Source: a virus. Taken from it: a stretch of DNA of 64,000 bases. How positions within the stretch are numbered: position 1 is the first letter of the stretch; every line of letters begins with the position of its first letter. Shown here piece after piece: positions 1-64,000 of this stretch. The notes under the pieces were generated by a model that was given only the letters and a program-made list of their open reading frames with translations, did not search any database and was not told where the DNA came from. The position numbers were made by a program, and so were the translations under genes. Location of the stretch: IMG/VR virus record IMGVR_UViG_3300042465_002598, positions 1 through 64,000 of that record; one strand, written 5' to 3'.

Positions 1-140
1 GTTGCCTGCTCCGGCTGCTCCAGCGCGGACTCAAGCGTGGCGATCAGATCGTTCAGTTGCACAGCGTCTATGTCGCGGCCACTACTCCACTTGCCCAACG
101 CCTCCAGCGCCTGCTGGGCGGCTTTCTCCAGTGTGCTCAT
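1..140 (-). CDS. Partial small early protein (3' end outside window)
   Basis: The ATG at 140 opens a frame beginning MSTLEKAAQQALEALGKW that runs off the left edge, so the C terminus is missing. Its start overlaps the stop of the upstream gene in an ATGA, which implies translational coupling. The first residues match the N termini of the next two genes upstream (MSDLKKAAQQ), so it is the third member of a small local family. Function unknown. The visible part is Ala/Gln/Glu-rich and probably helical. Confidence 0.7.
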   Translation of the reverse strand, partial: MSTLEKAAQQALEALGKWSSGRDIDAVQLNDLIATLESALEQPEQA

Positions 141-742
141 GTGTTTCGCTCCTTCAGTGCCTGCTCGACGGCGCGGGCAAAGTCCGCCATGCTAGCCCCC
201 GGTGTTGCGTCCCATTTAACGTACTCCATTACAATCTCCTCCTCCGTCAGCCCCTGCCACTCGCGGCGGGGTGGGTGGGTGTAGAGTGGAATCGTGTAAT
301 CGCTGATCAGGTGGCATAGATCGGCTTCAGCCCATGCGGTTTTTTCGTCGGCAGGCATCGCCTTCAATCCATCGTTTCGCATCCACGCCACCGGCTCCTG
401 CTCCTGCTCCGGCTCCTGCTCCAGCCCACGCGCACACACTGCGCACAGCTTCGCCCGCTCACAGGTCTCGCCGCATTGGTTGCGGGGCTCCTGCTGCGCC
501 AGCACATCCACCTTCTCGCGGGCATCAAACCGCACCCGCTCGTTGGTGATCGTCATGTCGTAGCCCAGGTGGTCGATAAAGTCCTCAACATGCGGGCGGG
601 CTTTCAGCCAGTTGATGTCGGACTGCTCCTGCTGCTGCGCCAGCGCGGCGCGCAGGGCGCGTGCGTAGTGCTTCAAGTCTCCCAGATCGCCGTTCTCGTA
701 GTCGGCCACAAACTGCTGGGCGGCTTTCTTCAAGTCGCTCAT
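137..742 (-). CDS. Early protein with N-terminal KKAAQQ family segment, 201 aa
   Basis: Unknown function. Residues 1-40 (MSDLKKAAQQ and ALRAALAQQQEQ) are shared with the neighbouring small genes. The middle carries a Cys group around CGETCERAKLCAVC that could bind metal. The second half reads EQEPVAWMRNDG, then YTIPLYTHPP and QGLTEEEI, a combination familiar from small accessory proteins of many phages of Gram-negative hosts. Start and stop overlap both neighbours by four bases (ATGA). The low-complexity Glu-Gln-Pro stretch suggests a flexible linker between a family head and a separate C-terminal segment. Confidence 0.75.
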   Translation of the reverse strand: MSDLKKAAQQFVADYENGDLGDLKHYARALRAALAQQQEQSDINWLKARPHVEDFIDHLGYDMTITNERVRFDAREKVDVLAQQEPRNQCGETCERAKLCAVCARGLEQEPEQEQEPVAWMRNDGLKAMPADEKTAWAEADLCHLISDYTIPLYTHPPRREWQGLTEEEIVMEYVKWDATPGASMADFARAVEQALKERNT

Positions 743-990
743 ACCTCACCCCTGTTACGCATCCAATGCGCCTTGTGTCGCAACATCTCGCTGCGGTTGT
801 TTTCAATGGCCTCCGCAATCATGTCGAGGTAGTCGGCCATCAACTCTTTGGTGAGCCAGCGAGGCTCCTGCTCCTGCTGCTCCAGCGCGGCGCGGAGGGC
901 GTCGGTTGCTGTTGATCGAAAGCCGGTGTGCCGCTCGTAGTCTTCCAACGCCTCCAGCGCCTGCTGGGCGGCTTTCTTCAAGTCGCTCAT
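739..990 (-). CDS. Small early protein, KKAAQQ family, 83 aa
   Basis: The frame is open further upstream, but the start is placed at 990 because ATG there overlaps the stop of the preceding gene (ATGA) and gives the family N terminus MSDLKKAAQQALEALEDYE. It shares ALRAALEQQEQEP with the 137-742 protein. The DNA of the first 33 bases is almost identical to that at 710-742 and similar to 102-140, which shows recent local duplication. No enzymatic motif. Probably helical and soluble. Confidence 0.7.
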   Translation of the reverse strand: MSDLKKAAQQALEALEDYERHTGFRSTATDALRAALEQQEQEPRWLTKELMADYLDMIAEAIENNRSEMLRHKAHWMRNRGEV

Positions 991-1217
991 TTCACACCAA
1001 ACCTTTCTTTGATCACATCGACCGGGTGGGCACCCTGAAACTTGCCGTGGTCTTTGAACATGAACACGGGTATGTAGTGCCGCATAATGTCTGCGCATTC
1101 CTGCGCAGTGGCCTTTTGGATTGCTCGTCGGGTGTGCCACTTAAACATAAGCGTCATGCCGATGCCAACCAAAACGCCGGACACGTAAACACCAAAGAGG
1201 AGGGCGGCTTCACTCAT
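987..1217 (-). CDS. Small single-pass membrane protein, 76 aa
   Basis: Residues 5-25 (LLFGVYVSGVLVGIGMTLMF) form one hydrophobic segment followed by a basic stretch (KWHTRRAIQK), as expected for an inner-membrane anchor with a cytoplasmic C terminus. The remaining 45 residues are unremarkable. ATGA overlaps tie it to both neighbours. Small early membrane proteins of phages are sometimes involved in superinfection exclusion or host takeover, but nothing here proves that. Confidence 0.65.
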   Translation of the reverse strand: MSEAALLFGVYVSGVLVGIGMTLMFKWHTRRAIQKATAQECADIMRHYIPVFMFKDHGKFQGAHPVDVIKERFGVK

Positions 1218-1453
1218 TCTTTAGCCTCCTGTGAAATGAGATTTACTGCCCTGTCTACGCTGCGTCTGGCTTGCTCACTCATGCCATCGATAAACCCGCG
1301 TTCGTAGTCTGGTACGGGCTGCTTCAACGCCTTGTCCAGTGCATCCGAAGCCAAGCACACCGGGCATTGGCAATGATCCCCTTGCGGAGGGATGTGGTCC
1401 GCCGCCCAGTTCAGGGCAGTGCGGGCTTGTTCTGCTGCTTCGCGTAGGTTCAT
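1214..1453 (-). CDS. Small early protein with CQCPVC motif, 79 aa
   Basis: The start at 1453 (MNLREAAEQARTAL) is chosen because it overlaps the upstream stop; longer frames to 1504 lack this coupling. The motif HCQCPVC in the middle could be half of a zinc site, but the second pair of cysteines is absent, so any metal site would need a dimer or partner. The C terminus (PDYERGFIDGMSEQARRSVD) is helical. Function unknown. Confidence 0.65.
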   Translation of the reverse strand: MNLREAAEQARTALNWAADHIPPQGDHCQCPVCLASDALDKALKQPVPDYERGFIDGMSEQARRSVDRAVNLISQEAKE

Positions 1454-1650
1454 TCCAATCCCTCCATCGCCTCGGTAACCTGCCCACGAATCTCTTCTAA
1501 ACACTGACGGGCGTCACCGTCGTGCTTCAGGCAGGTGCGGGCGAGTTGGTCGATACGGTGCAGCGTAGCCAACGACCGCAGACCATGAATGGCTGCTTGT
1601 GCCTCGTGTGATTCCGTGGGCACGGTGAAGGTCAAGGTGATGGTGCTCAC
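1450..1650 (-). CDS. Small early protein, 66 aa
   Basis: Unknown. The N terminus alternates as a beta strand (MSTITLTFTVPTES) and is followed by two predicted helices. The stop/start overlaps on both sides are ATGA. No motif is recognised; the calculated character is neutral and soluble. Confidence 0.65.
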   Translation of the reverse strand: MSTITLTFTVPTESHEAQAAIHGLRSLATLHRIDQLARTCLKHDGDARQCLEEIRGQVTEAMEGLE

Positions 1651-1985
1651 GACTTACCTCCAGGCGTCAGCGTAGCGGGTGCTTTACACGGCCATGTCTG
1701 GCGCAGGATGACGCGCACGATGATCGCAGCGGGCAAGTGCCGCTTGTCCGGGTTGTTCTGCAACCACTGCTTGATGACATCAGACGCTTGTCCGATCTGC
1801 ACCTGTTCGGGCGGGCAAATCTCAGTGTTGTAGTGCGCGTCAAGCACGCCCATGACGTAGCCCAGCGCTACCATAGGCTTCACCGGGCCGGGATCGTTCA
1901 AACGATCCAGCAACTCGTTGCCGCTCATAAACTGAGCGTGAGCAGTACCCGCCAGCAAAGCGGCGAGCAGGATTAGTTTCTTCAT
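1647..1985 (-). CDS. Secreted Rap1a/Tai-like protein, 112 aa
   Basis: Residues 1-17 (MKKLILLAALLAGTAHA) are a textbook Sec signal peptide with an AHA cleavage site, so the mature protein should be periplasmic. The mature part reads FMSGNELLDRLN, GYVMGVLDAH, CPPEQVQIGQ, DVIKQWLQNNP, KRHLPAA and WPCK, the pattern of the Rap1a/Tai immunity-protein fold, with two cysteines well placed for a disulphide. Family members characterised in bacteria neutralise periplasmic amidase toxins delivered by type VI secretion. In a phage it could protect the infected cell's wall, tune lysis, or block a competitor; that is inference. It sits in an unbroken run of overlapping early genes. Confidence 0.75.
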   Translation of the reverse strand: MKKLILLAALLAGTAHAQFMSGNELLDRLNDPGPVKPMVALGYVMGVLDAHYNTEICPPEQVQIGQASDVIKQWLQNNPDKRHLPAAIIVRVILRQTWPCKAPATLTPGGKS

Positions 1986-2182
1986 GCTGCTTCCTTTACC
2001 CGAGTGCCGCCGTTCTTGTTCTTCAGGTGCCCGTCACGCAAGAGAAGTCGAATTTCCACCAAACGGTCGTTGACAGCGTGACGGATGCGGGTATGACCTA
2101 TGGCATCGTTTTCCCGCTCCAGAACGTCAATGCGTCGTTGCATAGCGGCCAACTGTTGGTTGGTGATTCCTAGCTCGTTCAT
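1982..2182 (-). CDS. Small coiled-coil protein, 66 aa
   Basis: The start at 2182 (MNELGITNQQLAAMQRR) is preferred over the in-frame ATG at 2197 because it forms ATGA with the upstream stop. Residues 8-30 show heptad-like hydrophobic spacing (LAAMQRRIDVLERENDAI), consistent with a short coiled coil. The C-terminal half is basic. Function unknown. Confidence 0.6.
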   Translation of the reverse strand: MNELGITNQQLAAMQRRIDVLERENDAIGHTRIRHAVNDRLVEIRLLLRDGHLKNKNGGTRVKEAA

Positions 2183-2541
2183 GCTGCTTCCTTCCATGCC
2201 TGTTGGAGCATCCGCTCCTTCTCACGTTTCTTCTTCTCTCGGTACTTCGCCTTGCGCTCGTTCGGTGTAAGCGCGGGCTGCTTGGCATCGGTCTTCAGGC
2301 CGACTTTGTAAACGGCGATGACTCTGCGTCCCGTGGTCGTTGCCTCCCACATGGAGATGCGCACCACGCCGTGGTTCCACAGCGCGTTGATGTGCTTGCG
2401 TACCGTAGCCTTGGTCAGGCCCGTCTCTTCCACGAGGTCTGCCACTGACGCACCCACCATCAGATGCGACAGCATCCGGGCATAGAGCGCTGCGTTGACT
2501 TTCTGCCGGTACGAAGGGCGAATGAGTTGGACGTTGCTCAT
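2179..2541 (-). CDS. Winged helix-turn-helix DNA-binding protein, 120 aa
   Basis: The start at 2541 overlaps the previous stop. Residues about 31-53 (VADLVEETGLTKATVRKHIN) are a classic HTH: helix, turn at GLT, recognition helix. A wing follows (GVVRISMWEATTTGRRVIAVY). The C-terminal third is strongly basic (KAKYREKKKREKERM) and would add non-specific DNA contacts. It probably acts as a transcriptional regulator of the early block or of host genes; no operator can be assigned to it with certainty. Confidence 0.75.
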   Translation of the reverse strand: MSNVQLIRPSYRQKVNAALYARMLSHLMVGASVADLVEETGLTKATVRKHINALWNHGVVRISMWEATTTGRRVIAVYKVGLKTDAKQPALTPNERKAKYREKKKREKERMLQQAWKEAA

Positions 2542-2756
2542 TTCGGCTCCTCCATGAGCCCGCGCCAAGGCTCGTCTTGCGTGCTAGCGCGGGTGTTTTT
2601 GTACTGTGAAGCCGCCTCTACCGTGCTGCACCAAAAGCCCCAGAACTCACCGTTCCAGTATTGGTAGCCTACGTCTAGCTCAAGCCCGCACCACTGCATG
2701 TACACGCCCGGTCGGACGGGTTTAACGTCTCCGGGAAACCAGGGTGTAAGTATCAT
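2538..2756 (-). CDS. Small phage protein with PWFPGDVKPVRPGVY motif, 72 aa
   Basis: The start is placed at 2756, where ATG overlaps the upstream stop, rather than 2762. The sequence PWFPGDVKPVRPGVY followed by aromatic-rich repeats (YQYWNGEFWGFWC) recurs in small proteins of many phages. It looks like a compact beta domain. Function unknown. Confidence 0.65.
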   Translation of the reverse strand: MILTPWFPGDVKPVRPGVYMQWCGLELDVGYQYWNGEFWGFWCSTVEAASQYKNTRASTQDEPWRGLMEEPK

Positions 2757-2947
2757 CCCCATACCCCCAACGCAGTCATCACGATGATGCAGATCGCCAT
2801 CAGAATGGCCGCTGCCAGGAGCGTATCCTCAACGATCTCCCGCATGGGATCGTCCTCGGGCTCATCGGGCTCCACGATGCCGAGATCAGTCGCCGCTTCA
2901 GCGGCTTCTGGGTGGCGACCTTGTTGGTCACATCCTTTGGGGATCAT
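2753..2947 (-). CDS. Small tail-anchored membrane protein, 64 aa
   Basis: An acidic cytoplasmic-type N-terminal half (EPDEPEDDPMREIVED) precedes one C-terminal hydrophobic helix (LLAAAILMAICIIVMTAL), leaving only a few residues after it. That is the layout of a tail-anchored inner-membrane protein. It is overlapped on both sides by neighbours. Role unknown. Confidence 0.6.
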   Translation of the reverse strand: MIPKGCDQQGRHPEAAEAATDLGIVEPDEPEDDPMREIVEDTLLAAAILMAICIIVMTALGVWG

Positions 2948-3180
2948 GTTTTCTCTCCTTCCGCCCGTGCGATTGCGATGCAGGCGTTTTGCATAGCCAA
3001 TCCATATGTGCGCAAGTCCGGCGCAGCGGTTATGGCCTTCAACGCCCCCAGCAGTTCGGCATTGACGCTATGCAACCGGCGCAGCTCTGCTGCCGCCCTG
3101 CGGTCTACCTCGCTGCTGATTACCGTGCCAACCGGTGCCTCAAGTTCATCCGCAAGGAATAGGGCTTCGTCTTTCACCAC
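2944..3180 (-). CDS. Small helical early protein, 78 aa
   Basis: Unknown. The sequence is mostly helical (ALFLADELEAPVG; RRAAAELRRLHSVNAELLGAL), with a possible short coiled coil around residues 28-50. It overlaps the previous gene by 7 bases. No catalytic or metal motif. Confidence 0.6.
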   Translation of the reverse strand: MVKDEALFLADELEAPVGTVISSEVDRRAAAELRRLHSVNAELLGALKAITAAPDLRTYGLAMQNACIAIARAEGEKT

Positions 3181-3347
3181 TTTGCTTCTCCCAGATGTTT
3201 GACCTCGTCAGCTTGACTTCTCTTCTTGGCCTTGTTGACGTACCACCGGCCATCTTGCACGTGCCAGCGGAAGGGCCAGCAGCCCTTCTTGACGGCGCGC
3301 AGAACTGCCGATGACTGTTCCTGAACCGCCTGAGGCTGTGCTTTCAC
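3174..3347 (-). CDS. Small basic protein with GTG start, 57 aa
   Basis: No ATG is well placed, but GTG at 3347 follows a strong AGGAGGT ribosome-binding site and overlaps the upstream stop as GTGA, which decides the start. The protein is basic and Gln/Lys-rich, with a central aromatic segment (CWPFRWHVQDGRWYVNKA). It may bind nucleic acid; nothing more can be said. Confidence 0.6.
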   Translation of the reverse strand: MKAQPQAVQEQSSAVLRAVKKGCWPFRWHVQDGRWYVNKAKKRSQADEVKHLGEAKW

Positions 3348-3520
3348 GCGACCTCCTGCGGCGTGAGTTGGTCTTTGGTGCGCGGCCTGTTGACTAACCA
3401 CCTGTCCCCCAGAAGCTCAACCATGCGAAGCCATGCGCGGGCATTGTGACGCCAGACATGCCTGGGCACACCTGGGGTTTTCCATAGGCGGATGGCCTGT
3501 CGGATGCGTTGGATGTTCAT
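3344..3520 (-). CDS. Small basic protein, 58 aa
   Basis: This short frame starts at ATG 3520, seven bases after TAGGAG, and ends as GTGA with the next gene. It begins MNIQRIRQAIRLWKTP and continues with WRHNARAWLRMVELLG; it is rich in Arg and Trp and probably helical. It is the first gene downstream of the 48-bp tandem repeats. Function unknown. Confidence 0.6.
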   Translation of the reverse strand: MNIQRIRQAIRLWKTPGVPRHVWRHNARAWLRMVELLGDRWLVNRPRTKDQLTPQEVA

Positions 3521-3538
3521 GCTCTCTCCTAGTTGTTA

Positions 3539-3630
3539 CCGCCCTGCGGGCGAATGACTCATCGGACTGCTTCGCAACCCGACTTCCCGCCCTGCGGGCG
3601 AATGACTCATCGGACTGCTTCGCAACCCGA
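3539..3630. repeat. 48-bp tandem repeat, two copies
   Basis: Two 44-base copies (3539-3582 and 3587-3630) are identical and separated by four bases, giving a 48-bp period. Each begins with a small GC-rich hairpin (CGCCCTGCGGGCG) and continues with GACTCATCGGACTGCTTCG. They lie in the gap between a minus-strand terminator and the next early gene and contain no plausible gene. Confidence 0.9.
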
Positions 3631-3638
3631 TTCGCCAA

Positions 3639-3666
3639 TGAAAACGCCCTGCCGAGGCAGAGCGTT
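3639..3666 (-). terminator. Rho-independent terminator, minus strand
   Basis: Read on the minus strand, AACGC-T-CTGCC / GGCAG-G-GCGTT forms a hairpin with a two-base loop, followed by TTTTC. It lies about 20 bases beyond the stop of the 3687-3938 gene and should end or attenuate the early transcript there. Confidence 0.65.
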
Positions 3667-3686
3667 GAGTGAGGCGTTCTGAGGTG

Positions 3687-3938
3687 TTACTCAGTGCGCC
3701 AGACGCGGATGCCGTCCTTGACCGTGGCCGTAGACCACTTGCCGCCGTCCATGCGCTTCTTCGCCACGAGCAGCTTGCGCCGCCACGAGTCCACCGCCTT
3801 CTTGTCCGTGGTGTCACACGGGATGAGGAACGAGTTCCCCACGAGCATCTCGTGCAGCGGGAACGCGGTGGGCTTACGCCCACGACCGCCACGGTTAGAC
3901 GCGAACGGGACACCAGTTTCGATCTTGAACTCCATCAT
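3687..3938 (-). CDS. Small phage protein, GIRVWR family, 83 aa
   Basis: The start at 3938 follows CAGGAGCA and overlaps the upstream stop. The pattern IETGVPF, GNSFLIP, a basic helix with KLLVAKKRM and a C-terminal GIRVWRTE is shared with the gene at 52041-52277 (GHSFFLP and GIRVWRMA), so the phage carries two paralogues in different modules. Proteins ending this way are common in phages; the fold may bind nucleic acid, but the function is unknown. Confidence 0.65.
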   Translation of the reverse strand: MMEFKIETGVPFASNRGGRGRKPTAFPLHEMLVGNSFLIPCDTTDKKAVDSWRRKLLVAKKRMDGGKWSTATVKDGIRVWRTE

Positions 3939-4255
3939 TGCTCCTGAGAGGGTTGTGCATCGCCGCACCATGCAGCGAGGCGGGTAGTGTCATCGGAAGT
4001 CGGCCATTTGTCAACAGCCTCGATCCAGTAATTGGTACCGATCTTCATCCCTATGTTGGGCACCTTGTACCCGGCACCGGCTGTGTCGAGCAGCTTGATG
4101 GCGTCCTGCATCCACGGGGGAAGCATGTCGAAGCGGTACATAGCCTCTACCACGGCTGCGGGGCCACGCGGGTACACGGTGACGCGGTACAGATCATCCC
4201 CCAGGGGGACAGCCCGGTACGTTGTCTCGATTACGCGTACATCAGGCAGGATCAT
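3935..4255 (-). CDS. Hypothetical early protein, 106 aa
   Basis: Unknown. A beta-rich N-terminal half (VRVIETTYRAVPLG; LYRVTVYPRG) is followed by a short helical part and a Gly-rich strand segment (GAGYKVPNIGMKIG). Its start lies inside the end of the upstream gene (14-base overlap) and its stop overlaps the next start. It is probably a small soluble protein. Confidence 0.6.
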   Translation of the reverse strand: MILPDVRVIETTYRAVPLGDDLYRVTVYPRGPAAVVEAMYRFDMLPPWMQDAIKLLDTAGAGYKVPNIGMKIGTNYWIEAVDKWPTSDDTTRLAAWCGDAQPSQEQ

Positions 4256-4535
4256 TCTTGGCCTTCTCTTTCCTTTCCCGCTCCTGACGAGCCTTGTAGT
4301 TCTCCAACGCCTGATGGAACTGCACCGGGCCGAGCAACGTCACGGTGGGCATCTCGTCTGGCGGCATCAATCGCGCCTCGGGAACGTTTTCGTTTTCACG
4401 CCAAGTGGTATCCCACTTGTACATGTCAGTGCCTGCACATATGTCGAGGAACCTGAACGCTGCCTCCTTGGGTATTGCGTACTTGTAGTACCCAATGGAC
4501 ATCAGGACGTAGTCGAATTCTTTCTTTGTTGCCAT
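4242..4535 (-). CDS. Hypothetical early protein, 97 aa
   Basis: Unknown. It has an N-terminal helix, an aromatic segment (SIGYYKYAIPKEAAFRFLD), and a long, highly charged C-terminal helix (YKARQERERKEKAKND). The ribosome-binding site TAGGAGG stands just upstream. The stop codon of the upstream glycine-rich microprotein is the TAG of this same TAGGAGG. Confidence 0.6.
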   Translation of the reverse strand: MATKKEFDYVLMSIGYYKYAIPKEAAFRFLDICAGTDMYKWDTTWRENENVPEARLMPPDEMPTVTLLGPVQFHQALENYKARQERERKEKAKNDPA

Positions 4536-4543
4536 AGAACCTC

Positions 4544-4771
4544 CTAGAAAAGTGAGGGTGAATAACCCACGGTGTATTTACCGTCACCGTTACCCGTCGC
4601 CATACCACTACCTGGGCCGTATTGGAAGCCTTCACCATAACCTTCGCCATCGAAGCCCACACCGTAGGTATCACCATCCCCGAATTTATGGGGTGCCAGC
4701 ATGAGAAACAGGGCGCGATCACCACGACCGTTACCGTGCATGGCGGCGTTGGACAGGTACCACATCAGCAT
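4544..4771 (-). CDS. Glycine-rich microprotein A (WYL-NAAMHGNG type), 75 aa
   Basis: The frame starts at ATG 4771 with MLMWYLSNAAMHGNG, continues as a Gly/Asp/Tyr-rich region with little regular structure, and ends SPSLF. Its stop TAG is part of the TAGGAGG site of the next gene. Two related frames (6006-6254 and 7316-7543) have the same head (WYLADAV-HG-G), a glycine-rich middle of different sequence, and a final Phe. The conserved ends around a variable centre argue that all three are translated. It directly follows the VWA gene. Function unknown. An alternative is that only the DNA is conserved. Confidence 0.55.
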   Translation of the reverse strand: MLMWYLSNAAMHGNGRGDRALFLMLAPHKFGDGDTYGVGFDGEGYGEGFQYGPGSGMATGNGDGKYTVGYSPSLF

Positions 4772-4793
4772 GGACTGACACCCGTTCCCGTTT

Positions 4794-5996
4794 TCAGGCG
4801 GGCACATACAGCGTGGTGCCGTTCGGCGCGGTGATGTTCTTGGTGCTGACGCACCACAGCACGGGCGCAGGCCACGTGCCCCAGTCCCTGCCGATGTAGC
4901 CATCGGTGAACTGAATGACGCAGTCGGGCTTGATGCCGTGCGCGTTCATGTAGCGCTGCATGCTGACCGGGTCGGTGCCGCCCCCGCCCTTGGGCTTGGT
5001 CACCTCGGCCAGCGTGGTGACCGCGTCACCCTCGTAGACCTCATGCCCTGCCACCTGTGCGTCCCAGTAGATCACATCGACCATCTCAGGCTTGACGACC
5101 TCGCACGCGGCCATGATCTCGGTCAGCGCACGACGAAGCTGCTCGGCACCGATGGAGCCTGAGGTGTCCACGCCAATGGTGATGCGTTTGGTGGACTCAG
5201 AGTACCGCGAGGGCAGCGTGGCGTCGATCGCCATGCCACGACGCGACGGACGCCGCCACGTGGACAGGTCAGCACCGGTACAGGTGGAACGCAGGAAGTC
5301 CTTCAGCATCTCGCGCCAATCGACCGCGACCTCCAGCAAGTCCTTCACGCTGCGGTCCAGGGACGCACCGGTCTTGCCAGCGATGATCGCTGCCTGACGC
5401 ACAGCGGTGTCCACCGCCTTCGCCACCTGAGCAGCCTGCGCTTCGCTCAGGGCCTCACCCACCTCGCCGTCCTTGTCGCCGCCCGACGCAGGGCGGTGCT
5501 CGTCCATCGGCTTGGCCTTGCCGCCCGAGGCAGACTTCTGCTGCTGTTGCTGCTGTTGCTTGGCCTGCTGCTTCATCCTCCGGTACACCTCACCCGCATC
5601 CATGCCGTCGTACTGGTAGTCGAGGATGGCGTCAGGCCACACGGTAAGGAACTTGTCAGCACCCGCACCGGCCTGCTTGTCCAGCATGATGTTGATCACC
5701 GCATCGCATGCCATGTTCGCAAGCTGCGGGTCTTCATCGAACAGCCGCTTCCACGTAATCATGTGCATGAACAGCACGTGGTAATACTCGTGCAGCACAA
5801 CGAAGCGCAGCGTCTGGTCATCCAGCGTGCCGATGAACTGCTTGCCGATGAGCACATCCCTGCCGTTTGTCGCAGCAGTGGGTAGGCCATCCACGAGCTT
5901 GCACTCGCCTTCCATCATCAGGCCGTTGAGGGCCATGAACCGTGGGTCACGCATGATCGCAACCCGAGTCCGCAAGAGTCGATCTTCTGGGGACAT
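4794..5996 (-). CDS. Metallopeptidase-like plus VWA domain protein, 400 aa
   Basis: Residues 65-80 hold a zincin motif (H69-E70-Y-Y-H73), typical of the putative metallopeptidase domain that precedes VWA-like domains in bacteria. A low-complexity Lys/Gln linker at about 140-155 follows. The C-terminal VWA-like domain shows an intact MIDAS: D277-T-S279-G-S281, T341-D342 after four glycines, and FTDGY at 363-367. The next gene upstream is a MoxR-type AAA+ ATPase, the usual genetic partner of this family; such pairs are thought to remodel or chaperone target complexes with metal ions. What the phage targets is unknown. Start: TTAGGAG before ATG 5996. Confidence 0.85.
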   Translation of the reverse strand: MSPEDRLLRTRVAIMRDPRFMALNGLMMEGECKLVDGLPTAATNGRDVLIGKQFIGTLDDQTLRFVVLHEYYHVLFMHMITWKRLFDEDPQLANMACDAVINIMLDKQAGAGADKFLTVWPDAILDYQYDGMDAGEVYRRMKQQAKQQQQQQQKSASGGKAKPMDEHRPASGGDKDGEVGEALSEAQAAQVAKAVDTAVRQAAIIAGKTGASLDRSVKDLLEVAVDWREMLKDFLRSTCTGADLSTWRRPSRRGMAIDATLPSRYSESTKRITIGVDTSGSIGAEQLRRALTEIMAACEVVKPEMVDVIYWDAQVAGHEVYEGDAVTTLAEVTKPKGGGGTDPVSMQRYMNAHGIKPDCVIQFTDGYIGRDWGTWPAPVLWCVSTKNITAPNGTTLYVPA

Positions 5997-6005
5997 GTGA
6001 ATCTC

Positions 6006-6254
6006 CTAAAAAAGAATAGCCCGCGAGCCGTTGTCGTAGCCGTCGCCGTAGCCGTGACACTCACCACTTCTGGGGCCGCAATACGCATTGGCCTGCGTGA
6101 TGCCGCTACCATTGGCTCCGCCAAATCCGTCGCCGTGACGTAAACCATCACCGAAGAAGTGCTCGCCTTCCGACAGGACAGATGCGAGAGCTGTGTCCAC
6201 GCAAAGGCCCGAGCCATGCATAACGGCGTCGGCTAGGTACCAGATGAAGATCAC
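6006..6254 (-). CDS. Glycine-rich microprotein B (WYLADAVMHGSG type), 82 aa
   Basis: A GTG start at 6254 overlaps the TGA of the AAA+ gene (GTGA). The head reads (V)IFIWYLADAVMHGSG; the middle is Gly/Asp/Ala-rich (FFGDGLRHGDGFGG; CHGYGDGYDNGS) and the end is RAILF. The TAG stop is inside the TTAGGAG site of the VWA gene. It belongs to the same family as 4544-4771 and 7316-7543. Seventeen bases of the head are identical in DNA to those of the 7316-7543 copy. Function unknown. Confidence 0.55.
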   Translation of the reverse strand: MIFIWYLADAVMHGSGLCVDTALASVLSEGEHFFGDGLRHGDGFGGANGSGITQANAYCGPRSGECHGYGDGYDNGSRAILF

Positions 6255-7306
6255 TTCATCACCCAGTGATTGGCACGGACCCAATCGCCAAAGCTCTCGT
6301 TCAGCACGGCCCACTGCTTGCGGGAACGAAGCAACTGCGTGACAAACACGCACTGCATCTCTGTCGGCAGCCGCTTGATGTAGACCATCACGTTGTCGAG
6401 CGTGTCCCTATCGGTACGCATCACTGCACGATAGACGGTCATCATCATGGCCGCAGCGTTGTCGGGCACCTTGGCCTTGTCCGGGGCGTTGATGATCGTT
6501 GCCCAGGCAGGCAGCTTGTCGGCCAGTTCCACGAAGGCCATCAGGTCGAGCGCAGCGCGGGGGCCGAGGTTGCCAGCGATGGCAGCCAGGGTGATGTCGG
6601 CATCACCCACTGCCGTGCGGCGATCCTCACGCAGTTCGATGCTGGCGAGGTACAGCGAGCGGGGCGTGCAGAACGAGCGGCGCTTCTCCCGGGGGTGGAA
6701 CCCGTACGGGAAGTCCTCGGGGCGGTCGTGGTCCTTGAAGCTACCGAAGAGCCGTCCCTGCTCCTCCTTGGCCCAGGCCAGCATCGCCTCGTTCACACCG
6801 TTGGCGAGGCCCCACTCCACCCACTCGTCTGCGGTCGGGTTGCGCATCTCGATGAACGACACACGGTTGCAGGCATGGGCTTGGAAGAGATCACCCACAC
6901 CCTCGGCACCGAGGTTGGTCGCACCGAACACGATGCTGCCCTCGGGCAGAGCCTCTGCACCGACGCGGCGCTCCAGCATGACCGGGAGAAGCGCATTCTG
7001 CACCGGGCGGGACGCCTTGCCGATCTCGTCCAGCAGCACCACCATCGGCTTGCTGCGGTCACCCATGAGCAGTACGTTGGGAAGGAACTCGACCACGCGG
7101 CGCTCCTTGTCGATGGCAGGAATCTGCACATCGCCCACATCCCACTGCGTGCAGTCCACGGTCACCACGTTGTACTTCGTGGTGTTGAACATCTTCACGA
7201 TGCTCGACTTACCGGAGCCCATCGGACCCTCGATGATGTAGGTCTTATCCACACCGTTGATGTTGATGAGCTTGAAAATCTGATTGATGTTGAGCTTGAG
7301 GTTCAT
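6251..7306 (-). CDS. MoxR-type AAA+ ATPase, 351 aa
   Basis: Walker A is GPMGSGKSS at 27-35, Walker B VVLLDEIGKA at 89-98, and sensor 1 GATN at 128-131. The arrangement and length match the MoxR/RavA branch of AAA+ proteins, which work with VWA partners. The gene lies just upstream of the VWA gene, separated only by microprotein B. It probably hydrolyses ATP to remodel a substrate chosen by the VWA protein. Start ATG 7306 follows CTAGGAGTGAACA. No obvious missing motif; activity is likely intact. Confidence 0.85.
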   Translation of the reverse strand: MNLKLNINQIFKLININGVDKTYIIEGPMGSGKSSIVKMFNTTKYNVVTVDCTQWDVGDVQIPAIDKERRVVEFLPNVLLMGDRSKPMVVLLDEIGKASRPVQNALLPVMLERRVGAEALPEGSIVFGATNLGAEGVGDLFQAHACNRVSFIEMRNPTADEWVEWGLANGVNEAMLAWAKEEQGRLFGSFKDHDRPEDFPYGFHPREKRRSFCTPRSLYLASIELREDRRTAVGDADITLAAIAGNLGPRAALDLMAFVELADKLPAWATIINAPDKAKVPDNAAAMMMTVYRAVMRTDRDTLDNVMVYIKRLPTEMQCVFVTQLLRSRKQWAVLNESFGDWVRANHWVMK

Positions 7307-7315
7307 TGTTCACTC

Positions 7316-7543
7316 CTAGAAATTAAAATGACGCCATTCGGGAGAGCGGAAGCCGCCCTCTCCGTTGCCGTAGCCGTCGCCGTAGCTGTCGCCGTAGCCG
7401 TAGCTGTAGCCGTTGCCGTTGCCGTCGCCGTAGCCGTCGCCGTAGCCGTAGCCGTAGCCGTAGCCGTAGCCGTAGCCGGTGCCATGCGTGACAGCGTCGG
7501 CTAGGTACCACAGCAGGCTATTTGATGTGCTTCTTCCACACAT
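7316..7543 (-). CDS. Glycine-rich microprotein C with Gly-Tyr repeats, 75 aa
   Basis: ATG 7543 lies inside the end of the preceding gene. The frame reads MCGRSTSNSLLWYLADAV, then THGTG, about seven Gly-Tyr dipeptides and a longer Gly/Tyr/Asp/Asn array, and ends WRHFNF. The stop TAG starts the TAGGAG site of the AAA+ gene. The array is encoded by GTAGCC-type hexamers, so its length can change without a frameshift. It belongs to the same family as the two microproteins downstream. A GTG frame in another register is open here but encodes an Arg-Leu array and lacks the family head. Confidence 0.5.
   Translation of the reverse strand: MCGRSTSNSLLWYLADAVTHGTGYGYGYGYGYGYGDGYGDGNGNGYSYGYGDSYGDGYGNGEGGFRSPEWRHFNF
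7362..7480. repeat. Hexanucleotide microsatellite (GCCGTA-type)
   Basis: An imperfect array of six-base units (gccgta, with gccgtc, gctgta and gccgtt variants) covers about 120 bases. The purest part, six or more identical units, is at 7440-7477. Because the unit is a multiple of three, gain or loss of units would lengthen or shorten the Gly-Tyr tract of the microprotein on the minus strand. Confidence 0.85.
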
Positions 7544-7781
7544 CGTTGCACTCGATGAAGTGGCACAGCCTCGCCTTGGGCACGAGCACCGTAGGCACCG
7601 GGTCGAGCGCGGTCTCACCGAGCGGGCCTTCAAAGGCCAGTTGGCCGAAACCCTTCGTGGTGCCACTCTTGCGCACGTTGAAGCCGTTGGTCACGGCATA
7701 GTAATAACCGTCGAAGATGATGTTGCCGACGTAGACGAAGCCGTTGTCCACAACGGCGAGTTGGATTCCGAAGTCTTTCAT
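7518..7781 (-). CDS. Hypothetical early protein, 87 aa
   Basis: Unknown. A beta-rich protein (IQLAVVDNGFVYVGNIIFDG; YYYAVTNGFNVRKSG) with a C-terminal helix (RLCHFIECNDVWKKHIK). Start ATG 7781 follows TAGGAGAGAGAA. The 3' end overlaps the start of glycine-rich microprotein C, and the gene lies within the MoxR cassette, between the 312-aa protein and the ATPase. Confidence 0.6.
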   Translation of the reverse strand: MKDFGIQLAVVDNGFVYVGNIIFDGYYYAVTNGFNVRKSGTTKGFGQLAFEGPLGETALDPVPTVLVPKARLCHFIECNDVWKKHIK

Positions 7782-7798
7782 TTCTCTCTCCTAGTGAT

Positions 7799-7812
7799 GC
7801 CCCCGTAGGGGC
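7799..7812 (-). other. Short GC hairpin in intergenic leader
   Basis: GCCCC/GGGGC stem of five pairs with a four-base loop, between the 7830-8768 stop and the 7781 start. There is no U-run after it, so it is not a standard terminator. A close copy lies at 8785-8798. It may mark an RNA-processing or stability element. Confidence 0.45.
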
Positions 7813-7829
7813 GGGTTGAATTGTACGCT

Positions 7830-8768
7830 TTACAGCGCAAACTTGTCGAGGATTTCCTGCATAGCAGTCTTCGTGCTGCGTTGCAGTTCGGGGGACTCCC
7901 TGAGGGAGTCAATGTCGATGCGACTCAGTGCCGTCTCCAGATCACGCCGCGCTTCCTCCAGGCGCGGGTCGTTGGTCACGTTGAGGTCTTTGAGCAGATC
8001 GGTCAGGGCAAGGCCCTGCTCCAGCATGCTGTCGTACAGCTTGGGACGGCGCTTCTTCTTGATCTCGACCGACACCACGGTGCCTGCGTCGTCCGTGGTC
8101 TTGATCTCCTCCACCTGATCCGGGTCGTACGCCAGCACGGCGTCCATGCGCTCACGCACCCACTCGACTTGGGTCTTGACCCGCTCCCACGCGTCGGCCA
8201 CAGCGCCTGACACCCGTTCCGCGATCTGCCGCTCATACTGCTCGGCCAGTTGGTTCTTCGCCTCGTTACCGATGTCCACGCGGAAGTCACCCGACATAGG
8301 CAGGGGCTCGATCACGTACGAGAAGCGGAACTTGGCAGCCACCTCGTCCTCGTGCGGGTACTCGCTGCGGTCGAACAGCGCGCCCATCTCGAAAGCCTGC
8401 TTGCTGATCTCGGTGCTGTAGGTACCGATGAAGGCGCGCACCAGCGCGTTGAAGCGCTGCTCGTACTTGGCAGCCTGACTCGTGATGTCGAGGTACTGGG
8501 CTACGGTGATGAGACGCCGACCGTTGTCGTCCCACGGCAGGGTCACCGTGTTGAACCACTGGCGCACCTCGCCGCGCAGGGACTTGATGGCTTCCAGCGC
8601 AGGGCACTCACTGAACAGGTGCTTGTGCACCGTGGCAGCGCGCTTGCTGCGTGCGCCCTTGGAGACGGCCACCTCCTCGGCAGTCTTCTTGTCTTGCTTC
8701 CGTGCTTCCCACACGGAGATGTTGATGCTGCCCAGCATGGCAGCGGCGGTGATGGATGTGATACTCAT
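7830..8768 (-). CDS. Hypothetical helical protein of the MoxR-VWA cassette, 312 aa
   Basis: First large gene of the cassette. It has no recognisable enzymatic motif. The protein is largely helical and charged, with probable coiled coils around residues 170-215 (EAKNQLAEQYERQIAERV) and in the C-terminal third. Position suggests it is an adaptor or substrate for the AAA+/VWA pair, which is inference from gene order. Start ATG 8768 follows CTAGGAGTTCCC. No membrane segment or signal peptide. Confidence 0.65.
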   Translation of the reverse strand: MSITSITAAAMLGSINISVWEARKQDKKTAEEVAVSKGARSKRAATVHKHLFSECPALEAIKSLRGEVRQWFNTVTLPWDDNGRRLITVAQYLDITSQAAKYEQRFNALVRAFIGTYSTEISKQAFEMGALFDRSEYPHEDEVAAKFRFSYVIEPLPMSGDFRVDIGNEAKNQLAEQYERQIAERVSGAVADAWERVKTQVEWVRERMDAVLAYDPDQVEEIKTTDDAGTVVSVEIKKKRRPKLYDSMLEQGLALTDLLKDLNVTNDPRLEEARRDLETALSRIDIDSLRESPELQRSTKTAMQEILDKFAL

Positions 8769-8784
8769 GGGAACTCCTAGTGAT

Positions 8785-8798
8785 GCCCTCGTAGGGGC
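8785..8798 (-). other. Short GC hairpin in intergenic leader
   Basis: A copy of the 7799-7812 element: GCCCC-TACG-AGGGC with a four-pair stem plus one wobble, ahead of the 8768 gene and followed by ATCACTAGGAG. The whole block, hairpin plus ATCACTAGGAG, is repeated before the 7781 gene. Confidence 0.45.
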
Positions 8799-8804
8799 GG
8801 TGTA

Positions 8805-8821
8805 GTTAAACGGTGTTTAAC
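8805..8821. promoter_or_regulatory. 17-bp palindrome, operator-like
   Basis: GTTAAAC-GGT-GTTTAAC is a perfect 7-bp inverted repeat around three bases. The same element with GCT in the centre occurs at 11426-11442, in the leader of the early transcript. It overlaps the stop codon of the 8817-9047 gene. Probably a dimeric repressor site or a conserved hairpin. Confidence 0.55.
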
Positions 8822-9047
8822 CGAACGTGATGAAACACACAAGGCACGCGCCCATCGGACGCAGTTCGATCATGTCTCCGTGGTCGGTGGTGGTGCAGCG
8901 GCGACCGTTCCACCCGATAAGTGCCTTCACCCTACGGACGACGCTGTAATTGGACAGGCACTCGGGCACTTCCAACTCGTGACGCTTGACCCACGAGTAG
9001 TTAGGCTCGTGCCCGAACAGGTCGGTGACTTCGATGTTGACTTTCAT
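8817..9047 (-). CDS. Hypothetical early protein, 76 aa
   Basis: The start at 9047 is chosen for its GAGAGGAACC site and its ATGA overlap with the upstream gene; the in-frame ATG at 9068 lacks both. The N terminus MKVNIEVTD is echoed by the 20-aa frame at 9866-9928 (MKLNIEVTA). A beta-rich small protein, with GACLVCFITFG at the end. Function unknown. Confidence 0.6.
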   Translation of the reverse strand: MKVNIEVTDLFGHEPNYSWVKRHELEVPECLSNYSVVRRVKALIGWNGRRCTTTDHGDMIELRPMGACLVCFITFG

Positions 9048-9337
9048 GGTTCCTCTCGGTTGCGCCACGGCACGCTTGCCGCTGGCGGTTTGGTAACTGA
9101 CGGCGCCTTGACCAGCAGCTTCAGAAGTTCTCGTTGGGTCCGGGCATCTGCGATGCGCCGAAGTCCGAGGCGCAGGCCGGTTTCGTTTGCATAGAAACGA
9201 TACTCAGAAACAGTCCCGCGCCACCCGGATGTCGGGTGAACGGCGAGCACCTCGCCAACCTCGAGACCATCCGCCAATAGTGGCGACCTGCGGAAGAATG
9301 ACGAGATGCCGATTGGATACTTCAGTGTCAGTTTCAT
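9044..9337 (-). CDS. Hypothetical early protein, 97 aa
   Basis: Unknown. The N-terminal half alternates strand and turn (LTLKYPIGISSFF; VGEVLAVHPTSGWRG). The C-terminal half is helical and basic (LRLGLRRIADARTQRELLKLL). It is coupled to the next gene by ATGA. Confidence 0.6.
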   Translation of the reverse strand: MKLTLKYPIGISSFFRRSPLLADGLEVGEVLAVHPTSGWRGTVSEYRFYANETGLRLGLRRIADARTQRELLKLLVKAPSVTKPPAASVPWRNREEP

Positions 9338-9349
9338 CTCATCATCTCC

Positions 9350-9562
9350 TCAGAACGGCGCCGGCTTGGCCGGCAGGGGTAGTGCGCTGCTGTCCGTGTC
9401 GGAGAACCACTTGGCGAGGATTTCGCGCATGCCTTCAGCCGTGAACCCTGCGGCCATCAAATCGTGCGGGTGCTCGCGGCCAGCTTCAAGCAGCGACCTG
9501 TAGCGGGTCTGCCGCAAGTCGAATCGATCGGGGCCGGCGCAGACAACGTAATAGGTGTTCAT
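9350..9562 (-). CDS. Hypothetical early protein, 70 aa
   Basis: Start ATG 9562 lies one base after the upstream stop, with GGAGGGAGAG in the end of that gene as ribosome-binding site. MNTYYVVCAGPDRFDLRQTR, then a helix (EGMREILAKWFSDTD) and a Pro/Ala tail. Unknown function. Confidence 0.6.
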   Translation of the reverse strand: MNTYYVVCAGPDRFDLRQTRYRSLLEAGREHPHDLMAAGFTAEGMREILAKWFSDTDSSALPLPAKPAPF

Positions 9563-9563
9563 G

Positions 9564-9869
9564 TCACTCTCCCTCCAATGCGTCGATGTACTGCGCCACC
9601 ACGGTGATGGGCACCCAGCCGTACGGGTCTTCGCCGTCCCCATAGGGGTCAAGCAGCGGGTGGTGCGGGCACAACCACATCTCCACGGAGTCCTCGTTGC
9701 AGTAGTGTGAGGCACCCTGCTGGATGGACACCTCCACCCCGTTCTTCGTGACGAAGTAGTTGCGGACGGTGATGTGCTCAAACCCACGCTGCGGGAAGAT
9801 CGCAGGGCTGGACATGTGAATGTTGGCCGGGTCAGCCAGCCAAGCACGGATGCGTTGTTCGGTGGTCAT
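9564..9869 (-). CDS. Hypothetical early protein, 101 aa
   Basis: The N-terminal helix EQRIRAWLADPAN is followed by a beta-rich domain (FEHITVRNYFVTKNGVEVSI) with His/Cys residues (SHYCNEDSVEMWLCPHH) that could bind zinc. Start ATG 9869 overlaps the stop of the 20-aa frame upstream. Function unknown. Confidence 0.6.
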   Translation of the reverse strand: MTTEQRIRAWLADPANIHMSSPAIFPQRGFEHITVRNYFVTKNGVEVSIQQGASHYCNEDSVEMWLCPHHPLLDPYGDGEDPYGWVPITVVAQYIDALEGE

Positions 9870-9928
9870 TGTTCCTCTCCGGGGTTGAGCCCCCTTGCGG
9901 GGGCGGTAACTTCGATGTTGAGTTTCAT
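9866..9928 (-). pseudogene. 20-aa coupled mini-frame, probable gene remnant
   Basis: ATG 9928 overlaps the stop of the 9925-10218 gene (ATGA), and its own stop overlaps the start of the 9564-9869 gene (ATGA). The peptide MKLNIEVTAPARGLNPGEEQ keeps the first seven residues of the 8817-9047 protein almost unchanged. It looks like a gene reduced to its start and end while keeping translational coupling. A perfect six-pair GC hairpin (9889-9904) lies inside it. It could also be a functional leader peptide. Confidence 0.45.
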
Positions 9929-10218
9929 ACCTTATCCAAACCCCGCAGCAGGCGGGAATACTTGTTCATCAAATGCCCACGAAAGAAATCGTGGAACACG
10001 AAGTGCGGGTTCTCCGCATACTGCGCAGCCCAGTCGTAGCTACGCCAGAAGGCAGCCACCCCATCGCGGTTTCGCGTGTAGCCCTTCTTAAGGTCAGCGC
10101 GGAACTTCATACTGCGCATCCACTCGACAGCCTGATCGAAGGCTGTCCGGTTCTCCGCACGCTCACGCAGCAGGTGAAACTCCGTGGCGCTATGCTGGAT
10201 TGACTGGTCGAACGTCAT
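9925..10218 (-). CDS. Hypothetical early protein, 97 aa
   Basis: Start ATG 10218 overlaps the upstream stop. The protein is helical, with many His/Arg/Phe residues (FDQAVEWMRSMKFRADLKKG; AQYAENPHFVFHDFFRGH). No known motif. The longer in-frame extension to 10413 lies inside the zinc-finger gene and is rejected. Confidence 0.6.
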   Translation of the reverse strand: MTFDQSIQHSATEFHLLRERAENRTAFDQAVEWMRSMKFRADLKKGYTRNRDGVAAFWRSYDWAAQYAENPHFVFHDFFRGHLMNKYSRLLRGLDKV

Positions 10219-10421
10219 CTGAAAAACCCTCCTTTGGAGTTCACGCCTTTCAGGTCTTCCTTGTTCGTCAAGAGCACGTAGTTCGATTTGTGCATCGGGA
10301 CGATGGTCCAGTGGGTCCGCTCCTCGCGGGCAGCTTCCTCGCCGCACATCAGGCAGAGCCAGTACCCGAGGGCCACTCGGCGCGGGTCGATATCGTCGCC
10401 GCAGCGGGGGCATTCATTCAT
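10215..10421 (-). CDS. Small zinc-ribbon protein, 68 aa
   Basis: The N terminus has two Cys pairs, C4-P-R-C7 and C23-L-M-C26 (MNECPRCGDDIDPRRVALGY, then WLCLMCGEE), a rubredoxin-like or zinc-ribbon arrangement. The second half (WTIVPMHKSNYVLL) is familiar from phage proteins with the same head. It may bind DNA or a host protein. ATG 10421 follows TAGGAGTGAGAAGCA. Confidence 0.7.
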   Translation of the reverse strand: MNECPRCGDDIDPRRVALGYWLCLMCGEEAAREERTHWTIVPMHKSNYVLLTNKEDLKGVNSKGGFFR

Positions 10422-10450
10422 TGCTTCTCACTCCTAAAAGATCAAACAAC

Positions 10451-10714
10451 TCAGTGGTACGCGATCACTTCGCCGTCAGCGAAGCACGCCTCGATCACCT
10501 GAAACGTGAACGTCGCACGGTCGGCACCCATCGTGCCATCGTCGCCGCGCCAGCAGAACTCGGGGTAACCCGCGTCGATGCACGGGCCGGGAGCGTTCAT
10601 CGTCTCCCACTCATCGATCTCGGCAATCTCTGCGTCGGTGTAGCCCGACGCGTCACCGTTGATGAGGTACGGTGCCCAGTGGATGGGCAGCAGGAAGGTC
10701 TCGGTCTTGATCAC
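10451..10714 (-). CDS. Hypothetical early protein, 87 aa
   Basis: A small acidic protein. The pattern ETFLLPIHWAPYLINGDASG, then AEIDEWE, and ending TFQVIEACFADG recurs in phages and some bacteria as an uncharacterised family. Start ATG 10714 overlaps the upstream stop. It could be a host-interaction protein of DNA-mimic character (many Asp/Glu), but that is a guess. Confidence 0.65.
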   Translation of the reverse strand: MIKTETFLLPIHWAPYLINGDASGYTDAEIAEIDEWETMNAPGPCIDAGYPEFCWRGDDGTMGADRATFTFQVIEACFADGEVIAYH

Positions 10715-10998
10715 GCGCAGTACCTCCCAACGATCACCTCGTCGTCACCGACGAGGCGGAACAGGATGCCGGAGAAAAAGCTATCGGACACGATGCTGTC
10801 CCATCCCTTGAACTGGTCGAAGCCCAACTCGCGGGTGACGGACTGGCTATCGTATACGTCGTACCAGTGGCCTTTGTACTGGACGAAGCGGTACGACAAG
10901 TCGTAGTTCTCGACGTAGTCGAAGTCGAGTTGAGTTTTCGCGGGCAGGTCCGCGAGGCACGCCAGCGGGCGCGGGCGGTTGTTCGTTGTGATGATCAT
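10711..10998 (-). CDS. First gene of the left early operon, 95 aa
   Basis: The start at 10998 (MIITTNNRPRPLACLADLPA) is chosen because GGAGAG lies four bases upstream; the in-frame ATG at 11046 is inside the structured leader and has no site. The protein is acidic and aromatic-rich (QLDFDYVENYDLSYRFVQY; GHWYDVYDSQS). It is the first frame after the strong promoter at 11477-11505, so it should be made early and in quantity, which fits a host-takeover protein. Function unknown. Confidence 0.6.
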   Translation of the reverse strand: MIITTNNRPRPLACLADLPAKTQLDFDYVENYDLSYRFVQYKGHWYDVYDSQSVTRELGFDQFKGWDSIVSDSFFSGILFRLVGDDEVIVGRYCA

Positions 10999-11026
10999 CT
11001 CACTCTCCGGTGTTCGCAGCACGACG

Positions 11027-11099
11027 CTGCTTAGAGCACTCCACACCTCACGCCTGCCTAGGCAGGCAGCGGACGCAAAGCGCGAAGCGCTCTAAGCAG
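11027..11099 (-). promoter_or_regulatory. Structured leader RNA of the left early operon
   Basis: CTGCTTAGAGC (11027-11037) and GCTCTAAGCAG (11089-11099) form a perfect 11-bp stem. Inside it, GCCTGCCTAGGCAGGC (11052-11067) is a 16-bp perfect palindrome and a GCGC-rich hairpin follows. The structure ends about 30 bases before the first start codon. The rest of the leader (11100-11470) has no gene; it contains two TGCAC/GTGCA hairpins near 11140 and 11227. It may be an attenuator, stability element or regulatory RNA. Confidence 0.55.
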
Positions 11100-11425
11100 G
11101 GGGCGTTTAGGCAGGCGAGTATTTCCGAACCTACCATGCACCCCCGTGCAGGATATTTGTAATATCACCGAAGGATTCTTACCCCCAAGTGATACGCAGG
11201 GAGTGTTACGGATTATTCATGATGTGCTGCACCCTTGCACGGGGATACATTCACCTTCTTACCTGCCACAGACCTCTTACTGCGTGATGAAACACGCACG
11301 GGTTGATGTGACTCAGCAATAACACAAGTCATGAACGATAGCGCTGTGGATCACTGCGCGACTGAACACTATGCCTACGGCGCCTCACGGCGTTGATGCG
11401 ATACGTGAATTGTTAGAGAGCGGGA

Positions 11426-11442
11426 GTTAAACGCTGTTTAAC
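11426..11442. promoter_or_regulatory. 17-bp palindrome, operator-like
   Basis: GTTAAAC-GCT-GTTTAAC, flanked by A and T to give a 19-bp palindrome. It lies about 30 bases downstream of the predicted transcription start. A copy differing only in the central base is at 8805-8821. It is a good candidate for a repressor site acting as a roadblock, or an RNA hairpin. Confidence 0.55.
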
Positions 11443-11476
11443 TCGTCGTTGTGTGATTTCCCACCCAACAGACTAT

Positions 11477-11505
11477 ATTGTATCACAAGTAGGGGGTTAT
11501 GTCAA
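11477..11505 (-). promoter_or_regulatory. Sigma70 promoter of the left early operon
   Basis: On the minus strand, TTGACA (11505-11500) is separated by exactly 17 bases from TACAAT (11482-11477). The -35 is perfect and the -10 matches five of six bases. Predicted start near 11470. Transcription goes left through the leader into the 10998 gene and the early block. Confidence 0.8.
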
Positions 11506-11562
11506 GGGTTTAGCGATACCGTCAGTCGGCTGTTTCAACAGTGGGTTATGTCAAGGGTTTAG
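11494..11562. repeat. 20-bp direct repeat carrying TTGACA
   Basis: GGGTTATGTCAAGGGTTTAG occurs at 11494-11513 and again at 11543-11562, 49 bases apart. Both contain a minus-strand TTGACA, but only the first has a -10 at the right distance. The second may be a regulator site or a duplicated, decayed promoter. Confidence 0.75.
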
Positions 11563-11583
11563 TGTTGGGTTTAGTGTTGGTTT

Positions 11584-12585
11584 CTAGTCGGTTTCGGCAC
11601 CTCGGCGACGGCGGGGAACGGGTGTCGGCATGGGCGAAGCAGTGGGATGCTTCTCCCTCCACGCTTCGTAATGATCTTTGATCTCAGGCAGGGTCTTCAG
11701 GATCGCAGGGAGTTCAACGACGGTCATCCCTTCGATCAGTTTCCGCCCTATCTTACTTACGATAACTATGTTACCAGAGATGAAAGGCTTGTTCCTGTCG
11801 TATCTAGCTATACGCGGCGAGTGGAATGACTTACGCAGAACCCAATCGAACTCCTCCCCCGTCGCTGGGCAGTGGGTGGGGTACCCGCCTGGGGCGTACT
11901 CGTCATGCAGGTCGGCCAGAACGAACTTGTGCCCTATGCCTCGCCTGTTTGCGTCTGTACGGCACTCCTCAACGGAGGTTTCGAGCGTCTTCCACTTCAA
12001 CTCATGCTCATACGCCTTGCTGAACTTGTGCGGAGTGGTGTCTCCCTTGGCACGCTGCGCGGTGTTCTCCACTGCTCGCAGGACGGGTATGCCACGCTCG
12101 GTCAGCACCTTACGCACGAGGTCTTCGGATACGCACATGCGGGAGGCAGTGGTCTTCAAGGCGCGGTACCGCACAGCGTCGGGCGTCAACGTGCTGGGGT
12201 CCCGGTCCCGCTGGCGGGTGTACATGCGCTCGATGATGTTGTCACGGGCTCTGCGCAGGGCCTCCTGGGTGGAGGCACCGCCGAAGGCTTTGTAGTGGTC
12301 GTGCGCGACCTGCGCATGGTCGTGGGGCGATATGTTGTGCGCGATGCGTTCGGCGGGGGTGTCAGGGGGGTAGGTGTGAGCAGCGGCAGTGAGGACGCCG
12401 CCGTAGATCGATAGGGGGACGATGAAGTTTTCAAAGGCAGCGTCACCGGAGAAGGCAGGGACGGGCTGGCCCCAGACGGCGCGGGGGTTGAGGGCGTTGG
12501 AGCGGTAGATGACTTGGGGACGGCCATCGGGGGTGGTGCGCACGGTGAGGCGACGGCAGGCGAGGTGGGGGTCGGGGTGCTGCAT
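11584..12585 (-). CDS. HNH-like endonuclease or DNA-binding protein, 333 aa
   Basis: The start at 12585 (MQHPDPHLACRRL) is preferred over 12624 because CGGAG lies upstream. The C-terminal 120 residues carry an HNH-type pattern: HCPATGEEFDW, then ARYDRNKPFISGNIVIVS, where the Asp-Arg, the Gly-Asn and the strand spacing match phage HNH enzymes. The first catalytic His is not clear. The middle has a helical section (RMCVSEDLVRKVLTERGI) that could be an HTH. It sits between the early promoter and the candidate origin. Role: homing or origin-region nuclease, or a regulator that kept the fold. Moderately sure of the family, not of activity. Confidence 0.6.
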   Translation of the reverse strand: MQHPDPHLACRRLTVRTTPDGRPQVIYRSNALNPRAVWGQPVPAFSGDAAFENFIVPLSIYGGVLTAAAHTYPPDTPAERIAHNISPHDHAQVAHDHYKAFGGASTQEALRRARDNIIERMYTRQRDRDPSTLTPDAVRYRALKTTASRMCVSEDLVRKVLTERGIPVLRAVENTAQRAKGDTTPHKFSKAYEHELKWKTLETSVEECRTDANRRGIGHKFVLADLHDEYAPGGYPTHCPATGEEFDWVLRKSFHSPRIARYDRNKPFISGNIVIVSKIGRKLIEGMTVVELPAILKTLPEIKDHYEAWREKHPTASPMPTPVPRRRRGAETD

Positions 12586-13344
12586 GGGGAGGGCTCCGGG
12601 GGAGAGTTGAGGTGGGGGGAGCATAGCATGGGGATCGGAGATTGGGTAGAAAAATGTTGAATGATAGGGATAATTGAGTGCAAAAGTCTTGCATTGAGTC
12701 GCTGTTTTGGGCAGGACGGCACGCGTAGTTGCCCGGATAACATCCGGGTTTGTTGGGGGAATTTCTCGATCCAGTTTTTGGAAAAACGGTCTTTTTTGTA
12801 TTCAGTTTTTCATGTAAATGTGGATAACTCCTGTGGATAAGTCGTCAAAACAGGCAAAAGTGTTGCGTGGTGGCTACAAAACCGGGGAATGTTCTGGAAA
12901 GTTCTAAATTCTGAGGGGTGCTTGGAACACGGCAAGTTGTTGATTTATAAAGGAAAAGTGGAGTTATCCACAGGAATGTGGTTTGTGTCAGCCATAATCA
13001 TTCAGTCCAGGGGAGCTTGCCCCCTCATTGAGAACGTGGAAAACCGGGGTTTCCGGGGGTTTCGATTTAGGGGAACTACCAACTGGGATATGAATGAAAT
13101 TCTAGAAGAAGAACTTAGAACAAAGGAACAAACCGGCCCGGGCTGGCCCGCTGCCTTCCTCGCCCCTGCTTGGGACCGGGTGTCGGCGTGGGGCGAAAGT
13201 TAGTAAGCTTCCTAACTTTTCTGCGCTGACAAAGCGCCGCACGGCGTGCGCAGCATGCGTGGGCTCGCGTGCAGGCGTTGGGGCCTCGTACTCGCGTGCT
13301 GGCGTGCCGCTCGCGTACTCTTGACACCCGGTCCCGACCGGACA
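12586..13344. other. Candidate replication origin region with DnaA boxes
   Basis: No convincing gene. It contains three perfect DnaA boxes: TGTGGATAA at 12819-12827 and 12832-12840, and the inverse TTATCCACA at 12964-12972. An AT-rich stretch (12780-12820) lies beside the first pair. Direct repeats ATTGAGT at 12673-12679 and 12693-12699 flank GCAAAAGTCTTGC. A hairpin CCCGGAT/ATCCGGG is at 12732-12748. A 13-bp inverted repeat pairs 13172-13184 with 13323-13335. This combination is what a DnaA-dependent origin looks like. Confidence 0.55.
13199..13216. promoter_or_regulatory. 18-bp near-palindrome, copy 1
   Basis: GTTAGTAAGCTTCCTAAC differs by one base from the perfect palindrome at 14079-14096. 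The two sites flank the 13392-14006 gene and its terminator. Likely bound by the same dimeric protein. Confidence 0.6.
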
Positions 13345-13378
13345 CAAAAAAACCCCGCAGGGCGTGTACCCTGCGGGG
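13345..13378 (-). terminator. Rho-independent terminator of the 13392-14006 gene
   Basis: On the minus strand CCCCGCAGGG-TACACG-CCCTGCGGGG forms a ten-pair stem followed by seven T. It starts 13 bases after the stop of the gene. Very strong terminator. Confidence 0.92.
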
Positions 13379-13391
13379 TCTAGCGAAGCCG

Positions 13392-14006
13392 TTAGGCTTT
13401 GCGATGCGCCCTTATCAGGGCGATGCATTCCATCAGCGCGTTTTCGAACTTGTCCACGTTTGCAACATCCACGAGTTTCGTTTTGTTAGCTGCGAACCCT
13501 TGCAGGATGACGACAGGGTCGGTGGATTCAACGGGCTTTTCTTCCGCCCTACCCTTCTTTGTGCGTACCTTGTCGGGATTCTGTACTCGGTCAACGTACC
13601 GGCGCACAAGGCCGAAGATGCTGCCCACTTGTTGCTGCCAATACTTGCGGGTTTGACTCAGGACCTTATCGTCGGCATCCCGCAGGGCTTCACGGCTCAT
13701 GCCCACAAGCTCTCCGACAGTGTAGGTACCGTTCGTGAATTTCATGGGCTTGACGGAAGCGCTGAGGGCTTCAGTTATCATGCGCTCAATAGTAGCGATG
13801 AGCGAATCATCTTGCGCCGGGTTCGGCTCATCCTTCGTCCCCTTCGTCAGGGCTTCAACGCGTGCGCCTGCCTTGTAGAGAGACTTGCCGGCCTTCGCCC
13901 AACGATCCCGTGCGGTATTCTCGGCGTTGACGGCAGAGGCAAGGGTAGTACCGCACTGTTCTGCAACAGCTTCGGCAACAAGGGAAAGGGCAAACTGCTT
14001 TGTCAT
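13392..14006 (-). CDS. Single-gene unit of unknown function, 204 aa
   Basis: The gene stands alone, with its own start region and a strong terminator. The protein is helical and charged, with a long basic middle (RKYWQQQVGSIFGLVRRYVD; KVRTKKGRAEEKP) and no enzymatic motif. Start ATG 14006 follows AAAGGATAG. An 18-bp palindrome covers the probable -35 of its promoter and a near copy lies past its terminator, so it may be autoregulated and may itself be the DNA-binding protein; that is inference. Position beside the candidate origin and opposite the late operon suggests a regulatory or replication role. Confidence 0.7.
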   Translation of the reverse strand: MTKQFALSLVAEAVAEQCGTTLASAVNAENTARDRWAKAGKSLYKAGARVEALTKGTKDEPNPAQDDSLIATIERMITEALSASVKPMKFTNGTYTVGELVGMSREALRDADDKVLSQTRKYWQQQVGSIFGLVRRYVDRVQNPDKVRTKKGRAEEKPVESTDPVVILQGFAANKTKLVDVANVDKFENALMECIALIRAHRKA

Positions 14007-14057
14007 GATGCTATCCTTTTCACGGGGTTAGGTTGAATGTAGGTTTGTCACGCCTAC

Positions 14058-14086
14058 ACTATAGGGAAACGCGTGTTTGTTAGGAA
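14058..14086 (-). promoter_or_regulatory. Putative promoter of the 13392-14006 gene
   Basis: On the minus strand TATAGT (14063-14058) lies 17 bases from TTCCTA (14086-14081). The -10 is good and the -35 weak, which fits a regulated promoter. The leader to ATG 14006 would be about 45 nt. Confidence 0.45.
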
Positions 14087-14096
14087 GCTTCCTAAC
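14079..14096. promoter_or_regulatory. 18-bp perfect palindrome, copy 2 (operator candidate)
   Basis: GTTAGGAAGCTTCCTAAC is a perfect palindrome overlapping the putative -35 of the 14006 gene. A protein bound here would block that promoter. Confidence 0.65.
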
Positions 14097-14099
14097 CTT

Positions 14100-14398
14100 A
14101 CCCACCACACCCGGAGCCCCCCAATACGCGTTGGGACTCCGCCGCCGCGCTTCGCGCTGTATTCCAGACCCACTACCCCCACAAAAAAGGCTACACCTAC
14201 ATAAACCTACCCTCATAAACCTACCTCCACAACCATCCCACAAAAATAAATCCGCCAAACTTGCCCCCACCCACCCCCTTAAATAGAAACACCCCCCGTC
14301 AGGAGTCCCAGAATCCCGACGACCATACCCATCACTTGCAGAAAAACGAAACGGGGGGTACCATCCGCTGCCACTCCCTGCGCACCCTCGGGGGTCAG
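14100..14398. other. C/A-rich non-coding region ahead of the terminase operon
   Basis: No gene is supported. From about 14160 to 14290 the plus strand is almost free of G (runs such as ATAAACCTAC, repeated at 14200-14220, and CCCCCACCCACCCCC). No clear sigma70 promoter for the late operon is visible. The region could hold a late promoter of unusual type, an unstructured leader, or the packaging site recognised by the small terminase. Confidence 0.5.
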
Positions 14399-15019
14399 AT
14401 GATCAATTGCCCTGTTGACGAGTTCATTCCACTGCCGACCAGCCCCAGCCGGTCTGCCAAGACTTCGGGTATGGGGTACCGGGAAGTCCGTGAGCGCGCT
14501 CGCGCTGCATGTGCCGCCGCCCTCCTGTTGAACGCCGAGGGGTACTCCGACCCCCCTGCCGATATGGAGTTCGTCCAAGTGGTCGCGCAGAACAACCTGC
14601 GCCGCCTGTCAGAGGGGGCCACAGTTCCCGCAAAGGAAATGAACGCAACGGTCAATACCCCCGAGGGTGCCCTCTACGTGGACAGCCTGCTGGCTGCCTA
14701 CGACATGGCCGTGGTGAAGGACTCCAAGCGCCTGCGCCACTACGTCACCAACAAGCTCATCCTTGAGGCTGAGAACCCCGACCCGCGCATCAGGATGCAA
14801 GCGCTCGCCCTGCTTGGGAAGATCAGCGATGTGGGCCTGTTCACCGAACGCACCGAGATCACCGTCAACAACCGGTCCACCGTCGAGCTTGAGAACTCCC
14901 TGCGAGACAAGCTGCGCCGCCTGATGAACCCGGGTGACGTTGAAGATGCCCGCGTAGTCTCCCCTCCGCTCGACACGCCCGTCTTGGTGCCCCCTAGCAT
15001 CGCGCTGGCGGACCTGTAA
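14399..15019 (+). CDS. terS: Terminase small subunit (putative), 206 aa
   Basis: The start at 14399 (MINCPVDEFIPLPTSPS) follows a GGGGG site; the longer frame to 14261 runs through the C/A-rich region and is unlikely. The protein is helical (EVRERARAACAAALLLNAEG; RLRHYVTNKLILEAENPD) and ends with an extended Pro/Val tail. It lacks sequence motifs, but the position one base before the large terminase, its size and its helical make-up are those of a DNA-recognising small subunit that starts packaging. Confidence comes mainly from context. Confidence 0.7.
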   Translation: MINCPVDEFIPLPTSPSRSAKTSGMGYREVRERARAACAAALLLNAEGYSDPPADMEFVQVVAQNNLRRLSEGATVPAKEMNATVNTPEGALYVDSLLAAYDMAVVKDSKRLRHYVTNKLILEAENPDPRIRMQALALLGKISDVGLFTERTEITVNNRSTVELENSLRDKLRRLMNPGDVEDARVVSPPLDTPVLVPPSIALADL

Positions 15020-15020
15020 C

Positions 15021-16577
15021 GTGGTAACGCTCACCGAGACCGAGATCGAGGCGCTGGCTGCCAACATCGGCCAGTTCTCCCCCGAGGAGCAGACTCAGAT
15101 TGCGGTCATCATCGATGAGCTTGAGCGCCGGAAACAGGCCAAACTCTGCCAAGACAGCCTGATTGAGTTCTGCAAGTATATGGACCCGACATATGTCGTG
15201 GCTCCTCACCACAAAAGACTTGCAGAACTGCTCACTCAGATTGCCTACGGCCACAAAGACCGCATCGCAGTATCAATTCCGCCCCGCCACGGTAAGTCCC
15301 ACCTCGTCAGTACGCTGTTTCCAGCATGGTTTTTGGGTAAATTCCCCGGCAAAAAGGTGCTGATGGTGTCCCATACGGGGGATTTGGCGGTCGATTTCGG
15401 TCGAAAAGTGCGAAATATCATCGCAGACCCCCGATATACGTCCATTTTCCCTGGAATTACCCTCGCTGCCGACTCAAAAAGTGCTGGTAGATGGTCCACG
15501 AACCACGGCGGGGAGTATTTTGCCACCGGTGTGGGTGCCGCACTGGCTGGACGGGGGGCCGACTTACTCTTGGTTGACGATCCGCACTCGGAACAAGACC
15601 TTTTGGCGGGTAATTTCGAGGAATTGGAGAAAACCTACCAGTGGTTTGCCTTCGGTGCGCGTACTCGCTTGATGTCAGGGGGCAGGATAGCTGTAATCCA
15701 TACCCGGTGGCACCAAGATGACCTCATTGGGCACCTCGTCAAGGACGGTGCCAATAACCCCAAGGCGGATCAGTACGAGGTTTTCGAGTTCCCCGCTGTC
15801 ATGACCACCACCGTCAACACCGACGAGGGCGAGAAGGTCGTAGAGAAGGCTCTGTGGCCCGAGAAGTTCGATCTGGAGGCGCTGGAGCGCACCAAGGCGT
15901 CGATGCCTGCGTTCCAGTGGAACGCCCAGTACATGCAGAACCCCACCGGGGAGAAGGGCGCGATCATTCAGCGCGACTGGTGGATGCCGTGGACGAAGGA
16001 CGACCCACCCACCTGCGAGTACATCATCATGGCCCTGGACGCCGCTGCGGAGAAGAACAACCGGGCGGACTTCACGGCACTGCTGACCTTCGGCGTGTTC
16101 AGCGACGACAACCTGACGGACGGGGCGCAGCACATCATCCTGCTCAACGCGATCAACATTCGGGTCGAGTTTCCCGAGTTGAAAGACCTCGCCATCCGAG
16201 AGTGGAAAGAGTGGAACCCCGACTCGTTCATTGTTGAAAAGAAGTCCAGCGGCACGCCGCTGTACCAAGAACTGCGTCGGATGGGTATTCCGGTGCAGGA
16301 GTTCACGCCGAACCGTGGCACAGGCGATAAGATTGCCCGACTGAACGCCGTTGCGGATATCATCCGCTCGGGTATGGTCTGGTACCCGGAGGGGCGCAGG
16401 TGGGCCGAGGAGGTTATCGAGCAGTCGGTGGCGTTTCCTTACGGGTCGCATGACGACCTCGTGGACTGCCTATCCATGTGCCTCACCAGATACCGTCAGG
16501 GCGGGTTTATTACTCTGCCGTCTGATTATCGAGACCCAGAATACCTGAACCGCCCGCGACGGGTGGCGTATTATTAA
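15021..16577 (+). CDS. terL: Terminase large subunit, 518 aa
   Basis: A GTG start one base after the terS stop. N-terminal ATPase: Walker A PPRHGKSH at 87-94, Walker B LLLVDD at 182-187, followed by the coupling segment TRW at 228-230. C-terminal RNase H-like nuclease: IMALDAAAEKNNRADFTALL supplies the first Asp, and a later FPYGSHDDLVD the final acidic pair. It translocates DNA into the procapsid through the portal and cuts it. All expected parts are present and the length is normal. Confidence 0.95.
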   Translation: MVTLTETEIEALAANIGQFSPEEQTQIAVIIDELERRKQAKLCQDSLIEFCKYMDPTYVVAPHHKRLAELLTQIAYGHKDRIAVSIPPRHGKSHLVSTLFPAWFLGKFPGKKVLMVSHTGDLAVDFGRKVRNIIADPRYTSIFPGITLAADSKSAGRWSTNHGGEYFATGVGAALAGRGADLLLVDDPHSEQDLLAGNFEELEKTYQWFAFGARTRLMSGGRIAVIHTRWHQDDLIGHLVKDGANNPKADQYEVFEFPAVMTTTVNTDEGEKVVEKALWPEKFDLEALERTKASMPAFQWNAQYMQNPTGEKGAIIQRDWWMPWTKDDPPTCEYIIMALDAAAEKNNRADFTALLTFGVFSDDNLTDGAQHIILLNAINIRVEFPELKDLAIREWKEWNPDSFIVEKKSSGTPLYQELRRMGIPVQEFTPNRGTGDKIARLNAVADIIRSGMVWYPEGRRWAEEVIEQSVAFPYGSHDDLVDCLSMCLTRYRQGGFITLPSDYRDPEYLNRPRRVAYY

Positions 16578-16585
16578 GGCCCATT

Positions 16586-16861
16586 ATGGCGAACACCACT
16601 GACTTCATGGGTAAGAACCAGCTCATAGATAGGCTGGCGGCGCAGCTTCGCGTTAACGGTATGACAGGGGATACTCGCGCAGCCGCGATGGATATACTCA
16701 AGCGGCGGGGACACCTGAACGGCAAAGGTGAACTAACGGCTGATGGCCGTGCGCGTGACGGTATGACAGCAGAAGAACGTGCAATCGATCGCGCCAAGCG
16801 TGCTGCACCCGGTGCGCAGTTTGTCTACAACCCCAACACGAATCGCGCCACACGGCGCTGA
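16586..16861 (+). CDS. Small phage protein between terL and portal, 91 aa
   Basis: Short helical protein: NQLIDRLAAQLRVNG, then AMDILKRRGH, then MTAEERAIDRAKR, ending NPNTNRATRR. Similar short frames sit beside terminase or portal genes in other phages. Basic C terminus. Function unknown; it may be a packaging accessory factor. Confidence 0.65.
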   Translation: MANTTDFMGKNQLIDRLAAQLRVNGMTGDTRAAAMDILKRRGHLNGKGELTADGRARDGMTAEERAIDRAKRAAPGAQFVYNPNTNRATRR

Positions 16862-16870
16862 AAGAGCATC

Positions 16871-19354
16871 ATGGCAATCTCCCCCGCGCTGACCGAGTTC
16901 GACCCCGCGCTTCTCTCCGACGAGCCCGCCATCGAGATTGAGATCGAAGACCCAGAGGACGTAACGCTCCACGCCGGAGGCGTCGAGATCGACCTGATGC
17001 CGGGGTCAGACGCGGGGGCGCTCTCCGAAGAGTTCGACGCCAACCTCGCAGAAACCCTCGACTCGGATGTGCTGGAGACGCTGGGCTCCGAATTGCTGGA
17101 ACTCATCGAGGCAGACATCAACTCCCGCAAAGACTGGGTGGAGATGTACGTCAAGGGCCTGGAAGTCCTGGGGATGAAGTACGAGGAGCGCACCGAGCCC
17201 TGGAGCGGTGCCTGCGGGGTGTTCTCGCCCCTGCTGACGGAGGCGGCGGTGCGCTTTCAGTCAGAGATGATCACCGAGACCTTCCCCGCTCAGGGGCCGG
17301 TCAAGACGCAAGTCATCGGAGCGATCGACAAGCTCAAGGAAGAGATCGCAGACCGTGTCCGCGACGACATGAACCTGTGGCTCACGGAGAAGATGATCGA
17401 CTACCGCTCGGAGCATGAGCGGCTGCTGTTCTCCCTGGGCCTCATCGGCGCTGCGTTCAAGAAGGTGTACCCGGACACCAACACGGAGATGCCTGCGGCT
17501 CCGTTCGTCCCTGCCGAAGACCTGATCATCCCGTATGGCGCGTCCAACGTGTACACGGCAGAGCGCGTGACGCACGTAATGAGGAAGACCAAGAACGAGA
17601 TCAAGAAGCTCCAAGTGTCGGGCTTTTACATTGACGTTGACCTTGGTGAACCCACGCGCTTTTTCTCTGACATCGAGAAGAAAAAGGCAGAAGACCAAGG
17701 GTATTCCCTTAATGACGACGAGCGCTACCACGTTTACGAGGCGCACGTAGACTGGGACTTGGGTGAGGACGAAGATGAGGTGGCGCTGCCTTACGTCATC
17801 ACCATCGACAAGGGGACGCAGAAGGTTCTGTCGATCCGGCGCAACTGGAACGAAGGCGACTCCAAACGCCTCAAGCGGCAGCACTTCGTCCAGTACACCT
17901 ACATCCCCGGCTTCGGTGCGTACGGCCTGGGCTACATCCACCTGATCGGCGGCTACGCCCGTGCGGGCACAAGCATCATCCGTCAACTGGTCGATGCGGG
18001 CACTCTGTCCAATCTCCCTGGCGGTCTGAAGACCCGTGGCCTGCGGATCAAGGGCGACGACACGCCCATCGCTCCGGGCGAGTTCAGGGATGTGGATGTC
18101 GGGTCAGGCTCGGTCAGGGACAACATCATGCCCCTGCCGTACAAGGAGCCGAGCCAAGTCCTGGCCGCTTTGCTGGAGCGCATCACGGAAGAAGGGCGCA
18201 GGCTTGCAGCCATCGCAGACCTGAAGGTCTCCGACATGAGCGCGCAGGCCCCCGTGGGCACCACGCTGGCGATCCTTGAGCGCCAACTCAAGACGATGTC
18301 GGCAGTGCAGGCGCGTGTACACGCCAGCCTGCGGATGGAGTTCAAGCTCCTCAAGGCAATCATCCGGGACTTCACACCGGAGTTCTACTCGTACACCCCC
18401 GAGGGTGGCGATCCTGGCGTCAAGCAAGCCGACTACGACATGGTGGAGGTCATCCCCGTGTCCGATCCCAACGCGGCCACGATGGCGCAGCGGATCATGC
18501 AGTACCAAGCCGCATTGCAACTGGCTCAAGGCGCTCCGCAGATTTACGACCTCCCTCAACTGCACCGGCAGATGCTGGAGGTTTTGGGCATCAAGAACGC
18601 GGACAAGCTCGTGCCCATCGATGAGGACCAGAAGCCTCGTGATCCGGTGACGGAGAACATGGCGATCATGCGGATGGAGCCGATCAAGGCGTTTGCCTAC
18701 CAAGACCATCAGGCGCACATGATGACGCACCAAGCGTTCATGCAAGACCCCAACATCGCAGCGGTCCTGGGGCAGAACCCGATGGCCCAGCAGATGATGG
18801 CCGCGCTTATGGCGCACATGGCCGAGCACGCTGCATTTGCGTATCGGGCTCAGGTAGAGATGCAGCTTGGTGTGCCGCTCCCGGCCCTGGACGAAACCAA
18901 CAACGCGCCCATCGCGCCCGAAGACGAGAAGGCCCTGGCCCCGCTGATCGCAGCGGCGGCTCAGAGGACGATGGTGCAGAACCAAGCCATGTTCGCCCAG
19001 CAGCAAGCCCAGCAGCAGGCGCAGAATCCTGAACTCCAGATGCAGCAGATGGAGCTTCAACTGAAGGCCGAGGAACTCAAGCGCAAGGAGGCCGACAGCC
19101 AGCGCGACTTCCAGATCGCGCAGGGCAAGTTGCAGATCGAGCAGGCCAGACTTGCCCTGGAGGCCCGACGCAATCAGGGAGAAGACCCTCGGATTGGGGC
19201 AGCGCGTGCGCAGCAGGAGATGTCGCAGAAGCAAGCCCGCGCCCAGCAGGACATGACCCACAAGGAGCAGATGCACCGCATGAAGCTACGCCAGCAGGCC
19301 GAGGCCCGGGCCGCGAAAGCCACACAGCAACCTGCGCAGCCCAAGGAGCAGTAA
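16871..19354 (+). CDS. Portal protein, 827 aa
   Basis: Follows terL and precedes scaffold and capsid, the canonical portal position. The N terminus is acidic (AIEIEIEDPEDVT), the core has portal-like segments (WVEMYVKGLEVLGMKYEERT; YRSEHERLLFSLGLIGAAFK; GYIHLIGGYARAGTSIIRQ), and the last 130 residues are Gln-rich coiled coil (AQQQAQQQAQNPELQMQQME). Length and layout match the long portals of podoviruses whose C-terminal barrel reaches into the capsid. It forms the dodecameric DNA gate. Confidence 0.85.
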   Translation: MAISPALTEFDPALLSDEPAIEIEIEDPEDVTLHAGGVEIDLMPGSDAGALSEEFDANLAETLDSDVLETLGSELLELIEADINSRKDWVEMYVKGLEVLGMKYEERTEPWSGACGVFSPLLTEAAVRFQSEMITETFPAQGPVKTQVIGAIDKLKEEIADRVRDDMNLWLTEKMIDYRSEHERLLFSLGLIGAAFKKVYPDTNTEMPAAPFVPAEDLIIPYGASNVYTAERVTHVMRKTKNEIKKLQVSGFYIDVDLGEPTRFFSDIEKKKAEDQGYSLNDDERYHVYEAHVDWDLGEDEDEVALPYVITIDKGTQKVLSIRRNWNEGDSKRLKRQHFVQYTYIPGFGAYGLGYIHLIGGYARAGTSIIRQLVDAGTLSNLPGGLKTRGLRIKGDDTPIAPGEFRDVDVGSGSVRDNIMPLPYKEPSQVLAALLERITEEGRRLAAIADLKVSDMSAQAPVGTTLAILERQLKTMSAVQARVHASLRMEFKLLKAIIRDFTPEFYSYTPEGGDPGVKQADYDMVEVIPVSDPNAATMAQRIMQYQAALQLAQGAPQIYDLPQLHRQMLEVLGIKNADKLVPIDEDQKPRDPVTENMAIMRMEPIKAFAYQDHQAHMMTHQAFMQDPNIAAVLGQNPMAQQMMAALMAHMAEHAAFAYRAQVEMQLGVPLPALDETNNAPIAPEDEKALAPLIAAAAQRTMVQNQAMFAQQQAQQQAQNPELQMQQMELQLKAEELKRKEADSQRDFQIAQGKLQIEQARLALEARRNQGEDPRIGAARAQQEMSQKQARAQQDMTHKEQMHRMKLRQQAEARAAKATQQPAQPKEQ

Positions 19355-19543
19355 ATGGCAACCGTTTTCGACCGGGTTCTGAAAGAAATCGAAGAGCGCC
19401 GCGATGTTCTTACGCAAACACTTATGTCAGGTGCGGCAAAGAGCTTCGAAGAATACCGAGGTATGTGCGGAGAGGTGCGAGGACTATCCTTCTCTTACAA
19501 CCAAATCATTGACCTTCAGAAGAAACTGGAGCAGGAAGACTGA
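19355..19543 (+). CDS. Small helical protein after the portal, 62 aa
   Basis: ATG follows the portal stop directly. Mostly helix (FDRVLKEIEERRDVLTQTLM) ending in a charged coil (DLQKKLEQED). Short frames of this kind sit after the portal in related phages; function unknown. Confidence 0.65.
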   Translation: MATVFDRVLKEIEERRDVLTQTLMSGAAKSFEEYRGMCGEVRGLSFSYNQIIDLQKKLEQED

Positions 19544-19592
19544 AGACGGGGTTTCGGGGGTGCCCCATTCCACCCCCTGCGAGAGGAAAACG

Positions 19593-19991
19593 ATGAGTGA
19601 ACTACTCCTGAGCGATGGGGATAGCGTATCTACGCTCCCCGCAACGGACGCAGAAAGGGCCAAACAGGTGCCCGATCCTGTGTCGTACAACATCCTGTGC
19701 GTGCTCCCGCGTGCGGAAGAGGAATACGAGAGCGGTCTCGTGAAAGCGGGTCAGACGATGCATTACGAAGAGGTGCTGTCGCCAGTGCTTTTCGTGATGA
19801 AGATGGGTCCGGACGCATACAAAGACCCCATCCGATTCCCGTCAGGCCCGTCCTGCAAGGTTGGAGACTTCGTGCTGGTGCGCCCCAATACGGGAACCCG
19901 CCTGAAGATTCACGGGCAGGAATTCCGCATCATCAACGATGATTCGGTCGAGGCGGTGGTCCAAGACCCGCGTGGTATCAAGCGCGCATAA
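19593..19991 (+). CDS. GroES-like co-chaperonin domain protein, 132 aa
   Basis: Start ATG 19593 follows GAGAGGAAAACG. Residues 33-125 show the GroES pattern: NILCVLPRAEEEYESGLV (strand plus mobile-loop region), SPVLFVMKMGPDAYKD, CKVGDFVLVRP and EFRIINDDSVEAVV (final strands). Phage GroES-like proteins such as T4 gp31 replace the host co-chaperonin for folding the capsid protein, and its position between portal and capsid fits that role. The N-terminal 30 residues are extra. Confidence 0.75.
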   Translation: MSELLLSDGDSVSTLPATDAERAKQVPDPVSYNILCVLPRAEEEYESGLVKAGQTMHYEEVLSPVLFVMKMGPDAYKDPIRFPSGPSCKVGDFVLVRPNTGTRLKIHGQEFRIINDDSVEAVVQDPRGIKRA

Positions 19992-20001
19992 GGAGTAATT
20001 C

Positions 20002-20943
20002 ATGGACAATTACGGCGACGTAGACGAAAAGTACAACTACAAGTTCCCGGACGAGCAGAAAAAGCCCCAAGACATCGAGATTGAGATCGAGGGCGAGACC
20101 GAGATCGAGGTCGTAGACGACACTCCTGAGCAAGATCGTGGGCGCGAGCCCATGAAGGAGCCTCCTGCGGAAGTGACCGACGATGAGTTGGCGCAGTATT
20201 CCGAAGGGGTCAAGAAGCGCATCAAGCACTTCTCCAAGGGATACCACGACGAGCGCCGCGCCAAGGAAGCCGCGCAGCGTGAGAAGGATGAGGCACTACG
20301 CCTTGCCCAATCCCTGATCGAGGAGAACAAGAAACTTCAAGGCAGTTTGGGTCAGGGCCAGCAGGCGCTGCTTGAGCAGGCCAAGAAGGTGGTTGCCACC
20401 GAGGTGGAAGACGCCAAGCGCAGGCTCAAGGAGGCGCACGAATCAGGAGATACTGAGGCATTCATCGCTGCCCAGGAAGAACTGACTACGGCAAAGATCA
20501 GAGCCGAGCGGGTAAACAATTTCAAGCCCGCTGTTGCAAAAGCCCCGGAACCTGTGGTACAACCCGCGTCACAGCCTCCGGAGCCTGCTCCTCAGGTCGA
20601 TTCCAAAGCCCGTGCGTGGCAAGACGCCAATCCGTGGTTTGGGAAGAACCGAGAGATGACGGCAACGGCGCTGGCAATTCATCAAGACCTTGTTGAGAAC
20701 GGAGTTGACCCGACCAGCGATCAATACTACGAGAGCATCAATGCTCGTGTCCGTAAGCGGTTTCCGGAAGCGTTTCCCTCCGCCCGCAAGCCGACCAACG
20801 TAGTCGCCCCGGCAACCCGTAGCACTGCACCCAAGAAAATCGTGCTGACCCAATCACAAGTGTCCATCGCCAAGCGGCTTGGGGTTCCCCTGGAAGCCTA
20901 CGCTCGGTCTGTGGCGGAACAGATGAGGAAAGAAAATGGCTGA
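20002..20943 (+). CDS. Scaffolding protein (putative), 313 aa
   Basis: Placed between portal and capsid genes. A very acidic N terminus (IEIEIEGETEIEVVDD) is followed by a long helical, coiled-coil region (RRAKEAAQREKDEALRLAQS; LLEQAKKVVATEVEDAKRRL), a Pro/Ala linker around residue 180-205 and a basic C-terminal domain (INARVRKRFPEAF) suited to bind the capsid protein. This is the typical scaffold layout. No protease motif is visible, so it is probably expelled rather than cleaved. Confidence 0.8.
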   Translation: MDNYGDVDEKYNYKFPDEQKKPQDIEIEIEGETEIEVVDDTPEQDRGREPMKEPPAEVTDDELAQYSEGVKKRIKHFSKGYHDERRAKEAAQREKDEALRLAQSLIEENKKLQGSLGQGQQALLEQAKKVVATEVEDAKRRLKEAHESGDTEAFIAAQEELTTAKIRAERVNNFKPAVAKAPEPVVQPASQPPEPAPQVDSKARAWQDANPWFGKNREMTATALAIHQDLVENGVDPTSDQYYESINARVRKRFPEAFPSARKPTNVVAPATRSTAPKKIVLTQSQVSIAKRLGVPLEAYARSVAEQMRKENG

Positions 20944-21403
20944 GAACACCCGCGTCCCTCGTGAGTTTGATACCCGCGCAAAGGCCGAAAGGCCCAAGAA
21001 GTGGATGCCCCCGTCGCTGCTGCCCGACCCCAATCCGGAGCCGGGTTACGTGTATCGGTGGATTCGTCTCAGCACGCTCGGCACAGATGATCCCAGCAAC
21101 ATCTCGTCCAAACTGCGCGAAGGGTACGAGCCTGTCAAGGCTTCGGACCACCCGGAAGTGCAGGTCTTTGGCTCCGAGATCAAGGGCCGGTTCGCTGACA
21201 CCATTCAGGTTGGCGGTCTGATGCTGTGCAAAATCCCTGCGGAGTTCGCTGAACAACGTAATGAGTTCTACCGCCGTCAGGCGGAGGGCCAGATGGAGTC
21301 AGTGGACAATGCGTTCATGCGCGAGAACGACCCTCGTATGCCGCTCTTCCGGGAGCGTCAGTCTCAGGTGAAGTTCGGACGCGGTTCCCAATCTTCGGAG
21401 TAA
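20936..21403 (+). CDS. Hypothetical head-module protein, 155 aa
   Basis: Overlaps the scaffold stop by 8 bases. Contains KKWMPPSLLPDPNPEPGYVY and RWIRLSTLGTDDPSN, then FADTIQVGGLMLCKIPAE and a helical C-terminal half. Conserved between scaffold and capsid in related phages, so probably a structural or assembly protein. No motif recognised. Confidence 0.65.
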   Translation: MAENTRVPREFDTRAKAERPKKWMPPSLLPDPNPEPGYVYRWIRLSTLGTDDPSNISSKLREGYEPVKASDHPEVQVFGSEIKGRFADTIQVGGLMLCKIPAEFAEQRNEFYRRQAEGQMESVDNAFMRENDPRMPLFRERQSQVKFGRGSQSSE

Positions 21404-21406
21404 ACG

Positions 21407-22249
21407 ATGGCATACCCTACCGTTGACCGTCCCTACGGTCTTCAGCCGGTCAATCTGATCGGCGGGCAGGTGTTTGCGGGCTCCACCCGCTCCCTGCCGA
21501 TCCAGTACGCCTACGCTACGGACATCTTCTACGGTGACTTCGTGGTGCTGGCTCGCGGTTTCATCACCCGTGCGTCGGTCTCGACCGGCACGGGCGTGAA
21601 CCAAGTCACTGGCATTTTCCTCGGCTGCTCGTACACCGACCCGGTGACCAAGCAGAAGCGCTTCTCGCAATACTGGCCCGCCTCGACGCTGGCTGGTGAC
21701 GCGGTGGCTATCGTCTGTGACGATCCGGATACCGTCTTCAAGGCGGTGGTCTGCTCGTCCGGTACGACGGTTGCCTCGGGCGCGCTGTCGCTGGTTGGCA
21801 CCAACCTGAGCATGGTCAACAACACGGGCTCCACCGCCACGGGCAACTCGGCCAACGCCGTGCTGGCCCCTGCGGCTACCCCGGTGTCCACGATCCTGCC
21901 GGTGCGCTGCGTGGGCGTGGTGGATGACACTGCGTTCTCCGTCTCGGCTGCGGGTTCTTCGTCTGGCACCACCATCACCCTCACGGGTACGGGCCTGCCT
22001 GCGGCGATCCCAGTCGGCACCAGCGTGGCGTATATCGCTGCAAACGGGCAGATCATCGAGACCTCGTCCTTCGTGGCAACCGCCGCGTCGGCTGGGGCGA
22101 CCTCGGTGACGCTCAATGCGGCCATCGCGGTTCCTGGCGGCGTGACGGCAATCCCGGCAGCTTCGACCATCGTTTTCACGCAGTACCCCGAGGTGCTGGT
22201 GAAGGTCAACCTGCTGGTCCACGGTTACTACAGCAGCGCGACTGCCTAA
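21407..22249 (+). CDS. Capsid decoration or structural protein, 280 aa
   Basis: Begins MAYPTVDRPYGLQPVNLIGG and is then rich in Ser/Thr/Gly/Val with strand-turn alternation, including an Ig-like segment (SGTTITLTGTGLPAAIPVG). Directly upstream of the major capsid gene and separated by 12 bases. The position and beta-rich make-up suggest a head-decoration protein. Confidence 0.65.
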   Translation: MAYPTVDRPYGLQPVNLIGGQVFAGSTRSLPIQYAYATDIFYGDFVVLARGFITRASVSTGTGVNQVTGIFLGCSYTDPVTKQKRFSQYWPASTLAGDAVAIVCDDPDTVFKAVVCSSGTTVASGALSLVGTNLSMVNNTGSTATGNSANAVLAPAATPVSTILPVRCVGVVDDTAFSVSAAGSSSGTTITLTGTGLPAAIPVGTSVAYIAANGQIIETSSFVATAASAGATSVTLNAAIAVPGGVTAIPAASTIVFTQYPEVLVKVNLLVHGYYSSATA

Positions 22250-22261
22250 AGGAGCACTCAC

Positions 22262-23170
22262 ATGGCAATCTCTCGTGCCCAACTTCTCAAGGAACTGCTC
22301 CCTGGCCTGAACGCTCTGTTCGGCATGGAGTACAAGCGCTACGGCGAAGAACACAAGGAAATCTACGAACAGGAGAGTTCCGAGCGTTCATTTGAAGAGG
22401 AGACCAAGCTCTCCGGCTTCAGCGCCGCACCGGTCAAGAACGAAGGTTCGGCCATTCGCTACGACAACGCCCAAGAGGCTTGGACGGCGCGCTACAACCA
22501 CGAGACCATCGCTATGGGTTTCGCCATCACCGAAGAGGCGATGGAAGACAACCTGTACGACTCGCTGTCGCAGCGCTACACCAAGGCCCTCGCCCGGGGC
22601 ATGGCGTACACGAAGCAAGTGAAGGCTGCGGCCATCCTGAACAGCGGATTCTCCAGCGCCGTCACGTACGGCGACGGTCAGGCTCTGTTCAGCACGGCGC
22701 ATCCGCTCACGAGCGGCGGGACCAACAGCAACCGCCCGACCACCGGCTCTGACCTGAACGAGACTTCCCTGGAAGCCGCCGTCATTCAGATCGCCGGTTG
22801 GACGGACGAGCGTGGCCTGCTGATCGCAGCCAAGCCCCGCAAGCTGATCGTTCCGCCGAGCCTGATGTTCGTTGCCACCCGCCTGCTGGAGACCTCTCTG
22901 CGCGTCGGGACCACTGACAACGACATCAACGCGCTGAAGAGCAACGGTTCGATCCCGGAAGGGTACACCGTGAACCACTTCTTGACCGACACGAACGCAT
23001 GGTTCCTCAAGACCGACGTTCCCAACGGCCTGAAGCATTTCGTGCGCGTGGGCATGTCCACCAGCATGGACCCGGACTTCGACACCGGCAACATGCGCTA
23101 CAAGGCCCGTGAGCGCTATTCTTTCGGCGTCTCGGACCCGCTCGGCATGTTTGCAAGCCCCGGCGCGTAA
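22262..23170 (+). CDS. Major capsid protein, 302 aa
   Basis: Resembles the Mu gpT-like branch of HK97-fold capsid proteins: an N-terminal helix (ISRAQLLKELLPGLNALFG), an E-loop region rich in Glu, the conserved stretch VTYGDGQALFSTAHPLTSGG, PPSLMFVATRLLE for the P domain, and a C-terminal FGVSDPLGMFASPGA. No large N-terminal delta domain, consistent with a separate scaffold. A terminator follows at once, as expected for a highly made protein. Confidence 0.88.
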   Translation: MAISRAQLLKELLPGLNALFGMEYKRYGEEHKEIYEQESSERSFEEETKLSGFSAAPVKNEGSAIRYDNAQEAWTARYNHETIAMGFAITEEAMEDNLYDSLSQRYTKALARGMAYTKQVKAAAILNSGFSSAVTYGDGQALFSTAHPLTSGGTNSNRPTTGSDLNETSLEAAVIQIAGWTDERGLLIAAKPRKLIVPPSLMFVATRLLETSLRVGTTDNDINALKSNGSIPEGYTVNHFLTDTNAWFLKTDVPNGLKHFVRVGMSTSMDPDFDTGNMRYKARERYSFGVSDPLGMFASPGA

Positions 23171-23184
23171 GGGTTTACCCTCAG

Positions 23185-23208
23185 AAAAAGGCCCTTCGGG
23201 GCCTTTTT
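23185..23208 (+). terminator. Rho-independent terminator after the capsid gene
   Basis: GGCCC-TTCG-GGGCC with flanking A5/T6 extends to a ten-pair stem with a TTCG loop and a T run. It lies 15 bases after the capsid stop; because both flanks are A and T it could work in both directions. Confidence 0.92.
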
Positions 23209-23241
23209 TGTTGTCTTTTGCGTTACAAAGCCAAAGAAGGC

Positions 23242-23270
23242 TTGACCCCAGACGTTCAGTAGCTTAGTAT
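23242..23270 (+). promoter_or_regulatory. Promoter for a candidate small RNA
   Basis: TTGACC (23242-23247), 17-base spacer, TAGTAT (23265-23270). Predicted start near 23277, between the two terminators. Confidence 0.5.
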
Positions 23271-23276
23271 CGCAGC

Positions 23277-23390
23277 AAGGAAAACTGCGGCCACGCCTGA
23301 AATAACAGGGCTGAGCAGCGGCGATGCAACAGCCTTCTAAGCCGGAGCGCAGCGCCAATCCTTAAAGCCCGCTTCGGCGGGCTTTTTCTT
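23277..23390 (+). ncRNA. Candidate phage small RNA, about 113 nt
   Basis: A transcript from the 23242-23270 promoter would end at the strong terminator at 23364-23390. No frame with a ribosome-binding site is present. The RNA can fold a seven-pair stem AGGGCTG/CAGCCTT followed by a GCGC-rich hairpin and the terminator. The CTTCTAA near 23335 resembles a tRNA-Arg anticodon loop, but the rest of a tRNA is missing. It could be a regulatory RNA or only a processed leader. Confidence 0.4.
23364..23390 (+). terminator. Second Rho-independent terminator
   Basis: AAAGCCCGC-TTCG-GCGGGCTTT forms a nine-pair stem with TTCG loop, followed by TTCTTTT. Together with the terminator at 23185 it isolates about 150 bases. 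Confidence 0.92.
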
Positions 23391-23397
23391 TTGGGGC

Positions 23398-23426
23398 TTG
23401 CGTAAACGGCGATACTGTGATACAAA
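23398..23426 (+). promoter_or_regulatory. Putative promoter for the downstream structural genes
   Basis: TTGCGT and TACAAA are 17 bases apart, with TG one base upstream of the -10 (extended -10). Needed because two terminators lie just upstream. The match is weak; read-through could also supply transcription. Confidence 0.4.
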
Positions 23427-23511
23427 AGGGCGTTCCGAGATTCACCCCCAGCCCGCCGACTGACTCGGCAGACCTTCCTCAAGGACGACGGGCGCAGACT
23501 GAGGAAAAATT

Positions 23512-23991
23512 ATGGGTTTCTCGACCTTCTCTGGCCCCCTTCGTGCGGGTACGGTGCGCGAAGGCGCGACCGAAAACACCGGCCTCGTGACGCTGACCCA
23601 GTCGTTCGACACTGGGAATCTGGCAAATCCGACCGTCATCGGCAACTACGACGCGCTCCTGGGATATCTCCCGGCTGGTGCGCAGATCATCAACATCCTC
23701 GTTGACCAAGTGGTGGCGGTGGCTGGTGGCGCGACGATGACCATCTCGGTGGGCTCGACCTCCGGCGGCTCGGAACTGATGGCAGGCGTCTCCACGGGCG
23801 CTGGTGGCCGCTTCTCGGGTACGGCAACTGCCGCAACTCAACTGGCATGGCAGACCTCGACCACGGCGGATACGGCGGTCTACGTGCGCAACGCCATCAC
23901 GGTGGCCTCTGCGACCGCTGGTCGAGCAATCGTCACGGTGGCCTACGCCCAACGCGCTTCTGACGGTTCGCGCAATCCGGCCAGCGCTTAA
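23512..23991 (+). CDS. Virion surface or head protein, 159 aa
   Basis: Strand-rich and Thr/Ser/Ala/Gly-rich, starting MGFSTFSGPLRAGTVREGA with repeated VTL and TVAYAQR strands. It carries a short conserved-looking central part (LLGYLPAGAQIINILVDQV). Placed after the capsid and before the 893-aa protein, with TGAGGAAAAATT ahead of ATG. Probably decorates the head or is part of the neck. Confidence 0.65.
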   Translation: MGFSTFSGPLRAGTVREGATENTGLVTLTQSFDTGNLANPTVIGNYDALLGYLPAGAQIINILVDQVVAVAGGATMTISVGSTSGGSELMAGVSTGAGGRFSGTATAATQLAWQTSTTADTAVYVRNAITVASATAGRAIVTVAYAQRASDGSRNPASA

Positions 23992-24017
23992 TCGTTGACT
24001 CTTAAAAGGAGGCCACG

Positions 24018-26699
24018 ATGGGTGGTTTTGCTCCGTTGACGGACAGTGGCACTGGGCGTGCGTCTCTGTGGAAAGCCGTAGATGGCCGCGCCTGTGTAGA
24101 TACTGCAAACATCACGAACAAAATTCGTGAAGCGTTTGAAAACTACAGCCCCAATACGGAGGGCTCCCGCTGGTCTCAGACGCTGGGTTCTGGTGACCTT
24201 GTATTCGTAGACGGCAACGCTGCCGCCGCGTCTTACCTCGTCATCAGCAAGAACCCGCTGGTTGCGGGTCAGCAAACGGACGTTGAATCCACCTTCACGT
24301 TCTCCATGCCCATCGAACTGGCTGTTGGCCTTTCGATGTCGCAGCGGACCCTGGGGCAGGAGTTCAGCGTCGAGGTGGTGGATGTGAACGGGGCGCTTCC
24401 CGTTCGCTCCGACTTGGCGATCAACGTCATCACCCAGGCTACCACGACGCTGACCGTCGATACGGTGCTGCCGCACAGGCTCTCGGTCGGTTCGTGCATC
24501 GGCATTCGGGACTGCTCCAACCAGCTTGCCAACTACCCAGCGCTGGTGGTGGCGACGACGCCGAGTCCGACGCAGTTTACGGCCACCGCTGGCCCTGGCG
24601 GCACGATTGCGTCCCAGACCATCACCAACCCGGCTGGTGCGAAGGGCTTCGTGTTCTTCCGCGAACGCCTGGGCCGTGCGCAGAATGGTGTCTCGGAGAT
24701 TTTCGAGAACGCGACTGCCACCAACGCTTCACTCTACATTCGCTCGGAGTCGGGCGATGTTCTGCCCAGCGGTACGGTAGCTGGCAACCAGTCGGTCACC
24801 ATTGCAACGACGGCTTCCATCCAGCTTGCTGGCGCAGTCGCGTATCAATACAGTTTTAGCCCAACGTCCGAGTATCGCTTGCTGGTGCAAGCGGATCGCA
24901 CACAGTGGGCGGACGTTGGTGTGGATGCTGTTGGACAAAGCACTTCGCGTGGCCTGCGCACCCAGGTGTGCCCAGACCCGGGCGAGACCTACAAGCTGCG
25001 CTTCCGGTCGAACAACGCCAAGAGCCTGACGGTCCCCAGTGCGCAGATCGTCTCGGCGGTCAAGAGCGCCAGCACCACCGGCACGATCACGACTGATGTA
25101 GCTCACGGTTTGGTGACCGGCGACTTGGTTGTGATCTACGGCATCCGCGCACAAGGTGCTGCGGAGTTCCCGAACCTGACCACGGCTACCGCCGTCACGG
25201 TCACGGGCGCGACCACGTTCACGATCACCATCGGCACCTCTGGCACCATCACCAGCTACGGCGGCTACGTCGCCAAGGTGCAGGGGGGCAACCTGATGTC
25301 GGCCCTCGGTGCGGCGGCGATGGCGATCCAGTCTGCCTCGATGCAGACGCTCGCTGACGGCACGCGCCAGCTTGCCCTGACAATCAGCGCGACGACCGGC
25401 TTTGCGGTTGGCGATCTGGTCAACATTGTTGGCGTGCGCGACAACACGACGGGCGCTACGCTCAATCTGGATGGTGCCTGGAAGATCGGCAACGCCTCTG
25501 CTGCCTCGCTGTGGCTGGTGCCTCCGACCGGCAGCTACGCCCCGCCGACAGCGTACCCGGCTGATACGCTGGGCACCACGATTGCTGCGGGTTCCAACAA
25601 CCTCACGCTGCCCCAGGCTACGGTGAACGTGGTATCCACTGCGGGATACCCGGCCTCGGGCTCGTTCTGGGTCAACACCACGCAGGGCTTCCAACTGGTT
25701 GCCTACACCGGCACGACGGGCACCTCGTTTACGGGCTGCACGGGCGGCACCGGCCTGCTCCTGACGGGTCAAGCGGTCAATGGTGTGACGCTGTGCGGTG
25801 GTGGCGTGATCCGGCGTACGGACCTCCGTGTGTCGTTCGTAAGGCTGTTCGACTACGAGCGGTTCCGCGTTGAAACGCTGGCGCGGCCCACGGGCGACAT
25901 CTCGGCTGCTGCTCCGGTATCGATCCAAAACACCCCTTCGGTTACGGTTGCTTCCGGCACGATCACGGTCGGCGGCAGCACGAACGAAGACGCGGCGACA
26001 ACTGTCGGCCCGGTGATTGTTGGAGGTGTAGTTCGCACTGCGGTAGCTCCGACCACGCTGGTTGCTGGTGATGCGGCGCGTCTGACGATGACGACTGGTG
26101 CGGCGGCTGTGGTGGCTCCGTATTCGGTCCCCGAAGTCTCGTGGCAGACCCCTGCCAACGTGGGCGGTCTTGTCAACACCGCCACCCCGCTGCAAGTCAA
26201 GGAAGCGGCTGGTGCACTGCTGTGCAACTACGTCACGGCCATCGACCTGTTCTCGGAGGCGCTGACCAACGCGACTGACCTGCGCATCCGTGAGCCCGAC
26301 CTGACCTGCTCTTCGCAGACCATCGCGACCAACACCCTGACGGTCTCCGCCACGCACAACCTGCGCGTCGGTGATGCGGTGGTGTTCACGGCGTCCACGG
26401 TGACGGGCATCTCGGCGGGTGTGACGTACTACGTCCTGACCGTGCCCGCGACCACAACGATCACGCTGTCGGCTACCCGGGGCGGCTCGACGCTGGCGAT
26501 CAGCGGCACGGGCGTGACGGCCACGTTCCACAAGGTGTTGTGGATGACCCGCATTCCGACCACGGGCGTGACGCCTCGGGCGCTTCAGTTCTTGGTCCCG
26601 CTGCGCGGCTCGGTCAACACGGCGCTGCAACTTCAGACCGCTACGGCTTCTGGTGCGGGCGCGGTGTACGCTTCTCTCCAGGGGTTCGCAGCACAGTAA
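24018..26699 (+). CDS. Large beta-rich virion protein (fibre or decoration), 893 aa
   Basis: Starts MGGFAPLTDSGTGRASLWKA and consists of repeated Ser/Thr/Gly-rich domains. At least three copies of the theme xTxxHxLxVGDxVV (TVLPHRLSVGS; DVAHGLVTGDLVVI; SATHNLRVGDAVVF) suggest tandem small beta domains. No catalytic motif. Such proteins in short-tailed phages form head fibres or tail appendages. AGGAGG lies 7 bases before ATG 24018. Confidence 0.65.
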   Translation: MGGFAPLTDSGTGRASLWKAVDGRACVDTANITNKIREAFENYSPNTEGSRWSQTLGSGDLVFVDGNAAAASYLVISKNPLVAGQQTDVESTFTFSMPIELAVGLSMSQRTLGQEFSVEVVDVNGALPVRSDLAINVITQATTTLTVDTVLPHRLSVGSCIGIRDCSNQLANYPALVVATTPSPTQFTATAGPGGTIASQTITNPAGAKGFVFFRERLGRAQNGVSEIFENATATNASLYIRSESGDVLPSGTVAGNQSVTIATTASIQLAGAVAYQYSFSPTSEYRLLVQADRTQWADVGVDAVGQSTSRGLRTQVCPDPGETYKLRFRSNNAKSLTVPSAQIVSAVKSASTTGTITTDVAHGLVTGDLVVIYGIRAQGAAEFPNLTTATAVTVTGATTFTITIGTSGTITSYGGYVAKVQGGNLMSALGAAAMAIQSASMQTLADGTRQLALTISATTGFAVGDLVNIVGVRDNTTGATLNLDGAWKIGNASAASLWLVPPTGSYAPPTAYPADTLGTTIAAGSNNLTLPQATVNVVSTAGYPASGSFWVNTTQGFQLVAYTGTTGTSFTGCTGGTGLLLTGQAVNGVTLCGGGVIRRTDLRVSFVRLFDYERFRVETLARPTGDISAAAPVSIQNTPSVTVASGTITVGGSTNEDAATTVGPVIVGGVVRTAVAPTTLVAGDAARLTMTTGAAAVVAPYSVPEVSWQTPANVGGLVNTATPLQVKEAAGALLCNYVTAIDLFSEALTNATDLRIREPDLTCSSQTIATNTLTVSATHNLRVGDAVVFTASTVTGISAGVTYYVLTVPATTTITLSATRGGSTLAISGTGVTATFHKVLWMTRIPTTGVTPRALQFLVPLRGSVNTALQLQTATASGAGAVYASLQGFAAQ

Positions 26700-26707
26700 G
26701 GACGGCC

Positions 26708-26869
26708 ATGAGCATCGATGACCTGATCACGCTCTTACAAAACCGACTCTCTTTCAACGCCCAGCAGCGAGCCGCCGCAGCGCAGCGAGGGGACATCGCT
26801 CAAGTGTCTGCACTGGACGCAGATAGCGCCACCACGCAATCCACACTAGACGCCTTGCAGGCGGTGTGA
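26708..26869 (+). CDS. Small helical protein, 53 aa
   Basis: MSIDDLITLLQNRLSFNAQQ, then RGDIAQVSALDADSATTQST. A short amphipathic protein with Gln/Ala-rich helices. The start is set by ATG 26708, nine bases after the upstream stop. Function unknown. Confidence 0.6.
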   Translation: MSIDDLITLLQNRLSFNAQQRAAAAQRGDIAQVSALDADSATTQSTLDALQAV

Positions 26870-26870
26870 C

Positions 26871-27125
26871 ATGGCTAAGTCTCCTGCGTGGCAGCGCAAG
26901 GAAGGTAAGTCCGAAGCCGGAGGTTTGAACGCCAAAGGCCGCGCTTCCTACAACAAAGCCAACCCCGGCAAGCCAGGGCTGAAAGCCCCCCAGCCAGAAG
27001 GCGGTCCCAGGCGTGATTCATTCTGTGCCCGAATGAGTGGCATGAAAAAGAAGCTGACTTCAGAGAAGACGGCTAATGATCCGAATTCGCGTATCAATAA
27101 AAGCCTGAGAGCGTGGAAGTGCTGA
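26871..27125 (+). CDS. DUF6321-like small basic protein, 84 aa
   Basis: The sequence SPAWQRKEGKSEAGGLNAKG, then ASYNKANPGKPGLKAP, RRDSFCARMSGMKKKL and a C-terminal LRAWKC is the pattern of an uncharacterised phage family I recall as DUF6321. Strongly basic with two conserved cysteines. It may be packaged with DNA or bind nucleic acid; unproven. Confidence 0.75.
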   Translation: MAKSPAWQRKEGKSEAGGLNAKGRASYNKANPGKPGLKAPQPEGGPRRDSFCARMSGMKKKLTSEKTANDPNSRINKSLRAWKC

Positions 27126-27126
27126 G

Positions 27127-27375
27127 ATGGAAAACATCGCAATCTGGAACCTCATTCTGTCGGTCCTCCTTGCTGTGGTCGGATTCTTTATGGCCTCCAA
27201 GTTCAAAGAGCTTGATAGGCTGAGCGTCCTGCTCAACCGAACTCGGGAAGAGGTGGCCCGTGACCATATCACTCGGGCAGAGTTTCGGCAGGACATGAAT
27301 GAGTTACTGAAGCGGCTTGACGCGCTTTCTCTTAAGCTGGACACTCTGCGAGAGCGCAGGGTTCCCCAGGATTAA
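27127..27375 (+). CDS. Small membrane protein with coiled coil, 82 aa
   Basis: The N-terminal helix IWNLILSVLLAVVGFFMAS spans the membrane once; the remainder (LDRLSVLLNRTREEVARDHI; MNELLKRLDALSLKLDTLRE) is a cytoplasmic or periplasmic coiled coil. Two bases separate it from the upstream stop. It could be part of lysis or of the injection machinery, but no spanin partner is visible. Confidence 0.65.
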   Translation: MENIAIWNLILSVLLAVVGFFMASKFKELDRLSVLLNRTREEVARDHITRAEFRQDMNELLKRLDALSLKLDTLRERRVPQD

Positions 27376-27378
27376 GCC

Positions 27379-27687
27379 GTGCCGGTTCAGTCCGAGAAAC
27401 AGCGCCGGTTCATGTACGCCTCGCTGGCGGGTAAGACAGACGTTCCGCCCAGCGTAGCCAAGAAGTTTGTCGGGCCGAAGGCCCATAACGACGGTGGTGC
27501 CGTCAAGGAGCCTCAAATGAAGAAACCCCTTCCCCCCTTCCTGATGAAGAAGAAGGACGAGAAGAAGAAACCCGCTGCCAAGAAGATGATGGGCGGCGGT
27601 ATGTCCTACGCCAAGGGCGGCGGCATCGAGTCCAAGGGCAAGACCAAGGGCAAGATGGTCAAGATGATGGGCGGAGGTAAGTGCTGA
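27379..27687 (+). CDS. Lys/Gly-rich basic virion-associated protein, 102 aa
   Basis: GTG start at 27379. The N terminus SEKQRRFMYASLAGKTD is found in many phage proteins. The C-terminal half is Lys-rich with MMGGGMSYAKGGG and GKTKGKMVKMMGGGKC. The KGKTKG(K/R)(M/F)V tail is repeated in the next gene. Probably a DNA-binding or internal head protein; inference from charge. Confidence 0.65.
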   Translation: MPVQSEKQRRFMYASLAGKTDVPPSVAKKFVGPKAHNDGGAVKEPQMKKPLPPFLMKKKDEKKKPAAKKMMGGGMSYAKGGGIESKGKTKGKMVKMMGGGKC

Positions 27688-28184
27688 TGAAGTCCAAGCG
27701 CTACAACGAAGGCGGCGACGTTGATCCTCTTGAGGAGTACAACAAGAGCGAAGGCATCGCTGTCGAGCCGGGGCCGAAGGCTGAACCCGAGCCGGAGAAG
27801 CCCAAGGCGGCGAAGCCCCGCCCGAAGCCTGTTGCCAAGGCCGCTGCCCCTGCGAAGCCTGCTCCCGCAGCGGCGGAACCCCCGAAGGCCAAGTCCGAAG
27901 GGTACAAAGGTCTCCCTACTGCCGCAGAGCGGTTCTCGGAAATTCGCAAGAAGCTCTCCGATGCCGAGGCAGAAAACGTACGCAAACGCAACGAACGGGC
28001 TGAGTCCAGTAAGAAGTCTTTCGGGGACTTCATGAAGGGTGTGAAGCGTCGGTTCGGTACTCAGGCCATGCGGGATGAGGCTAACATGAAGTCGGGTGGT
28101 TCGGTGAAAGGCTACACCAAAGGTGGCTCTGTCCGTGGTGGTGGCTGCGAGCAGCGCGGCAAGACCAAAGGGCGGTTCGTGTGA
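27687..28184 (+). CDS. Basic protein with Ala/Pro/Lys linker, 165 aa
   Basis: ATG overlaps the upstream stop as TGATG, behind GGAGGTAAG. Residues about 25-75 are a Lys/Pro/Ala-rich unfolded linker (KPRPKPVAKAAAPAKPAPAA); then a charged helix (AERFSEIRKKLSDAEAENVR), a helix with SFGDFMKGVKRRFG and a tail GGSVRGGGCEQRGKTKGRFV. The tail motif links it to the previous protein. Role unknown. Confidence 0.65.
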   Translation: MKSKRYNEGGDVDPLEEYNKSEGIAVEPGPKAEPEPEKPKAAKPRPKPVAKAAAPAKPAPAAAEPPKAKSEGYKGLPTAAERFSEIRKKLSDAEAENVRKRNERAESSKKSFGDFMKGVKRRFGTQAMRDEANMKSGGSVKGYTKGGSVRGGGCEQRGKTKGRFV

Positions 28185-28453
28185 GAAACTCACGCGATAT
28201 GGGCGCGGTCAACAGGGCGAAGCTCCCCAAGTCCATCGTCCGCCGCGATGGGCCGGAGCCAACCAAGCTGTACGCCGAAGGCGGGGAAGCGAAAGCCAAC
28301 AACTCCTCGCTCTGGTCTAAGGTCAAGGCTGAAGCCCGCAGCAAGTTCGATGTGTACCCGAGCGCTTACGCAAATGCGTGGGCAGCGAAGGAGTACAAGA
28401 AGCGCGGTGGGTCTTGGTCTGGCGCAGACAACCGGGTGAAGAAGCGTGGCTAA
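28181..28453 (+). CDS. DUF5872-like small protein, 90 aa
   Basis: GTG start overlapping the upstream stop. Core pattern LWSKVKAEARSKFDVYPSAY, then ANAWAAKEYKKRGGSW, typical of an uncharacterised family (DUF5872, from memory) seen in phages and giant viruses. Basic. Function unknown. Confidence 0.7.
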   Translation: MRNSRDMGAVNRAKLPKSIVRRDGPEPTKLYAEGGEAKANNSSLWSKVKAEARSKFDVYPSAYANAWAAKEYKKRGGSWSGADNRVKKRG

Positions 28454-28676
28454 GGCAGGGCTTGGCAAGTGGTTTGGCGAGAAGTGGGTCGATGTGAAGA
28501 CCGGAAAAGCCTGCGGGCGCTCTGGCTCTGAGAAGACCTCACGCGCCTATCCCGCCTGCCGTCCTGCCAAAGCTGCAAGCAAGATGTCTACCGCCCAGAA
28601 GCGAGCTATGTCGAGCAAGAAGACTGGCCCCGCCCGCGAGTCGTGGCCCGTAAGCCCGTCTGGAAAGAGTAAGTAA
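28446..28676 (+). CDS. DUF5872-like small protein, second copy type, 76 aa
   Basis: GTG start overlapping the stop of the previous gene. WFGEKWVDVKTGKACGR and YPACRPAKAASKMSTAQKRA are the N-terminal partner pattern of the same uncharacterised family: two Cys and many Lys. The two genes are translationally coupled and may act together. Confidence 0.65.
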   Translation: MAKAGLGKWFGEKWVDVKTGKACGRSGSEKTSRAYPACRPAKAASKMSTAQKRAMSSKKTGPARESWPVSPSGKSK

Positions 28677-29371
28677 TGCCCACCTCCGGCACCGCAACAT
28701 TTGACCTCGATCTCAACGAGATCGTTGAAGAAGCGTTTGAGCGTTGCGGCTCGGAGTTGCGCACGGGCTACGATCTACGTACGGCGAGGCGTAGCCTTAA
28801 CCTTCTCTTTGCAGACTGGGCGAACCGGGGGATTAACCTCTGGACCATCGAGCAGGGCCAGCAAGTCCTGACTCCCGGCACGGCAACGTACACGCTGCCT
28901 GCTGATACGGTGGACCTGATTGAGCATGTGATCCGTACCGGCGCGGGCAACGTCTCCACGCAGACCGACTTGACCATCACGCGCATCTCAGTCTCCACGT
29001 ACTCCTCGATTCCCAACAAACTCCAGCAAGCACGCCCGATCCAAGTCTGGATCAACCGGCAGCAAGCCGCTCCGCAATTCACCGTCTGGCCGGTGCCGGA
29101 TAGCTCGCAGACGTACACGTTCGTGTACTGGCGCTTGCGCAGGATTCAAGACGCCGGGGCTGGTGGGACGTACACACAGGACATCCCGTTCCGCTTTCTG
29201 AATGCCTTGGTGGCGGGTTTGGCGTACTACCTGTCGATGAAAATTCCTGGCGCTGAAGACAGGATGCAGGTGCTGAAGGCTCAGTACGACGAAGCGTGGG
29301 ATTTGGCGAGTACCGAGGACAGAGACCGCTCAGCGGTTCGTTTTGTTCCCCGGCAGTATTTTATTGGCTAG
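28676..29371 (+). CDS. Neck/head-tail adaptor protein (gp4-like), 231 aa
   Basis: The pattern DLNEIVEEAFERCGSELRTG, NLLFADWANRGINLWTIEQG, TYTLPADTVDLIEHVIRT and YWRLRRIQDAGAGG is common to proteins placed between capsid and tail in podoviruses. Those act like P22 gp4 or T7 gp11, extending the portal. Overlaps the upstream stop by one base (TAATG). No enzymatic motif. Confidence 0.7.
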   Translation: MPTSGTATFDLDLNEIVEEAFERCGSELRTGYDLRTARRSLNLLFADWANRGINLWTIEQGQQVLTPGTATYTLPADTVDLIEHVIRTGAGNVSTQTDLTITRISVSTYSSIPNKLQQARPIQVWINRQQAAPQFTVWPVPDSSQTYTFVYWRLRRIQDAGAGGTYTQDIPFRFLNALVAGLAYYLSMKIPGAEDRMQVLKAQYDEAWDLASTEDRDRSAVRFVPRQYFIG

Positions 29372-29373
29372 TT

Positions 29374-30060
29374 ATGCCGCACAAAGATCCGCTTGCTGCT
29401 AAAGCTGCTAAACGTGCGTACTATTTGGCGCACAAGGAGCAGTTTTATCTAAGCGGGAAGCGCCGCAGAGAAAGGCTTCAACAAGAAGCAAAGGCAAGAA
29501 AAGAAGCCGAAGCGTTAATTGTAAAGCCCGTAATCCAACGGGCATGTGTAGACTGTGGTGTAGACATTACGTTTGTGTACAACCCAAAACACGGTCCGCA
29601 CTGCAAACCATGCGTTTCAGCATATAACAAGGCCTACAGAGAAGCACATGCTGCAACAATTGCCGCTCAAAAAGCCGAATGGAAGCAAGCTAATAAAGAG
29701 CGTGTAGCTGCAAAAGACAAAGCATACGCAGAAGCAAACCCAGATAAAAAAATAAAAGCGAGGAAAAAGTGGCTTGCTAACAATCCAGGCAAAGATACTG
29801 CCGCAAAAGCATTAAACGCCCAGAAGCGCAAACAGCGTATACCTACTTGGCTATCAGATGAAGACAAATGGGTAGTTGAGCAGGCGTACGAACTTGCTGC
29901 GCTACGCACTAAAATGTTTGGTTTTAAGTGGCATGTAGATCACATAATTCCATTAAATGGGAAAAACGTTTCTGGATTGCATGTTCCTACAAATTTACAA
30001 GTCGTGCCCTGGGTAGAAAACCTCAAAAAACACAACAAATTTGAGGTGACGCATGGCTAA
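29374..30060 (+). CDS. HNH homing endonuclease, 228 aa
   Basis: A central zinc site (CVDCGVDITF and HCKPC) is followed by a lysine-rich middle and a C-terminal HNH motif: KWHVDHIIPLNGKNVSGLHV, then NLQVVPWVENLKKHNKFEV, with His-His, Asn and the terminal HN all present. The DNA is clearly richer in A and T than the flanking structural genes, a sign of late arrival. It lies two bases after the adaptor stop and overlaps the next gene by 8 bases, so it inserted without breaking them. Free-standing homing gene. Confidence 0.85.
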   Translation: MPHKDPLAAKAAKRAYYLAHKEQFYLSGKRRRERLQQEAKARKEAEALIVKPVIQRACVDCGVDITFVYNPKHGPHCKPCVSAYNKAYREAHAATIAAQKAEWKQANKERVAAKDKAYAEANPDKKIKARKKWLANNPGKDTAAKALNAQKRKQRIPTWLSDEDKWVVEQAYELAALRTKMFGFKWHVDHIIPLNGKNVSGLHVPTNLQVVPWVENLKKHNKFEVTHG

Positions 30061-30439
30061 CCGGTTTGCCAATGGTGCTAAAGCATTCGGGTTCTGCGAT
30101 CTGTGTGGTTTCCGTTTTGACCTGAAGAAGCTCAAGAACCTCGTAGTCAAGACCAAGCAAACGCAGATTCGTGCGTGCCCCCAGTGCTGGACTCCGGATC
30201 AGCCGCAGCTTCAGCTTGGCATGTACCCAATTTCAGACCCGCAGGCCATCCGAGACCCCCGGCCTGATACGAATACGTGGCTTCAGTCTGGGACGAACAC
30301 GCTTGGATTCCCGGGCGAGGGTATGTTGACCATCCAGTGGGGCTGGAACCCGATTGGGGGCTCGCAGGGGTTTGATGCTGCGCTCACGCCAAATACCTTG
30401 GTCGGGCGCGGGGAAGTTGGTACAGTAACGGTCACATGA
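30053..30439 (+). CDS. Zinc-finger-like structural protein, 128 aa
   Basis: FCDLCGFRFDLKKLKNLVVK and CPQCWTPDQPQ supply two CxxC pairs about 30 residues apart, so one zinc ion is likely. The last 60 residues (TLGFPGEGMLTIQWGWNPI) look like a beta domain. Found among neck/tail genes; probably a small virion component. Confidence 0.7.
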   Translation: MANRFANGAKAFGFCDLCGFRFDLKKLKNLVVKTKQTQIRACPQCWTPDQPQLQLGMYPISDPQAIRDPRPDTNTWLQSGTNTLGFPGEGMLTIQWGWNPIGGSQGFDAALTPNTLVGRGEVGTVTVT

Positions 30440-30449
30440 CCAAGGAGCC

Positions 30450-30614
30450 ATGATGAAGAAAGATGCGATGGCCGCGCTCCGAGCGCACGCCAAGAAGCCC
30501 GCTAAGGAAGCCCACGGCAAGGCCGCTGCCTTCAAGAAGGGTGGTCCCACCTCTGAGGACCGTATGCGCCTGGGCAAGAACATGTCCCGCGCCATGAACC
30601 AGAAGACGGGGTGA
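30450..30614 (+). CDS. Very small basic protein, 54 aa
   Basis: ATG 30450 follows AAGGAGCC. The peptide MMKKDAMAALRAHAKKPAKE, then FKKGGPTSEDRMRLGKNMSR, is basic and helical. It is translated in the same run as the next short gene. Similar Lys-rich short proteins are encoded at 26871-28676. Function unknown. Confidence 0.6.
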   Translation: MMKKDAMAALRAHAKKPAKEAHGKAAAFKKGGPTSEDRMRLGKNMSRAMNQKTG

Positions 30615-30617
30615 ACC

Positions 30618-30797
30618 ATGAAGAAGACGCAAGCGCCCGCCCCTGCGGGCAAGACTGAGAAGGGTGTCGAGCACCTGAACGTCTCGATTGGCAACGAACG
30701 CGCCAAGGCATACCCGGAGGTCAAGACCTCGGGCATCAAGATTCGCGGCACTGGCGCAGCCACCAAGGGCACGATGGCCCGTGGGCCGATGGCGTGA
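30618..30797 (+). CDS. Very small basic protein with GTGAATKGT motif, 59 aa
   Basis: ATG 30618 comes three bases after the previous stop. Reads MKKTQAPAPAGKTEKGVEHL, then SGIKIRGTGAATKGTMARG. The C-terminal IRGTGAATKG(T)xARGPMA motif is found in tiny proteins of other phages. Basic and probably unfolded alone. Function unknown. Confidence 0.6.
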   Translation: MKKTQAPAPAGKTEKGVEHLNVSIGNERAKAYPEVKTSGIKIRGTGAATKGTMARGPMA

Positions 30798-30808
30798 GGG
30801 TGTAAATC

Positions 30809-31468
30809 GTGGCGATGACTTACACGCAGTTGCAGACTGCTGTTCAGGACTACACTGAAAATACCTTCAGTGCGACTGACTTCGCCACGATGGTTCGGCT
30901 TGCCGAACAGAAGATTTACAACGCCACTCAGGCCCCGATCACCCGCAAGAACTCGGTGATTCCGCTCGTCATTGGGACGAGTACGGTCAGCCTCCCGGCA
31001 GACTTCCTGTCTGCTTTCAGCGTGGCGGTGGTGCTGGCGAACAACAACTGGGAGTACCTCCTGAACAAGGATGTGAACTTCCTGCGCGAGTCGTACCAGA
31101 GCCCGACCGTGACGGGGACTCCCAAGTATTACGCCCTGTACGGCAACATCTCCGACCCGCTCGTGCAAACGCTGCAAGTGGCCCCGACGCCCAGCGCTAC
31201 GCTGAACCTTCAGGTGGCGTACAACGCCTACCCGGAGAGCATCACGACGGCAGCAACGGGCCGGTCATGGCTGGGCGAAAACTACGAGTCGGTGCTGTTT
31301 AACGGCGTGATGGCCGAGGCGGCTAGGTTTATGAAGCAAGAGCCTGACATCGTGGCGATGTACGACAAGGAGTTCGTGGCCTCGCTGTCGCTCTTCAAGA
31401 ACCTCGCGGACGGCAAGAACCGGCAGGATTCCTACCGCAGCGGACAGGCTAAGGTTCAGGTGTCGTAA
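30809..31468 (+). CDS. Phage adaptor/neck protein, 219 aa
   Basis: GTG start at 30809 (ATG 30815 is the alternative). TYTQLQTAVQDYTENTFSAT, FATMVRLAEQKIYNATQAP, VSLPADFLSAFSVAV and LQVAYNAYPESITTA follow the pattern of the second adaptor type in podoviruses. With the 28676-29371 protein it probably builds the neck between portal and tail hub. Confidence 0.7.
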   Translation: MAMTYTQLQTAVQDYTENTFSATDFATMVRLAEQKIYNATQAPITRKNSVIPLVIGTSTVSLPADFLSAFSVAVVLANNNWEYLLNKDVNFLRESYQSPTVTGTPKYYALYGNISDPLVQTLQVAPTPSATLNLQVAYNAYPESITTAATGRSWLGENYESVLFNGVMAEAARFMKQEPDIVAMYDKEFVASLSLFKNLADGKNRQDSYRSGQAKVQVS

Positions 31469-31881
31469 TGATCCTCCAAGGTCTGACCTCTTCGTTCAAG
31501 CTGGAGTCCTGGCAGGGTATCCACGACCTCGACACGGACACGCTCAAGTTTGCTCTGTACACGGGCAACGCCACGCTGGACTCCACCACGACGGTTTACA
31601 CGACCTCCAACGAGGTTGTGGGCGCTGGGTACACGGCTGGTGGCGTGCTGCTGACGGGGGTGGTGCTGACGCTCTCCGGGACTACGGCGTACCTGACCTT
31701 CGACAACCCAACGTGGTCGGGGACTTCCTTCATCTGCCGTGGGGCGCTGGTTTACAACTTCAGTAAGGCCGACCGGTCCATCGCAGTCATCGACTTCGGT
31801 GACGACAAGACGGCGTCTGGTTCGTTTGTGGTCAACATGCCGGTGGCAACTGCCACTACGGCGCTCATCAGGTTTGCATAA
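31468..31881 (+). CDS. Small beta-rich tail/neck protein, 137 aa
   Basis: Overlaps the upstream stop by one base (TAATG). Strand-rich: FALYTGNATLDSTTTVYTTS, GAGYTAGGVLLTGVVLTLSG, VIDFGDDKTASGSFVVNMPV. The pattern TLKFALYTGNATLD is common to small phage tail proteins. No enzymatic motif. Confidence 0.65.
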   Translation: MILQGLTSSFKLESWQGIHDLDTDTLKFALYTGNATLDSTTTVYTTSNEVVGAGYTAGGVLLTGVVLTLSGTTAYLTFDNPTWSGTSFICRGALVYNFSKADRSIAVIDFGDDKTASGSFVVNMPVATATTALIRFA

Positions 31882-31883
31882 AC

Positions 31884-33164
31884 ATGCCGTCCACCTACAC
31901 CTCCAGACTGCGGTTTACACTGCCTGCAACCGGCGAACTCACGAATGTGTGGGGCAACACGGTCAACAACGGCATCACTGAGCTTGTCGAGTCGGCCATC
32001 GCTGGTGCGGCAACGCTGAGCACCTGGGGCGGGGCGGGGGTTGCCTACACGCTGAGCAACAACAACGGCGCGGCGGACGAAGCGCGGTGCATGTTCCTCG
32101 TGGCCTCGGGTACGCCGGGGGAGAACAAGAACATCATCTGCCCTGCCGTCACCAAGCTGTACGTGGTGCAGAACAACGTGTCTGGCGGGTTCAGCGTGAC
32201 GCTGAAGACCTCTGCCGGTACGGGCATCACTGTGCCCAACGGCACGACCATGTTCCTGCGCTGCGACGGAACCGATGTGGTGGACGCCTTCACGCGGGCG
32301 TCAAGTTTGTCGCTGGGGACTGCGCTGACTGTTGCAAATGGTGGAACGGGTCAGACAACAGCCTCCGCTGCGTTTAACGCACTGTCGCCTATCACTACTA
32401 CAGGCGACTTGATACTGGGTAACGGGGTAAACAGCGCAACCCGACTTCCGATAGGTTCAAGCGGTTTTGTACTCACCAGTGACGGAACTACGGCCTCTTG
32501 GCAGGCCGCTGTTACTGTGTCTGGGAATAATACGTGGACAGGCATCCAGACGTTTACCAACAGCCTGCTGCGCCTGCTTGGTTCGTCCACTGGTTATACA
32601 ACCTTTACCAGCCTAAACGTAAGCGCAAGCAACTTTACGCTTACGTTGCCAGCAGCAAACACGACGGTTCCAGTCGCAACACAGGTTCTGACGTTTAGCG
32701 GCCCCACGGCGGCGCGGACGATCACATTCCCTGACGCCAACTTCACCGCAGCGCGAACGGACGCGGCCAACTCTTTCACTGGCACGCAGACATTCCTAGG
32801 TTCTGTAGTCCCCGCAACGCTGACAGCCGACTCGGTGGGGTACACGGGTACGCCCCTCAACGAGCAGTCTACTGCGTACACCCTGGTAGCCGCAGATGCT
32901 GGTAAATCTGTTGTCCACCCGATCAGCGACAACAACGCCAGAACGTTCACCATCCCGGCCAACGGCTCGGTAGCCTATCCAGTGGGCACCACGATCACGT
33001 TCATCAACATGATCAACACCGTGACGATTGCGATCACGACGGATACGATGTACCTCGCGGGCGCGGGCACCACGGGCAGCAGAACGCTCGCTGCCTACGG
33101 CATGGCAACGGCAGTCAAGATGACCAGCACGACTTGGATCATCAGCGGAAACGGGCTCACTTAA
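31884..33164 (+). CDS. Tail fibre protein, 426 aa
   Basis: Ser/Thr-rich strand repeats with LTVANGGTGQTTASAAFNAL, a signature of phage tail fibres, near residue 150. Repeats such as TFTNSLLRLLGSSTGYTTF and TITFPDANFTAARTDAANSF follow. The C terminus (TTWIISGNGLT) ends in strands as for trimeric fibres. It probably sits below the tail hub and contacts the host surface. Confidence 0.75.
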   Translation: MPSTYTSRLRFTLPATGELTNVWGNTVNNGITELVESAIAGAATLSTWGGAGVAYTLSNNNGAADEARCMFLVASGTPGENKNIICPAVTKLYVVQNNVSGGFSVTLKTSAGTGITVPNGTTMFLRCDGTDVVDAFTRASSLSLGTALTVANGGTGQTTASAAFNALSPITTTGDLILGNGVNSATRLPIGSSGFVLTSDGTTASWQAAVTVSGNNTWTGIQTFTNSLLRLLGSSTGYTTFTSLNVSASNFTLTLPAANTTVPVATQVLTFSGPTAARTITFPDANFTAARTDAANSFTGTQTFLGSVVPATLTADSVGYTGTPLNEQSTAYTLVAADAGKSVVHPISDNNARTFTIPANGSVAYPVGTTITFINMINTVTIAITTDTMYLAGAGTTGSRTLAAYGMATAVKMTSTTWIISGNGLT

Positions 33165-33165
33165 A

Positions 33166-34053
33166 ATGGCTGGCATCCTTCAAACGCTGATTGGTTCGCT
33201 CGCAGGGATTACTGCGCCTTCTACTGTCGAGTACCTTGTAATTGCTGGAGGTGGTTCTGGCGGCGGAAACCTTGGTGGTGGTGGTGGGGCGGGCGGTTAC
33301 CGCACGGCGGCTGGCTTTTCCGTAACTGCTGGTACCAGCTATACCGTAACAGTCGGGGCAGGTGCAGCGGCAAGCGGTAACGGTTCGCCGGGTACCCAAG
33401 GCAGCAACTCTGTATTTAGCACCGTTACTTCTGACGGCGGCGGCGGCGGCTCATACGCCTCTTTACCGTCACCCGCAGCGGGGAATGGCGGCTCTGGTGG
33501 CGGTGGGGCCTATGGTAGCGGCGCAGGTGGCACCGCTACATCTGGCCAAGGAAACAATGGCGGCGCGTCTGCTGGCCCTAACGCCGCAACAAACAGTGCG
33601 GGCGGCGGCGGCGCAGGTGCAGTTGGCGCAGATGGCACAGCTTTTAGTGGCGTTACACCTATTGCGGGCGGGAATGGCGGCGCAGGCTCGGCTTCAAGTA
33701 TCACTGGGACATCTGTGACTCGTGCTGGCGGCGGCGGCGGCGGCGGGTATCTCACAAATGGAGGCTCTGGAGGCTCTGGCGGTGGCGGGGCTGGAGGAAA
33801 CGGGACATCTGGCGGGCAGGCAAACCCTGTCGCCGGAAGCGCCAACACGGGCAGTGGAGGGGGTGGGGGATATAACGACGGCAGCACATTTACTGGCGGC
33901 GCAGCGGGCGGCTCCGGCATCGTCATTATTGCCTACTCCAACACAAAGAAAGACTTGGCGAGTATTGGCGGTGGCTTGACATACACCAAGACAACGTCAG
34001 GCGGGAACACCATCTACACCTTTACAGCCGGAACCGGCACGATTAGTTGGTAA
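33166..34053 (+). CDS. Glycine-rich tail adhesin, 295 aa
   Basis: One base after the fibre stop region. Residues 20-260 are dominated by Gly runs (GGGSGGGNLGGGGGAGGY; AGGGGGGGYLTNGG), the pattern of polyglycine-II adhesins at fibre tips. The entry VEYLVIAGGGSGG is a known glycine-rich domain start. The C terminus (TYTKTTSGGNTIYTFTAGTG) is a closing strand domain. It probably decides receptor specificity and may vary by recombination. Confidence 0.75.
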   Translation: MAGILQTLIGSLAGITAPSTVEYLVIAGGGSGGGNLGGGGGAGGYRTAAGFSVTAGTSYTVTVGAGAAASGNGSPGTQGSNSVFSTVTSDGGGGGSYASLPSPAAGNGGSGGGGAYGSGAGGTATSGQGNNGGASAGPNAATNSAGGGGAGAVGADGTAFSGVTPIAGGNGGAGSASSITGTSVTRAGGGGGGGYLTNGGSGGSGGGGAGGNGTSGGQANPVAGSANTGSGGGGGYNDGSTFTGGAAGGSGIVIIAYSNTKKDLASIGGGLTYTKTTSGGNTIYTFTAGTGTISW

Positions 34054-34056
34054 ATC

Positions 34057-34434
34057 ATGGCTCACTACGCATTCCTTGACGAAAACAACATCGTCACTGA
34101 AGTCATCGTAGGAAAAGACGATGACGAGACAGGCATTGATTGGGAGCAGCACTACGGGGAGTTTCGTGGTCAGGTGTGTAAGCGCACCAGCTACAACACC
34201 CGTGGCGGTGTTTACTACGGCAAGTTTGGTGAAGCACCGTTTCGTAAGAACTATGCCGGGATTGGTTTCACATACGACGCCCAACGCGATGCGTTCATCC
34301 CGCCCAAACCAAACTTGTCTTGGGTGTTGAACGACAACACCTGTTTGTGGGAAGCGCCTGTCCCGTATCCAGACGACGGCAAGCCGTATCGTTGGGATGA
34401 AGAAGCAGTAACTTGGATTGAGGTGACATCATGA
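34057..34434 (+). CDS. Fibre-associated conserved protein, 125 aa
   Basis: The sequence MAHYAFLDENNIVTEVIVGK, then CKRTSYNTRGGVYYG, RKNYAGIGFTYDAQRDAFIP and SWVLNDNTCLWEAP, is a widespread uncharacterised pattern in marine and freshwater phages, usually beside fibre genes. It may be a fibre tip or chaperone; unknown. Confidence 0.7.
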   Translation: MAHYAFLDENNIVTEVIVGKDDDETGIDWEQHYGEFRGQVCKRTSYNTRGGVYYGKFGEAPFRKNYAGIGFTYDAQRDAFIPPKPNLSWVLNDNTCLWEAPVPYPDDGKPYRWDEEAVTWIEVTS

Positions 34435-34685
34435 TCCCACGCGACAAACTCCTCCATTTCGGCCTTGGGTGCGTCTGGCTGTTTGCCGCGATGGTGAGCT
34501 ACTGGGTGCTGGTGCTCTTCGGCATCGGCCCGTTCTTGGCCTACCATACGACAGTGTACGCGCTGCTGTACGAGATCAACCAACTGATCCGCAAAGAGGG
34601 TCAGCCTGATCCGTGGGACGCTGCCGCAACTGCGCTTCCGGGCTTCATTGCCTGGGGGGTGCTGGAGCTATTGGAGAAGCTGTAA
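34431..34685 (+). CDS. Small membrane protein upstream of the holin, 84 aa
   Basis: Overlaps the upstream stop. Two hydrophobic segments (LLHFGLGCVWLFAAMVSYWV; LVLFGIGPFLAYHTTVY) and one weaker C-terminal helix (ALPGFIAWGVLELL). Could be a holin partner, antiholin or pinholin. Position just before the 3TM holin supports a lysis role. Confidence 0.55.
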   Translation: MIPRDKLLHFGLGCVWLFAAMVSYWVLVLFGIGPFLAYHTTVYALLYEINQLIRKEGQPDPWDAAATALPGFIAWGVLELLEKL

Positions 34686-35164
34686 TGTGGGAACTTTTGT
34701 TTGGCGCACTGGGCGGGCTTTTTGGCGGGCTGTTCCGTCTTGCTCCGGAGGTGCTGAAGCTCATTGACAAGAAGAGTGAGCGAGCGCATGAACTTGCGAT
34801 GTTCGGCCTGCAAACCGATCTGGAGAAGATGCGCGGCACGTTCCGCATGGAAGAGCGCTACGCAGAATACTCCACGGCTCAGCTTGACACCATCAAGGAA
34901 GCATTCAAGGAGCAGGCCACCACCGCCAAAGAGGCGGGACCGTTCGTCTCAGCCATCTCTGCGCTTGTCCGTCCCGGCATCACCTGGGCGCTCTTTTTCA
35001 TGTACGCGACCGTCAAGCTCGCGGCACTTGTCATGGCGCTTCAAAGCGGCGGACCCTGGACAGACATTGTTGTAAACACCTGGGGCGCAGAAGACGTAGC
35101 CATGTTCAACATGGTGCTGACGTTCTGGTTTGTTGGCCGCAGTATCGAGAAATACCAGAAGTGA
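34685..35164 (+). CDS. 3TM holin, 159 aa
   Basis: ATG overlaps the upstream stop as TAATG. WELLFGALGGLFGGLFRLAP is followed by a charged helical middle and two late hydrophobic segments (ITWALFFMYATVKLAALVMA; MFNMVLTFWFVGRSI). This is the layout of the gene-transfer-agent type holin with three membrane segments. It should open the inner membrane for the lysozyme encoded next. Confidence 0.75.
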   Translation: MWELLFGALGGLFGGLFRLAPEVLKLIDKKSERAHELAMFGLQTDLEKMRGTFRMEERYAEYSTAQLDTIKEAFKEQATTAKEAGPFVSAISALVRPGITWALFFMYATVKLAALVMALQSGGPWTDIVVNTWGAEDVAMFNMVLTFWFVGRSIEKYQK

Positions 35165-35165
35165 A

Positions 35166-35633
35166 ATGGATGAGGCCATCCGTCTCGCAACCGAAGGGCT
35201 GATTAAGCCTTTCGAGGGATACCACAGGAAGCTGCCTGATGGTGGGTGTAAGGCTTACCCTGATCCTGGCACTGGCGGCAAGCCCTGGACAATTGGCTGG
35301 GGGTCCACAGGCGCTGACATTACACCAGACACTGTTTGGACTGCTCAGCAAGCCGAGGAGCGCCTGCGAGCAGAAGTTAGGCACTTCGCACGCGAAGTTC
35401 TCGCACTGTCTCCGTTTCTAGACAAAACCCTTCCGAGAAGGTTTGCGGCAATCATCTCTTTCGCGTATAACTGCGGCGCGGGCAACTACCGCATCAGCAC
35501 GCTGCGCAAGCGTGTAAACGCCCAAGACTGGGCTGGTGCCCAGGAAGAGATTGTGAAGTGGAACAAGGCCGCTGGGCGGGTTCTCCCCGGCCTGACCCGT
35601 CGCCGCGCTGCGGAAGCCGCTTTGCTGGGATAA
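35166..35633 (+). CDS. Endolysin, GH24 lysozyme, 155 aa
   Basis: ATG 35166 starts two bases after the holin stop. The catalytic region is E17 (PFEGY), D33 (AYPDPGTGGKP) and T42 (WTIGWGST), with the usual lobe helices after it (FAREVLALSPFLDKTL; AIISFAYNCGAGNYRIS). The spacing between E17 and D33 is longer than in T4 lysozyme, typical of the subgroup with an inserted loop. No signal or SAR sequence, so it depends on the holin. It cuts peptidoglycan between MurNAc and GlcNAc. Confidence 0.9.
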   Translation: MDEAIRLATEGLIKPFEGYHRKLPDGGCKAYPDPGTGGKPWTIGWGSTGADITPDTVWTAQQAEERLRAEVRHFAREVLALSPFLDKTLPRRFAAIISFAYNCGAGNYRISTLRKRVNAQDWAGAQEEIVKWNKAAGRVLPGLTRRRAAEAALLG

Positions 35634-35636
35634 CTC

Positions 35637-37487
35637 ATGCCCCTGAAGAAAATCGTATTCAAGCCCGGTGTAAACCGCGAAAACACGCGGTACACAACCG
35701 AGGGTGGTTGGTACGACTGCGACAAAGTTCGTTTCCGTCAGGGCACGCCTGAGAAGATCGGCGGATGGACACGTATCTCGGCAGATACGTACTACGGCAT
35801 CTGTCGCTCCATGTGGGCCTGGGCCACGTTCACCGGTGTCAAGTACCTGGGCATGGGTACGAACTCCAAGTATTACGCTATGGGTGGCGGGGCGTACTAC
35901 GACATTACGCCTGTGGTTGCTACCGTCACGCTGACAAACCCCTTCACTACGACATCTGGATCAACCACGGTACTGGTCACTGAGATAGCGCACGGGCGGA
36001 CTAACGAGACCTTTGTGACGTACAGCGGAGCTTCTGCTGTTGGCGGAATCACGATAAACGGTGAATACCAGATCACGTACCTGACCGTCGATACGTACGA
36101 GATCACTGCGGCGTCTCCGGCGTCTTCCAACGCTACGGGGGGCGGAACAGTCACGGCTGCGTACCAAGTCAACGCAGGGGCTCCGATTGAAATCCCGCTG
36201 TCTGGCTGGGGCGCGGGGGCTTGGGGTGCTGGTGCCTGGGGTATTGGCACGACGGCCTTCGATTCGCTGCGCATCTGGAATCACCAGAACTTCGGTGAAG
36301 ACCTGATCTTCGGCCCCAAGGGCGGAGCGCTGTACTATTGGGACTCTTCCGTAGGCACGGGCACGCGAGGTGTTCCGGTCTCGGGGCTTTCGGGTGCGTC
36401 GGACGTTCCCTCGTCGCACTTGCTGCTGGTGGTCTCCGATACGTCGCGCTTCGTGTTCGCGCTGGGTTGTCCAGACTACGGCTCCACCACGCTCGACCCG
36501 ATGCTGGTTCGCTGGTCGGATCAGGAGAGCGCAGTCAACTGGACGCCCTCCGCCACTGGGCAGGCCGGGTCTTTGCGCCTGTCTCACGGTTCCACGATCC
36601 TTGCGTACCTGCAAGTCCGCCAAGAGATTCTTGTTTGGACAGACACCTCGCTGTATTCGTTGCAGTACCTGGGGCCTCCGATTGTCTGGGGTTCGCAAAT
36701 CCTGTCCGACAACGTGACCATCATCAACGACCGCGCCTGCGCAGTGGCGGCTGGCATTACGTACTGGATGGGAGAGAAGAAGTTCTACATGTACGATGGC
36801 CGGGTAACCACACTGCCCTGTGACGTTCGCCAGTACGTGTTTGGGGACTTTAACTTCGACCAAGCAGAACAAGTGTTCGCGGGGTCTGTCGAGCAGTTTG
36901 GCGAAATCTGGTGGTTCTACTGCTCGGCCAACAGCACTGTCGTAGACAAGTACGTGATCTACAACTACCTTGAAAAGGCATGGTACTACGGCACGCTTGG
37001 CAGGACTGCGTGGATTGACGCCAGCATCGTCAGCGACTACCCGATTGCGGCCACGTACTCCAACAACCTCGTTTACCACGAGTTCGGCACAGACAACCTT
37101 GAAACGCAGAGTTCTCAAGCCATCGAGGCGTACATCACATCTTCTGAGTTTGACATCGAGGACGGACACAACTTCGGGTTTGTATGGCGGGTGATTCCTG
37201 ACATCACATTCCGTGGATCGAGCGCGGGCTCCCCTGCTGCAACGATGACGCTACTGCCGCTTCAGAACTCAGGCTCGGGCTACAACAATCCCGCCTCTGT
37301 TGGCGGCTCTGACAACGGCGTTGTGACGCGCAGTGCGACGGTGCCTATTGAGCAGTTCACCCAGCAGATTAACGTGCGCGTACGCGGGCGGCAGATGGCG
37401 TTTAAGGTTGCGTCTAGTGCGCTCGGCGTTCAGTGGCAGCTTGGGTCTCCCAGAATCGACATCCGGCCTGATGGGCGTAAATCGTGA
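35637..37487 (+). CDS. Tail hub/gp10-like packaged-DNA stabilisation protein, 616 aa
   Basis: The start KKIVFKPGVNRENTRYTTEG, then GWYDCDKVRFRQGTPEKIGG, belongs to the podovirus gp10-like family. A repeated aromatic propeller pattern follows (GWGAGAWGAGAWG; LVRWSDQESAVNWTPS; YWMGEKKFYMYDG). It closes the tail channel like P22 gp10 or T7 gp12. Three bases after the lysozyme stop. Confidence 0.8.
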   Translation: MPLKKIVFKPGVNRENTRYTTEGGWYDCDKVRFRQGTPEKIGGWTRISADTYYGICRSMWAWATFTGVKYLGMGTNSKYYAMGGGAYYDITPVVATVTLTNPFTTTSGSTTVLVTEIAHGRTNETFVTYSGASAVGGITINGEYQITYLTVDTYEITAASPASSNATGGGTVTAAYQVNAGAPIEIPLSGWGAGAWGAGAWGIGTTAFDSLRIWNHQNFGEDLIFGPKGGALYYWDSSVGTGTRGVPVSGLSGASDVPSSHLLLVVSDTSRFVFALGCPDYGSTTLDPMLVRWSDQESAVNWTPSATGQAGSLRLSHGSTILAYLQVRQEILVWTDTSLYSLQYLGPPIVWGSQILSDNVTIINDRACAVAAGITYWMGEKKFYMYDGRVTTLPCDVRQYVFGDFNFDQAEQVFAGSVEQFGEIWWFYCSANSTVVDKYVIYNYLEKAWYYGTLGRTAWIDASIVSDYPIAATYSNNLVYHEFGTDNLETQSSQAIEAYITSSEFDIEDGHNFGFVWRVIPDITFRGSSAGSPAATMTLLPLQNSGSGYNNPASVGGSDNGVVTRSATVPIEQFTQQINVRVRGRQMAFKVASSALGVQWQLGSPRIDIRPDGRKS

Positions 37488-38836
37488 GTATCTGGGCAAA
37501 TGTTGTCAAGCGGTTCACATCGCCTTCGCTGCCAAGGCCACCAGCGGAGTATGAGCAGAGCTACCAAAACAACTTCATCAACATCCTTCGTCTGTACTTT
37601 AACCAGTTAGACGAGCTTCTGAGGCAAATCGTGTCAGCACAACCCGTAAGCGTCAATTTCTACGGCAGTGCGGTTGATGCGTTTGGCCGCGCCAGAACGA
37701 GCCTGCCTTACACGCTCTTTGACTCTCAGAACCGCTACGAGAAGAACGACCTGTTTAGCGAGACCACCGCCACGGGCGGGACGGTGACGTACACGGCCAA
37801 CGAGAGCACGGTCAACCTGAACGTCACGACAAGCAGCGGCTCCGAGGTTGTGCGTCAGACGCTCCGCTCTTTCCCTTACCAGCCGGGTAAGGGCCTGTTG
37901 GCAATGAACACCTTCGTCATGGGCGCGGCGCAGGCGAACTTGCGGATGCGGGTGGGGTACTTCAACACGGAGAACGGCGTCTTCTTTGAGCGCGACGGCT
38001 CGGCGTTGTACATGGTGCGCCGCACCTACGTGTCGGGCACTGCCGTGGATACGCGAGTGGCGCAGACAGACTGGAACGGCGACAAACTCAACGGCACGGG
38101 GGACTCAGGGTTCACCCTTGACCTGACCAAGGCGCAAATCTTCTGGGAGGACTTTGAGTGGCTGGGCGTGGGCTCGGTGCGGTGCGGGTTCGTCATTGAC
38201 GGGCAGACCATCGTCTGCCACACGTTCAACAATGCAAACAACCTGACCACCGTCTACATGACCACGGCGATCCTGCCCGTGCGGTACGAGGTCACAAACA
38301 CCGGAGCCACTGCCGCGTCGGCAACGCTCAAGCAAATCTGCTCCACGGTGATCTCCGAGGGCGGCTACGAGAAGAAAGTGGTTCCGACCGTGGTCAGGAT
38401 GACAACGGCCAACACGAACATTGGCAGTGCTTTTGTCCCGTTGATGTCGATCCGGCTGGCCTCGGGCAGGACGGGCGCGGTCATCGTGCCTGATGGGTAC
38501 TCGGTGCTCCCTACAGCGTCTTCGTCCGTGACGTTTGAGGTCGTCGCAGTCAAGAACCCCACCCTGACCGGCGCGTCCTGGGGGGCAACGGACTCCAACA
38601 ACGTTGAGCGAGACCTGTCGGCCACGAGCTACACGGGCGGCACGATTGTGTTTTCGCAGTACGTACTGGCTTCAAACCAGTCCAGCGGCCTGATCGGAAA
38701 CGGTCAAGAATACAACTGGGAGTTGCAGCTTGGCGCTACCATCGGGGGTGTGAGTGACATTTACACCATCGCCGTCCGGGCGCTCAGCGGCACGCAGACA
38801 GCCATCGGCTCCATGTCCTTCTGGGATTTGACATGA
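37484..38836 (+). CDS. Tail structural protein, 450 aa
   Basis: GTG start overlapping the previous stop (GTGA). The N-terminal 55 residues are helical (YQNNFINILRLYFNQLDELL), possibly a docking part. The rest is beta-rich (VSVNFYGSAVDAFGRARTSL; VFFERDGSALYMVRRTY; GGTIVFSQYVLASNQSSGLI). It may be a needle, tail spike base or adhesin; no lyase motif is visible. Confidence 0.65.
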   Translation: MSIWANVVKRFTSPSLPRPPAEYEQSYQNNFINILRLYFNQLDELLRQIVSAQPVSVNFYGSAVDAFGRARTSLPYTLFDSQNRYEKNDLFSETTATGGTVTYTANESTVNLNVTTSSGSEVVRQTLRSFPYQPGKGLLAMNTFVMGAAQANLRMRVGYFNTENGVFFERDGSALYMVRRTYVSGTAVDTRVAQTDWNGDKLNGTGDSGFTLDLTKAQIFWEDFEWLGVGSVRCGFVIDGQTIVCHTFNNANNLTTVYMTTAILPVRYEVTNTGATAASATLKQICSTVISEGGYEKKVVPTVVRMTTANTNIGSAFVPLMSIRLASGRTGAVIVPDGYSVLPTASSSVTFEVVAVKNPTLTGASWGATDSNNVERDLSATSYTGGTIVFSQYVLASNQSSGLIGNGQEYNWELQLGATIGGVSDIYTIAVRALSGTQTAIGSMSFWDLT

Positions 38837-41148
38837 TCGACCGCAGACTCATGGGTGAGGGAGACGACTTCTTCAACCCCAGGGACGCCTCGTTCCTGAC
38901 AAATATCGTTGGTGGCACTACCGCCGCTCCCGCCGCATCTCCTGCCGCTGTCTCCCCCTCTGACTGGGCGCGCACTTACCTAGACACTTACCGCACCCCG
39001 GGCAGCGAAGAAGTTCTAGCGTACGAGACAAAGCCGTATGAGTTTGGGGCAAGAGACGAAGATATCCTTCGTTCGCTCGGGTTTACAGGTGGCGCACTCA
39101 AAGATGTAACAGAGGGCTTCGGAGAGTACGCCAACACCTACCAAGAGCTAAGCCCCGAAGCACAAGAGTTTCTCCGTCAAGGCGGCTACCAACTCGCGTC
39201 CAAGCGTGGCAAAGGCGGAGATTGGTTCACGGCTCTGGACCCCACTGGTAAGGCGGTCGGGCAGTCGTTCTTCCGCGAAGACCCAAAAGACAGTGCTGCG
39301 GTAAACCTTGGGTTTGCCGCTTTTCAAGCCATGATTGGCAATCTTGCCGGTCCAGGCATGGCGCTTGTAAACGCCGCTCGTGCTGCGGATCAGGGGGACA
39401 TCCTTGGTGTCATTGCTTCCGGCGCATCCGGCCTCGGCGGGCTTGGCGCGGTTCCGGCAGACCTTGCCAAGACTGTTGGACAGGCTGCTCAGGTTGGGCG
39501 TGCCATTCAGCGTGAAGACCCACTCGGCCTCTTGGCCTCTGGTTCAGCGTTGCTCGATGTCAAGAATATCGCCGGGATGCCGGTCAAAGATGTATTGAAC
39601 TACGGCAAAGTCGCTCAGGCTATTGCTAACGAAGACCCGTTGGCGGCGCTTATGGCGCTTGGAAACACGCCGGTCGGTAAGGACATGAAGCCCTCAACGG
39701 AAATCACAAATCCGCTGAGCATTGTGTCGAATCTGTACAGCGCTTCGCAGGGCGACCCGCGTGCGTTGCTTGACGCCATAAAGACCATTGGTTATGAGGC
39801 AGAGGCCCGTTCAGTTGATGAACCGTCCGCGCCCAAGACAACCGACCCGATCCTCTCACAGATCATCGATGCGTTTCAGAACGCAGACCTTGGCAGTGCA
39901 GGTGTAGGGACGCAGGTGGCGTCTACGGGCGACGATGTGCTGTCGCTGCTTGGCGGCTCCAAGATCACGAGTGGCCTAGACCCTGACGAGATTCTTGCCG
40001 GGTCCGTTGCTGAGCGGGCGAGCGACGAAGAACTACTCAGGTACATCCTGCCGGATTACTTGTTTGATAGGAGCACTGCCGACCAACGCATCGAGATCAC
40101 CGCACCGCCTGAACCCATTCCGCCCACGCTCGACGTTGATGAGATTCTTCGCACGCCGATTCCACGGGAAGACTTGGGTATCTCGGCAACTCCAGCCGAC
40201 CAACGCATCGAGATTACTGCGCCGCCTGAACCCATTCCGCCCACGCTTGATGTCGAAGAGATTCTTCGCACACCGATTCCTCTGGAGGACATCGGCGTTC
40301 CCGCTACGCCGGTAGATCAGCGGGTAGAAGTCGTAGCTCCACGCAGCACCCCTGAACCCATTCCGCCCACGCTTGATGTCGAAGAGATTCTTCGCACACC
40401 GATTCCTTTGGAAGACATCGGCGTTCCGCCCACTCCTGCTGATCAGCGGGTGGAGGTTGTAGCTCCGCGAGGCACCCCTGAACCCATTCCGCCCACGCTT
40501 GATGTCGAAGAGATTCTTCGCACACCGATTCCTTTGGAAGACATCGGCGTCCCGCCCACTCCCGCTGACCAAAGGATAGAAGTTGTAGCTCCGCGAGGCA
40601 CCCCCGCACCTATCCCGCCTGTACTCGACGTTGACGAGATTCTTCGCACACCGATTCCTCTGGAGGACATCGGCGTTCCCGCTACGCCTGTTCTTGAGCC
40701 TCTGACGGATGGTGAGCGGCGGTTTGACGTAAAGGAAGGCGAGCCTGCCCGGGTAGAGATTGTTGCGCCGCGTGGTGGAATCGAGCCAATCCCTCCCATA
40801 CTCGACGTTGACGAGATTCTTCGCACACCGATTCCTCTGGAGGACATCGGCGTTCCCGCTACGCCTGTTCTAGACTACCCCCCGCCAGCACCCACCCCTG
40901 CTCCGGCTCCGGCTCCGGCTCCTGCGCCCGCATCTCCCCCCGCCGCTCCTACTCCTCCCCCTGCTCCGGCTCCTGCGGCAAAACCCAAGGACATGGACTG
41001 GCTTGCATTGCTGGCGCTTCTCGGCCAGCAGGGGCAGCGGGCACCAGAACCCTACCAAGTTGCGCAGATTACTGCGCGCTCTCCCTTCGGGTCGATACTG
41101 GACGACGAAACATCGCAGGACGACCTACTGAGAATTCTGAGAGGTTGA
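38833..41148 (+). CDS. Internal virion-type protein with tandem Pro-rich repeats, 771 aa
   Basis: ATG overlaps the upstream stop (ATGA). The N-terminal half is Ala/Gly/Leu-rich, with helical bundles that could insert in a membrane (AVNLGFAAFQAMIGNLAGPG; VIASGASGLGGLGAVPADLA). Residues about 417-680 hold six repeats of roughly 39-42 residues with PIPPTLDVEEILRTPIPLED, then GVPATP. A Pro/Ala tract and a short helix (DMDWLALLALLGQQG) close it. Proteins of this place in podoviruses are ejected into the cell. Repeats may act as a flexible spacer. Confidence 0.65.
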   Translation: MIDRRLMGEGDDFFNPRDASFLTNIVGGTTAAPAASPAAVSPSDWARTYLDTYRTPGSEEVLAYETKPYEFGARDEDILRSLGFTGGALKDVTEGFGEYANTYQELSPEAQEFLRQGGYQLASKRGKGGDWFTALDPTGKAVGQSFFREDPKDSAAVNLGFAAFQAMIGNLAGPGMALVNAARAADQGDILGVIASGASGLGGLGAVPADLAKTVGQAAQVGRAIQREDPLGLLASGSALLDVKNIAGMPVKDVLNYGKVAQAIANEDPLAALMALGNTPVGKDMKPSTEITNPLSIVSNLYSASQGDPRALLDAIKTIGYEAEARSVDEPSAPKTTDPILSQIIDAFQNADLGSAGVGTQVASTGDDVLSLLGGSKITSGLDPDEILAGSVAERASDEELLRYILPDYLFDRSTADQRIEITAPPEPIPPTLDVDEILRTPIPREDLGISATPADQRIEITAPPEPIPPTLDVEEILRTPIPLEDIGVPATPVDQRVEVVAPRSTPEPIPPTLDVEEILRTPIPLEDIGVPPTPADQRVEVVAPRGTPEPIPPTLDVEEILRTPIPLEDIGVPPTPADQRIEVVAPRGTPAPIPPVLDVDEILRTPIPLEDIGVPATPVLEPLTDGERRFDVKEGEPARVEIVAPRGGIEPIPPILDVDEILRTPIPLEDIGVPATPVLDYPPPAPTPAPAPAPAPAPASPPAAPTPPPAPAPAAKPKDMDWLALLALLGQQGQRAPEPYQVAQITARSPFGSILDDETSQDDLLRILRG
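40079..40874 (+). repeat. Six tandem coding repeats
   Basis: Units of 117-126 bases encode DQR(I/V)E(I/V)(T/V)AP plus PEPIPPTLDVEEILRTPIPL and EDIGVPATP. Five are contiguous; the sixth is separated by an insertion of about 18 codons near 40690-40755. Several units are nearly identical in DNA, so unequal recombination can change their number. Confidence 0.9.
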
Positions 41149-41149
41149 T

Positions 41150-41959
41150 ATGAACGACGACGAAAAGTACGGCATCGGTGATGCCCAGCAGTTTTTTGGT
41201 AATGTTGCGCCGTGGGCTCAGGAGTTCTACAGTAACGAGGGGCGTAATTACACGACGCCCATTACCACGGACGAAGGCTACTACAGTAACGAGGGGCGTA
41301 ATTACACGACACCCATTATCACGGACGAAGGCTACTACAGTAACGAGGGGCGCAACTACCCAACGCCTGAATCTACCCAAGGCCCAGGTGGTAGTCCTAT
41401 AAATGCCTCGATGGCGACAGGTTTGGACAGGTTCTTAAACGCCCTCAAAGGTCTTGGCTCCAAGGCGGGTAATTTTGCCCAGACCCCCCAGGGCATCATG
41501 TCTCTGCTGGCTGCACTGGCTGCGTACAGAGATCGCGCTCGTCCGTCCGGTGGTGGGACAACGATGGCTTATGCAGGCCCCAAGCCGGTGACGCGCACGA
41601 TGACGCAGGGCAAGTACGGACCCATCGCCCAATACGCAGCCCAAGGCGGGCTCATGCAAGCCTACGCCCAAGGCGGACACGTGAAGATGGAAGATGGTGG
41701 TTTCGTGCTGACCAAGCGGGCCGTTGATGGCGCAGGTGGTCCAAAAGGCTTGGCGGCGCTGATGCCGCAGGCTAGAATGATCCAAGGCCCCGGCACGGGC
41801 ACGAGCGATAGTATCCCGGCCAGCATCCAAGGCCGCAGCGGTGTCACTCCCGCCAAGGTATCAAACGGTGAAGCGTACGTTCCCCGTAAGGCGGTTGAAG
41901 ACGCCGGAGGCCCCGAAGCCATGTACGCGCTGATGCACAAACTCCAGCGGAGGGCATGA
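41150..41959 (+). CDS. Virion protein with N-terminal 18-aa repeats, 269 aa
   Basis: Residues 26-70 carry three tandem copies of YSNEGRNYTTPITTDEGY. After a helical part (LLAALAAYRDRARP) comes YAAQGGLMQAYAQGGHVK and the C-terminal pattern MIQGPGTGTSDSIPASIQGR, then ARVSNGEAYVPRKAV-like text ending in LMHKLQRRA, familiar from internal or tail proteins of many phages. Function unknown; probably virion. Confidence 0.65.
   Translation: MNDDEKYGIGDAQQFFGNVAPWAQEFYSNEGRNYTTPITTDEGYYSNEGRNYTTPIITDEGYYSNEGRNYPTPESTQGPGGSPINASMATGLDRFLNALKGLGSKAGNFAQTPQGIMSLLAALAAYRDRARPSGGGTTMAYAGPKPVTRTMTQGKYGPIAQYAAQGGLMQAYAQGGHVKMEDGGFVLTKRAVDGAGGPKGLAALMPQARMIQGPGTGTSDSIPASIQGRSGVTPAKVSNGEAYVPRKAVEDAGGPEAMYALMHKLQRRA
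41228..41370 (+). repeat. 54-bp tandem coding repeat, 2.6 copies
   Basis: Copies start at 41228, 41282 and 41336; the first two differ at very few bases. Each encodes 18 residues of the N terminus of the 41150-41959 protein. Confidence 0.9.
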
Positions 41960-43506
41960 TGGCTAATACGTGGTACAGCCCGACACTAGGTAAGTCCTTT
42001 GACTTCGCTGAAGGATATACACCCCCAACAAGCGAAGGTTGGACGCAAGGCTCTTCCGCAACATCTATGGTGCCCAACACAACGCCGACTACTACGTCCA
42101 ACCCTGTAGGCGGTGCAACGACTGCGGGACTTGACCCAACTCAGTCCACTCTCTCCCCCAACTTCTCACAGTATGCCTACAACATGCTGGGGAAGGCGGA
42201 GGGGCTCGCCAACCTGCCATATCAGGAGTACACAGGTCAGCGCTTTGCTGGCCCTTCGGCGCTTCAGCAGCAGGCGTTCCAGGGACTTGGCGCACTTGGC
42301 CCTTCGGCAGGTACTCAGGCCGGGGTGCAGGCAGCGCAGGGCGCACTGACGGGGCTCCAGAATTTGCAGCCCTACCAAGCGGGCACGTTCAATGTTCCGG
42401 GTGTCAGTGCGCAGCAAATCTCAGCCAATTACCAAGCACCGACCGCCTTTACCCCGTCAGACATCTCTTCCACCTTCAAGGCACCAACGCCTTATCAAGC
42501 GGGTACGTTCCAGACGGGCTACACGCCCGGGGCGTTTGATACAGGGCTTGGAGGTGTTAAGTCCATTCAGGAGTACATGTCGCCGTATCAGCAGGGCGTC
42601 GTTGACATCCAGGCTCGTGAAGCTCGGCGGCAGGCGGATATCGGACGGCAGGCAGAGCAGGCGCGTCTTGCTCAGGCCGGTGCCTATGGCGGCTCTCGTC
42701 AGGCCATCATGGAGGCTGAGCGCCAGCGCAACCTCGGTCAGCAGATCGGGGATATCCAAGAGAAGGGCCTTCAGTCTGCGTATGACCGTGCGCTTCAGCA
42801 GCGTCTCCAAGAGTCGGGTCTTGGCCTTCAGGCTCAAGAAATGGGGGAGCGGGCCAAACAGTTCGGTGTCACCTCGGGGCTTCAGGCCCAGCAGATGGGT
42901 GAGACATCGCGGCAGTTTGCTGCACAGCAGGGCATGACCGCTGCTCAACTCCAAGCGCAGTTCGGGCTCGACGCGGCCAAGGCAAACGAGCTTTCTCGCC
43001 AGTTTGGCTACCAGCAGCAGATGACGGCGCAACAGCTTCGGGCGCAGTTCGGACTCGACGCGGCCAAGGCCAACCAGATGGCCTCACTCCAGGCAGCGCA
43101 GGCCACGCAGAACGCAGCGATGGAGGCGCAACGCTTGCAGGAGCAGTCCCGCCAGTTTGGTGCGAACTACGGACTCCAGGGGCTTCAAGCACAGGTGGGG
43201 GCTGCGGGCACGCTCGGCACGCTTGGCGGGCAAGAATTCCAGCAGGGGCTTAGTGCGTTGCAGCAACAGCTTGCAGCCGGGGCCACACAGCAGCAGTTTG
43301 AGCAGCAGCCGCTGGACTTCGGTTATCAGCAGTTCCAAGAGTCTATGAAGTACCCTTATCAGCAGGCGACGTTCATGCAGAGTATGTTGCAGGGTATGCC
43401 GCTGGCTTCGCGTCCGTATGACTCAGGGGCCTCTGGGATGACTTCCGCGCTTCAGGGCGGGCTGAGTTCGTTGGCGTTGCTCAAGGCGTTGGGGATCGGG
43501 GGCTAA
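41956..43506 (+). CDS. Gln/Ala-rich coiled-coil virion protein, 516 aa
   Basis: ATG 41956 or 41959 follows GGAGGGC and overlaps the upstream stop. After a Thr/Pro-rich head, residues about 180-440 form a long coiled coil with repeated AQQ(M/L)xETSRQFAxQ and QAQFGLDAAKANELSRQFGY units. YMSPYQQGVVDIQAREARRQ and QAGAYGGSRQAIMEAERQRN are recurrent in phage internal or tail-tip proteins. Probably an ejected core or tail-tube component. Confidence 0.7.
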   Translation: MMANTWYSPTLGKSFDFAEGYTPPTSEGWTQGSSATSMVPNTTPTTTSNPVGGATTAGLDPTQSTLSPNFSQYAYNMLGKAEGLANLPYQEYTGQRFAGPSALQQQAFQGLGALGPSAGTQAGVQAAQGALTGLQNLQPYQAGTFNVPGVSAQQISANYQAPTAFTPSDISSTFKAPTPYQAGTFQTGYTPGAFDTGLGGVKSIQEYMSPYQQGVVDIQAREARRQADIGRQAEQARLAQAGAYGGSRQAIMEAERQRNLGQQIGDIQEKGLQSAYDRALQQRLQESGLGLQAQEMGERAKQFGVTSGLQAQQMGETSRQFAAQQGMTAAQLQAQFGLDAAKANELSRQFGYQQQMTAQQLRAQFGLDAAKANQMASLQAAQATQNAAMEAQRLQEQSRQFGANYGLQGLQAQVGAAGTLGTLGGQEFQQGLSALQQQLAAGATQQQFEQQPLDFGYQQFQESMKYPYQQATFMQSMLQGMPLASRPYDSGASGMTSALQGGLSSLALLKALGIGG

Positions 43507-43508
43507 GC

Positions 43509-45206
43509 ATGTTCGCACAGTCGCAGGGTATTCAGGGGCTCCCCAGCGCTCAACAAGCGCCGGGGCAAGGGGCGGGGATGGCTCCGGGTCAGGCTGCGCC
43601 GCAGCAGGTGGTCCCACAGAAACAGAGCGCTACGCCCGCGTCGAAGATTGCCGCCCTTGAGTCGCAGCTAATCCCGCTGAGTCCGGGTAACGCGGCGATG
43701 CTGGAACAGCGCAAGATGCAACTCATGCAGATGTATGCGCAAGAGCCCACGATTGAACTGCTTGAGAGGCTGACCAAGACAGCGGAGGCAATCAAGACCG
43801 CCAATGCTCAGACCCAGCAGCAAGCGATGGCCGCGTATGCCCAGCAGGGTCCACAGACTGTTGCGGATATGGTCAGGCAAGACGCGATGGCAACCACGCC
43901 CGCCGCTCAGGGCGGCATCATGCAGGGCTTCTCGGGCGGTGGTGCGGTTGCGTTCCAGAGCGGTGGCTACGCCCCTGACTACCAAGACGCACGCCGGTTT
44001 GGTATTGATTTGAGCCCTTACGATTCCCCCGCAGTTCGCGCCCAAAAACTAGAACGCCTCAAGAAGATGCGCGAGTTTGAAGCGCAGATGGCACAGGGCC
44101 GTGCCGAGATTCCTACGGAGGCGGGACTCGCAGCGGCGGAAGCTGCTTCTGAAACCCAACGCCTGAAGGCACGACCGACTAACGTCATGGGGCAGATTGC
44201 CCCCACCCCTCAACGCGCACCTCGTCCGGGTACTGGTCGCCCTGCCGCTGCCCCTGCTCCCGCCGCTGCGGCTCCTACGCCTGAGGTAACCCCTGCGCCC
44301 AAGACCGACAACTGGGCTGACATCGAACAGCAGGGGCTCAAGGGCATCGCTGCCTTGCAGGATGTGTACCGCAAGCAGAGCGAAGTGGACCCGGAGCTTG
44401 CGCGCCTCCGTGGGGCTGCGTACGAGTCGGCTCAAAGCATCGCTCAGCGTCGGGAGCGTGATCGCCTTGCCGCGCTTGAAGCGGCTCAGAGGGCTGCGTC
44501 TGCACCCCTGCTTGACAGTCAAGAAGCTATGCTCCACCTTGCCGGGTCTATCAACAGCAGGATGCGGGCGGGTGATGCGCTTAGCGCAATGGCTGGCACC
44601 GCTGGTGGCATCCGTGGCGAGCAGCGCAAGGCGCTTGAAGCAGCCCAGCGTGAGAGTCGTCTGGAGCAGAACGCCATCGATCAACTCAACCAAGCGCTGG
44701 CCGAGAAGCGTGTGGCGGATCGCAGCGGTGACGTTGATCGGATGCGTGCAGCGGATACCAAGGTGGCCGAGGCCCAACTCAAGGTCACTGAACTGCGTTC
44801 CAACGTCCAAGAGAAACGTGCTACCGAAGCAGATCGCGCTGAACAGCGGGCGCTTACGAAGCGAGGGCAGGACATCACCCGGCAAACATCTCTTGATGTG
44901 GCGCGTATTGGAGCATCGGCTCGGGAAGGTACCGCCGATGTCGCCCAACAGCGCCTTGCGATCCAAGCTATGCGGGCCGATCCTAACTACGCTTCGGTAG
45001 TGAAGGAATTGACTGAGGCGCAGAAAGTAGCCGCGATCAGCAAGTCCCCCGCTGCCCAGGCCCGCCTGTCCGCTGCCAAGGCCGCTGCCAGCAATTTGGC
45101 TAACGCGTACGGAGTGAATCCTGCTATGGTGGGCGGTGCAGCACCTGCTGCACCTACTGACACCGCAGCGCCTGCGGGTTGGGGCAAGGCAACCGAGGTA
45201 AAGTAA
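43509..45206 (+). CDS. Internal virion-type coiled-coil protein, 565 aa
   Basis: Two bases after the previous stop. The head is Gln/Pro-rich, then GGIMQGFSGGGAVAFQSGGY appears near residue 135, a short Gly-rich motif also seen in other virion proteins here (41150-41959). The C-terminal 250 residues are Ala/Arg/Glu coiled coil (RVADRSGDVDRMRAADTKVA; KAAASNLANAYGVNPA). It is probably a core protein acting with the 516-aa and 2249-aa proteins. Confidence 0.7.
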   Translation: MFAQSQGIQGLPSAQQAPGQGAGMAPGQAAPQQVVPQKQSATPASKIAALESQLIPLSPGNAAMLEQRKMQLMQMYAQEPTIELLERLTKTAEAIKTANAQTQQQAMAAYAQQGPQTVADMVRQDAMATTPAAQGGIMQGFSGGGAVAFQSGGYAPDYQDARRFGIDLSPYDSPAVRAQKLERLKKMREFEAQMAQGRAEIPTEAGLAAAEAASETQRLKARPTNVMGQIAPTPQRAPRPGTGRPAAAPAPAAAAPTPEVTPAPKTDNWADIEQQGLKGIAALQDVYRKQSEVDPELARLRGAAYESAQSIAQRRERDRLAALEAAQRAASAPLLDSQEAMLHLAGSINSRMRAGDALSAMAGTAGGIRGEQRKALEAAQRESRLEQNAIDQLNQALAEKRVADRSGDVDRMRAADTKVAEAQLKVTELRSNVQEKRATEADRAEQRALTKRGQDITRQTSLDVARIGASAREGTADVAQQRLAIQAMRADPNYASVVKELTEAQKVAAISKSPAAQARLSAAKAAASNLANAYGVNPAMVGGAAPAAPTDTAAPAGWGKATEVK

Positions 45207-45208
45207 TC

Positions 45209-48200
45209 ATGCCGGTCTACCAGATCACGGCACCAAACGGCAGAACGTACCGCATCGAAGGACCGCCCGGTGCCAGTGATGCAGACGTAGCTCAGGCTGT
45301 TCTTGCCCAATACCCCGAAGCGGGGAAACCACCCGCCGAGTCCACCATCATGGGCGAGATCGTCCGTGGTGGTAAGCAGCTTACCTCGTCTGTTCGCACA
45401 GGGCTTGGTAGCCTCACCGCGCCGGAAGAAGCTGCGCTGGCTGGGTTGGAGCGTGGTGAGAAGATCGCTGCCGAGGCCGGAGAAGGTCCGTCCTTTGCCG
45501 CCGTACGCAAGGCGTACGAGGAGCGTGGCTTGTTGCCCGCCGCAGGAGAGGTGGCGTCTCAGATTCCCCGGGCGGTTGCAGGGCAGCTTCCGCAACTGGC
45601 TGCGATGGCTGGTGGTGCGCGGCTTGGTGCAATGGCAGGGGCAGGGATCGGCTCTATCGTTCCCGTAGTAGGTACTGGTGCCGGTGCGCTTGTTGGCGGT
45701 GTCCTTGGTGCTGGGGCCACGCTGCTGCCGCAGTTCATGGGGGCCAACGTCGAGCGTCAGGCGAAAGAGCAACTTGAACGCGGCGAGCCGGTCAGCATCG
45801 ACCGGACCAAAGCCTACGGCGCTGCGGCAGGACAAGCGGCGGTTGAGAGCGCGGGCACTGCGTTCGTCTTGGGCAAGCGGGTTGTCAAGGGCGTCCTTGG
45901 CATCACAGACGATGCTGCACTTACCACCGCCAAGGCGGGGAAAGCATTGGAAGAGACCGCAAAGCGGTCGCTTGCCGCGTCCGCTGGACGCGGGGCTCTC
46001 CGTGGCACTGCCGAGATTCCGGTCGAAATCGCCCAGGCTGTGATTGAGCGGGCGCAGGCGGGGCTGGACCTGACCTCTCCTGAGGCGATGGAAGAGTACG
46101 GCGAGAACGCGTACCTCGCTGGCCTTGTGGGTCCGACGATTGGTAGCGCAGCGAACGTCGTAGAACGACGGGGCGCGCAGCGTGCGCTGGCTGCCACGGC
46201 TCCTCCGGTAGAGGCCCCCATCGAACGTGCAGAACGGCTGAAAGCCGAGAAGGCAGCGGCTGAAACCCCGCCCCCTGCGCCTCCGGTGACCGAACCCGCG
46301 CCCCCTCCCGTCGTTGAAACCCCTGCGCCTCCTCCGGTGGCCGAGACTCCTGCGCCTCCTCCGGTGGCCGAGACCCCGGCACCGCCCGTCGAAGAGCCCA
46401 AGGTCAGGAAACCCGGTGAGCCCCCCGCCACTGGCTTACAACCTGCTGACATTGAAGCGCTTGGCATCAGCAAGAAGCAGCCGATCTACCGGCGCATGCT
46501 GGGCAAAGACATGAACGATCCCGCGCAGCGGGATGCCATCCTCGCTGACATCGAGAACTACCTGACCAGAGGGAACGGTAGCGAGGAGTCCCGCGCCAAG
46601 CTGACAGAGTTCAAAGCCAAGTTCGCCCCCGCTGCCCCTGCCGCACCGCCTACTACGGAGACACCAAGTGCTGATGCAACTCAACCAGAAGCAGGTGGAG
46701 CAGGCGCTCCAGTGGCTGGCGAGCCCGGTGCAGGAGCCGCCCCCGGAGGGGCTGGAGTCACTGAGCCAAGTGGAGTGGTTCCTCCTGTCGCGGATGCTCA
46801 ACAGCCTGCTGGAGGAGAAGGACAGCAACCCGCTCCAATAACGCCCCCTGCGCCCGCTCCTGCTCCCGCTCCCGCGCCCGCTCCTGCCCCGGCCCCGGCC
46901 CCCACGCCTGCTCAAGTCGAGCAGGAACTCACCGCACTGGTTGAGTCTGGGCGGATCACCGAGGAGCAGGCAGCGACATACCGCGAGGAACTGCTGGGCG
47001 AAGCGGAAGAAGCCCCCCAGACCGCGATGGGGCAGGCGTTTCAGAAGCAGGTGGACAGCCTCAAGGCGCAGATGGATGCCTTGCGTCAGAAGAGCGGGAA
47101 GAAGCCAGCACCGAAGTCCAAGAACCGGGCGAAGTTTGATGAGTTGGAAGCACAACTCCAAACCCTCCTGCCTGCTGAAACCGGCCCACTCAAGGAGAAA
47201 TTAAAGAAGGCGGGGGCAACGGCTGTTGTTACGTCATCTAACGTAGTAAGAGAAGCAGAGAAACTTGAAAAGCAAGCTGCTGAACTTGAAGCCAAAGAAG
47301 GAAGGGTTACGCCGGAAGTAGCAGGACTGCGTTCGCGGGCAGCGTCTTTGAGGGACGCGTCGGCTCCGGTGATTGACATCCCAGCAGTCCGCAAGGCGCT
47401 TAAGAATCGTGGCCCGAAGATGCTCAAGGCGGTACTGACCTACATCGGCGTCGATGAGGATGGTAACTACCTGCCAACCACTTACTCTACCGACGAAGCT
47501 GCGGAGTCTGTTGGCTTGAAGAAAAGCTCCGGCTCAAACGTACGGCGTATTGCGGAAGCATTGGGTATCACAGAGGATGTCCGGAGCCGTTTCCATGCAG
47601 CTCAGACCGGCGTTGTCGGTATCGCCAAGAATGTATCTGAGGCAAGTCTATCTGGTATCTCGGTAGAGAACCCTAAGGCGGGGGTTTTGTATGAGGCTCC
47701 TGTAAAGCCAGTCTCGACCGATGCTGAATACGACGCCCTTGTTGCCAGAGTAAAAGAGCTTGAAGTTAACGGGAAAGAGCCTGAGAAGGGTAGTCCCAAC
47801 TTCAAAGCGTACAAGACTGCTGAGAAAGCACTTAGACAAGCAACACCAGCGGCACCGAGTTTCCTACGCCCCGCCTTAACTAAGATTGGTCAGCTTGACT
47901 TCACCAAGCTCGACATGCGCCAACTGGCGGACATCTACTCCCGCGCCTCCCGGTACGACGCCAAGGACAACGCGGAGGTGATGCAGCAGTTGAACAGCGA
48001 AGTCGAGGCACGGCGCAAAGCAGATCGGAAAGGTACCGACGCAGCCGTCAACCGTGCTTATGGGAAGTTGGTCGAGGAAGAGGAAACTCAGGCAGAGACG
48101 GAAGTCGAAACTGTCGAGGAAGCGCCGGAAGAGGTCGAGGTCGAGGTCGAAGACAGGACTGCGCGGCTGAGTGATGAGGACGTTAACTACCGCACTATTC

Positions 48201-51200
48201 CGCAAAGCCCCGTCGTCACCAATCGTGCGTCTCACGCTGAACTCGAAAAGGTTGTTTCCGACATTGGCAAGGCTCTGGGCGGTGAGGTGTCAGTCACCAT
48301 CCTCGATGATGTAACCGACGTTGACGCCAAGCAGCAGCCGGGTACTCGTGCCGGTGCGCTGATCAAAGGTCAGATTTACCTCTTCCGTAGCGGTATCGCC
48401 AAGGGCATCGAAGGGCAGAAGACTGTCTTCCACGAACTGTTCCATAAGGGCCTGAAGAACCTCCTGCCTGAGGCTGAGTACCGGGCGCTGATGTCGCGGT
48501 TCTACAACCAGAGCGCAGAGGTCCGCAGGATGGCGGATGCCTACCTCGCGTCCGATACAGGCAAGAAGGACACCGAGGGCATGAGCCCACAGGAAGCCCG
48601 CGTCCTGGCTGTCGAAGAATCGCTGGCAGAGGTTGCGGAGCAGACCAAGCTCAAGCCTACTCTGGTGCGTCAGGTGGGCAATTTCCTCGCTCGTGTTGCT
48701 GACCGGTTTGGCATGTCGCAGCTTGCCCGTGCCATTCGCACGATGGGACTGAACGAGCAGCAGAAGTTCATTCAGGATGCCTTGCAGGCAGGACTCGGAC
48801 CAAGTGCCGGGGAAGGCGCGACGAGGTTCCGTGTTGGGGAAGAAAGACCGATTAGGCAGATCGGTAAGTTTGGCCCTATAGAAAATGCCAGCGTATTTTA
48901 CTGGTCAAATGATACTGGCGTTGCTGTCCAAGTATTTGACCAAGACCTCATAGATAGCGGTGTTAAACTGTCAAGAGCGGTGGTTGATCAGTTTGACTTA
49001 GACATATCTAAAGACGGAAAAACCGCTGAGATTCACACGCACGGGGTACCTCCGGGCGCATCCGCTGTATTGTCTAAATACAAAGAGCAGATTAGTAGGG
49101 TTAAGCCTGTTGGTTTTTCTGGCGACCCTTACTATAAGTTTGCGCCTGGGTCTTTCAGTAACAAAGATATACGCGAACTGATCAGGAGTCTACGTGACAT
49201 CGCTGTAAAAGAAGGACAGTTCGACAAAGTTGAAACTGTCAAGATTAAACGTGCTACAGGTGCAACTGCCGGTAGAGGTCCGCGAGAAATAAGCCGCGAA
49301 GCGGCGATGCGGTTCCGCACCGTCACCCCCCAGACCGAAGCCGCTGTCAAGGGTATCGATGTCATCGGGGAGCAGGACAAGCGCACCTTCGGTCAGCGTG
49401 TCGCCCGAGAACTCAAGGGCAACCCCGCTCTGCGCCTGCGCGAGAAGTTCACCGACTCGCTGGCACCGCTGGAAGACCTCTTCGTCAATGCCTACGGCGG
49501 CGCAACCCGCACAGCCAAGGGCCGACTCAACCCGATGGTGCTGCTCTCCCGGGCGCTCGACGCGCTGCGCGTCAGCAAGGCGGCACAGGAGATTGGTGGT
49601 CTGGGCAGGGAAGACGGGCTCATCGTCGCCAAAGCTCTGCCGGTCAACTACAAGGACATCCTCAAGCGCATCGCGGATGCCGCCAAAGAGCGTGGGCAGA
49701 CCTACGAGGAGTTCCGCAAGACGGTGGATACTGTCCTGTACGCGCACCGTGAGTACAACCTGCGCGAGAAGAACAAGACCCTGCCCCAAGACGAGCAGAT
49801 CGAACTGCTCCTGAAAGATCACCAGATTGATCGACTGGAAGCTGCGTTCCAGCAGGACGACTTCATCAAGGGCATCAGCACAGACCTTGACACCATCCGC
49901 TTCAACCTACTCGACACGCTGGTGGACACCGGGCGAATCTCCGCTGAGCAAGCCAAGGACTACCGAGACGCCATCGGCTACATCCCCTTTGAGCGGATCG
50001 GTGAGTACGAGAACCAGTGGAACAATGCCACTCGTGGCGCGAACCGTGGGGTGGCTGCGCTGAAGAAAATGCGCAGTCTGGAGGGCAGCGACAGGAAGTC
50101 TACCTCCGTCGTGGAGAACTTCTCCGGACTCATGGACTGGGCTACGAAGGAGGCGATGAAGAACGAAGCCGCCCTTCGCGCCCTCAAGGACATGGAACTG
50201 CTGGGTGCAGCGGTCAAGCGCCCGAACAAACCAAAGACAGACGCGCCGGGGGATACTGTCGATGTCTTCGACGGGGGCAAGAAGGTCTCCTACTATATCC
50301 CGGACCCTGCGCACCTCGTAGCGTTCAGCATCGCTGACCCGCAGCTTTCCAAAATCCTCAAGGCATTCCAACGGGGCTCCCAGGTGCTCCGCGCTGGCGT
50401 CACTGCCATGCCGCCGTTCGCCATCAAGCAGGTGTTTGACGACGTTATACGTGCGTACACTTACGCAGGTGTCAAGAACAACGGCGAGTTGGTCAAGAAC
50501 GTACTCTTCAACTTCCCGAAGAACTGGGTCAACGAGGTGATGCGGCGCGAGTCGAAGGGTGTCCGCGAACTGAAGAATCTTGGTATCGTTGGCACGTTCG
50601 ACTTCACTCAACAGACCAACCTGAAGGACATCCTTGAGGAGGCAGGGGCGAAGAAGGAAGGGATCGGCAGTGCCATCATCCGTGTGATGGAAGCCGGTGC
50701 CAAGGCATCGGACCTCGCCGTGCGTGAGGCCATCTACAAGCAGGTGCTCAAGGAGACCGGAGACAAGGCTCAGGCCGAGTCCGCTGCACGGGAAATCATC
50801 AACTTCAGCCGTCGTGGTTCATCGAAGATGATGGGTCAGATGATCAGCATCATCCCCTTCTTCAACGCCTATGCGCGAGGCATGGACAAGCTGGCGACGG
50901 CAGCGGCTGGAAGAGTTGTGGGTCAGTCCACAGGCACCGCCCGGTCAATGTTCTACCAACGCATGGGTGTGCTGACCTCGATGGGCCTGCTGTACGCCCT
51001 GATGATGCAGGACGACGAGGAGTACAACAAGCTGCCTGACCACGTGCGGGATACGAACTGGGTGCTGCCCTACGGTAAGGGGCTTGGCTTCACGCCCGTC
51101 ATTCCCATCCCGGCTGAACTCGCGTTCTTCTTCAAGGCGATCCCTGAGCGGATCGTGCGGTACTACAAGTACCAGGGCACCGAGGGAGAGCAGGCAGCGA

Positions 51201-51958
51201 TGTCTGTGCTCGGTGAGTTGGCTAAGCGAGGAATCGACGTTTTCTCGTCGCCCAACGTCACGCCTCAGGTGCTGCGTCCCTTCCTTGAGAACATCGTCAA
51301 CTACTCGTTCTTCCTGGGCAGGCCGCTGGAGTCGCAGGCTCAGTTGCAGCTTCGCCCGTTTGAACGGTACGGTACCGGCACCTCTGACGCCATGAAGGCT
51401 GTTGCGAGGGGTCTGGAGGACGTTGCCAACGCCACGGGTATCGAAGCCTTCGCCGTGTCCCCGATCAAGCTGGAGAACGCTGTGCGTGGCCTCATGGGTA
51501 CCGCTGCGGGGCTCACCCTGTCGATGGCTGACATGATGGTCAACCCTGACCGGACAGACCGCCCCCTGCACCAGCAGTTGACGCCTCAGTTGACCGGTGC
51601 CTCGGCTGTGATGAAGACCGCAGTGGGTACGCGGTACATGGACGAAATCTACGATCTGGAGAAGCGGGTCGAACAGGTCAACGGCACCTACAACCGGCTG
51701 ATGAAGACGCAGCCCGAGAAGGTCGAGGAGTACCTCAAGGACAACATCGGCATGTACTCCATCCGGGAGCCGGTGAAGAGCGTCATGGACGCCATCCGCA
51801 CGCTCAACGAGACTGCCATGACCATCGACCGGGACACCTCTCTGAGCCCGGAGGAGCGCCGCAAGCTCATCGATGAACTGCGTGTCGAGCAGAACGAGAT
51901 CGCCCGAGTAGTCTTCTCCTTGCGCAAGCAGGCCCGCGACATCCAAGCAGGGCTCTGA
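45209..51958 (+). CDS. Giant polyvalent virion protein with HExxH and LPD38-like part, 2249 aa
   Basis: ATG 45209 follows the stop of the core gene (MPVYQITAPNGRTYRIEGPP, a common N-terminal module). Order: membrane-like helical region (about 50-250), Pro-rich linkers (about 340-400 and 540-580), coiled coil (560-720), a domain with H1075-E-L-F-H1079 (TVFHELFHKGLKNLL), a probable zincin, an AT-rich inserted block (about 1210-1365), then a long helical C-terminal part (IIPFFNAYARGMDKLATAAA; LLYALMMQDDEEYNKLPDHV) that resembles the LPD38 domain of phage polyvalent proteins. It is likely ejected with the DNA. Whether the protease is active is unknown. Confidence 0.75.
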   Translation: MPVYQITAPNGRTYRIEGPPGASDADVAQAVLAQYPEAGKPPAESTIMGEIVRGGKQLTSSVRTGLGSLTAPEEAALAGLERGEKIAAEAGEGPSFAAVRKAYEERGLLPAAGEVASQIPRAVAGQLPQLAAMAGGARLGAMAGAGIGSIVPVVGTGAGALVGGVLGAGATLLPQFMGANVERQAKEQLERGEPVSIDRTKAYGAAAGQAAVESAGTAFVLGKRVVKGVLGITDDAALTTAKAGKALEETAKRSLAASAGRGALRGTAEIPVEIAQAVIERAQAGLDLTSPEAMEEYGENAYLAGLVGPTIGSAANVVERRGAQRALAATAPPVEAPIERAERLKAEKAAAETPPPAPPVTEPAPPPVVETPAPPPVAETPAPPPVAETPAPPVEEPKVRKPGEPPATGLQPADIEALGISKKQPIYRRMLGKDMNDPAQRDAILADIENYLTRGNGSEESRAKLTEFKAKFAPAAPAAPPTTETPSADATQPEAGGAGAPVAGEPGAGAAPGGAGVTEPSGVVPPVADAQQPAGGEGQQPAPITPPAPAPAPAPAPAPAPAPAPTPAQVEQELTALVESGRITEEQAATYREELLGEAEEAPQTAMGQAFQKQVDSLKAQMDALRQKSGKKPAPKSKNRAKFDELEAQLQTLLPAETGPLKEKLKKAGATAVVTSSNVVREAEKLEKQAAELEAKEGRVTPEVAGLRSRAASLRDASAPVIDIPAVRKALKNRGPKMLKAVLTYIGVDEDGNYLPTTYSTDEAAESVGLKKSSGSNVRRIAEALGITEDVRSRFHAAQTGVVGIAKNVSEASLSGISVENPKAGVLYEAPVKPVSTDAEYDALVARVKELEVNGKEPEKGSPNFKAYKTAEKALRQATPAAPSFLRPALTKIGQLDFTKLDMRQLADIYSRASRYDAKDNAEVMQQLNSEVEARRKADRKGTDAAVNRAYGKLVEEEETQAETEVETVEEAPEEVEVEVEDRTARLSDEDVNYRTIPQSPVVTNRASHAELEKVVSDIGKALGGEVSVTILDDVTDVDAKQQPGTRAGALIKGQIYLFRSGIAKGIEGQKTVFHELFHKGLKNLLPEAEYRALMSRFYNQSAEVRRMADAYLASDTGKKDTEGMSPQEARVLAVEESLAEVAEQTKLKPTLVRQVGNFLARVADRFGMSQLARAIRTMGLNEQQKFIQDALQAGLGPSAGEGATRFRVGEERPIRQIGKFGPIENASVFYWSNDTGVAVQVFDQDLIDSGVKLSRAVVDQFDLDISKDGKTAEIHTHGVPPGASAVLSKYKEQISRVKPVGFSGDPYYKFAPGSFSNKDIRELIRSLRDIAVKEGQFDKVETVKIKRATGATAGRGPREISREAAMRFRTVTPQTEAAVKGIDVIGEQDKRTFGQRVARELKGNPALRLREKFTDSLAPLEDLFVNAYGGATRTAKGRLNPMVLLSRALDALRVSKAAQEIGGLGREDGLIVAKALPVNYKDILKRIADAAKERGQTYEEFRKTVDTVLYAHREYNLREKNKTLPQDEQIELLLKDHQIDRLEAAFQQDDFIKGISTDLDTIRFNLLDTLVDTGRISAEQAKDYRDAIGYIPFERIGEYENQWNNATRGANRGVAALKKMRSLEGSDRKSTSVVENFSGLMDWATKEAMKNEAALRALKDMELLGAAVKRPNKPKTDAPGDTVDVFDGGKKVSYYIPDPAHLVAFSIADPQLSKILKAFQRGSQVLRAGVTAMPPFAIKQVFDDVIRAYTYAGVKNNGELVKNVLFNFPKNWVNEVMRRESKGVRELKNLGIVGTFDFTQQTNLKDILEEAGAKKEGIGSAIIRVMEAGAKASDLAVREAIYKQVLKETGDKAQAESAAREIINFSRRGSSKMMGQMISIIPFFNAYARGMDKLATAAAGRVVGQSTGTARSMFYQRMGVLTSMGLLYALMMQDDEEYNKLPDHVRDTNWVLPYGKGLGFTPVIPIPAELAFFFKAIPERIVRYYKYQGTEGEQAAMSVLGELAKRGIDVFSSPNVTPQVLRPFLENIVNYSFFLGRPLESQAQLQLRPFERYGTGTSDAMKAVARGLEDVANATGIEAFAVSPIKLENAVRGLMGTAAGLTLSMADMMVNPDRTDRPLHQQLTPQLTGASAVMKTAVGTRYMDEIYDLEKRVEQVNGTYNRLMKTQPEKVEEYLKDNIGMYSIREPVKSVMDAIRTLNETAMTIDRDTSLSPEERRKLIDELRVEQNEIARVVFSLRKQARDIQAGL

Positions 51959-51960
51959 TG

Positions 51961-51994
51961 AAAAAGCGCCCCGGGGACTTGCGCCGCCCGGGGC
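51961..51994 (-). terminator. Terminator of the right minus-strand module
   Basis: GCCCCGG/CCGGGGC (51968-51974 with 51988-51994) forms a seven-pair stem; on the minus strand it is followed by GCGCTTTTTC. It lies between the converging late (plus) and replication (minus) modules. It would act on transcripts coming from the right. Confidence 0.75.
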
Positions 51995-52040
51995 TAAGAC
52001 TAGGAGGGAGACGCTGGCAACTGCTTACCAGCGGGCCGGA

Positions 52041-52277
52041 TTATGCCATGCGCCAGACCCGGATGCCAAGTACCCCGCCCTCGACCCGCTCCACCCAGGC
52101 CAACGTGTATTTAAGAGTGTGGTAGTGGACGCGCACGGCGTTGAACACCATCTGAGGTTTCAGCGCTGGCAGAAAGAAACTGTGCCCGATGCCTAGAGTG
52201 CGCGGCACCCTGAAGACCGCCGAGTTGATCTCCAGTATGTCAGTCTGGCTTATCCGTGACCAGTTCACTGTCTTCAA
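52041..52277 (-). CDS. Small GIRVWR-family protein, up to 78 aa
   Basis: Last gene of the replication module. The start is uncertain: TTG 52277 gives the longest frame and GTG 52268 is possible; no ATG is well placed. GHSFFLPAL and the C-terminal GIRVWRMA match GNSFLIPCD and GIRVWRTE of the 3687-3938 protein, so the two are paralogues. Overlaps the primase end by 38 bases. Function unknown. Confidence 0.55.
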   Translation of the reverse strand: MKTVNWSRISQTDILEINSAVFRVPRTLGIGHSFFLPALKPQMVFNAVRVHYHTLKYTLAWVERVEGGVLGIRVWRMA

Positions 52278-55056
52278 ACCCTAGTACCTGGGCAGCGTTG
52301 ATGATGCAGTAAGCATTCACTGCACCGAAGTCCGCGTCCCAGCCAGCGCCCATCCGCTTCTTCACCACCAATAGCTTGCTACCCGTCTCAGCCTCAAACA
52401 TGTTGGGCAGTTCTCGGGTGTTGATATAGTTCTCACTGCACCAGCGGTTGAAGTCCTTTTGGACAATGAAGAGGTTCTTTGTATCAGGCTCGTACCGAAT
52501 GATGAGGTTGTGCTTGGGCTTGATATACGGCTCGTTTTGCAGCCCGTTCGCACGCTGCTTGGAGTCGATGGTCAGCATGCTGTTGACGTTGTGATTCACG
52601 AAAGCAGCGATGGTTTCCGAAGCCTGCACGCTGCGCATGGCCTGCTCCACTACCCCCACGCGGATCACTTCGATCATGCGCCGTGCGATGCGGGAAAGGT
52701 TGAAGTTGGTCAGACCGAGGTTGTTCGTGATGACCCCTGCCGTGATGGCGCAGATCACAGCGTTCAGCCGGTACCGCTCCGTCTGAGTCCACTTGCCCTT
52801 GGAGTAGATAAGGTCACGAGTCTCGGCCCACATCTTCTTCACGAGGTCTAGATTCGACACTACGTAATTGACGAAGATATCCCCAGCGTAGCCGTAGTTG
52901 TCATTGAGATCGTTGAATAGCTTCTGCGACTCCAACACATCGGAGGGAACGGGTGTCTGTAGGTTGACCTCGATGACGCGAGCGAGTTCGCCCTGTGGGT
53001 CCACCTTGATCATGCCGAGCCGGTCTTCGACGCTGGTGTTGCTGGACCATACGGTGATCATCTTCCAGACAAGATCGTTGGACCGCTCCATGTTGCGGCC
53101 AGACTCCATGCGATCCCGCGCCCGCCCCTGCGTGCTGCCGTAGAGCAGCCCAGACAACTCCTGCGGCGAAGCGTTCGTCATCTCGTCCAGGCACATCGGG
53201 ATGCCATTCAGCGTGCCCATGCGGTGCACCTTGGTCAGATGCGTGTCCTGCGCATCCTTCATCAGCGCCCGGGAGTCACCGAAGATCGAGTTGATGCACC
53301 GCAGGATCGTGGTCTTGCCCGTGCCGCTCTTCTTGGAGAAGTAGTTGATCACCGCCCCATTCTCGGGCGACATCATCATGAGGACGCTGCCGAACCCGGA
53401 GAGCACACCGAACGCATGGAGGTCGAACTCCGGCGCGTTGTAGGCGTCGATGATGTCCTTCCACACTTCCAGCGATCCCTTCGGTGTGAACCAGGGAATG
53501 TACTTTTCCAGATGGCGGGCGACAGGCGCGTGGACAACACCCCTCGGTGTGTACTCCCGGTTACCTATGATGAACGTGTTCTCTCTTGTCCAGCCAAAAC
53601 GGGTATACATCTCTTCCGCCTTATCACGCATTTGCAGTTCTTGAATTGACTTGGCAACGTAGGCTTGCAGTTTAGTCAGTTGCGCCGGGGTGAAGACTGC
53701 TACCCCCTGCTCGTTCAGCTTCTCGCGGAACTTGTCTATCGCACCGACTTCCTTCTGCGCAATCATGAAGTCACGAATAGCGTCGTTAGGCAAGTGGTGG
53801 CGCATCCAGACAACGTCACCTAAGTCGCTCTCCCGCATGCGACGGTATACATACAAGTCGTGCGGATAGATGATCTCGACCTCAGGCTCCCCATCTTCGA
53901 CAGCCTTCTTGTGCATGTACACACCGCCGCTGGCTCCTCGGGTGTAGGGGAACGGGAGCACCGGGATAACGATAGCCTTGCCATCCACCTCGACCTTGCT
54001 CGGCTCACGGGGCGCTTCCTTGATCGTGGAACCAAGCTGGATCGGTGAGGTGATCTTCCCAGCATGCTGACACCCTGCGCACAGGTGGGCCATGTCCAGC
54101 CCGTTGAAGGTCTCGCAGGTGTAGGGGCCACGCGTGTTGACCGCCTTCGTCTCAGTCTCGTCAGGCGCGTAGTTGGGGTGGTTCTTGGAGACCTCGTGGA
54201 TGCCCCAGTCATGATCTTCGCAATGCTGCGCTATCGACAGCACTCCGCGCCATACCGGTTCGGGCAGCGTGTCGGAGTTCACAACGGCGTTCCGGACCTG
54301 GGCACACCCCGTGCCGCTCATGGACTTCGCCCAGATGATCTGGAACTTGCTGATCCGGTTAGGGTCACCTTGCGCGAGGCTCTGCGTCAGCTTGCTGCTC
54401 GTGCCCTTGGACAACGCTCGCGCCTTGGCGAACATGTCTTTCGACGGGATCATGATCTGCCCGATGACCGCACGCAGGGCAGCGAACTCGTAATGGACGA
54501 TGGGCGTCAGCAGCGTAACCGCTTGCCCGTTCTTGCTGTTGATGGTGTCTGGTACACGGAGCACTCGCACGGTGTCAGCCGTACATGCGCTATCGACGTT
54601 GAAGCCCTTGTCCTTGCAGAGAGCTTTGAGTGAGGTAGCTACCTCAGACCACTCGTGAACCGCCACCGCCTGCACGAATATCCAATGGGCGTGCAATCCG
54701 TTACCGGAGTCAACGATAGTGGGGCGGGGTAGATTCGTCTCCTTACAAAAGGCGCGCAGTGCAGTGGCACCTTCGTTCTTGTCTGCGTACGGCTTCCCAG
54801 AGCCGCAGTCTATGTCAATGTACAGTTCCCTCTTAGATACTGCGTTGTCGGCTACGGCGGTATCGCCCGCGCCGAATCCAGCAGTCACATAGTAAACGTC
54901 CAGTCCTTGGTCTACGAAGTTCTGTGTACTGTCAGCCATCTTGCTGACCGATGAGAAGAACCTATTGAACGCAGCGCCGGATGTTCTATTGATCAGCCTA
55001 AGTGAGTACCGTGTTCCTTCTGGGAGAATACCTTCTAGGAATTCAAGTTGGGACAT
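52240..55056 (-). CDS. DNA primase-helicase, 938 aa
   Basis: An N-terminal AEP-type primase: D81-I-D83 (LYIDIDCGSGKPY), SGNGLHAHWIF at 117-127 and VLRVPDTINSKNG. A Cys-rich zinc site follows in the middle (CETFNGLDMAHLCAGC). The C-terminal D5-like/SF3-type ATPase has Walker A KKSGTGKTT near 575 and Walker B PMCLDEMTN near 620. It should make primers and unwind DNA for the phage polymerase encoded in the same operon. All motifs are intact. Confidence 0.85.
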   Translation of the reverse strand: MSQLEFLEGILPEGTRYSLRLINRTSGAAFNRFFSSVSKMADSTQNFVDQGLDVYYVTAGFGAGDTAVADNAVSKRELYIDIDCGSGKPYADKNEGATALRAFCKETNLPRPTIVDSGNGLHAHWIFVQAVAVHEWSEVATSLKALCKDKGFNVDSACTADTVRVLRVPDTINSKNGQAVTLLTPIVHYEFAALRAVIGQIMIPSKDMFAKARALSKGTSSKLTQSLAQGDPNRISKFQIIWAKSMSGTGCAQVRNAVVNSDTLPEPVWRGVLSIAQHCEDHDWGIHEVSKNHPNYAPDETETKAVNTRGPYTCETFNGLDMAHLCAGCQHAGKITSPIQLGSTIKEAPREPSKVEVDGKAIVIPVLPFPYTRGASGGVYMHKKAVEDGEPEVEIIYPHDLYVYRRMRESDLGDVVWMRHHLPNDAIRDFMIAQKEVGAIDKFREKLNEQGVAVFTPAQLTKLQAYVAKSIQELQMRDKAEEMYTRFGWTRENTFIIGNREYTPRGVVHAPVARHLEKYIPWFTPKGSLEVWKDIIDAYNAPEFDLHAFGVLSGFGSVLMMMSPENGAVINYFSKKSGTGKTTILRCINSIFGDSRALMKDAQDTHLTKVHRMGTLNGIPMCLDEMTNASPQELSGLLYGSTQGRARDRMESGRNMERSNDLVWKMITVWSSNTSVEDRLGMIKVDPQGELARVIEVNLQTPVPSDVLESQKLFNDLNDNYGYAGDIFVNYVVSNLDLVKKMWAETRDLIYSKGKWTQTERYRLNAVICAITAGVITNNLGLTNFNLSRIARRMIEVIRVGVVEQAMRSVQASETIAAFVNHNVNSMLTIDSKQRANGLQNEPYIKPKHNLIIRYEPDTKNLFIVQKDFNRWCSENYINTRELPNMFEAETGSKLLVVKKRMGAGWDADFGAVNAYCIINAAQVLGFEDSELVTDKPD

Positions 55057-55107
55057 GGTGGCGAAAAGTTAGCCACTGACGCGTGACGCATCGTGACGGG
55101 GGACCGC

Positions 55108-55341
55108 TCAGGTCGGGGGGAGGGTCGAACGATAGTACGCGAGAACCTTGGCGCGCAAGTGCTTTCCGACCTCTCGTTTACCCGAGAACCACCGGTAGAT
55201 GGTGGCCTTCGACACATCGAGGTCTTGGCAGACCCGGGCAACCGGAATCTGCCTGTAGATGCACAAGCGCCCCAAGGCAACCCCGATGAGGACGGGGTCC
55301 GCGTCAGCGTTCAGCCTGACGATCTTGGCTGAGTAGGGCAT
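55108..55341 (-). CDS. HTH regulator, 77 aa
   Basis: Residues 30-60 (PVARVCQDLDVSKATIYRWF, then SGKREVGKHLRAKVLAYY) form a clear HTH with a Cro/XRE-like spacing and a Trp in the recognition helix. The total size fits a small dimeric repressor. A hairpin covers its ribosome-binding site. It lies between the primase and the 311-aa replication protein and could tune the replication operon. Confidence 0.8.
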   Translation of the reverse strand: MPYSAKIVRLNADADPVLIGVALGRLCIYRQIPVARVCQDLDVSKATIYRWFSGKREVGKHLRAKVLAYYRSTLPPT

Positions 55342-55348
55342 GGTTGTA

Positions 55349-55366
55349 GCAGGGGTTGCCCCCTGC
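55349..55366 (-). promoter_or_regulatory. Hairpin sequestering the ribosome-binding site of the HTH gene
   Basis: GCAGGGG-GCAA-CCCCTGC, seven perfect pairs, lies seven bases before ATG 55341 and contains the only purine-rich AGGGGG site. Translation of the regulator probably needs opening of this stem, for example by ribosomes ending the upstream gene. Confidence 0.6.
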
Positions 55367-55371
55367 GTTCC

Positions 55372-56307
55372 TCAGTCGTCTGCGTCTGCCCAGTCGCTCA
55401 GGATCGACTTCACGCTGCGCGTCTCGACCTCCGCCGCCTTCGTCGCTTCACGGACCACGGGCTCTTGCACCGCTTCAGGAGCGGCCTCCGCCTTGGGCTT
55501 GGCCTTCGGCGCGGGAGCGGGCGCAGCGGCCTTGGGTTGCACGAACACCGGGGCTTCCGCAGGCGCGGGGGCGGCAGCGGGGGCTTCCTCCACCCCGTCA
55601 ATGTCCGCCACGGTCATCGTCACCGCGTCGATGGCAGCCTGCTCGTCCATGCGAGCGGTCACCTTGGCCCACTCGTGCTCCTCCAGCGGGCGCACCGCGC
55701 TGAAGACCAGCTTCATGTTGGCAGAGGTGTCGAAGCGCATCTCGGTCACCACAGCGTTGACCTCGATCCCGTGCCCGCCCAGGAAGCGGGCGTACTGCTG
55801 CAAGCCCATCTTGCGGCCTTCACCCTGCGCGAACAGGCTGGACGCATTGATGTTCATCGCGTAGATGTCCCCATCGATGTCAGAGGCCAGCAGAACGGCC
55901 AGACGGCGGCTGTAGCGACACGCCTTGGAGTCACCCTGCCCAGACCCCTTGATGTCTTGCGGGCAGCCGTTGCAGGTCTTGTGCTGCGGGGCCTTGACGT
56001 TTGCATTGGGCGTCACGCTGTCATCAGACCAGCACTTCGGATGGGCCTTGACACCCTTCTCGTACTGCCCACCGTAGTAGGTGCGGGAGTTGGCATCCGC
56101 TGCACGGACGACGATGATGTTCATCGCACGGTCTTCGTTGACGGCGACCGACTTGCCGCCGACCATCATGGTGAAGACGTTGTTGTCGATGCTGATGCGC
56201 TTGCTGTTGCCGCCGCCCATCAGGGACTTGGTCAGGTCGCTCAGTTGCCCACGACGCAGGTGAGCAGGCAGTGCGTTGCCGGTTTGAAAAAGAGTCAGTT
56301 CAGACAT
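55372..56307 (-). CDS. Replication-associated protein (possible ssDNA-binding), 311 aa
   Basis: Start 56307 (MSELTLFQTGNALPAHLRRG) follows GGAGCTAAC. Residues 30-90 are strand-rich (ISIDNNVFTMMVGGKSVAV), then KTCNGCPQDIKGSG with two Cys followed by CRYSRRLAVLLASD, a pattern seen in a conserved phage protein encoded with primase and polymerase. The last 70 residues are Pro/Ala/Glu-rich and end in acidic ADADD, as in single-stranded DNA-binding proteins. Function is inferred from that tail and from its operon. Confidence 0.6.
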   Translation of the reverse strand: MSELTLFQTGNALPAHLRRGQLSDLTKSLMGGGNSKRISIDNNVFTMMVGGKSVAVNEDRAMNIIVVRAADANSRTYYGGQYEKGVKAHPKCWSDDSVTPNANVKAPQHKTCNGCPQDIKGSGQGDSKACRYSRRLAVLLASDIDGDIYAMNINASSLFAQGEGRKMGLQQYARFLGGHGIEVNAVVTEMRFDTSANMKLVFSAVRPLEEHEWAKVTARMDEQAAIDAVTMTVADIDGVEEAPAAAPAPAEAPVFVQPKAAAPAPAPKAKPKAEAAPEAVQEPVVREATKAAEVETRSVKSILSDWADADD

Positions 56308-56308
56308 G

Positions 56309-56713
56309 TTAGCTCCTACGGACAGTAACCGTGTACTTCGATTCGACATTCATGCCCTTGGGCATCTTGTCGGGATTAGCCTTGAGGAACTCCCCCATAG
56401 CCTTCTGCGCAATGCGCCGTTCAAGCAAATCTATCGCTTCGTTCTCCTTGACAAAGTTGTGCATGGCTTCCCAGTCGGAAGTCCAATAGCGGGTAGACAC
56501 ACCGCGAATGACAGTGCCTACACCAGGGATGCTGACGTTGCCGCCAGCACGCTTGCAGGTTTCGAGGAGATAGGCTTCAACCATCTCCATCTGCTCCTTG
56601 ATCTTCTTGTCTTCTTCCTCGTACTTTGCAGAGAGCACAGCACGGGCATCGCGCATCTTGATGTACGCCTTGACCAACTTCGGGGTCGGAGGCAGTTCTT
56701 CGCCTTCTTGCAT
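56309..56713 (-). CDS. Conserved phage replication-module protein, 134 aa
   Basis: KLVKAYIKMRDARAVLSAKY, then EEDKKIKEQMEMVEAYLLE, is a helical head; GVGTVIRGVSTRYWTSDWEA, FVKENEAIDLLERRIAQKA and GMNVESKYTVTVRRS are recurrent in phage genomes next to SSB or recombination genes. Start ATG 56713 follows TAGGAGCGAACC. The helical head recalls nuclease-inhibitor proteins of the Gam type, but the match is only in shape. Function unknown. Confidence 0.7.
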   Translation of the reverse strand: MQEGEELPPTPKLVKAYIKMRDARAVLSAKYEEEDKKIKEQMEMVEAYLLETCKRAGGNVSIPGVGTVIRGVSTRYWTSDWEAMHNFVKENEAIDLLERRIAQKAMGEFLKANPDKMPKGMNVESKYTVTVRRS

Positions 56714-56757
56714 GGTTCGCTCCTAGTGAACAGAGACAAAGTTTACTCTTCAACTTT

Positions 56758-58299
56758 TCAGGTGTCAAGCTCCTCCTTGTACAAGCTGAGCAGGGTATCC
56801 ATGTCCTCGGTCTTGGCATCGAGTGCCTCGTAGAGCTTGCGCTCCACCGCGCACCCACAAAGCCTGACCACGAGGCAGGGGTTCTTCTGGCCCGCCCGGT
56901 GCACGCGGGCGTTGGCTTGGTGCCAGATTTCGTTGCTGGTCACTGGCCCCCACCAGACCACCGTGTTGGCCGCGTGGAGGGTCACACCGTGCGATGCAGC
57001 CGCAGGCTGGATGAGAAGGATGCGGGGCTCTGCTTCGGTCTGGAACGCTTGGAAGACTTCCGTACGGCGGGTCACTGAGACGCCTCCGTGGATCACCTCC
57101 ACTGCGAAGCCGTCCTTGCGCAGCCGGTCGCGTAGAACCTCGATGGCATGCCGGAACGGGACGAAGACCAGCACCTTGTGAGTGCTCTCTTCAATCGCCT
57201 CCACCAGCACGTTGTACCGGTGCGTGATGTCGAACTCTACAGTATTACCATTGTCAGAATACACCGCACCGGACGCTACCTGAAGTAGCTTGTTGAGGTT
57301 GGTCGCCGCGTTGACCGAGGTGACGGTTTCCCCCGCTGCGGTCATGATGAACTGCTCTTTCAGCAGCTTGTAGTATTTCATCTGCTGCGGGGTCAGCGAT
57401 ACTTCGCGTGTGGTATAGAGCATATCTGGCAGGTCCAGGCATTCTTCCTTGGTGAAACGTATCGCTGGCTGAAGTACCCTGTTGACAACCTCTGCCGAAT
57501 TACTCTTAGCCTTCCACTTGAACTGCGTCACCTTCCACATCACCATGTCACGGAACGAGTAGAAGTTCGGCGGCACCGATGACGGGTTCATCATCTTCGC
57601 TAGACCGTAGGCATCGGTCGGAGACTGAGACGCTGGTGTGCCCGTCGCCATCCATAGCCACGTGTCGGGCTGGATCAGGGAGTTGATCGCCTTCCATCGC
57701 TTAGTGGTTGCGGTCTTCACTGCGTTCGCCTCGTCAATCACTACGAGGTCAAACTTACCCTCACGCAGTTCATCAAGCACGGTCTCCACACCGTCGAAGT
57801 TAATGACGACAAACTCGGCATCCGACTGGATGACTTTGATCCGCTTGTCCCGGCTACCATGCGCTACATCGACGCGTCGATGCATCAGGGTCTTGAACAA
57901 GTCAGCCTGCCACGCAGACTTCATGATCGACAGCGGGCAGATCACCAACACCCGCTTGATGTGCTTCCTCTCCATCAGGTAATCGGCAGCCCACGCAATG
58001 CTGGCGGTCTTCCCCGTACCGGGCTCATTGAAGATGAACGCCCTGCGGTAGAGGGTCGTGAACGACGCAGTCTCTTTCTGGTGACTGAAAGGCTTGAAGA
58101 GACCGGGCCACTTGTAGCGCCGCTCGATGGGAGACGGCACGGACTTGACCCCGAGGTTCTTCAGAACCTGCGCCTCCTCAAGCCCCCAGTGCACCAGCAC
58201 CCGACCATCCTCAAGCTGCTTGGACTTGGGGATCGTTGCGAGCACCCGCTCGGGGTGCCGCAGCTTTAAGAGCAGTGCCCGGTCGTCAATGATCTCCAT
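56758..58299 (-). CDS. SNF2-like superfamily 2 helicase, 513 aa
   Basis: Motif I NEPGTGKTAS at 91-100, motif II VVIDEAN at 186-192, motif III MATGTPASQSP near 218-228, and the C-terminal QANARVHRAGQKNP near 465 (motif VI of the SNF2/DEAD type). The start overlaps the stop of the exonuclease gene (TAATG). It is shorter than bacterial SWI/SNF proteins and typical of phage replication helicases. It unwinds or translocates on DNA using ATP. Confidence 0.85.
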   Translation of the reverse strand: MEIIDDRALLLKLRHPERVLATIPKSKQLEDGRVLVHWGLEEAQVLKNLGVKSVPSPIERRYKWPGLFKPFSHQKETASFTTLYRRAFIFNEPGTGKTASIAWAADYLMERKHIKRVLVICPLSIMKSAWQADLFKTLMHRRVDVAHGSRDKRIKVIQSDAEFVVINFDGVETVLDELREGKFDLVVIDEANAVKTATTKRWKAINSLIQPDTWLWMATGTPASQSPTDAYGLAKMMNPSSVPPNFYSFRDMVMWKVTQFKWKAKSNSAEVVNRVLQPAIRFTKEECLDLPDMLYTTREVSLTPQQMKYYKLLKEQFIMTAAGETVTSVNAATNLNKLLQVASGAVYSDNGNTVEFDITHRYNVLVEAIEESTHKVLVFVPFRHAIEVLRDRLRKDGFAVEVIHGGVSVTRRTEVFQAFQTEAEPRILLIQPAAASHGVTLHAANTVVWWGPVTSNEIWHQANARVHRAGQKNPCLVVRLCGCAVERKLYEALDAKTEDMDTLLSLYKEELDT

Positions 58300-58832
58300 T
58301 ACTTCAACTCAAAGCCGTGGGTCTTAGCAAGCTCGATCAACGTCATAGCCTGCGTCACTGCGTCGTCCAACGCGTTGTGTTCTACACCGACGTTCTTTCT
58401 CTTAGCCTTGGCGAAGAGTGCGAAGACCGTACGGTAGCAGCGGTCGTTCCAGAAGTGCCACGGTACATCCATCTTCAGAGCGCGGTACGCCGCAGCGAGC
58501 AGGGCATTGTCGAAGTTCGCGCCGTTGCCCCAGACCACAGCGTCGTCCAGCGGCGGCATCCACATGGTCAGCTTGAGCAGCGCGGCGTCGAGACTGAACT
58601 CGCCCTTGAACGCAGCAGTACGGGCAGCTTCGGACTGCTTATCCCACCACTCTAACGTGCTCTTTTGCGCCCGTAGACCCGCCGCCTTGCAGGATTCAGG
58701 GTCGATAGTGACGTAGAACTTCTCGATGATCTCCTTGTCGGCGTCGAACTTCACTGCGCCAATCGAGAGGATAGTGTCCCCCGGGCGGGTGCCTAGTGTC
58801 TCAAGATCAATCATCACATGCCGTCGGTTCAT
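58299..58832 (-). CDS. DnaQ-like 3'-5' exonuclease, 177 aa
   Basis: A DEDDh exonuclease: D9-L-E11 (VMIDLETLGTRPG), NGANFDNALLAA for the second Asp, and HNALDDAVTQA for the final His/Asp. Start ATG 58832 follows TAGGAGGACAA; the longer frame to 58943 crosses a hairpin cluster and is rejected. It probably degrades single-stranded DNA or RNA ends during replication or recycling. It may act with the adjacent helicase. Confidence 0.85.
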   Translation of the reverse strand: MNRRHVMIDLETLGTRPGDTILSIGAVKFDADKEIIEKFYVTIDPESCKAAGLRAQKSTLEWWDKQSEAARTAAFKGEFSLDAALLKLTMWMPPLDDAVVWGNGANFDNALLAAAYRALKMDVPWHFWNDRCYRTVFALFAKAKRKNVGVEHNALDDAVTQAMTLIELAKTHGFELK

Positions 58833-58863
58833 TTGTCCTCCTAGTGCAGATAGCAAAACAGCC

Positions 58864-58936
58864 CGATGGTGGAACCCCATCGAGCCAACAACCCCAGTCC
58901 TGCTGGGGATCGAAAGCGTAGCCCTATACGGGCTAC
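58864..58936 (-). other. Three consecutive hairpins in a non-coding gap
   Basis: Perfect stems: GTAGCCC/GGGCTAC (58918-58936), CCCCAG/CTGGGG (58892-58908) and CGATGG/CCATCG (58864-58882). On the minus strand the last is followed by GGCTGTTTTG, a weak terminator-like end. They lie between the small HNH gene and the exonuclease gene and may form an attenuator or RNA-processing block. Confidence 0.55.
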
Positions 58937-58939
58937 GTG

Positions 58940-59209
58940 TCAACGTCCGCCTGAGCGCGGACCTTTGAAATTCTTGGCGCTGTTCTTGCTGAAGTTTGTC
59001 AGCTTCACGTTGCCCGGTTTACTCTTCCCACCATCTTTGATGGGCTTCACATGGTGGAGGGCTTTGCCCTCTCGGGACTCTTTCCCGTTCTCCTTGTCCC
59101 AGGCACGACGCGCCCGTTGTCTTTCGGACTGCTTGGCTCGACCACCATTGGCAAGGAAGTCCTTGTACTCTTTCTTATGGTCCCGGTCTGACATGTCCTT
59201 GTATGGCAT
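58940..59209 (-). CDS. Small HNH nuclease-like protein, 89 aa
   Basis: The second half reads KALHHVKPIKDGGKSKPGNV, then KLTNFSKNSAKNF: His-His, an Asp/Gly loop, an Asn and a final Asn/Lys helix fit a minimal HNH (beta-beta-alpha) fold. The first half is basic and helical (KEYKDFLANGGRAKQSERQR). Start ATG 59209. It may be a nicking enzyme in replication or a small homing nuclease. The zinc-binding cysteines are absent, as in many small HNH enzymes. Confidence 0.7.
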   Translation of the reverse strand: MPYKDMSDRDHKKEYKDFLANGGRAKQSERQRARRAWDKENGKESREGKALHHVKPIKDGGKSKPGNVKLTNFSKNSAKNFKGPRSGGR

Positions 59210-59216
59210 ATCTACC

Positions 59217-59798
59217 TCAATTGTTCACCCCGTTAGGTGGTTGCTTTGTTGCGTTACTTCTATGAAACCTATCGCGTAATGTGTTATATGGTACACCAAC
59301 CTGTTTAGCGTAGTCAGTCAAACACATACCTTCAACTTCTAGATTACGCGAAGTATTTCTCGCTTGCTCTTCGGGGGTAGCCCACCGAATATTTCCAGGA
59401 AAGTACCCACGACTGTTATCAATACGATCAACTGAATGTTTACTGCTTGGGCGCGGTCCTATCGCTTCAAAGAACAGTCTGAAATCTCTTGCCCAAGGTT
59501 CGTACATCCCGATAGAATTGTAGAAAGCAGATTTCTCTCTATTCGGGTTAAACACTCGGGTTTTTATACCGCACCATATCCGGTACTCTACAGGGTGTTT
59601 ACTCGCGTAACCCGAACGGCGACATGACCTGCACCCTCCTTTACGCTCGTTCATCCTCAGTATTGTACCTGCTACAGACTGCTCTAAGCCGCACTCTGTA
59701 CACCTGCATATCCAATACGCGCGTTGTACTTTAGTTTTGTCTCTACCAATCACGCGCCACATTCCTATCGTGCGCCCCGCCATGTCGATTACTTCCAC
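59217..59798 (-). CDS. HNH homing endonuclease, 193 aa
   Basis: GTG 59798 overlaps the stop of the upstream nuclease gene (TAGTG) behind GGAGG; ATG 59783 is an alternative. The N-terminal zinc finger uses CRCTECG and CRSCRRSG. The C-terminal HNH part reads SVDRIDNSRGYFPGNIRWAT, followed by EEQARNTSRNLEV and an HTH-like tail (CLTDYAKQVGVPYNTLRDRF). The A+T content is higher than in its neighbours, a sign of recent entry. A mobile gene that spares the adjacent genes. Confidence 0.85.
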   Translation of the reverse strand: MEVIDMAGRTIGMWRVIGRDKTKVQRAYWICRCTECGLEQSVAGTILRMNERKGGCRSCRRSGYASKHPVEYRIWCGIKTRVFNPNREKSAFYNSIGMYEPWARDFRLFFEAIGPRPSSKHSVDRIDNSRGYFPGNIRWATPEEQARNTSRNLEVEGMCLTDYAKQVGVPYNTLRDRFHRSNATKQPPNGVNN

Positions 59799-60478
59799 TA
59801 GTAACCTCCACTTCCAGCACCCCAATGTGAGCACGTTGTAACAATGCAGTGCTTTTTGCAGAGCCCCGAAGGGTTTGGGTTCCACACACCGGTCTTGTAG
59901 GCGGTCTCCAACCTGCCGATGTCCTGCATCCACTGTCGCCAGTAGACCTTCTCCTGCTCTCGCTCGTACTCAGCGGGCCTGAAGTGGTTCGCCACCACGA
60001 AGAGCAGGCCCCCCTTGACCTTGCGAACCTTGGGGAAGTGCTTGAAGACCATGAGGGCCATCAGTTCCAACTGCGCGGTGTCCGCGTACTTGGCCGACTT
60101 CCCCGTCTTGTAGTCCAGCGTCCGAGCCGTGCCCTTCTCTTCGTTGATGATGAGCAAGTCGGCTACACCCCTGCACCATACATCGGGCGCGTCGAACGCG
60201 CAAGGCTCCAGGGCCTGCGTCAGGCCCATCTTGTGCTCGCAGAGCTTCTGTCCGGGGATCGACAGCAGGGCATCGAGGTGCGGCTTGACGTAAGCGAACG
60301 CCCCAGGCAGGGGGGTGCCGTCCCGCACGTAGTGTTCAGCGGCCTCGTGGAAGTCCGTGCCGTAGAGCGTGGCCTCGGTGAAGGGCGGCTCGGTGAAATT
60401 GCGCGCTACCTTTATCTCGTAATACTTCTTCGCACAAGTCTTGAAGGATTTCAGAGACGAGTAGGACCACGCTTTCAC
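59798..60478 (-). CDS. Cas4/RecB-like PD-(D/E)XK nuclease, 226 aa
   Basis: N-terminal SYSSLKSFKTCAKKYYEIK with C15; GTDFHEAAEH gives the conserved His44; GVADLLI gives D107; and LDYKTGK gives D122 and K124, the PD-(D/E)XK core. A cysteine cluster at the C terminus (C207, C211, C216) plus C15 matches the four-Cys Fe-S site of Cas4/AddB-type nucleases. It probably resects DNA ends for phage recombination or replication. Confidence 0.85.
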   Translation of the reverse strand: MKAWSYSSLKSFKTCAKKYYEIKVARNFTEPPFTEATLYGTDFHEAAEHYVRDGTPLPGAFAYVKPHLDALLSIPGQKLCEHKMGLTQALEPCAFDAPDVWCRGVADLLIINEEKGTARTLDYKTGKSAKYADTAQLELMALMVFKHFPKVRKVKGGLLFVVANHFRPAEYEREQEKVYWRQWMQDIGRLETAYKTGVWNPNPSGLCKKHCIVTTCSHWGAGSGGY

Positions 60479-60657
60479 GGCTTCTCCATCATCAGTTCCA
60501 GCATACGCTGAAGGATTCGCGCCTCTGCACCCAGCCGCATCGCCGTATCATACGCAGTCTTGAGGTCGTTCTCCAGTGCATGGTGGTGCACCTCCTTCGC
60601 CAGCCGCTCCACGTTCATCAGCGGCTTCGCGTAATCGATGATGTCCTCAGTCTTCAC
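60475..60657 (-). CDS. Small helical protein after the polymerase, 60 aa
   Basis: GTG start at 60657 behind GGAGAG, overlapping the polymerase end by 11 bases. KTEDIIDYAKPLMNVERLAK, then KTAYDTAMRLGAEARILQRM, is all helical with a coiled-coil pattern. It overlaps the next start (ATGA). It may be a subunit or regulator of the polymerase or nuclease. Unknown. Confidence 0.55.
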   Translation of the reverse strand: MKTEDIIDYAKPLMNVERLAKEVHHHALENDLKTAYDTAMRLGAEARILQRMLELMMEKP

Positions 60658-62518
60658 GCATCTCTCCGTAGTTGTAGCCCCACTTGGACTCACAGTTGAT
60701 CGGCAGGCCAGCGGCCCACGCAGGCACCCAGCGCATGCAGGACTCGACGTAGGCCCGTGCCTCGTCACGCTCGTCCTCCCGTGCCAGGGCGATGATACTA
60801 TCATGGACGGTGAGCGCAACCCTGAGTTTCTTGGAGATACGGACAAGCTGCGACATGACGATGATCCGCGCCAGTGCCTGCACGATATTCTCTGTGAACT
60901 TACCACCGTAGATATCCACAAGCCCCGTGTCGTCCTTATACGCCCACTTCATCACACTACGGTTGGGGTCTTGGTAGCGGTGCAGTTGCGGGTAGCTGAT
61001 ATACAAGCCGCTGGGTAGCTTGATTCCCTTGCGGCCTTCCACCAGCACGACACCCTGCTTGCCGAACCACCGGGTCTTGTTGGCGTGCATAGCCTCGATG
61101 CACTGCTCGCCCTCGTACCACAGATTCCTAATGCGTGGATACGTCATGCGGTAAATGTCAACGATACGTTGGCACTCATCCAACGGCAAGTCCATCGGCG
61201 GGGACGCGGTCTTCAAAGTCGCCTGTAGTTTGTAGTGGCCGGTCTGGTACCCGCAACCGAGGGTCACGGTCTTCCCTACAAATCTTTCCTGTTTATCCGC
61301 CTTAGTCACCGCCCGTACGTATATCTTCGTCGCCATCTTGCAGTAGACATCGACCTTGTTGGCAAAGTCCTGCACCAGATCGTTCTGTCCAGCCAGCCAC
61401 GCCAGCACCCGCGCCTCGATGTTGGATGAGTCACAGTCGATCAGCACGTACCCGGGCGGTGCCTCGATGCAGGCTTTGAGTTCCGTCCCGCCCCGGGCCG
61501 GGAGGTTCTGGAGGTTGATCCCGTCGCCCCCGCTGGAGCGCTTGGTCCGGGCGTAGCTGTACTTCAGTGGTACGGGCAGGGTGTTGCCCCGTGTGGTGAT
61601 GCCGATGAAGGTCTGCGTGCGCGTCTCCTCCAGGGTGCTCTTGGTCCCCAGCCGTGCAGCCACGGCAGCCTGCACCCGCTCGTCGGGGTGGTCCAGCAGC
61701 GCCTTGAGTTCCGGGTTGGTCTTGGCAAAGGCGAACGCCGTCTTGCCCGTCGTCTTGCTGATCTTGGTCGGAGGCACCACGCCCAACTCACTCAGCACCT
61801 CTGCGAACTGTGGGTTGGAAGCCAGCCGCTCCTTGCTGAACTCTGTCCTGCTGAGTAGCTCTTCCTTGCGCCGGATCACACCTTCAAGGTGCGCCTCCAG
61901 CTTGGGCCGGTTCAGTCGCAGTACCGGCTCAGAGAACATCCTGATGTGCAGATCGATGAGCTTCAGTTCCTCCCGGGGGTAGTCTTCTCGCTTGTCGAAC
62001 TCCTCGATGTTGTACCAGCCCTCAGACATCAGACACCACATGTCGTAGTCAAGCTGAACGTCGTTGAGGCAGTAGGTAGCGTATCGCTTGAACTCTTCAG
62101 GCTCAAAGTCCTGACGACGCATAGCTATGGCATTGACGACTTCGTCACCCTTCTCACCTACACCGTACCGCTTGGCGAGCATAGCGAGGGAGTTGTTCCG
62201 CGCACCGAACATGGCACGGGCCATCGACAGGGTATCTAGCCACAGGCGGGGCCGCACGCCGAAGTGCCACGTGAATATCGCTGCGTCGAACAGGGTGTTG
62301 TGGCATAGGACTGCGTACTTACCCCAGTCGATAGCGTCGAGCCGGTACTGAATCTCGGCGTGCGTACCTGTAACTACCTCCTTCGTCCCATCCGGCCAGC
62401 GCAGGCCGAGCATGATGACCTCAAACTTGGGGTCGCGGATGTAGGCTTCAGTGGTAAGTTTGGTAAGGCTGTACTCCTTGGTGTAGTAGGTTTCAAAGTC
62501 GGCTGTGATTATTTCCAT
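60647..62518 (-). CDS. polA: Family A DNA polymerase, 623 aa
   Basis: Start ATG 62518 overlaps the upstream stop (TAATG). 3'-5' exonuclease domain: D7-F-E9 (TADFETYYTKEYSL), CHNTLFDAAIF and CLNDVQLDYDMW. Polymerase domain: motif A DCDSSNIEARVLAW near 358, motif B KTVTLGCGYQTG near 415, motif C LTVHDSI near 570. No 5'-3' exonuclease domain, as usual in phages. It is the replicative enzyme, working with the primase-helicase. Confidence 0.93.
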   Translation of the reverse strand: MEIITADFETYYTKEYSLTKLTTEAYIRDPKFEVIMLGLRWPDGTKEVVTGTHAEIQYRLDAIDWGKYAVLCHNTLFDAAIFTWHFGVRPRLWLDTLSMARAMFGARNNSLAMLAKRYGVGEKGDEVVNAIAMRRQDFEPEEFKRYATYCLNDVQLDYDMWCLMSEGWYNIEEFDKREDYPREELKLIDLHIRMFSEPVLRLNRPKLEAHLEGVIRRKEELLSRTEFSKERLASNPQFAEVLSELGVVPPTKISKTTGKTAFAFAKTNPELKALLDHPDERVQAAVAARLGTKSTLEETRTQTFIGITTRGNTLPVPLKYSYARTKRSSGGDGINLQNLPARGGTELKACIEAPPGYVLIDCDSSNIEARVLAWLAGQNDLVQDFANKVDVYCKMATKIYVRAVTKADKQERFVGKTVTLGCGYQTGHYKLQATLKTASPPMDLPLDECQRIVDIYRMTYPRIRNLWYEGEQCIEAMHANKTRWFGKQGVVLVEGRKGIKLPSGLYISYPQLHRYQDPNRSVMKWAYKDDTGLVDIYGGKFTENIVQALARIIVMSQLVRISKKLRVALTVHDSIIALAREDERDEARAYVESCMRWVPAWAAGLPINCESKWGYNYGEMRED

Positions 62519-62811
62519 TACGATCTCTCGCGGAACCACTGCTCAAGCAGTTCGATGGTGTCTTCGCGCACCACCATAGCGCTGCCGCCAGCCTTGTGGA
62601 TGTTGACGATCTCCCGCTCTTGCAGGGCAGTGGGTTTATTGAACCCAGCCTTACATTCTACCGCAAGAAACATCCCGCGAAAGCAGATGATGATGTCGGG
62701 AATACCCGCACGACCGTAGCCGTTCTGGGCGGGAAAGAAGTGCCATGCCTTGTACTTCTCGATGATGCTGATACACGCTTGCTTGACTTTCTTCTCAGGA
62801 GTTGCGGCCAT
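62518..62811 (-). CDS. VRR-NUC nuclease, 97 aa
   Basis: MAATPEKKVKQACISIIEKY, then AGIPDIIICFRGMFLAVECK gives the nuclease core G-x-P-D39 ... E52-x-K54 of the VRR-NUC branch of PD-(D/E)XK enzymes. This short form is common in phages and likely processes branched DNA or Holliday-type junctions. The start overlaps the DUF3310 gene by 17 bases and no strong ribosome-binding site is visible, so translation is probably coupled. Confidence 0.85.
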   Translation of the reverse strand: MAATPEKKVKQACISIIEKYKAWHFFPAQNGYGRAGIPDIIICFRGMFLAVECKAGFNKPTALQEREIVNIHKAGGSAMVVREDTIELLEQWFRERS

Positions 62812-63010
62812 TTTCAATCTCAATCAGTTTTTCAATGTAGTGCTTTGCCTTATGGAGGTCTTGCACTCCACCTTTCTTGCGCCAGCGAGAGAGGTACTTG
62901 ACAGCATTGCCGTCGAAGTACCCCAGACCCCACGCATGGATAACATCCCACGTTTCGTACTGGAGGTCTTTATAGTGCGTACCTCCGTGTTGGGTATCAT
63001 TCGCGCTCAT
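62795..63010 (-). CDS. DUF3310 protein, 71 aa
   Basis: MSANDTQHGGTHYKDLQYET, then HAWGLGYFDGNAVKYLSRWR and LHKAKHYIEKLIEIEN is the standard DUF3310 pattern, found in many phages and often called a nucleotide kinase-like protein, though no kinase motif exists here. The start is at 63010; longer in-frame text to 63169 lies in the gene upstream. Confidence 0.85.
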   Translation of the reverse strand: MSANDTQHGGTHYKDLQYETWDVIHAWGLGYFDGNAVKYLSRWRKKGGVQDLHKAKHYIEKLIEIENGRNS

Positions 63011-63260
63011 CGGTTTCCTTGAAAAGTTTCGCCTTGGGGCCGCACTCACGGCCTTCCAGGCGGGCGTCGAGGCAGTATGCCCACTCCCTGCGCCCAGCGG
63101 GCGTGCGCACAGCCGTGCAGCGTAGCACCTCGCTCTGCTCTTTGCGGCCCTCCAGGCGTCGATCGACATGCGCGCAGCGCATGCACTGCTCGCGCTGCTG
63201 CCACCACAGGGCCGTTGCCGGGTGGACGCGCAGGAACGTCTCAGAAAGAAGGGTTGCCAT
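62997..63260 (-). CDS. Small Cys/His protein, 87 aa
   Basis: ATG 63260 lies inside the end of the upstream gene. TALWWQQREQCMRCAHVDRR, then CTAVRTPAGRREWAYC and ECGPKAKLF gives five Cys and one His, enough for one zinc site. Basic and small; it may bind DNA. The frame upstream of 63260 belongs to another gene. Confidence 0.6.
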   Translation of the reverse strand: MATLLSETFLRVHPATALWWQQREQCMRCAHVDRRLEGRKEQSEVLRCTAVRTPAGRREWAYCLDARLEGRECGPKAKLFKETDERE

Positions 63261-63534
63261 CGTGGTCGTCCTCGTCTGGAAGCTGGATGCCGTGGCGTGC
63301 GAGGCGGTCAGCGGCTTGGGCGCGGATGGCGGCGGCATAGTGACCTCCAGGCCGTATTTCTCCAAGCCAATCCCAGGCCCTCGACGGGTCGTCCTCACAC
63401 ACCTTCGCACACGCCTCGCGCTCGGCAGCAAGCATTCGACCAAGGTCGTCAGAATTGACCCTGAACACACCTTCAACTTCAGTCTCTGGAAGTCCTTGCT
63501 CCCGCGCCATGCGCACAATGTCGTCTCTGTTCAT
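63241..63534 (-). CDS. RDDI-RMAREAG family protein, 97 aa
   Basis: MNRDDIVRMAREQGLPETEV, with AAEREACAKVCEDDPSRAWD in the middle. The head and the EREACAKVCE motif recur in the next gene, so the pair arose by duplication. Proteins of this type are frequent in phages of Gram-negative hosts and are often truncated or repeated. Function unknown. Confidence 0.65.
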   Translation of the reverse strand: MNRDDIVRMAREQGLPETEVEGVFRVNSDDLGRMLAAEREACAKVCEDDPSRAWDWLGEIRPGGHYAAAIRAQAADRLARHGIQLPDEDDHDGNPSF

Positions 63535-63770
63535 TTGTTCCCCCTTGCGCGGATGGCGTCTGCTGCACCATTCAGTATTGCCACAGACCCAGTACCCGGC
63601 GTCTGCCTACTTTCACACACCTTCGCACACGCCTCCCTCTCGGCTGCGGCACCGGCCTCGTAGGCCAGCTTGAAGAAGCGTTCCAAACGATCCTCGATTG
63701 AAGTCGTGTGTACTTCGGGCCAGTTCCAACCAGCCTCCCGCGCCATGCGGGTGATGTCGTCGCGGGTCAT
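63531..63770 (-). CDS. RDDI-RMAREAG family protein, 79 aa
   Basis: ATG 63770 overlaps the upstream stop (ATGA). MTRDDITRMAREAGWNWPEV, then LAYEAGAAAEREACAKVCES, closely related to the next gene. The longer frame to 63839 is ruled out by the coupling. Function unknown. Confidence 0.65.
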   Translation of the reverse strand: MTRDDITRMAREAGWNWPEVHTTSIEDRLERFFKLAYEAGAAAEREACAKVCESRQTPGTGSVAILNGAADAIRARGNK

Positions 63771-64000
63771 GTCTTGCTCCTCTCCTGAATCATGGCGTCT
63801 GCCACCCGGTACGACGCCTTCGCTAGCACACCCAACCAATGCGCGGCTTCCGGCGCAATGGGGTCTGCCTCAATGCCCGGTATATGAGCGTCGACTAAGG
63901 CGCTTTGCATAGCCCGCCCGGCGAAGTAGTCGCGCAGGCTCATCCCATGCTCATGCTCGGCGAGGTCGAAGTGCTGGGCGGGGAAGGCCCACCCTCCGGT
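63767..64000 (-). CDS. Partial early protein with GMSLRDYFAGRA motif (5' end outside window)
   Basis: The frame enters from the right edge: GGWAFPAQHFDLAEHEHGMS, then LRDYFAGRAMQSALVD and a helical end (GVLAKASYRVADAMIQERSK). The (G)MxLRDYFAxxA motif is a common C-terminal pattern of small phage proteins. The start lies beyond the window, so the N terminus is unknown. Confidence 0.65.
   Translation of the reverse strand, partial: TGGWAFPAQHFDLAEHEHGMSLRDYFAGRAMQSALVDAHIPGIEADPIAPEAAHWLGVLAKASYRVADAMIQERSKT

Follow-up and report, generated by a model that had tools for sequence, protein, structure and literature searches.

In eukaryotic FUS-type [G/S]Y[G/S] low-complexity domains and in silk-like GX repeats, glycine alternates with tyrosine or serine and with polar residues, and self-association is expected of such sequences. 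The GX (Gly-X) repeat of the phage studied here appears to resemble them in composition only, being Asp-rich, phage-encoded and hypervariable. Closer parallels are found among phages. DUF6948 (Pfam PF22253) genes with a following Gly-rich open reading frame (ORF) are present in phages Ymer/Amona, Iodobacter phage PhiPLPE, Vibrio phage IKEMa6-1 and the isolate MW202898. The locus described here shares with these pairs a small gene that is followed, usually with an overlap, by one for a (GX)n protein in which X is mainly Tyr, Asp, Ser or Asn, and a short constant head; the hypervariable tail is seen in relatives of the pair. It differs from them in that its small upstream protein, gp87, is too divergent for Pfam, the GX gene (W3) is read in a different frame with respect to gp87, the head WYLADA..HG is confined to this phage group, and extra copies are present at other gene junctions. 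A search of the open-access literature returned no description of the pair and no mention of DUF6948 or of four typical GX strings; the DUF6948-GX two-gene unit is apparently undescribed.

The second system that bears on this locus is the MoxR-vWA chaperone pair of jumbo phages, which occurs with a metallopeptidase and for which a role in virion assembly or processing has been proposed (PMC7824862). Likewise, the phage studied here has genes for an ATPase of this kind and for a DUF2201 metallopeptidase-VWA protein. In contrast, no Gly-rich protein was described for the jumbo-phage system (the word 'glycine' occurs 0 times), and GX genes are mostly found without a MoxR-vWA pair.

Results

Three microgenes in a MoxR/VWA cluster

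The window, that is the whole stretch of 64,000 nucleotides that was analysed (positions 1 to 64,000 of IMG/VR record IMGVR_UViG_3300042465_002598), belongs to a tailed phage; the closest terminases to its own are from Pelagibacter phage HTVC023P, phage DSL-LC04 and Planktothrix phage Pag-Yong1. A DNA search of the region against GenBank phages gave no match, and tblastn of the microproteins gave low-scoring chance matches only, with the GX tails masked by the complexity filter. Pfam 'TrAA12' matches were under the cut-off and were judged to be a composition artefact. The features of the locus are as follows.

4544-4771, minus strand: W1, displaced paralogue (by head) downstream of the VWA gene; ATG start; varied codons and an irregular Gly-rich tail
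4794-5996, minus strand: metallopeptidase-VWA protein (DUF2201_N + DUF2201), context; Pfam, phrog_1314
6006-6254, minus strand: W2, displaced paralogue (by head) between the ATPase and VWA genes; GTGA start on the ATPase stop; homologue in relative L001 at 5263-5514
6251-7306, minus strand: MoxR-type AAA ATPase, context; phrog_1297 (E 2e-46), Pfam AAA_5
7316-7543, minus strand: W3, GX microprotein, MCGRSTSNSLLWYLADAVTHGTG(YG)n...FNF; ATG inside gp87, or CTG at the head, start uncertain
7362-7478, minus strand: hexanucleotide tract (GGCTAC/GGCGAC) coding for the Gly-X tail of W3; period 6, 19.5 copies, 87% matches
7518-7781, minus strand: gp87, small DUF6948-like protein directly upstream of W3; neighbour profile and hhalign

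A sequence-only reading of the window had proposed that W1, W2 and W3 form a family with constant ends around unrelated middles. All three frames were present on the minus strand, and the common head, WYL[AS][DN]A..HG.G, had 3 exact matches in the window and 0 in 100 dinucleotide shuffles. The junctions were also as had been read, with the GTGA of W2 on the ATPase stop codon and the ATG of W3 26 nt inside gp87. The stop TAG was part of a TAGGAG site in all three frames as claimed; this is weak evidence because CTAGGAG also precedes genes without a microgene in front (those with an ATG at positions 8768, 7781 and 3520), and the common final Phe is explained by the sequence TTYTAGGAG. The middles are not all unrelated: W1 and W2 have D.AL..[VM]L....FGDG in common, and their tails aligned better than 2000 shuffles. 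These tails are Gly-rich without strict alternation and use varied codons, and the strict (GX)n tail, with X mainly Y, D, S or N, is found in W3 as a near-perfect tract. By the head, W1 and W2 are classed as displaced paralogues.

Two further repeats were seen in the window. In an intergenic stretch at 3539-3630, 48 bp are duplicated perfectly in tandem and include an inverted repeat (ccgccctgcgggcg), and a 126-bp tandem repeat at 40102-40679 lies within a late-region ORF of 771 aa (38833-41148).

The microgenes are very probably coding and mobile

The scans found the head in one other IMG/VR contig, IMGVR_UViG_3300037502_001319 (L001), which is a close relative (ATPase identity 93%, VWA identity 91-92%) and the only one found; no near-identical relative of the window was among the hits. 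L001 carries the head at least twice. Tandem copies, G1A and G1B, sit between the ATPase and VWA genes, and the ATG of a relative at a fourth site, G1C, overlaps the stop of the preceding gene. No copy was found upstream of the L001 ATPase or after its VWA gene (the W1 site is empty), and L001 has gp87 with no GX gene at the W3 site. In the more distant relatives L009-L011, which have the same ATPase and VWA genes (VWA identity to the window 58%), these junctions are empty of microgenes. Copies come and go between junctions.

W2 and G1B were aligned over 82 codons and gave a dN/dS of 0.28, and 0.07 for the head alone (synonymous versus non-synonymous change, Fisher p 4e-6). Their dS was ∼1.1 versus 0.28-0.62 in four neighbouring genes, so the W2/G1B pair is older, or faster evolving, than its surroundings. 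In five heads, 9 of the 15 variable columns were third codon positions, and the head is therefore conserved mainly as protein. Head conservation and the dN/dS of W2/G1B indicate a real family of small proteins and not DNA noise; together with the L001 copies and the empty junctions of L009-L011 they make it very probable that W1-W3 are genes that move between junctions.

The arrangement of the starts and stops could also be read as a coupling device, in which the microgenes keep ribosomes flowing over the junctions and the peptide itself is unimportant. Each microgene starts on or near the upstream stop and ends within the downstream Shine-Dalgarno site, and a tandem array in another locus (L040) has the same layout (TGAAGGAG). 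Coupling would, however, not require a conserved head sequence or a GX composition, the same CTAGGAG sites serve genes that have no microgene in front of them, and the same junctions are empty in L001 and L009; we consider a mere coupling role very improbable.

A likeness of the head to a bacterial protein was also considered. When the head pattern was compared with genomes, about seven of the 31 matches were carB, which might suggest that the CarB oligomerisation segment (IWYLADAFRHG) is imitated by the head, or is its origin, and that the head targets the host carbamoyl-phosphate synthetase. The likeness spans ∼10 residues and was noticed after the motif had been chosen; Pfam gave no match even at E 10, to the CarB oligomerisation domain included, and no CarB structure appeared in the PDB search. 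CarB mimicry, which is barely conceivable on this evidence, was rejected, and WYLADAxRHG in the CarB of L153, L164, L168, L169, L171, L173 and L177 was taken as coincidence. None of the genome contigs with the head pattern has a Gly-rich tail.

GX genes follow DUF6948 genes

IMG/VR was scanned with (GGN DAY)4, a DNA pattern for a Gly-X repeat, which gave at least 120 loci. At about half of the loci listed there were short ORFs, with a (G-Y/D/S/N)n tail behind a brief head. A Pfam scan of the ORFs flanking the GX genes gave DUF6948 in 22/120 and the next family in 2, among the matches listed. With a profile iterated from the neighbours of GX genes, a same-strand DUF6948-type ORF was found beside GX at 49 of 58 loci, versus 3 of 62 control loci (Fisher p 1e-20, matches listed); as the profile was trained on neighbours this test is partly circular, and the Pfam tally is not. 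The controls were loci of the same scan, and at least two of the three positive ones (L053, L119) do carry a GX tract, which failed the GX filter or was lost at a contig end. With the window included, 50 of the 59 GX loci among the matches listed had a same-strand DUF6948-superfamily ORF, and in 45 of them GX lay ≤600 nt downstream; the DUF6948-type gene was mostly directly upstream of the GX gene.

For the reverse test, IMG/VR was scanned with a DUF6948 motif, WYWxGAxxxxQLA, of which GX is not part. This gave at least 120 matches, and loci with at least 300 nt downstream were counted. Among the matches listed, a GX tract was present ≤400 nt downstream on the same strand in 84 of 87 DUF6948 loci, upstream in 4/87 and on the opposite strand in 0/87. 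When the DUF6948 proteins were clustered at 90% identity, GX downstream was retained in 79 of 82 clusters (matches listed). The motif was drawn from DUF6948 proteins with GX neighbours, and the reverse test therefore covers that subfamily only.

The two genes overlap. In 70/86 of the matches listed the GX gene begins 13 nt short of the DUF6948 gene's end, and one relative frame is kept in 80/86. At the gp87-family loci L049, L053, L055, L068, L074 and L118 the GX ATG is formed on a conserved C-terminal Trp codon (aATGGa). Genes for Rad52, RecT, Erf, exonucleases, NinG, RusA, sliding clamp and SSB flank the pair in the reverse-test loci, and the pair therefore belongs to early replication/recombination regions. 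A PDB profile search with DUF6948 found no relative, and a PHROGs search with ten GX proteins found no match. A search of 398 genomes of one bacterial phylum with DUF6948 gave 0 matches and was uninformative, the controls being equally silent.

Several tandem GX copies with one head and different tails were found in L035, L040 and L117. The L040 array (1476-2640, minus strand) consists of ∼6 tandem GX microgenes with tails of a few to ∼40 units; each stop TGA lies within the next AAGGAG site, and genes for a DUF6948 protein and a MoxR ATPase lie downstream of the array. In one subfamily (L050, L123, L134, L194, L199 and L200) GX forms the N-terminal portion of a longer protein whose C-terminal domain is conserved, with WHH.LTGSC in several of them.

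gp87 and W3 as a probable variant of the pair

gp87 matched the neighbour profile with E-values of 2e-6 to 5e-11, the profile including gp87's own relatives, and hhalign against DUF6948 gave an E-value of 4e-5 with a probability of 70%. In Pfam, gp87 itself had no PF22253 match, and 4 of 9 members of its family matched weakly (best E 0.0013). From these profile comparisons gp87 is probably a distant DUF6948 relative, a kinship that falls short of formal proof.

If its ATG is used, W3 starts at -26 relative to the end of gp87 and overlaps it. W3 is in the minority frame, not the usual one (80/86, matches listed), and the usual -13 start would give an ORF of only 12 codons in the window. W3 has the minority frame and possibly another start, and is therefore called a variant of the DUF6948-GX pair and not a standard member. 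Because the frame differs and the usual start yields so short an ORF, W3 may have arisen by re-insertion of a copy and not by direct descent. The order in L104 is as in the window, with a gp87 homologue, a GX protein and, further on, a MoxR ATPase; the G002 relatives are without gp87 and without microgenes.

The tail is hypervariable in order and constrained in composition

Y, D, S and N together make up 90-95% of the X residues in GX units; single mutations would give His, Phe or Cys as easily, yet X stays within these four residues. The third codon positions are C or T and vary across loci. Around the GX gene, the Pectobacterium phages Ymer and Amona have the same sequence for 550 nt upstream and 380 nt downstream (930 nt). 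Their GX genes nevertheless differ in length (222 and 204 nt) and in how the units are ordered, and have the head MSKLIKPEKYG and the end in common. The difference is consistent with six-base units having been gained, lost and shuffled in frame; a repeat assembly error is possible with assemblies that lack long reads. A diversity-generating retroelement was considered, as the X codons look N-N-C, and was judged unlikely: most Ser codons are TCC/TCT, and few X residues are Gly, Ala or Cys.

These observations bear on a reading in which the tract is a selfish hexanucleotide minisatellite with an incidental ORF, which spreads between junctions without protein function. In its favour, the tail of W3 repeats a 6-bp unit almost perfectly, phages whose flanks are identical have different tails, and other frames of GX-type repeats are often open too. 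Against this, head changes are mostly synonymous and W2/G1B dN/dS is 0.28, X is limited to Y/D/S/N, the relative frame to the upstream gene is kept in 80/86 (matches listed), and the Gly-rich tails of W1 and W2 use varied codons. The alternative of DNA-level repetition, raised with the original reading, thus stands for the in-frame hexanucleotide repeat of the W3 tail and fails for the head, and a selfish repeat devoid of protein function is unlikely.

The microgenes are not a regular part of the MoxR-VWA module

The microproteins had been suggested as a new component of the MoxR-VWA module, and they might be components or substrates of such a chaperone/metallopeptidase module. W1-W3 all lie within the MoxR/VWA cluster of the window, W2 starts on the ATPase stop, and GX proteins were near a MoxR-type ATPase in L040 and L104; L135 gave a weak partial match. 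Beyond these few loci, most GX loci have no MoxR or VWA gene nearby, and the recurring partner of GX is DUF6948. L009-L011 have the same ATPase and VWA genes without gp87 and without microgenes, and Pag-Yong1 has ATPase and VWA genes without GX. The microgenes thus adjoin the MoxR/VWA pair here and in two other loci and are not a regular part of it; the suggestion was not borne out, and participation in the module is improbable.

In Planktothrix phage Pag-Yong1, three small proteins that look paralogous by eye (C.GG..RF...FG) are encoded between the VWA and ATPase genes (L179 28637-29663). They would be a second family that has expanded in a cluster of this type, and have no relation to GX.

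Discussion

We consider W1-W3 to be one translated family, of which W3 is this phage's GX member of a widespread DUF6948-type/GX pair whose partners act together, and give this reading a probability of roughly 0.6. One partner of the pair would be a small DUF6948-type protein, here gp87; the other, whose gene follows and overlaps the first, would have a short head and a (Gly-X)n tail in strict alternation, with Tyr, Asp, Ser or Asn as the main X residues. Further copies that keep the head would have spread to other junctions (W1 and W2 in the window, G1A, G1B and G1C in L001), and their tails would have departed from the strict repeat. As the tail is a coding hexanucleotide repeat, units could be gained, lost and shuffled in frame, which would explain the constant ends around a fast-changing middle.

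The two proteins may act together early in infection, given their replication and recombination neighbours. The GX tail would be a self-associating, sticky scaffold in which composition matters more than order, and the DUF6948-type protein its folded partner. Strict alternation, tolerance of changes in order but not in composition, and the Tyr/Ser/Asp content suggest, at the level of primary structure, that the GX protein is a self-associating repeat. AlphaFold2 gave no confident structure (pLDDT 36); both models made were at ∼35, one of them that of the VWA protein.

GX ORFs are an annotation blind spot, as gene callers can mis-frame or miss them. The GX ORF after DUF6948 in PhiPLPE (L302 1190-1460) is unannotated, and in Chlorobiaceae phage CV-1-33 (L303 2786-3031) the annotated gene is apparently in the wrong frame (MAMAMALAM...). 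The pair is present in cultured phages and is therefore directly testable. A near-invariant pair in very diverse phages, of which one partner changes between genomes that are otherwise the same, with its composition preserved, points to a putative common function. In the broadest form of our proposal, for which we see even odds, many phages would carry an unrecognised two-gene system of a DUF6948-type protein and a hypervariable (Gly-X)n protein, the latter self-assembling and quickly diversified through its hexanucleotide repeat, perhaps driven by host pressure, and in the phage of the window the GX gene would have multiplied and moved to new junctions.

Follow-up and report, generated by a model that had tools for sequence, protein, structure and literature searches.

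Does a phage that encodes its own polymerase and primase/helicase also make use of the replication initiator of its host, DnaA? The question is raised by a noncoding control region in the window, by which we mean the whole stretch of 64,000 nucleotides analyzed here: bases 1-64000 of the 65,260-base IMG/VR virus record IMGVR_UViG_3300042465_002598. The genome is that of a podovirus-like, probably lytic phage of ~65 kb. Its genes are read leftward in two stretches, ~65 to 52 kb and 14 kb to base 1, and rightward in the stretch between them, from ~14.3 to 52 kb. The terminase, portal and capsid genes belong to the rightward block; polymerase A, a DUF927 primase/helicase, a helicase and exonucleases belong to the leftward block. 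The initial annotation had placed a candidate DnaA-dependent origin at 12586-13344 and had pointed out that the phage carries its own polymerase and primase/helicase, and we identified both of these genes. The proposed region covers the DnaA boxes but also runs into the start of the neighboring gene; the gap proper is 12625-13391. Features of the gap and its left flank are as follows:

12625-13391, no strand: noncoding control region of 767 bp between endo346 and p204, a putative origin site, delimited from the ORF map
11584-12624, minus strand: endo346, putative endonuclease and first gene to the left of the gap (PHROG 3322 endonuclease, E 2e-5)
12762-12818, plus strand: AT-rich, low-stability stretch with two 18-bp direct repeats, a candidate DNA unwinding element from the stability scan
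12819-12827, minus strand: DnaA box 1, exact TTATCCACA
12832-12840, minus strand: DnaA box 2, exact TTATCCACA, 13 bp from box 1
12924-12929, plus strand: GGAACA repeat, one of two within the gap
12933-12945, minus strand: IHF consensus site, AATCAACAACTTG, between boxes 2 and 3
12964-12972, plus strand: DnaA box 3, exact TTATCCACA, inverted
13125-13130, plus strand: GGAACA repeat, in a AGAACAAAGGAACA cluster

The boxes are in the left part of the gap; the right part (~13246-13380) is conserved in all relatives compared. Three perfect boxes are indeed found within 154 bp, two of them direct and 13 bp apart and one inverted. Markov models of the window give 0.1-0.2 exact copies of TTATCCACA expected in 64 kb, and elsewhere in the 65,260-base record there is one, at 7245 and within a gene. 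The probability of three exact boxes within 154 bp anywhere in the window is ~1e-9 to 1e-7 in a scan calculation, so that the very low chance expectation claimed for the cluster is borne out, at a value of at most ~1e-7. Between 8 and 40 kb, TTATCCACA is the sole 9-mer with three non-overlapping copies inside ~155 bp. Longer inverted repeats include the boxes, namely TGTGGATAACTCC/GGAGTTATCCACA (13 of 13 positions matching) and TCCTGTGGATAAGTC/GAGTTATCCACAGGA (14 of 15).

The other elements proposed to accompany the boxes can also be located. By nearest-neighbor energies, only one distinct 50-mer of the record is less stable than the one at 12791-12840, which adjoins the boxes; this confirms the AT-rich stretch. 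The short direct repeats are present as an 18-bp pair, TTTCTCGATCCAGTTTTT/TTTTTGTATTCAGTTTTT, at 12762 and 12793, and as GCAAAAGTCTTGC/GCAAAAGTGTTGC; the hairpin, CCCGGAT-AAC-ATCCGGG near 12730, can be read directly from the sequence. The IHF site is the only match to WATCAANNNNTTR, the consensus given in PMC10380432, in the 65-kb record. As a separate observation, a 24-mer over this site, AAGTTGTTGATTTATAAAGGAAAA, has an exact copy in an apparent intergenic stretch of an unrelated phage of 37% GC (L353-L358). IHF sites would suggest a proteobacterial host for our phage.

The order of elements in the phage is thus the unstable stretch, boxes at 12819(-) and 12832(-), IHF at 12933(-) and a box at 12964(+). 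When E. coli oriC (L365) is scanned in the same way, its least stable stretch is at 341-390, and next come two copies of TTATCCACA, 410(-) and 590(+), with an IHF-like site between them at 437(+). The succession of melting element, TTATCCACA(-), IHF site and TTATCCACA(+) is the same in both, and the span is similar. There are also differences. Additional boxes of low affinity are present in E. coli oriC (PMC10380432), where the start of the IHF-like site is 27 bp from R1, whereas in the phage boxes 1 and 2 form a 13-bp tandem ~100 bp from the IHF site; the phage IHF site is on the opposite strand; and, unlike oriC, the phage module is accompanied by the phage's own replication proteins. The layout also resembles that of a plasmid origin using DnaA with IHF (PMC4980987, PMC10380432).

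That the gap is a replication origin region, carrying in this lineage a compact DnaA module of the oriC type, is a reading whose chances we judge, from the sequence features, to be about evenly balanced, perhaps a touch on the doubtful side. Its parts fit together as follows. Host DnaA would occupy the tandem boxes next to the AT-rich stretch; IHF, at the single intervening site, would bend the DNA so that the inverted box 3 comes into contact; this contact would help to melt 12762-12818; and the melted DNA could then be used for loading the phage primase/helicase and polymerase. The binding of the proteins, the melting and the start of replication in the gap are what we infer from these signals. 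A complete phage replication initiator was not found among the encoded proteins. One 129-aa winged-helix protein (2179-2568) has weak matches to O-like phage replication initiators and is a candidate initiator.

Comparison with relatives shows which of these signals are kept. Apart from a terminase stretch of 129 bases, a DNA search of INPHARED phage records found no close relative; the portal had only distant homologs there, with 29-44% identity, and endo346 had no match among INPHARED phage proteins. The relatives compared are metagenomic contigs, many of them short, and provide 18 gaps including that of the window, several of them near-duplicates. In the nearest relative, L026, the gap is 94.6% identical and contains all three boxes at equal spacing, and because of this high identity the boxes of L026 add little independent evidence. 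L017 has a terminase (TerL) 99% identical to that of the window and a gap ~72% identical over the alignable part; only box 3 is kept there, and its start is 31 bp from that of the IHF site, as in the window. Boxes 1 and 2 belong to the left half of the gap, which only the window and L026 have in common. Where TerL is ~91% identical or lower, the gaps read contain no box even when one mismatch is allowed, except for a single-mismatch box, TTTTCCACA, in L048; in all, the 15 gaps other than those of the window, L026 and L017 have no exact box and one single-mismatch box among them. The three near-complete relatives, G001-G003, have no exact TTATCCACA box, and a wider search with endo346 added one new relative only, whose gap is also without boxes. 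Conservation in close relatives, which had been named as a check on the boxes, therefore went against them: L017 has one of three and relatives with TerL at or below ~91% have none, though L026 keeps them all. Being lineage-specific, the boxes cannot, as far as these gaps go, be the universal origin signal of the group. Because box conservation failed, membership of the gap among DnaA-dependent origins is not established, all of the evidence being from sequence.

Other signals recur more widely. The IHF site is found in 14 of the 18 gaps (window included), with fewer independent cases than that count because several gaps are near-duplicates; its orientation and position vary, and L048 has two. 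G001 has one IHF consensus, in the homologous gap, and G003 two, one of them in the gap; the single consensus of G002 is outside its gap, which is among the four without a site. Beyond the 18 gaps, an IHF site is also present in that of L361. Since the motif recurs amid changing surroundings, the comparison suggests that it is under selection. In all four genomes tested (the window and G001-G003), the first or second least stable 50-mer falls in the gap. Both the IHF and the stability tests are descriptive, because they were chosen after the region had been looked at. The GGAACA repeats are enriched but irregular in spacing in all four genomes, with 2 in the gap of the window versus 0.3 expected, and 5, 5 and 7 in those of G001-G003 versus 0.3-0.6. 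The signals shared by the group are unstable DNA and GGAACA repeats, together with, in most gaps, an IHF site.

Skew was also considered. A turn near 12.8 kb had been expected for an origin, and cumulative skew does turn in this vicinity: the minimum is at 10,657 for GC and at 14,081 for AT, and both maxima are near 52 kb. However, the AT-skew minima of the box-less G001-G003 are at the homologous place, where gene direction switches. Because gene direction switches at the same points, skew neither proves nor refutes an origin, and we set it aside as proof.

On its right side the gap adjoins the gene for p204, and several further features are connected with this protein:

13392-14006, minus strand: p204, a putative autoregulatory DNA-binding protein, with a variable N-terminal part and a conserved C-terminal part in the alignment
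13172-13184, plus strand: left arm, GGGACCGGGTGTC, of a 13-bp perfect inverted repeat, the same or nearly the same in relatives
13196-13219, no strand: palindrome AAAGTTAGTAAGCTTCCTAACTTT, putative p204 operator, with a near-identical word at 14079-14096; replaced together with p204 in L026
13323-13335, plus strand: right arm, GACACCCGGTCCC, of the 13-bp perfect inverted repeat, likewise the same or nearly the same in relatives
13350-13381, minus strand: p204 intrinsic terminator, a 14-bp stem followed by a T-run
14079-14096, no strand: palindrome GTTAGGAAGCTTCCTAAC, in the -35 position of what is probably the p204 promoter (-10 TATAGT), a promoter assigned by eye

The terminator includes a 31-base stretch that is exactly conserved in 10 viral contigs. 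Related palindromes are found in the gap and in the p204 promoter in most readable loci, and the class of palindrome tracks the class of the p204 N-terminal part. The class GTTAGNAAGNTTNCTAAC is found, with small variants, in the window, L010, L021, L025 and L039; a TTATAA-type class in L026 and L016; GTTATACASTGTATAAC in L044, L023, L035 and others; and GTTAACCGTGGTTAAC in L017 and L024. The clearest case is L026: its gap is nearly identical to that of the window, but its palindrome has been replaced, and so has the N-terminal part of its p204. By inference from these sequences, p204 is probably an autoregulatory DNA-binding protein whose specificity is swapped together with its operators. 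The protein has no Pfam, PHROG or PDB fold match, and so its candidacy as a known Rep, repressor or ParB was rejected; its AF2 model has a mean pLDDT of 80. Joint exchange of p204 and palindromic operators is seen between otherwise near-identical phages (L026, L016, L017, L024, L044, L023). Two further palindromes, GTTAAACGGTGTTTAAC and GTTAAACGCTGTTTAAC (8805 and 11426), one immediately upstream of a gene that starts at 8768 and the other in the same position relative to a noncoding RNA candidate described below, are similar to the operator class of other phages in the group.

With p204 taken into account, the gap can be compared with the origins of iteron plasmids (P1, F, RK2), in which a plasmid protein is assisted by host DnaA (PMC4980987). 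The similarities are a small number of DnaA boxes next to AT-rich DNA, short repeats (here GGAACA) and an adjacent gene for a DNA-binding protein that is probably autoregulated. The differences are that no protein of a Rep family was identified in the phage, p204 being without a recognizable family or fold, and that the GGAACA repeats are irregular.

The most serious alternative, though one that we consider unlikely, is that the gap is a transcription control region with no replication start, serving as the promoter of the leftward block (endo346, the noncoding RNA and the early genes), where IHF, DnaA and p204 regulate expression and couple it to the state of the host. The gap lies between p204, which has a terminator, and endo346, both leftward; the p204-type palindrome of the p204 promoter recurs in the gap; and DnaA is itself a transcription regulator in E. 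coli, as PMC6015884 reports for uvrB. However, the leftward strand of the gap contains no match to the sigma-70 consensus, the gap is much longer than a promoter requires, and the extreme low stability and oriC-like order of elements are left unexplained.

Among known systems, the nearest alternative is E. coli datA, which is made up of these ingredients except for the melting element. In datA and DARS2, DnaA boxes and an IHF site are found in <200 bp of noncoding DNA (PMC10380432), and the minimal datA, an IHF site and four DnaA boxes in 187 bp (PMC10380432), is similar to the phage module in content and size. The boxes and IHF site of the phage might accordingly trap host DnaA or stimulate its ATP hydrolysis, blocking new rounds of host replication, and phage DNA at high copy would be an effective sink. 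The 22-mer containing the tandem boxes, TTATCCACAGGAGTTATCCACA, occurs in at least 119 genome contigs, among the matches listed mostly from Actinobacteria and mostly with just 2-4 boxes nearby, which also speaks for this reading. Still, datA as described is without a melting element (PMC10380432), whereas here unstable DNA adjoins the boxes; the box number differs, there being three only; the module is located on a phage; and the unstable DNA and usually the IHF site are kept in relatives without boxes. We regard titration as improbable. Given its spread over these mostly actinobacterial contigs, the 22-mer indicated nothing firm as a host marker.

Could the boxes instead be a neutral relic, such as a fragment captured by recombination, with no function related to DnaA? 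Boxes 1 and 2 do lie in the half of the gap that was evidently exchanged by recombination and is shared only with L026. On the other hand, the window and L026 both hold three exact 9-mers while ~5% of the surrounding gap has changed, and L017 retains the spacing from the IHF site to box 3, making this very unlikely. Least probable of all is a packaging (pac/cos) or partition site with the boxes as bystanders: a likely gene for the small terminase is ~1 kb away, conserved 13-bp inverted repeats flank the palindrome and some short contigs end near the gap, but the contig ends of the near-complete G001-G003 are located elsewhere, no partition ATPase or integrase was recognized among the proteins searched, and the DnaA and IHF sites are unexplained.

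For the proposal of a DnaA-dependent origin, then, the box excess, the unstable DNA, the IHF site and the oriC order are in favor, box conservation is against and skew is not decisive. Our best reading is a conserved origin-like control region to which a host-DnaA module was apparently added in this lineage. In the relatives the region would function with no DnaA boxes, DnaA being an accessory factor either gained here or lost by the others. A more elaborate version, that in a lytic phage with its own replisome a miniature oriC placed on a conserved IHF-containing origin couples firing, or the shut-off of host initiation, to DnaA in this lineage only, with a regulator and its operator swapped alongside, is speculative, and we would not expect all of it to hold.

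Phage origins with DnaA boxes have already been predicted, so that the kind is not new: in Pseudomonas phage vB_PseuGesM_254, an origin was predicted by Ori-Finder from DnaA boxes and AT-rich DNA (PMC11512268). That is a different phage and an Ori-Finder prediction, whereas here relatives, IHF sites and stability are compared. The unusual point is the apparent lineage-specific addition of DnaA boxes to a conserved control region with an IHF site. If the best reading is true, control by host DnaA has been added to an origin otherwise free of it, in a phage equipped with primase/helicase and polymerase of its own, and relatives with three, one or no boxes allow this evolutionary step to be examined by comparison. 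The homologous gap would also be the probable origin of related uncultured phages, a group in which we found none assigned.

Some unrelated viral contigs also have tight DnaA-box clusters with terminase genes nearby, for example L225 and L281 with 4 boxes each, a point in favor of the origin reading. Among the viral contigs with the tandem 22-mer, 74 of the 79 examined belong to one group, several of whose records are ~15 kb; in this group the site is usually inside an open frame of 150-200 codons. Across the phage group L221-L299 the 22-mer is widespread and often near a contig end, and L230, which is unrelated, has 24 boxes around its 22-mer site.

Other observations concern the leftward block. 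At 4794-5996, 6251-7306 and 1647-1985 the phage encodes a MoxR-VWA-like pair, consisting of a VWA-like/metallopeptidase (DUF2201) protein with an AAA ATPase, and a Rap1a-type immunity protein. A structured noncoding RNA candidate of ~330 nt is strongly conserved at 11068-11425 of the window (minus strand). An Rfam search of the window gave no match, and no Rfam family matched the candidate. It has homologs at L044:3070-3393, L021:955-1315, L010:8090-8450 and L011:7884-8240, a consensus fold of -98.9 kcal/mol and changes on both sides in 16 of 89 pairs. In relatives the RNA candidate starts with CGCTCTTTAACA, which we take to be similar to the boxA antitermination signal of rRNA.
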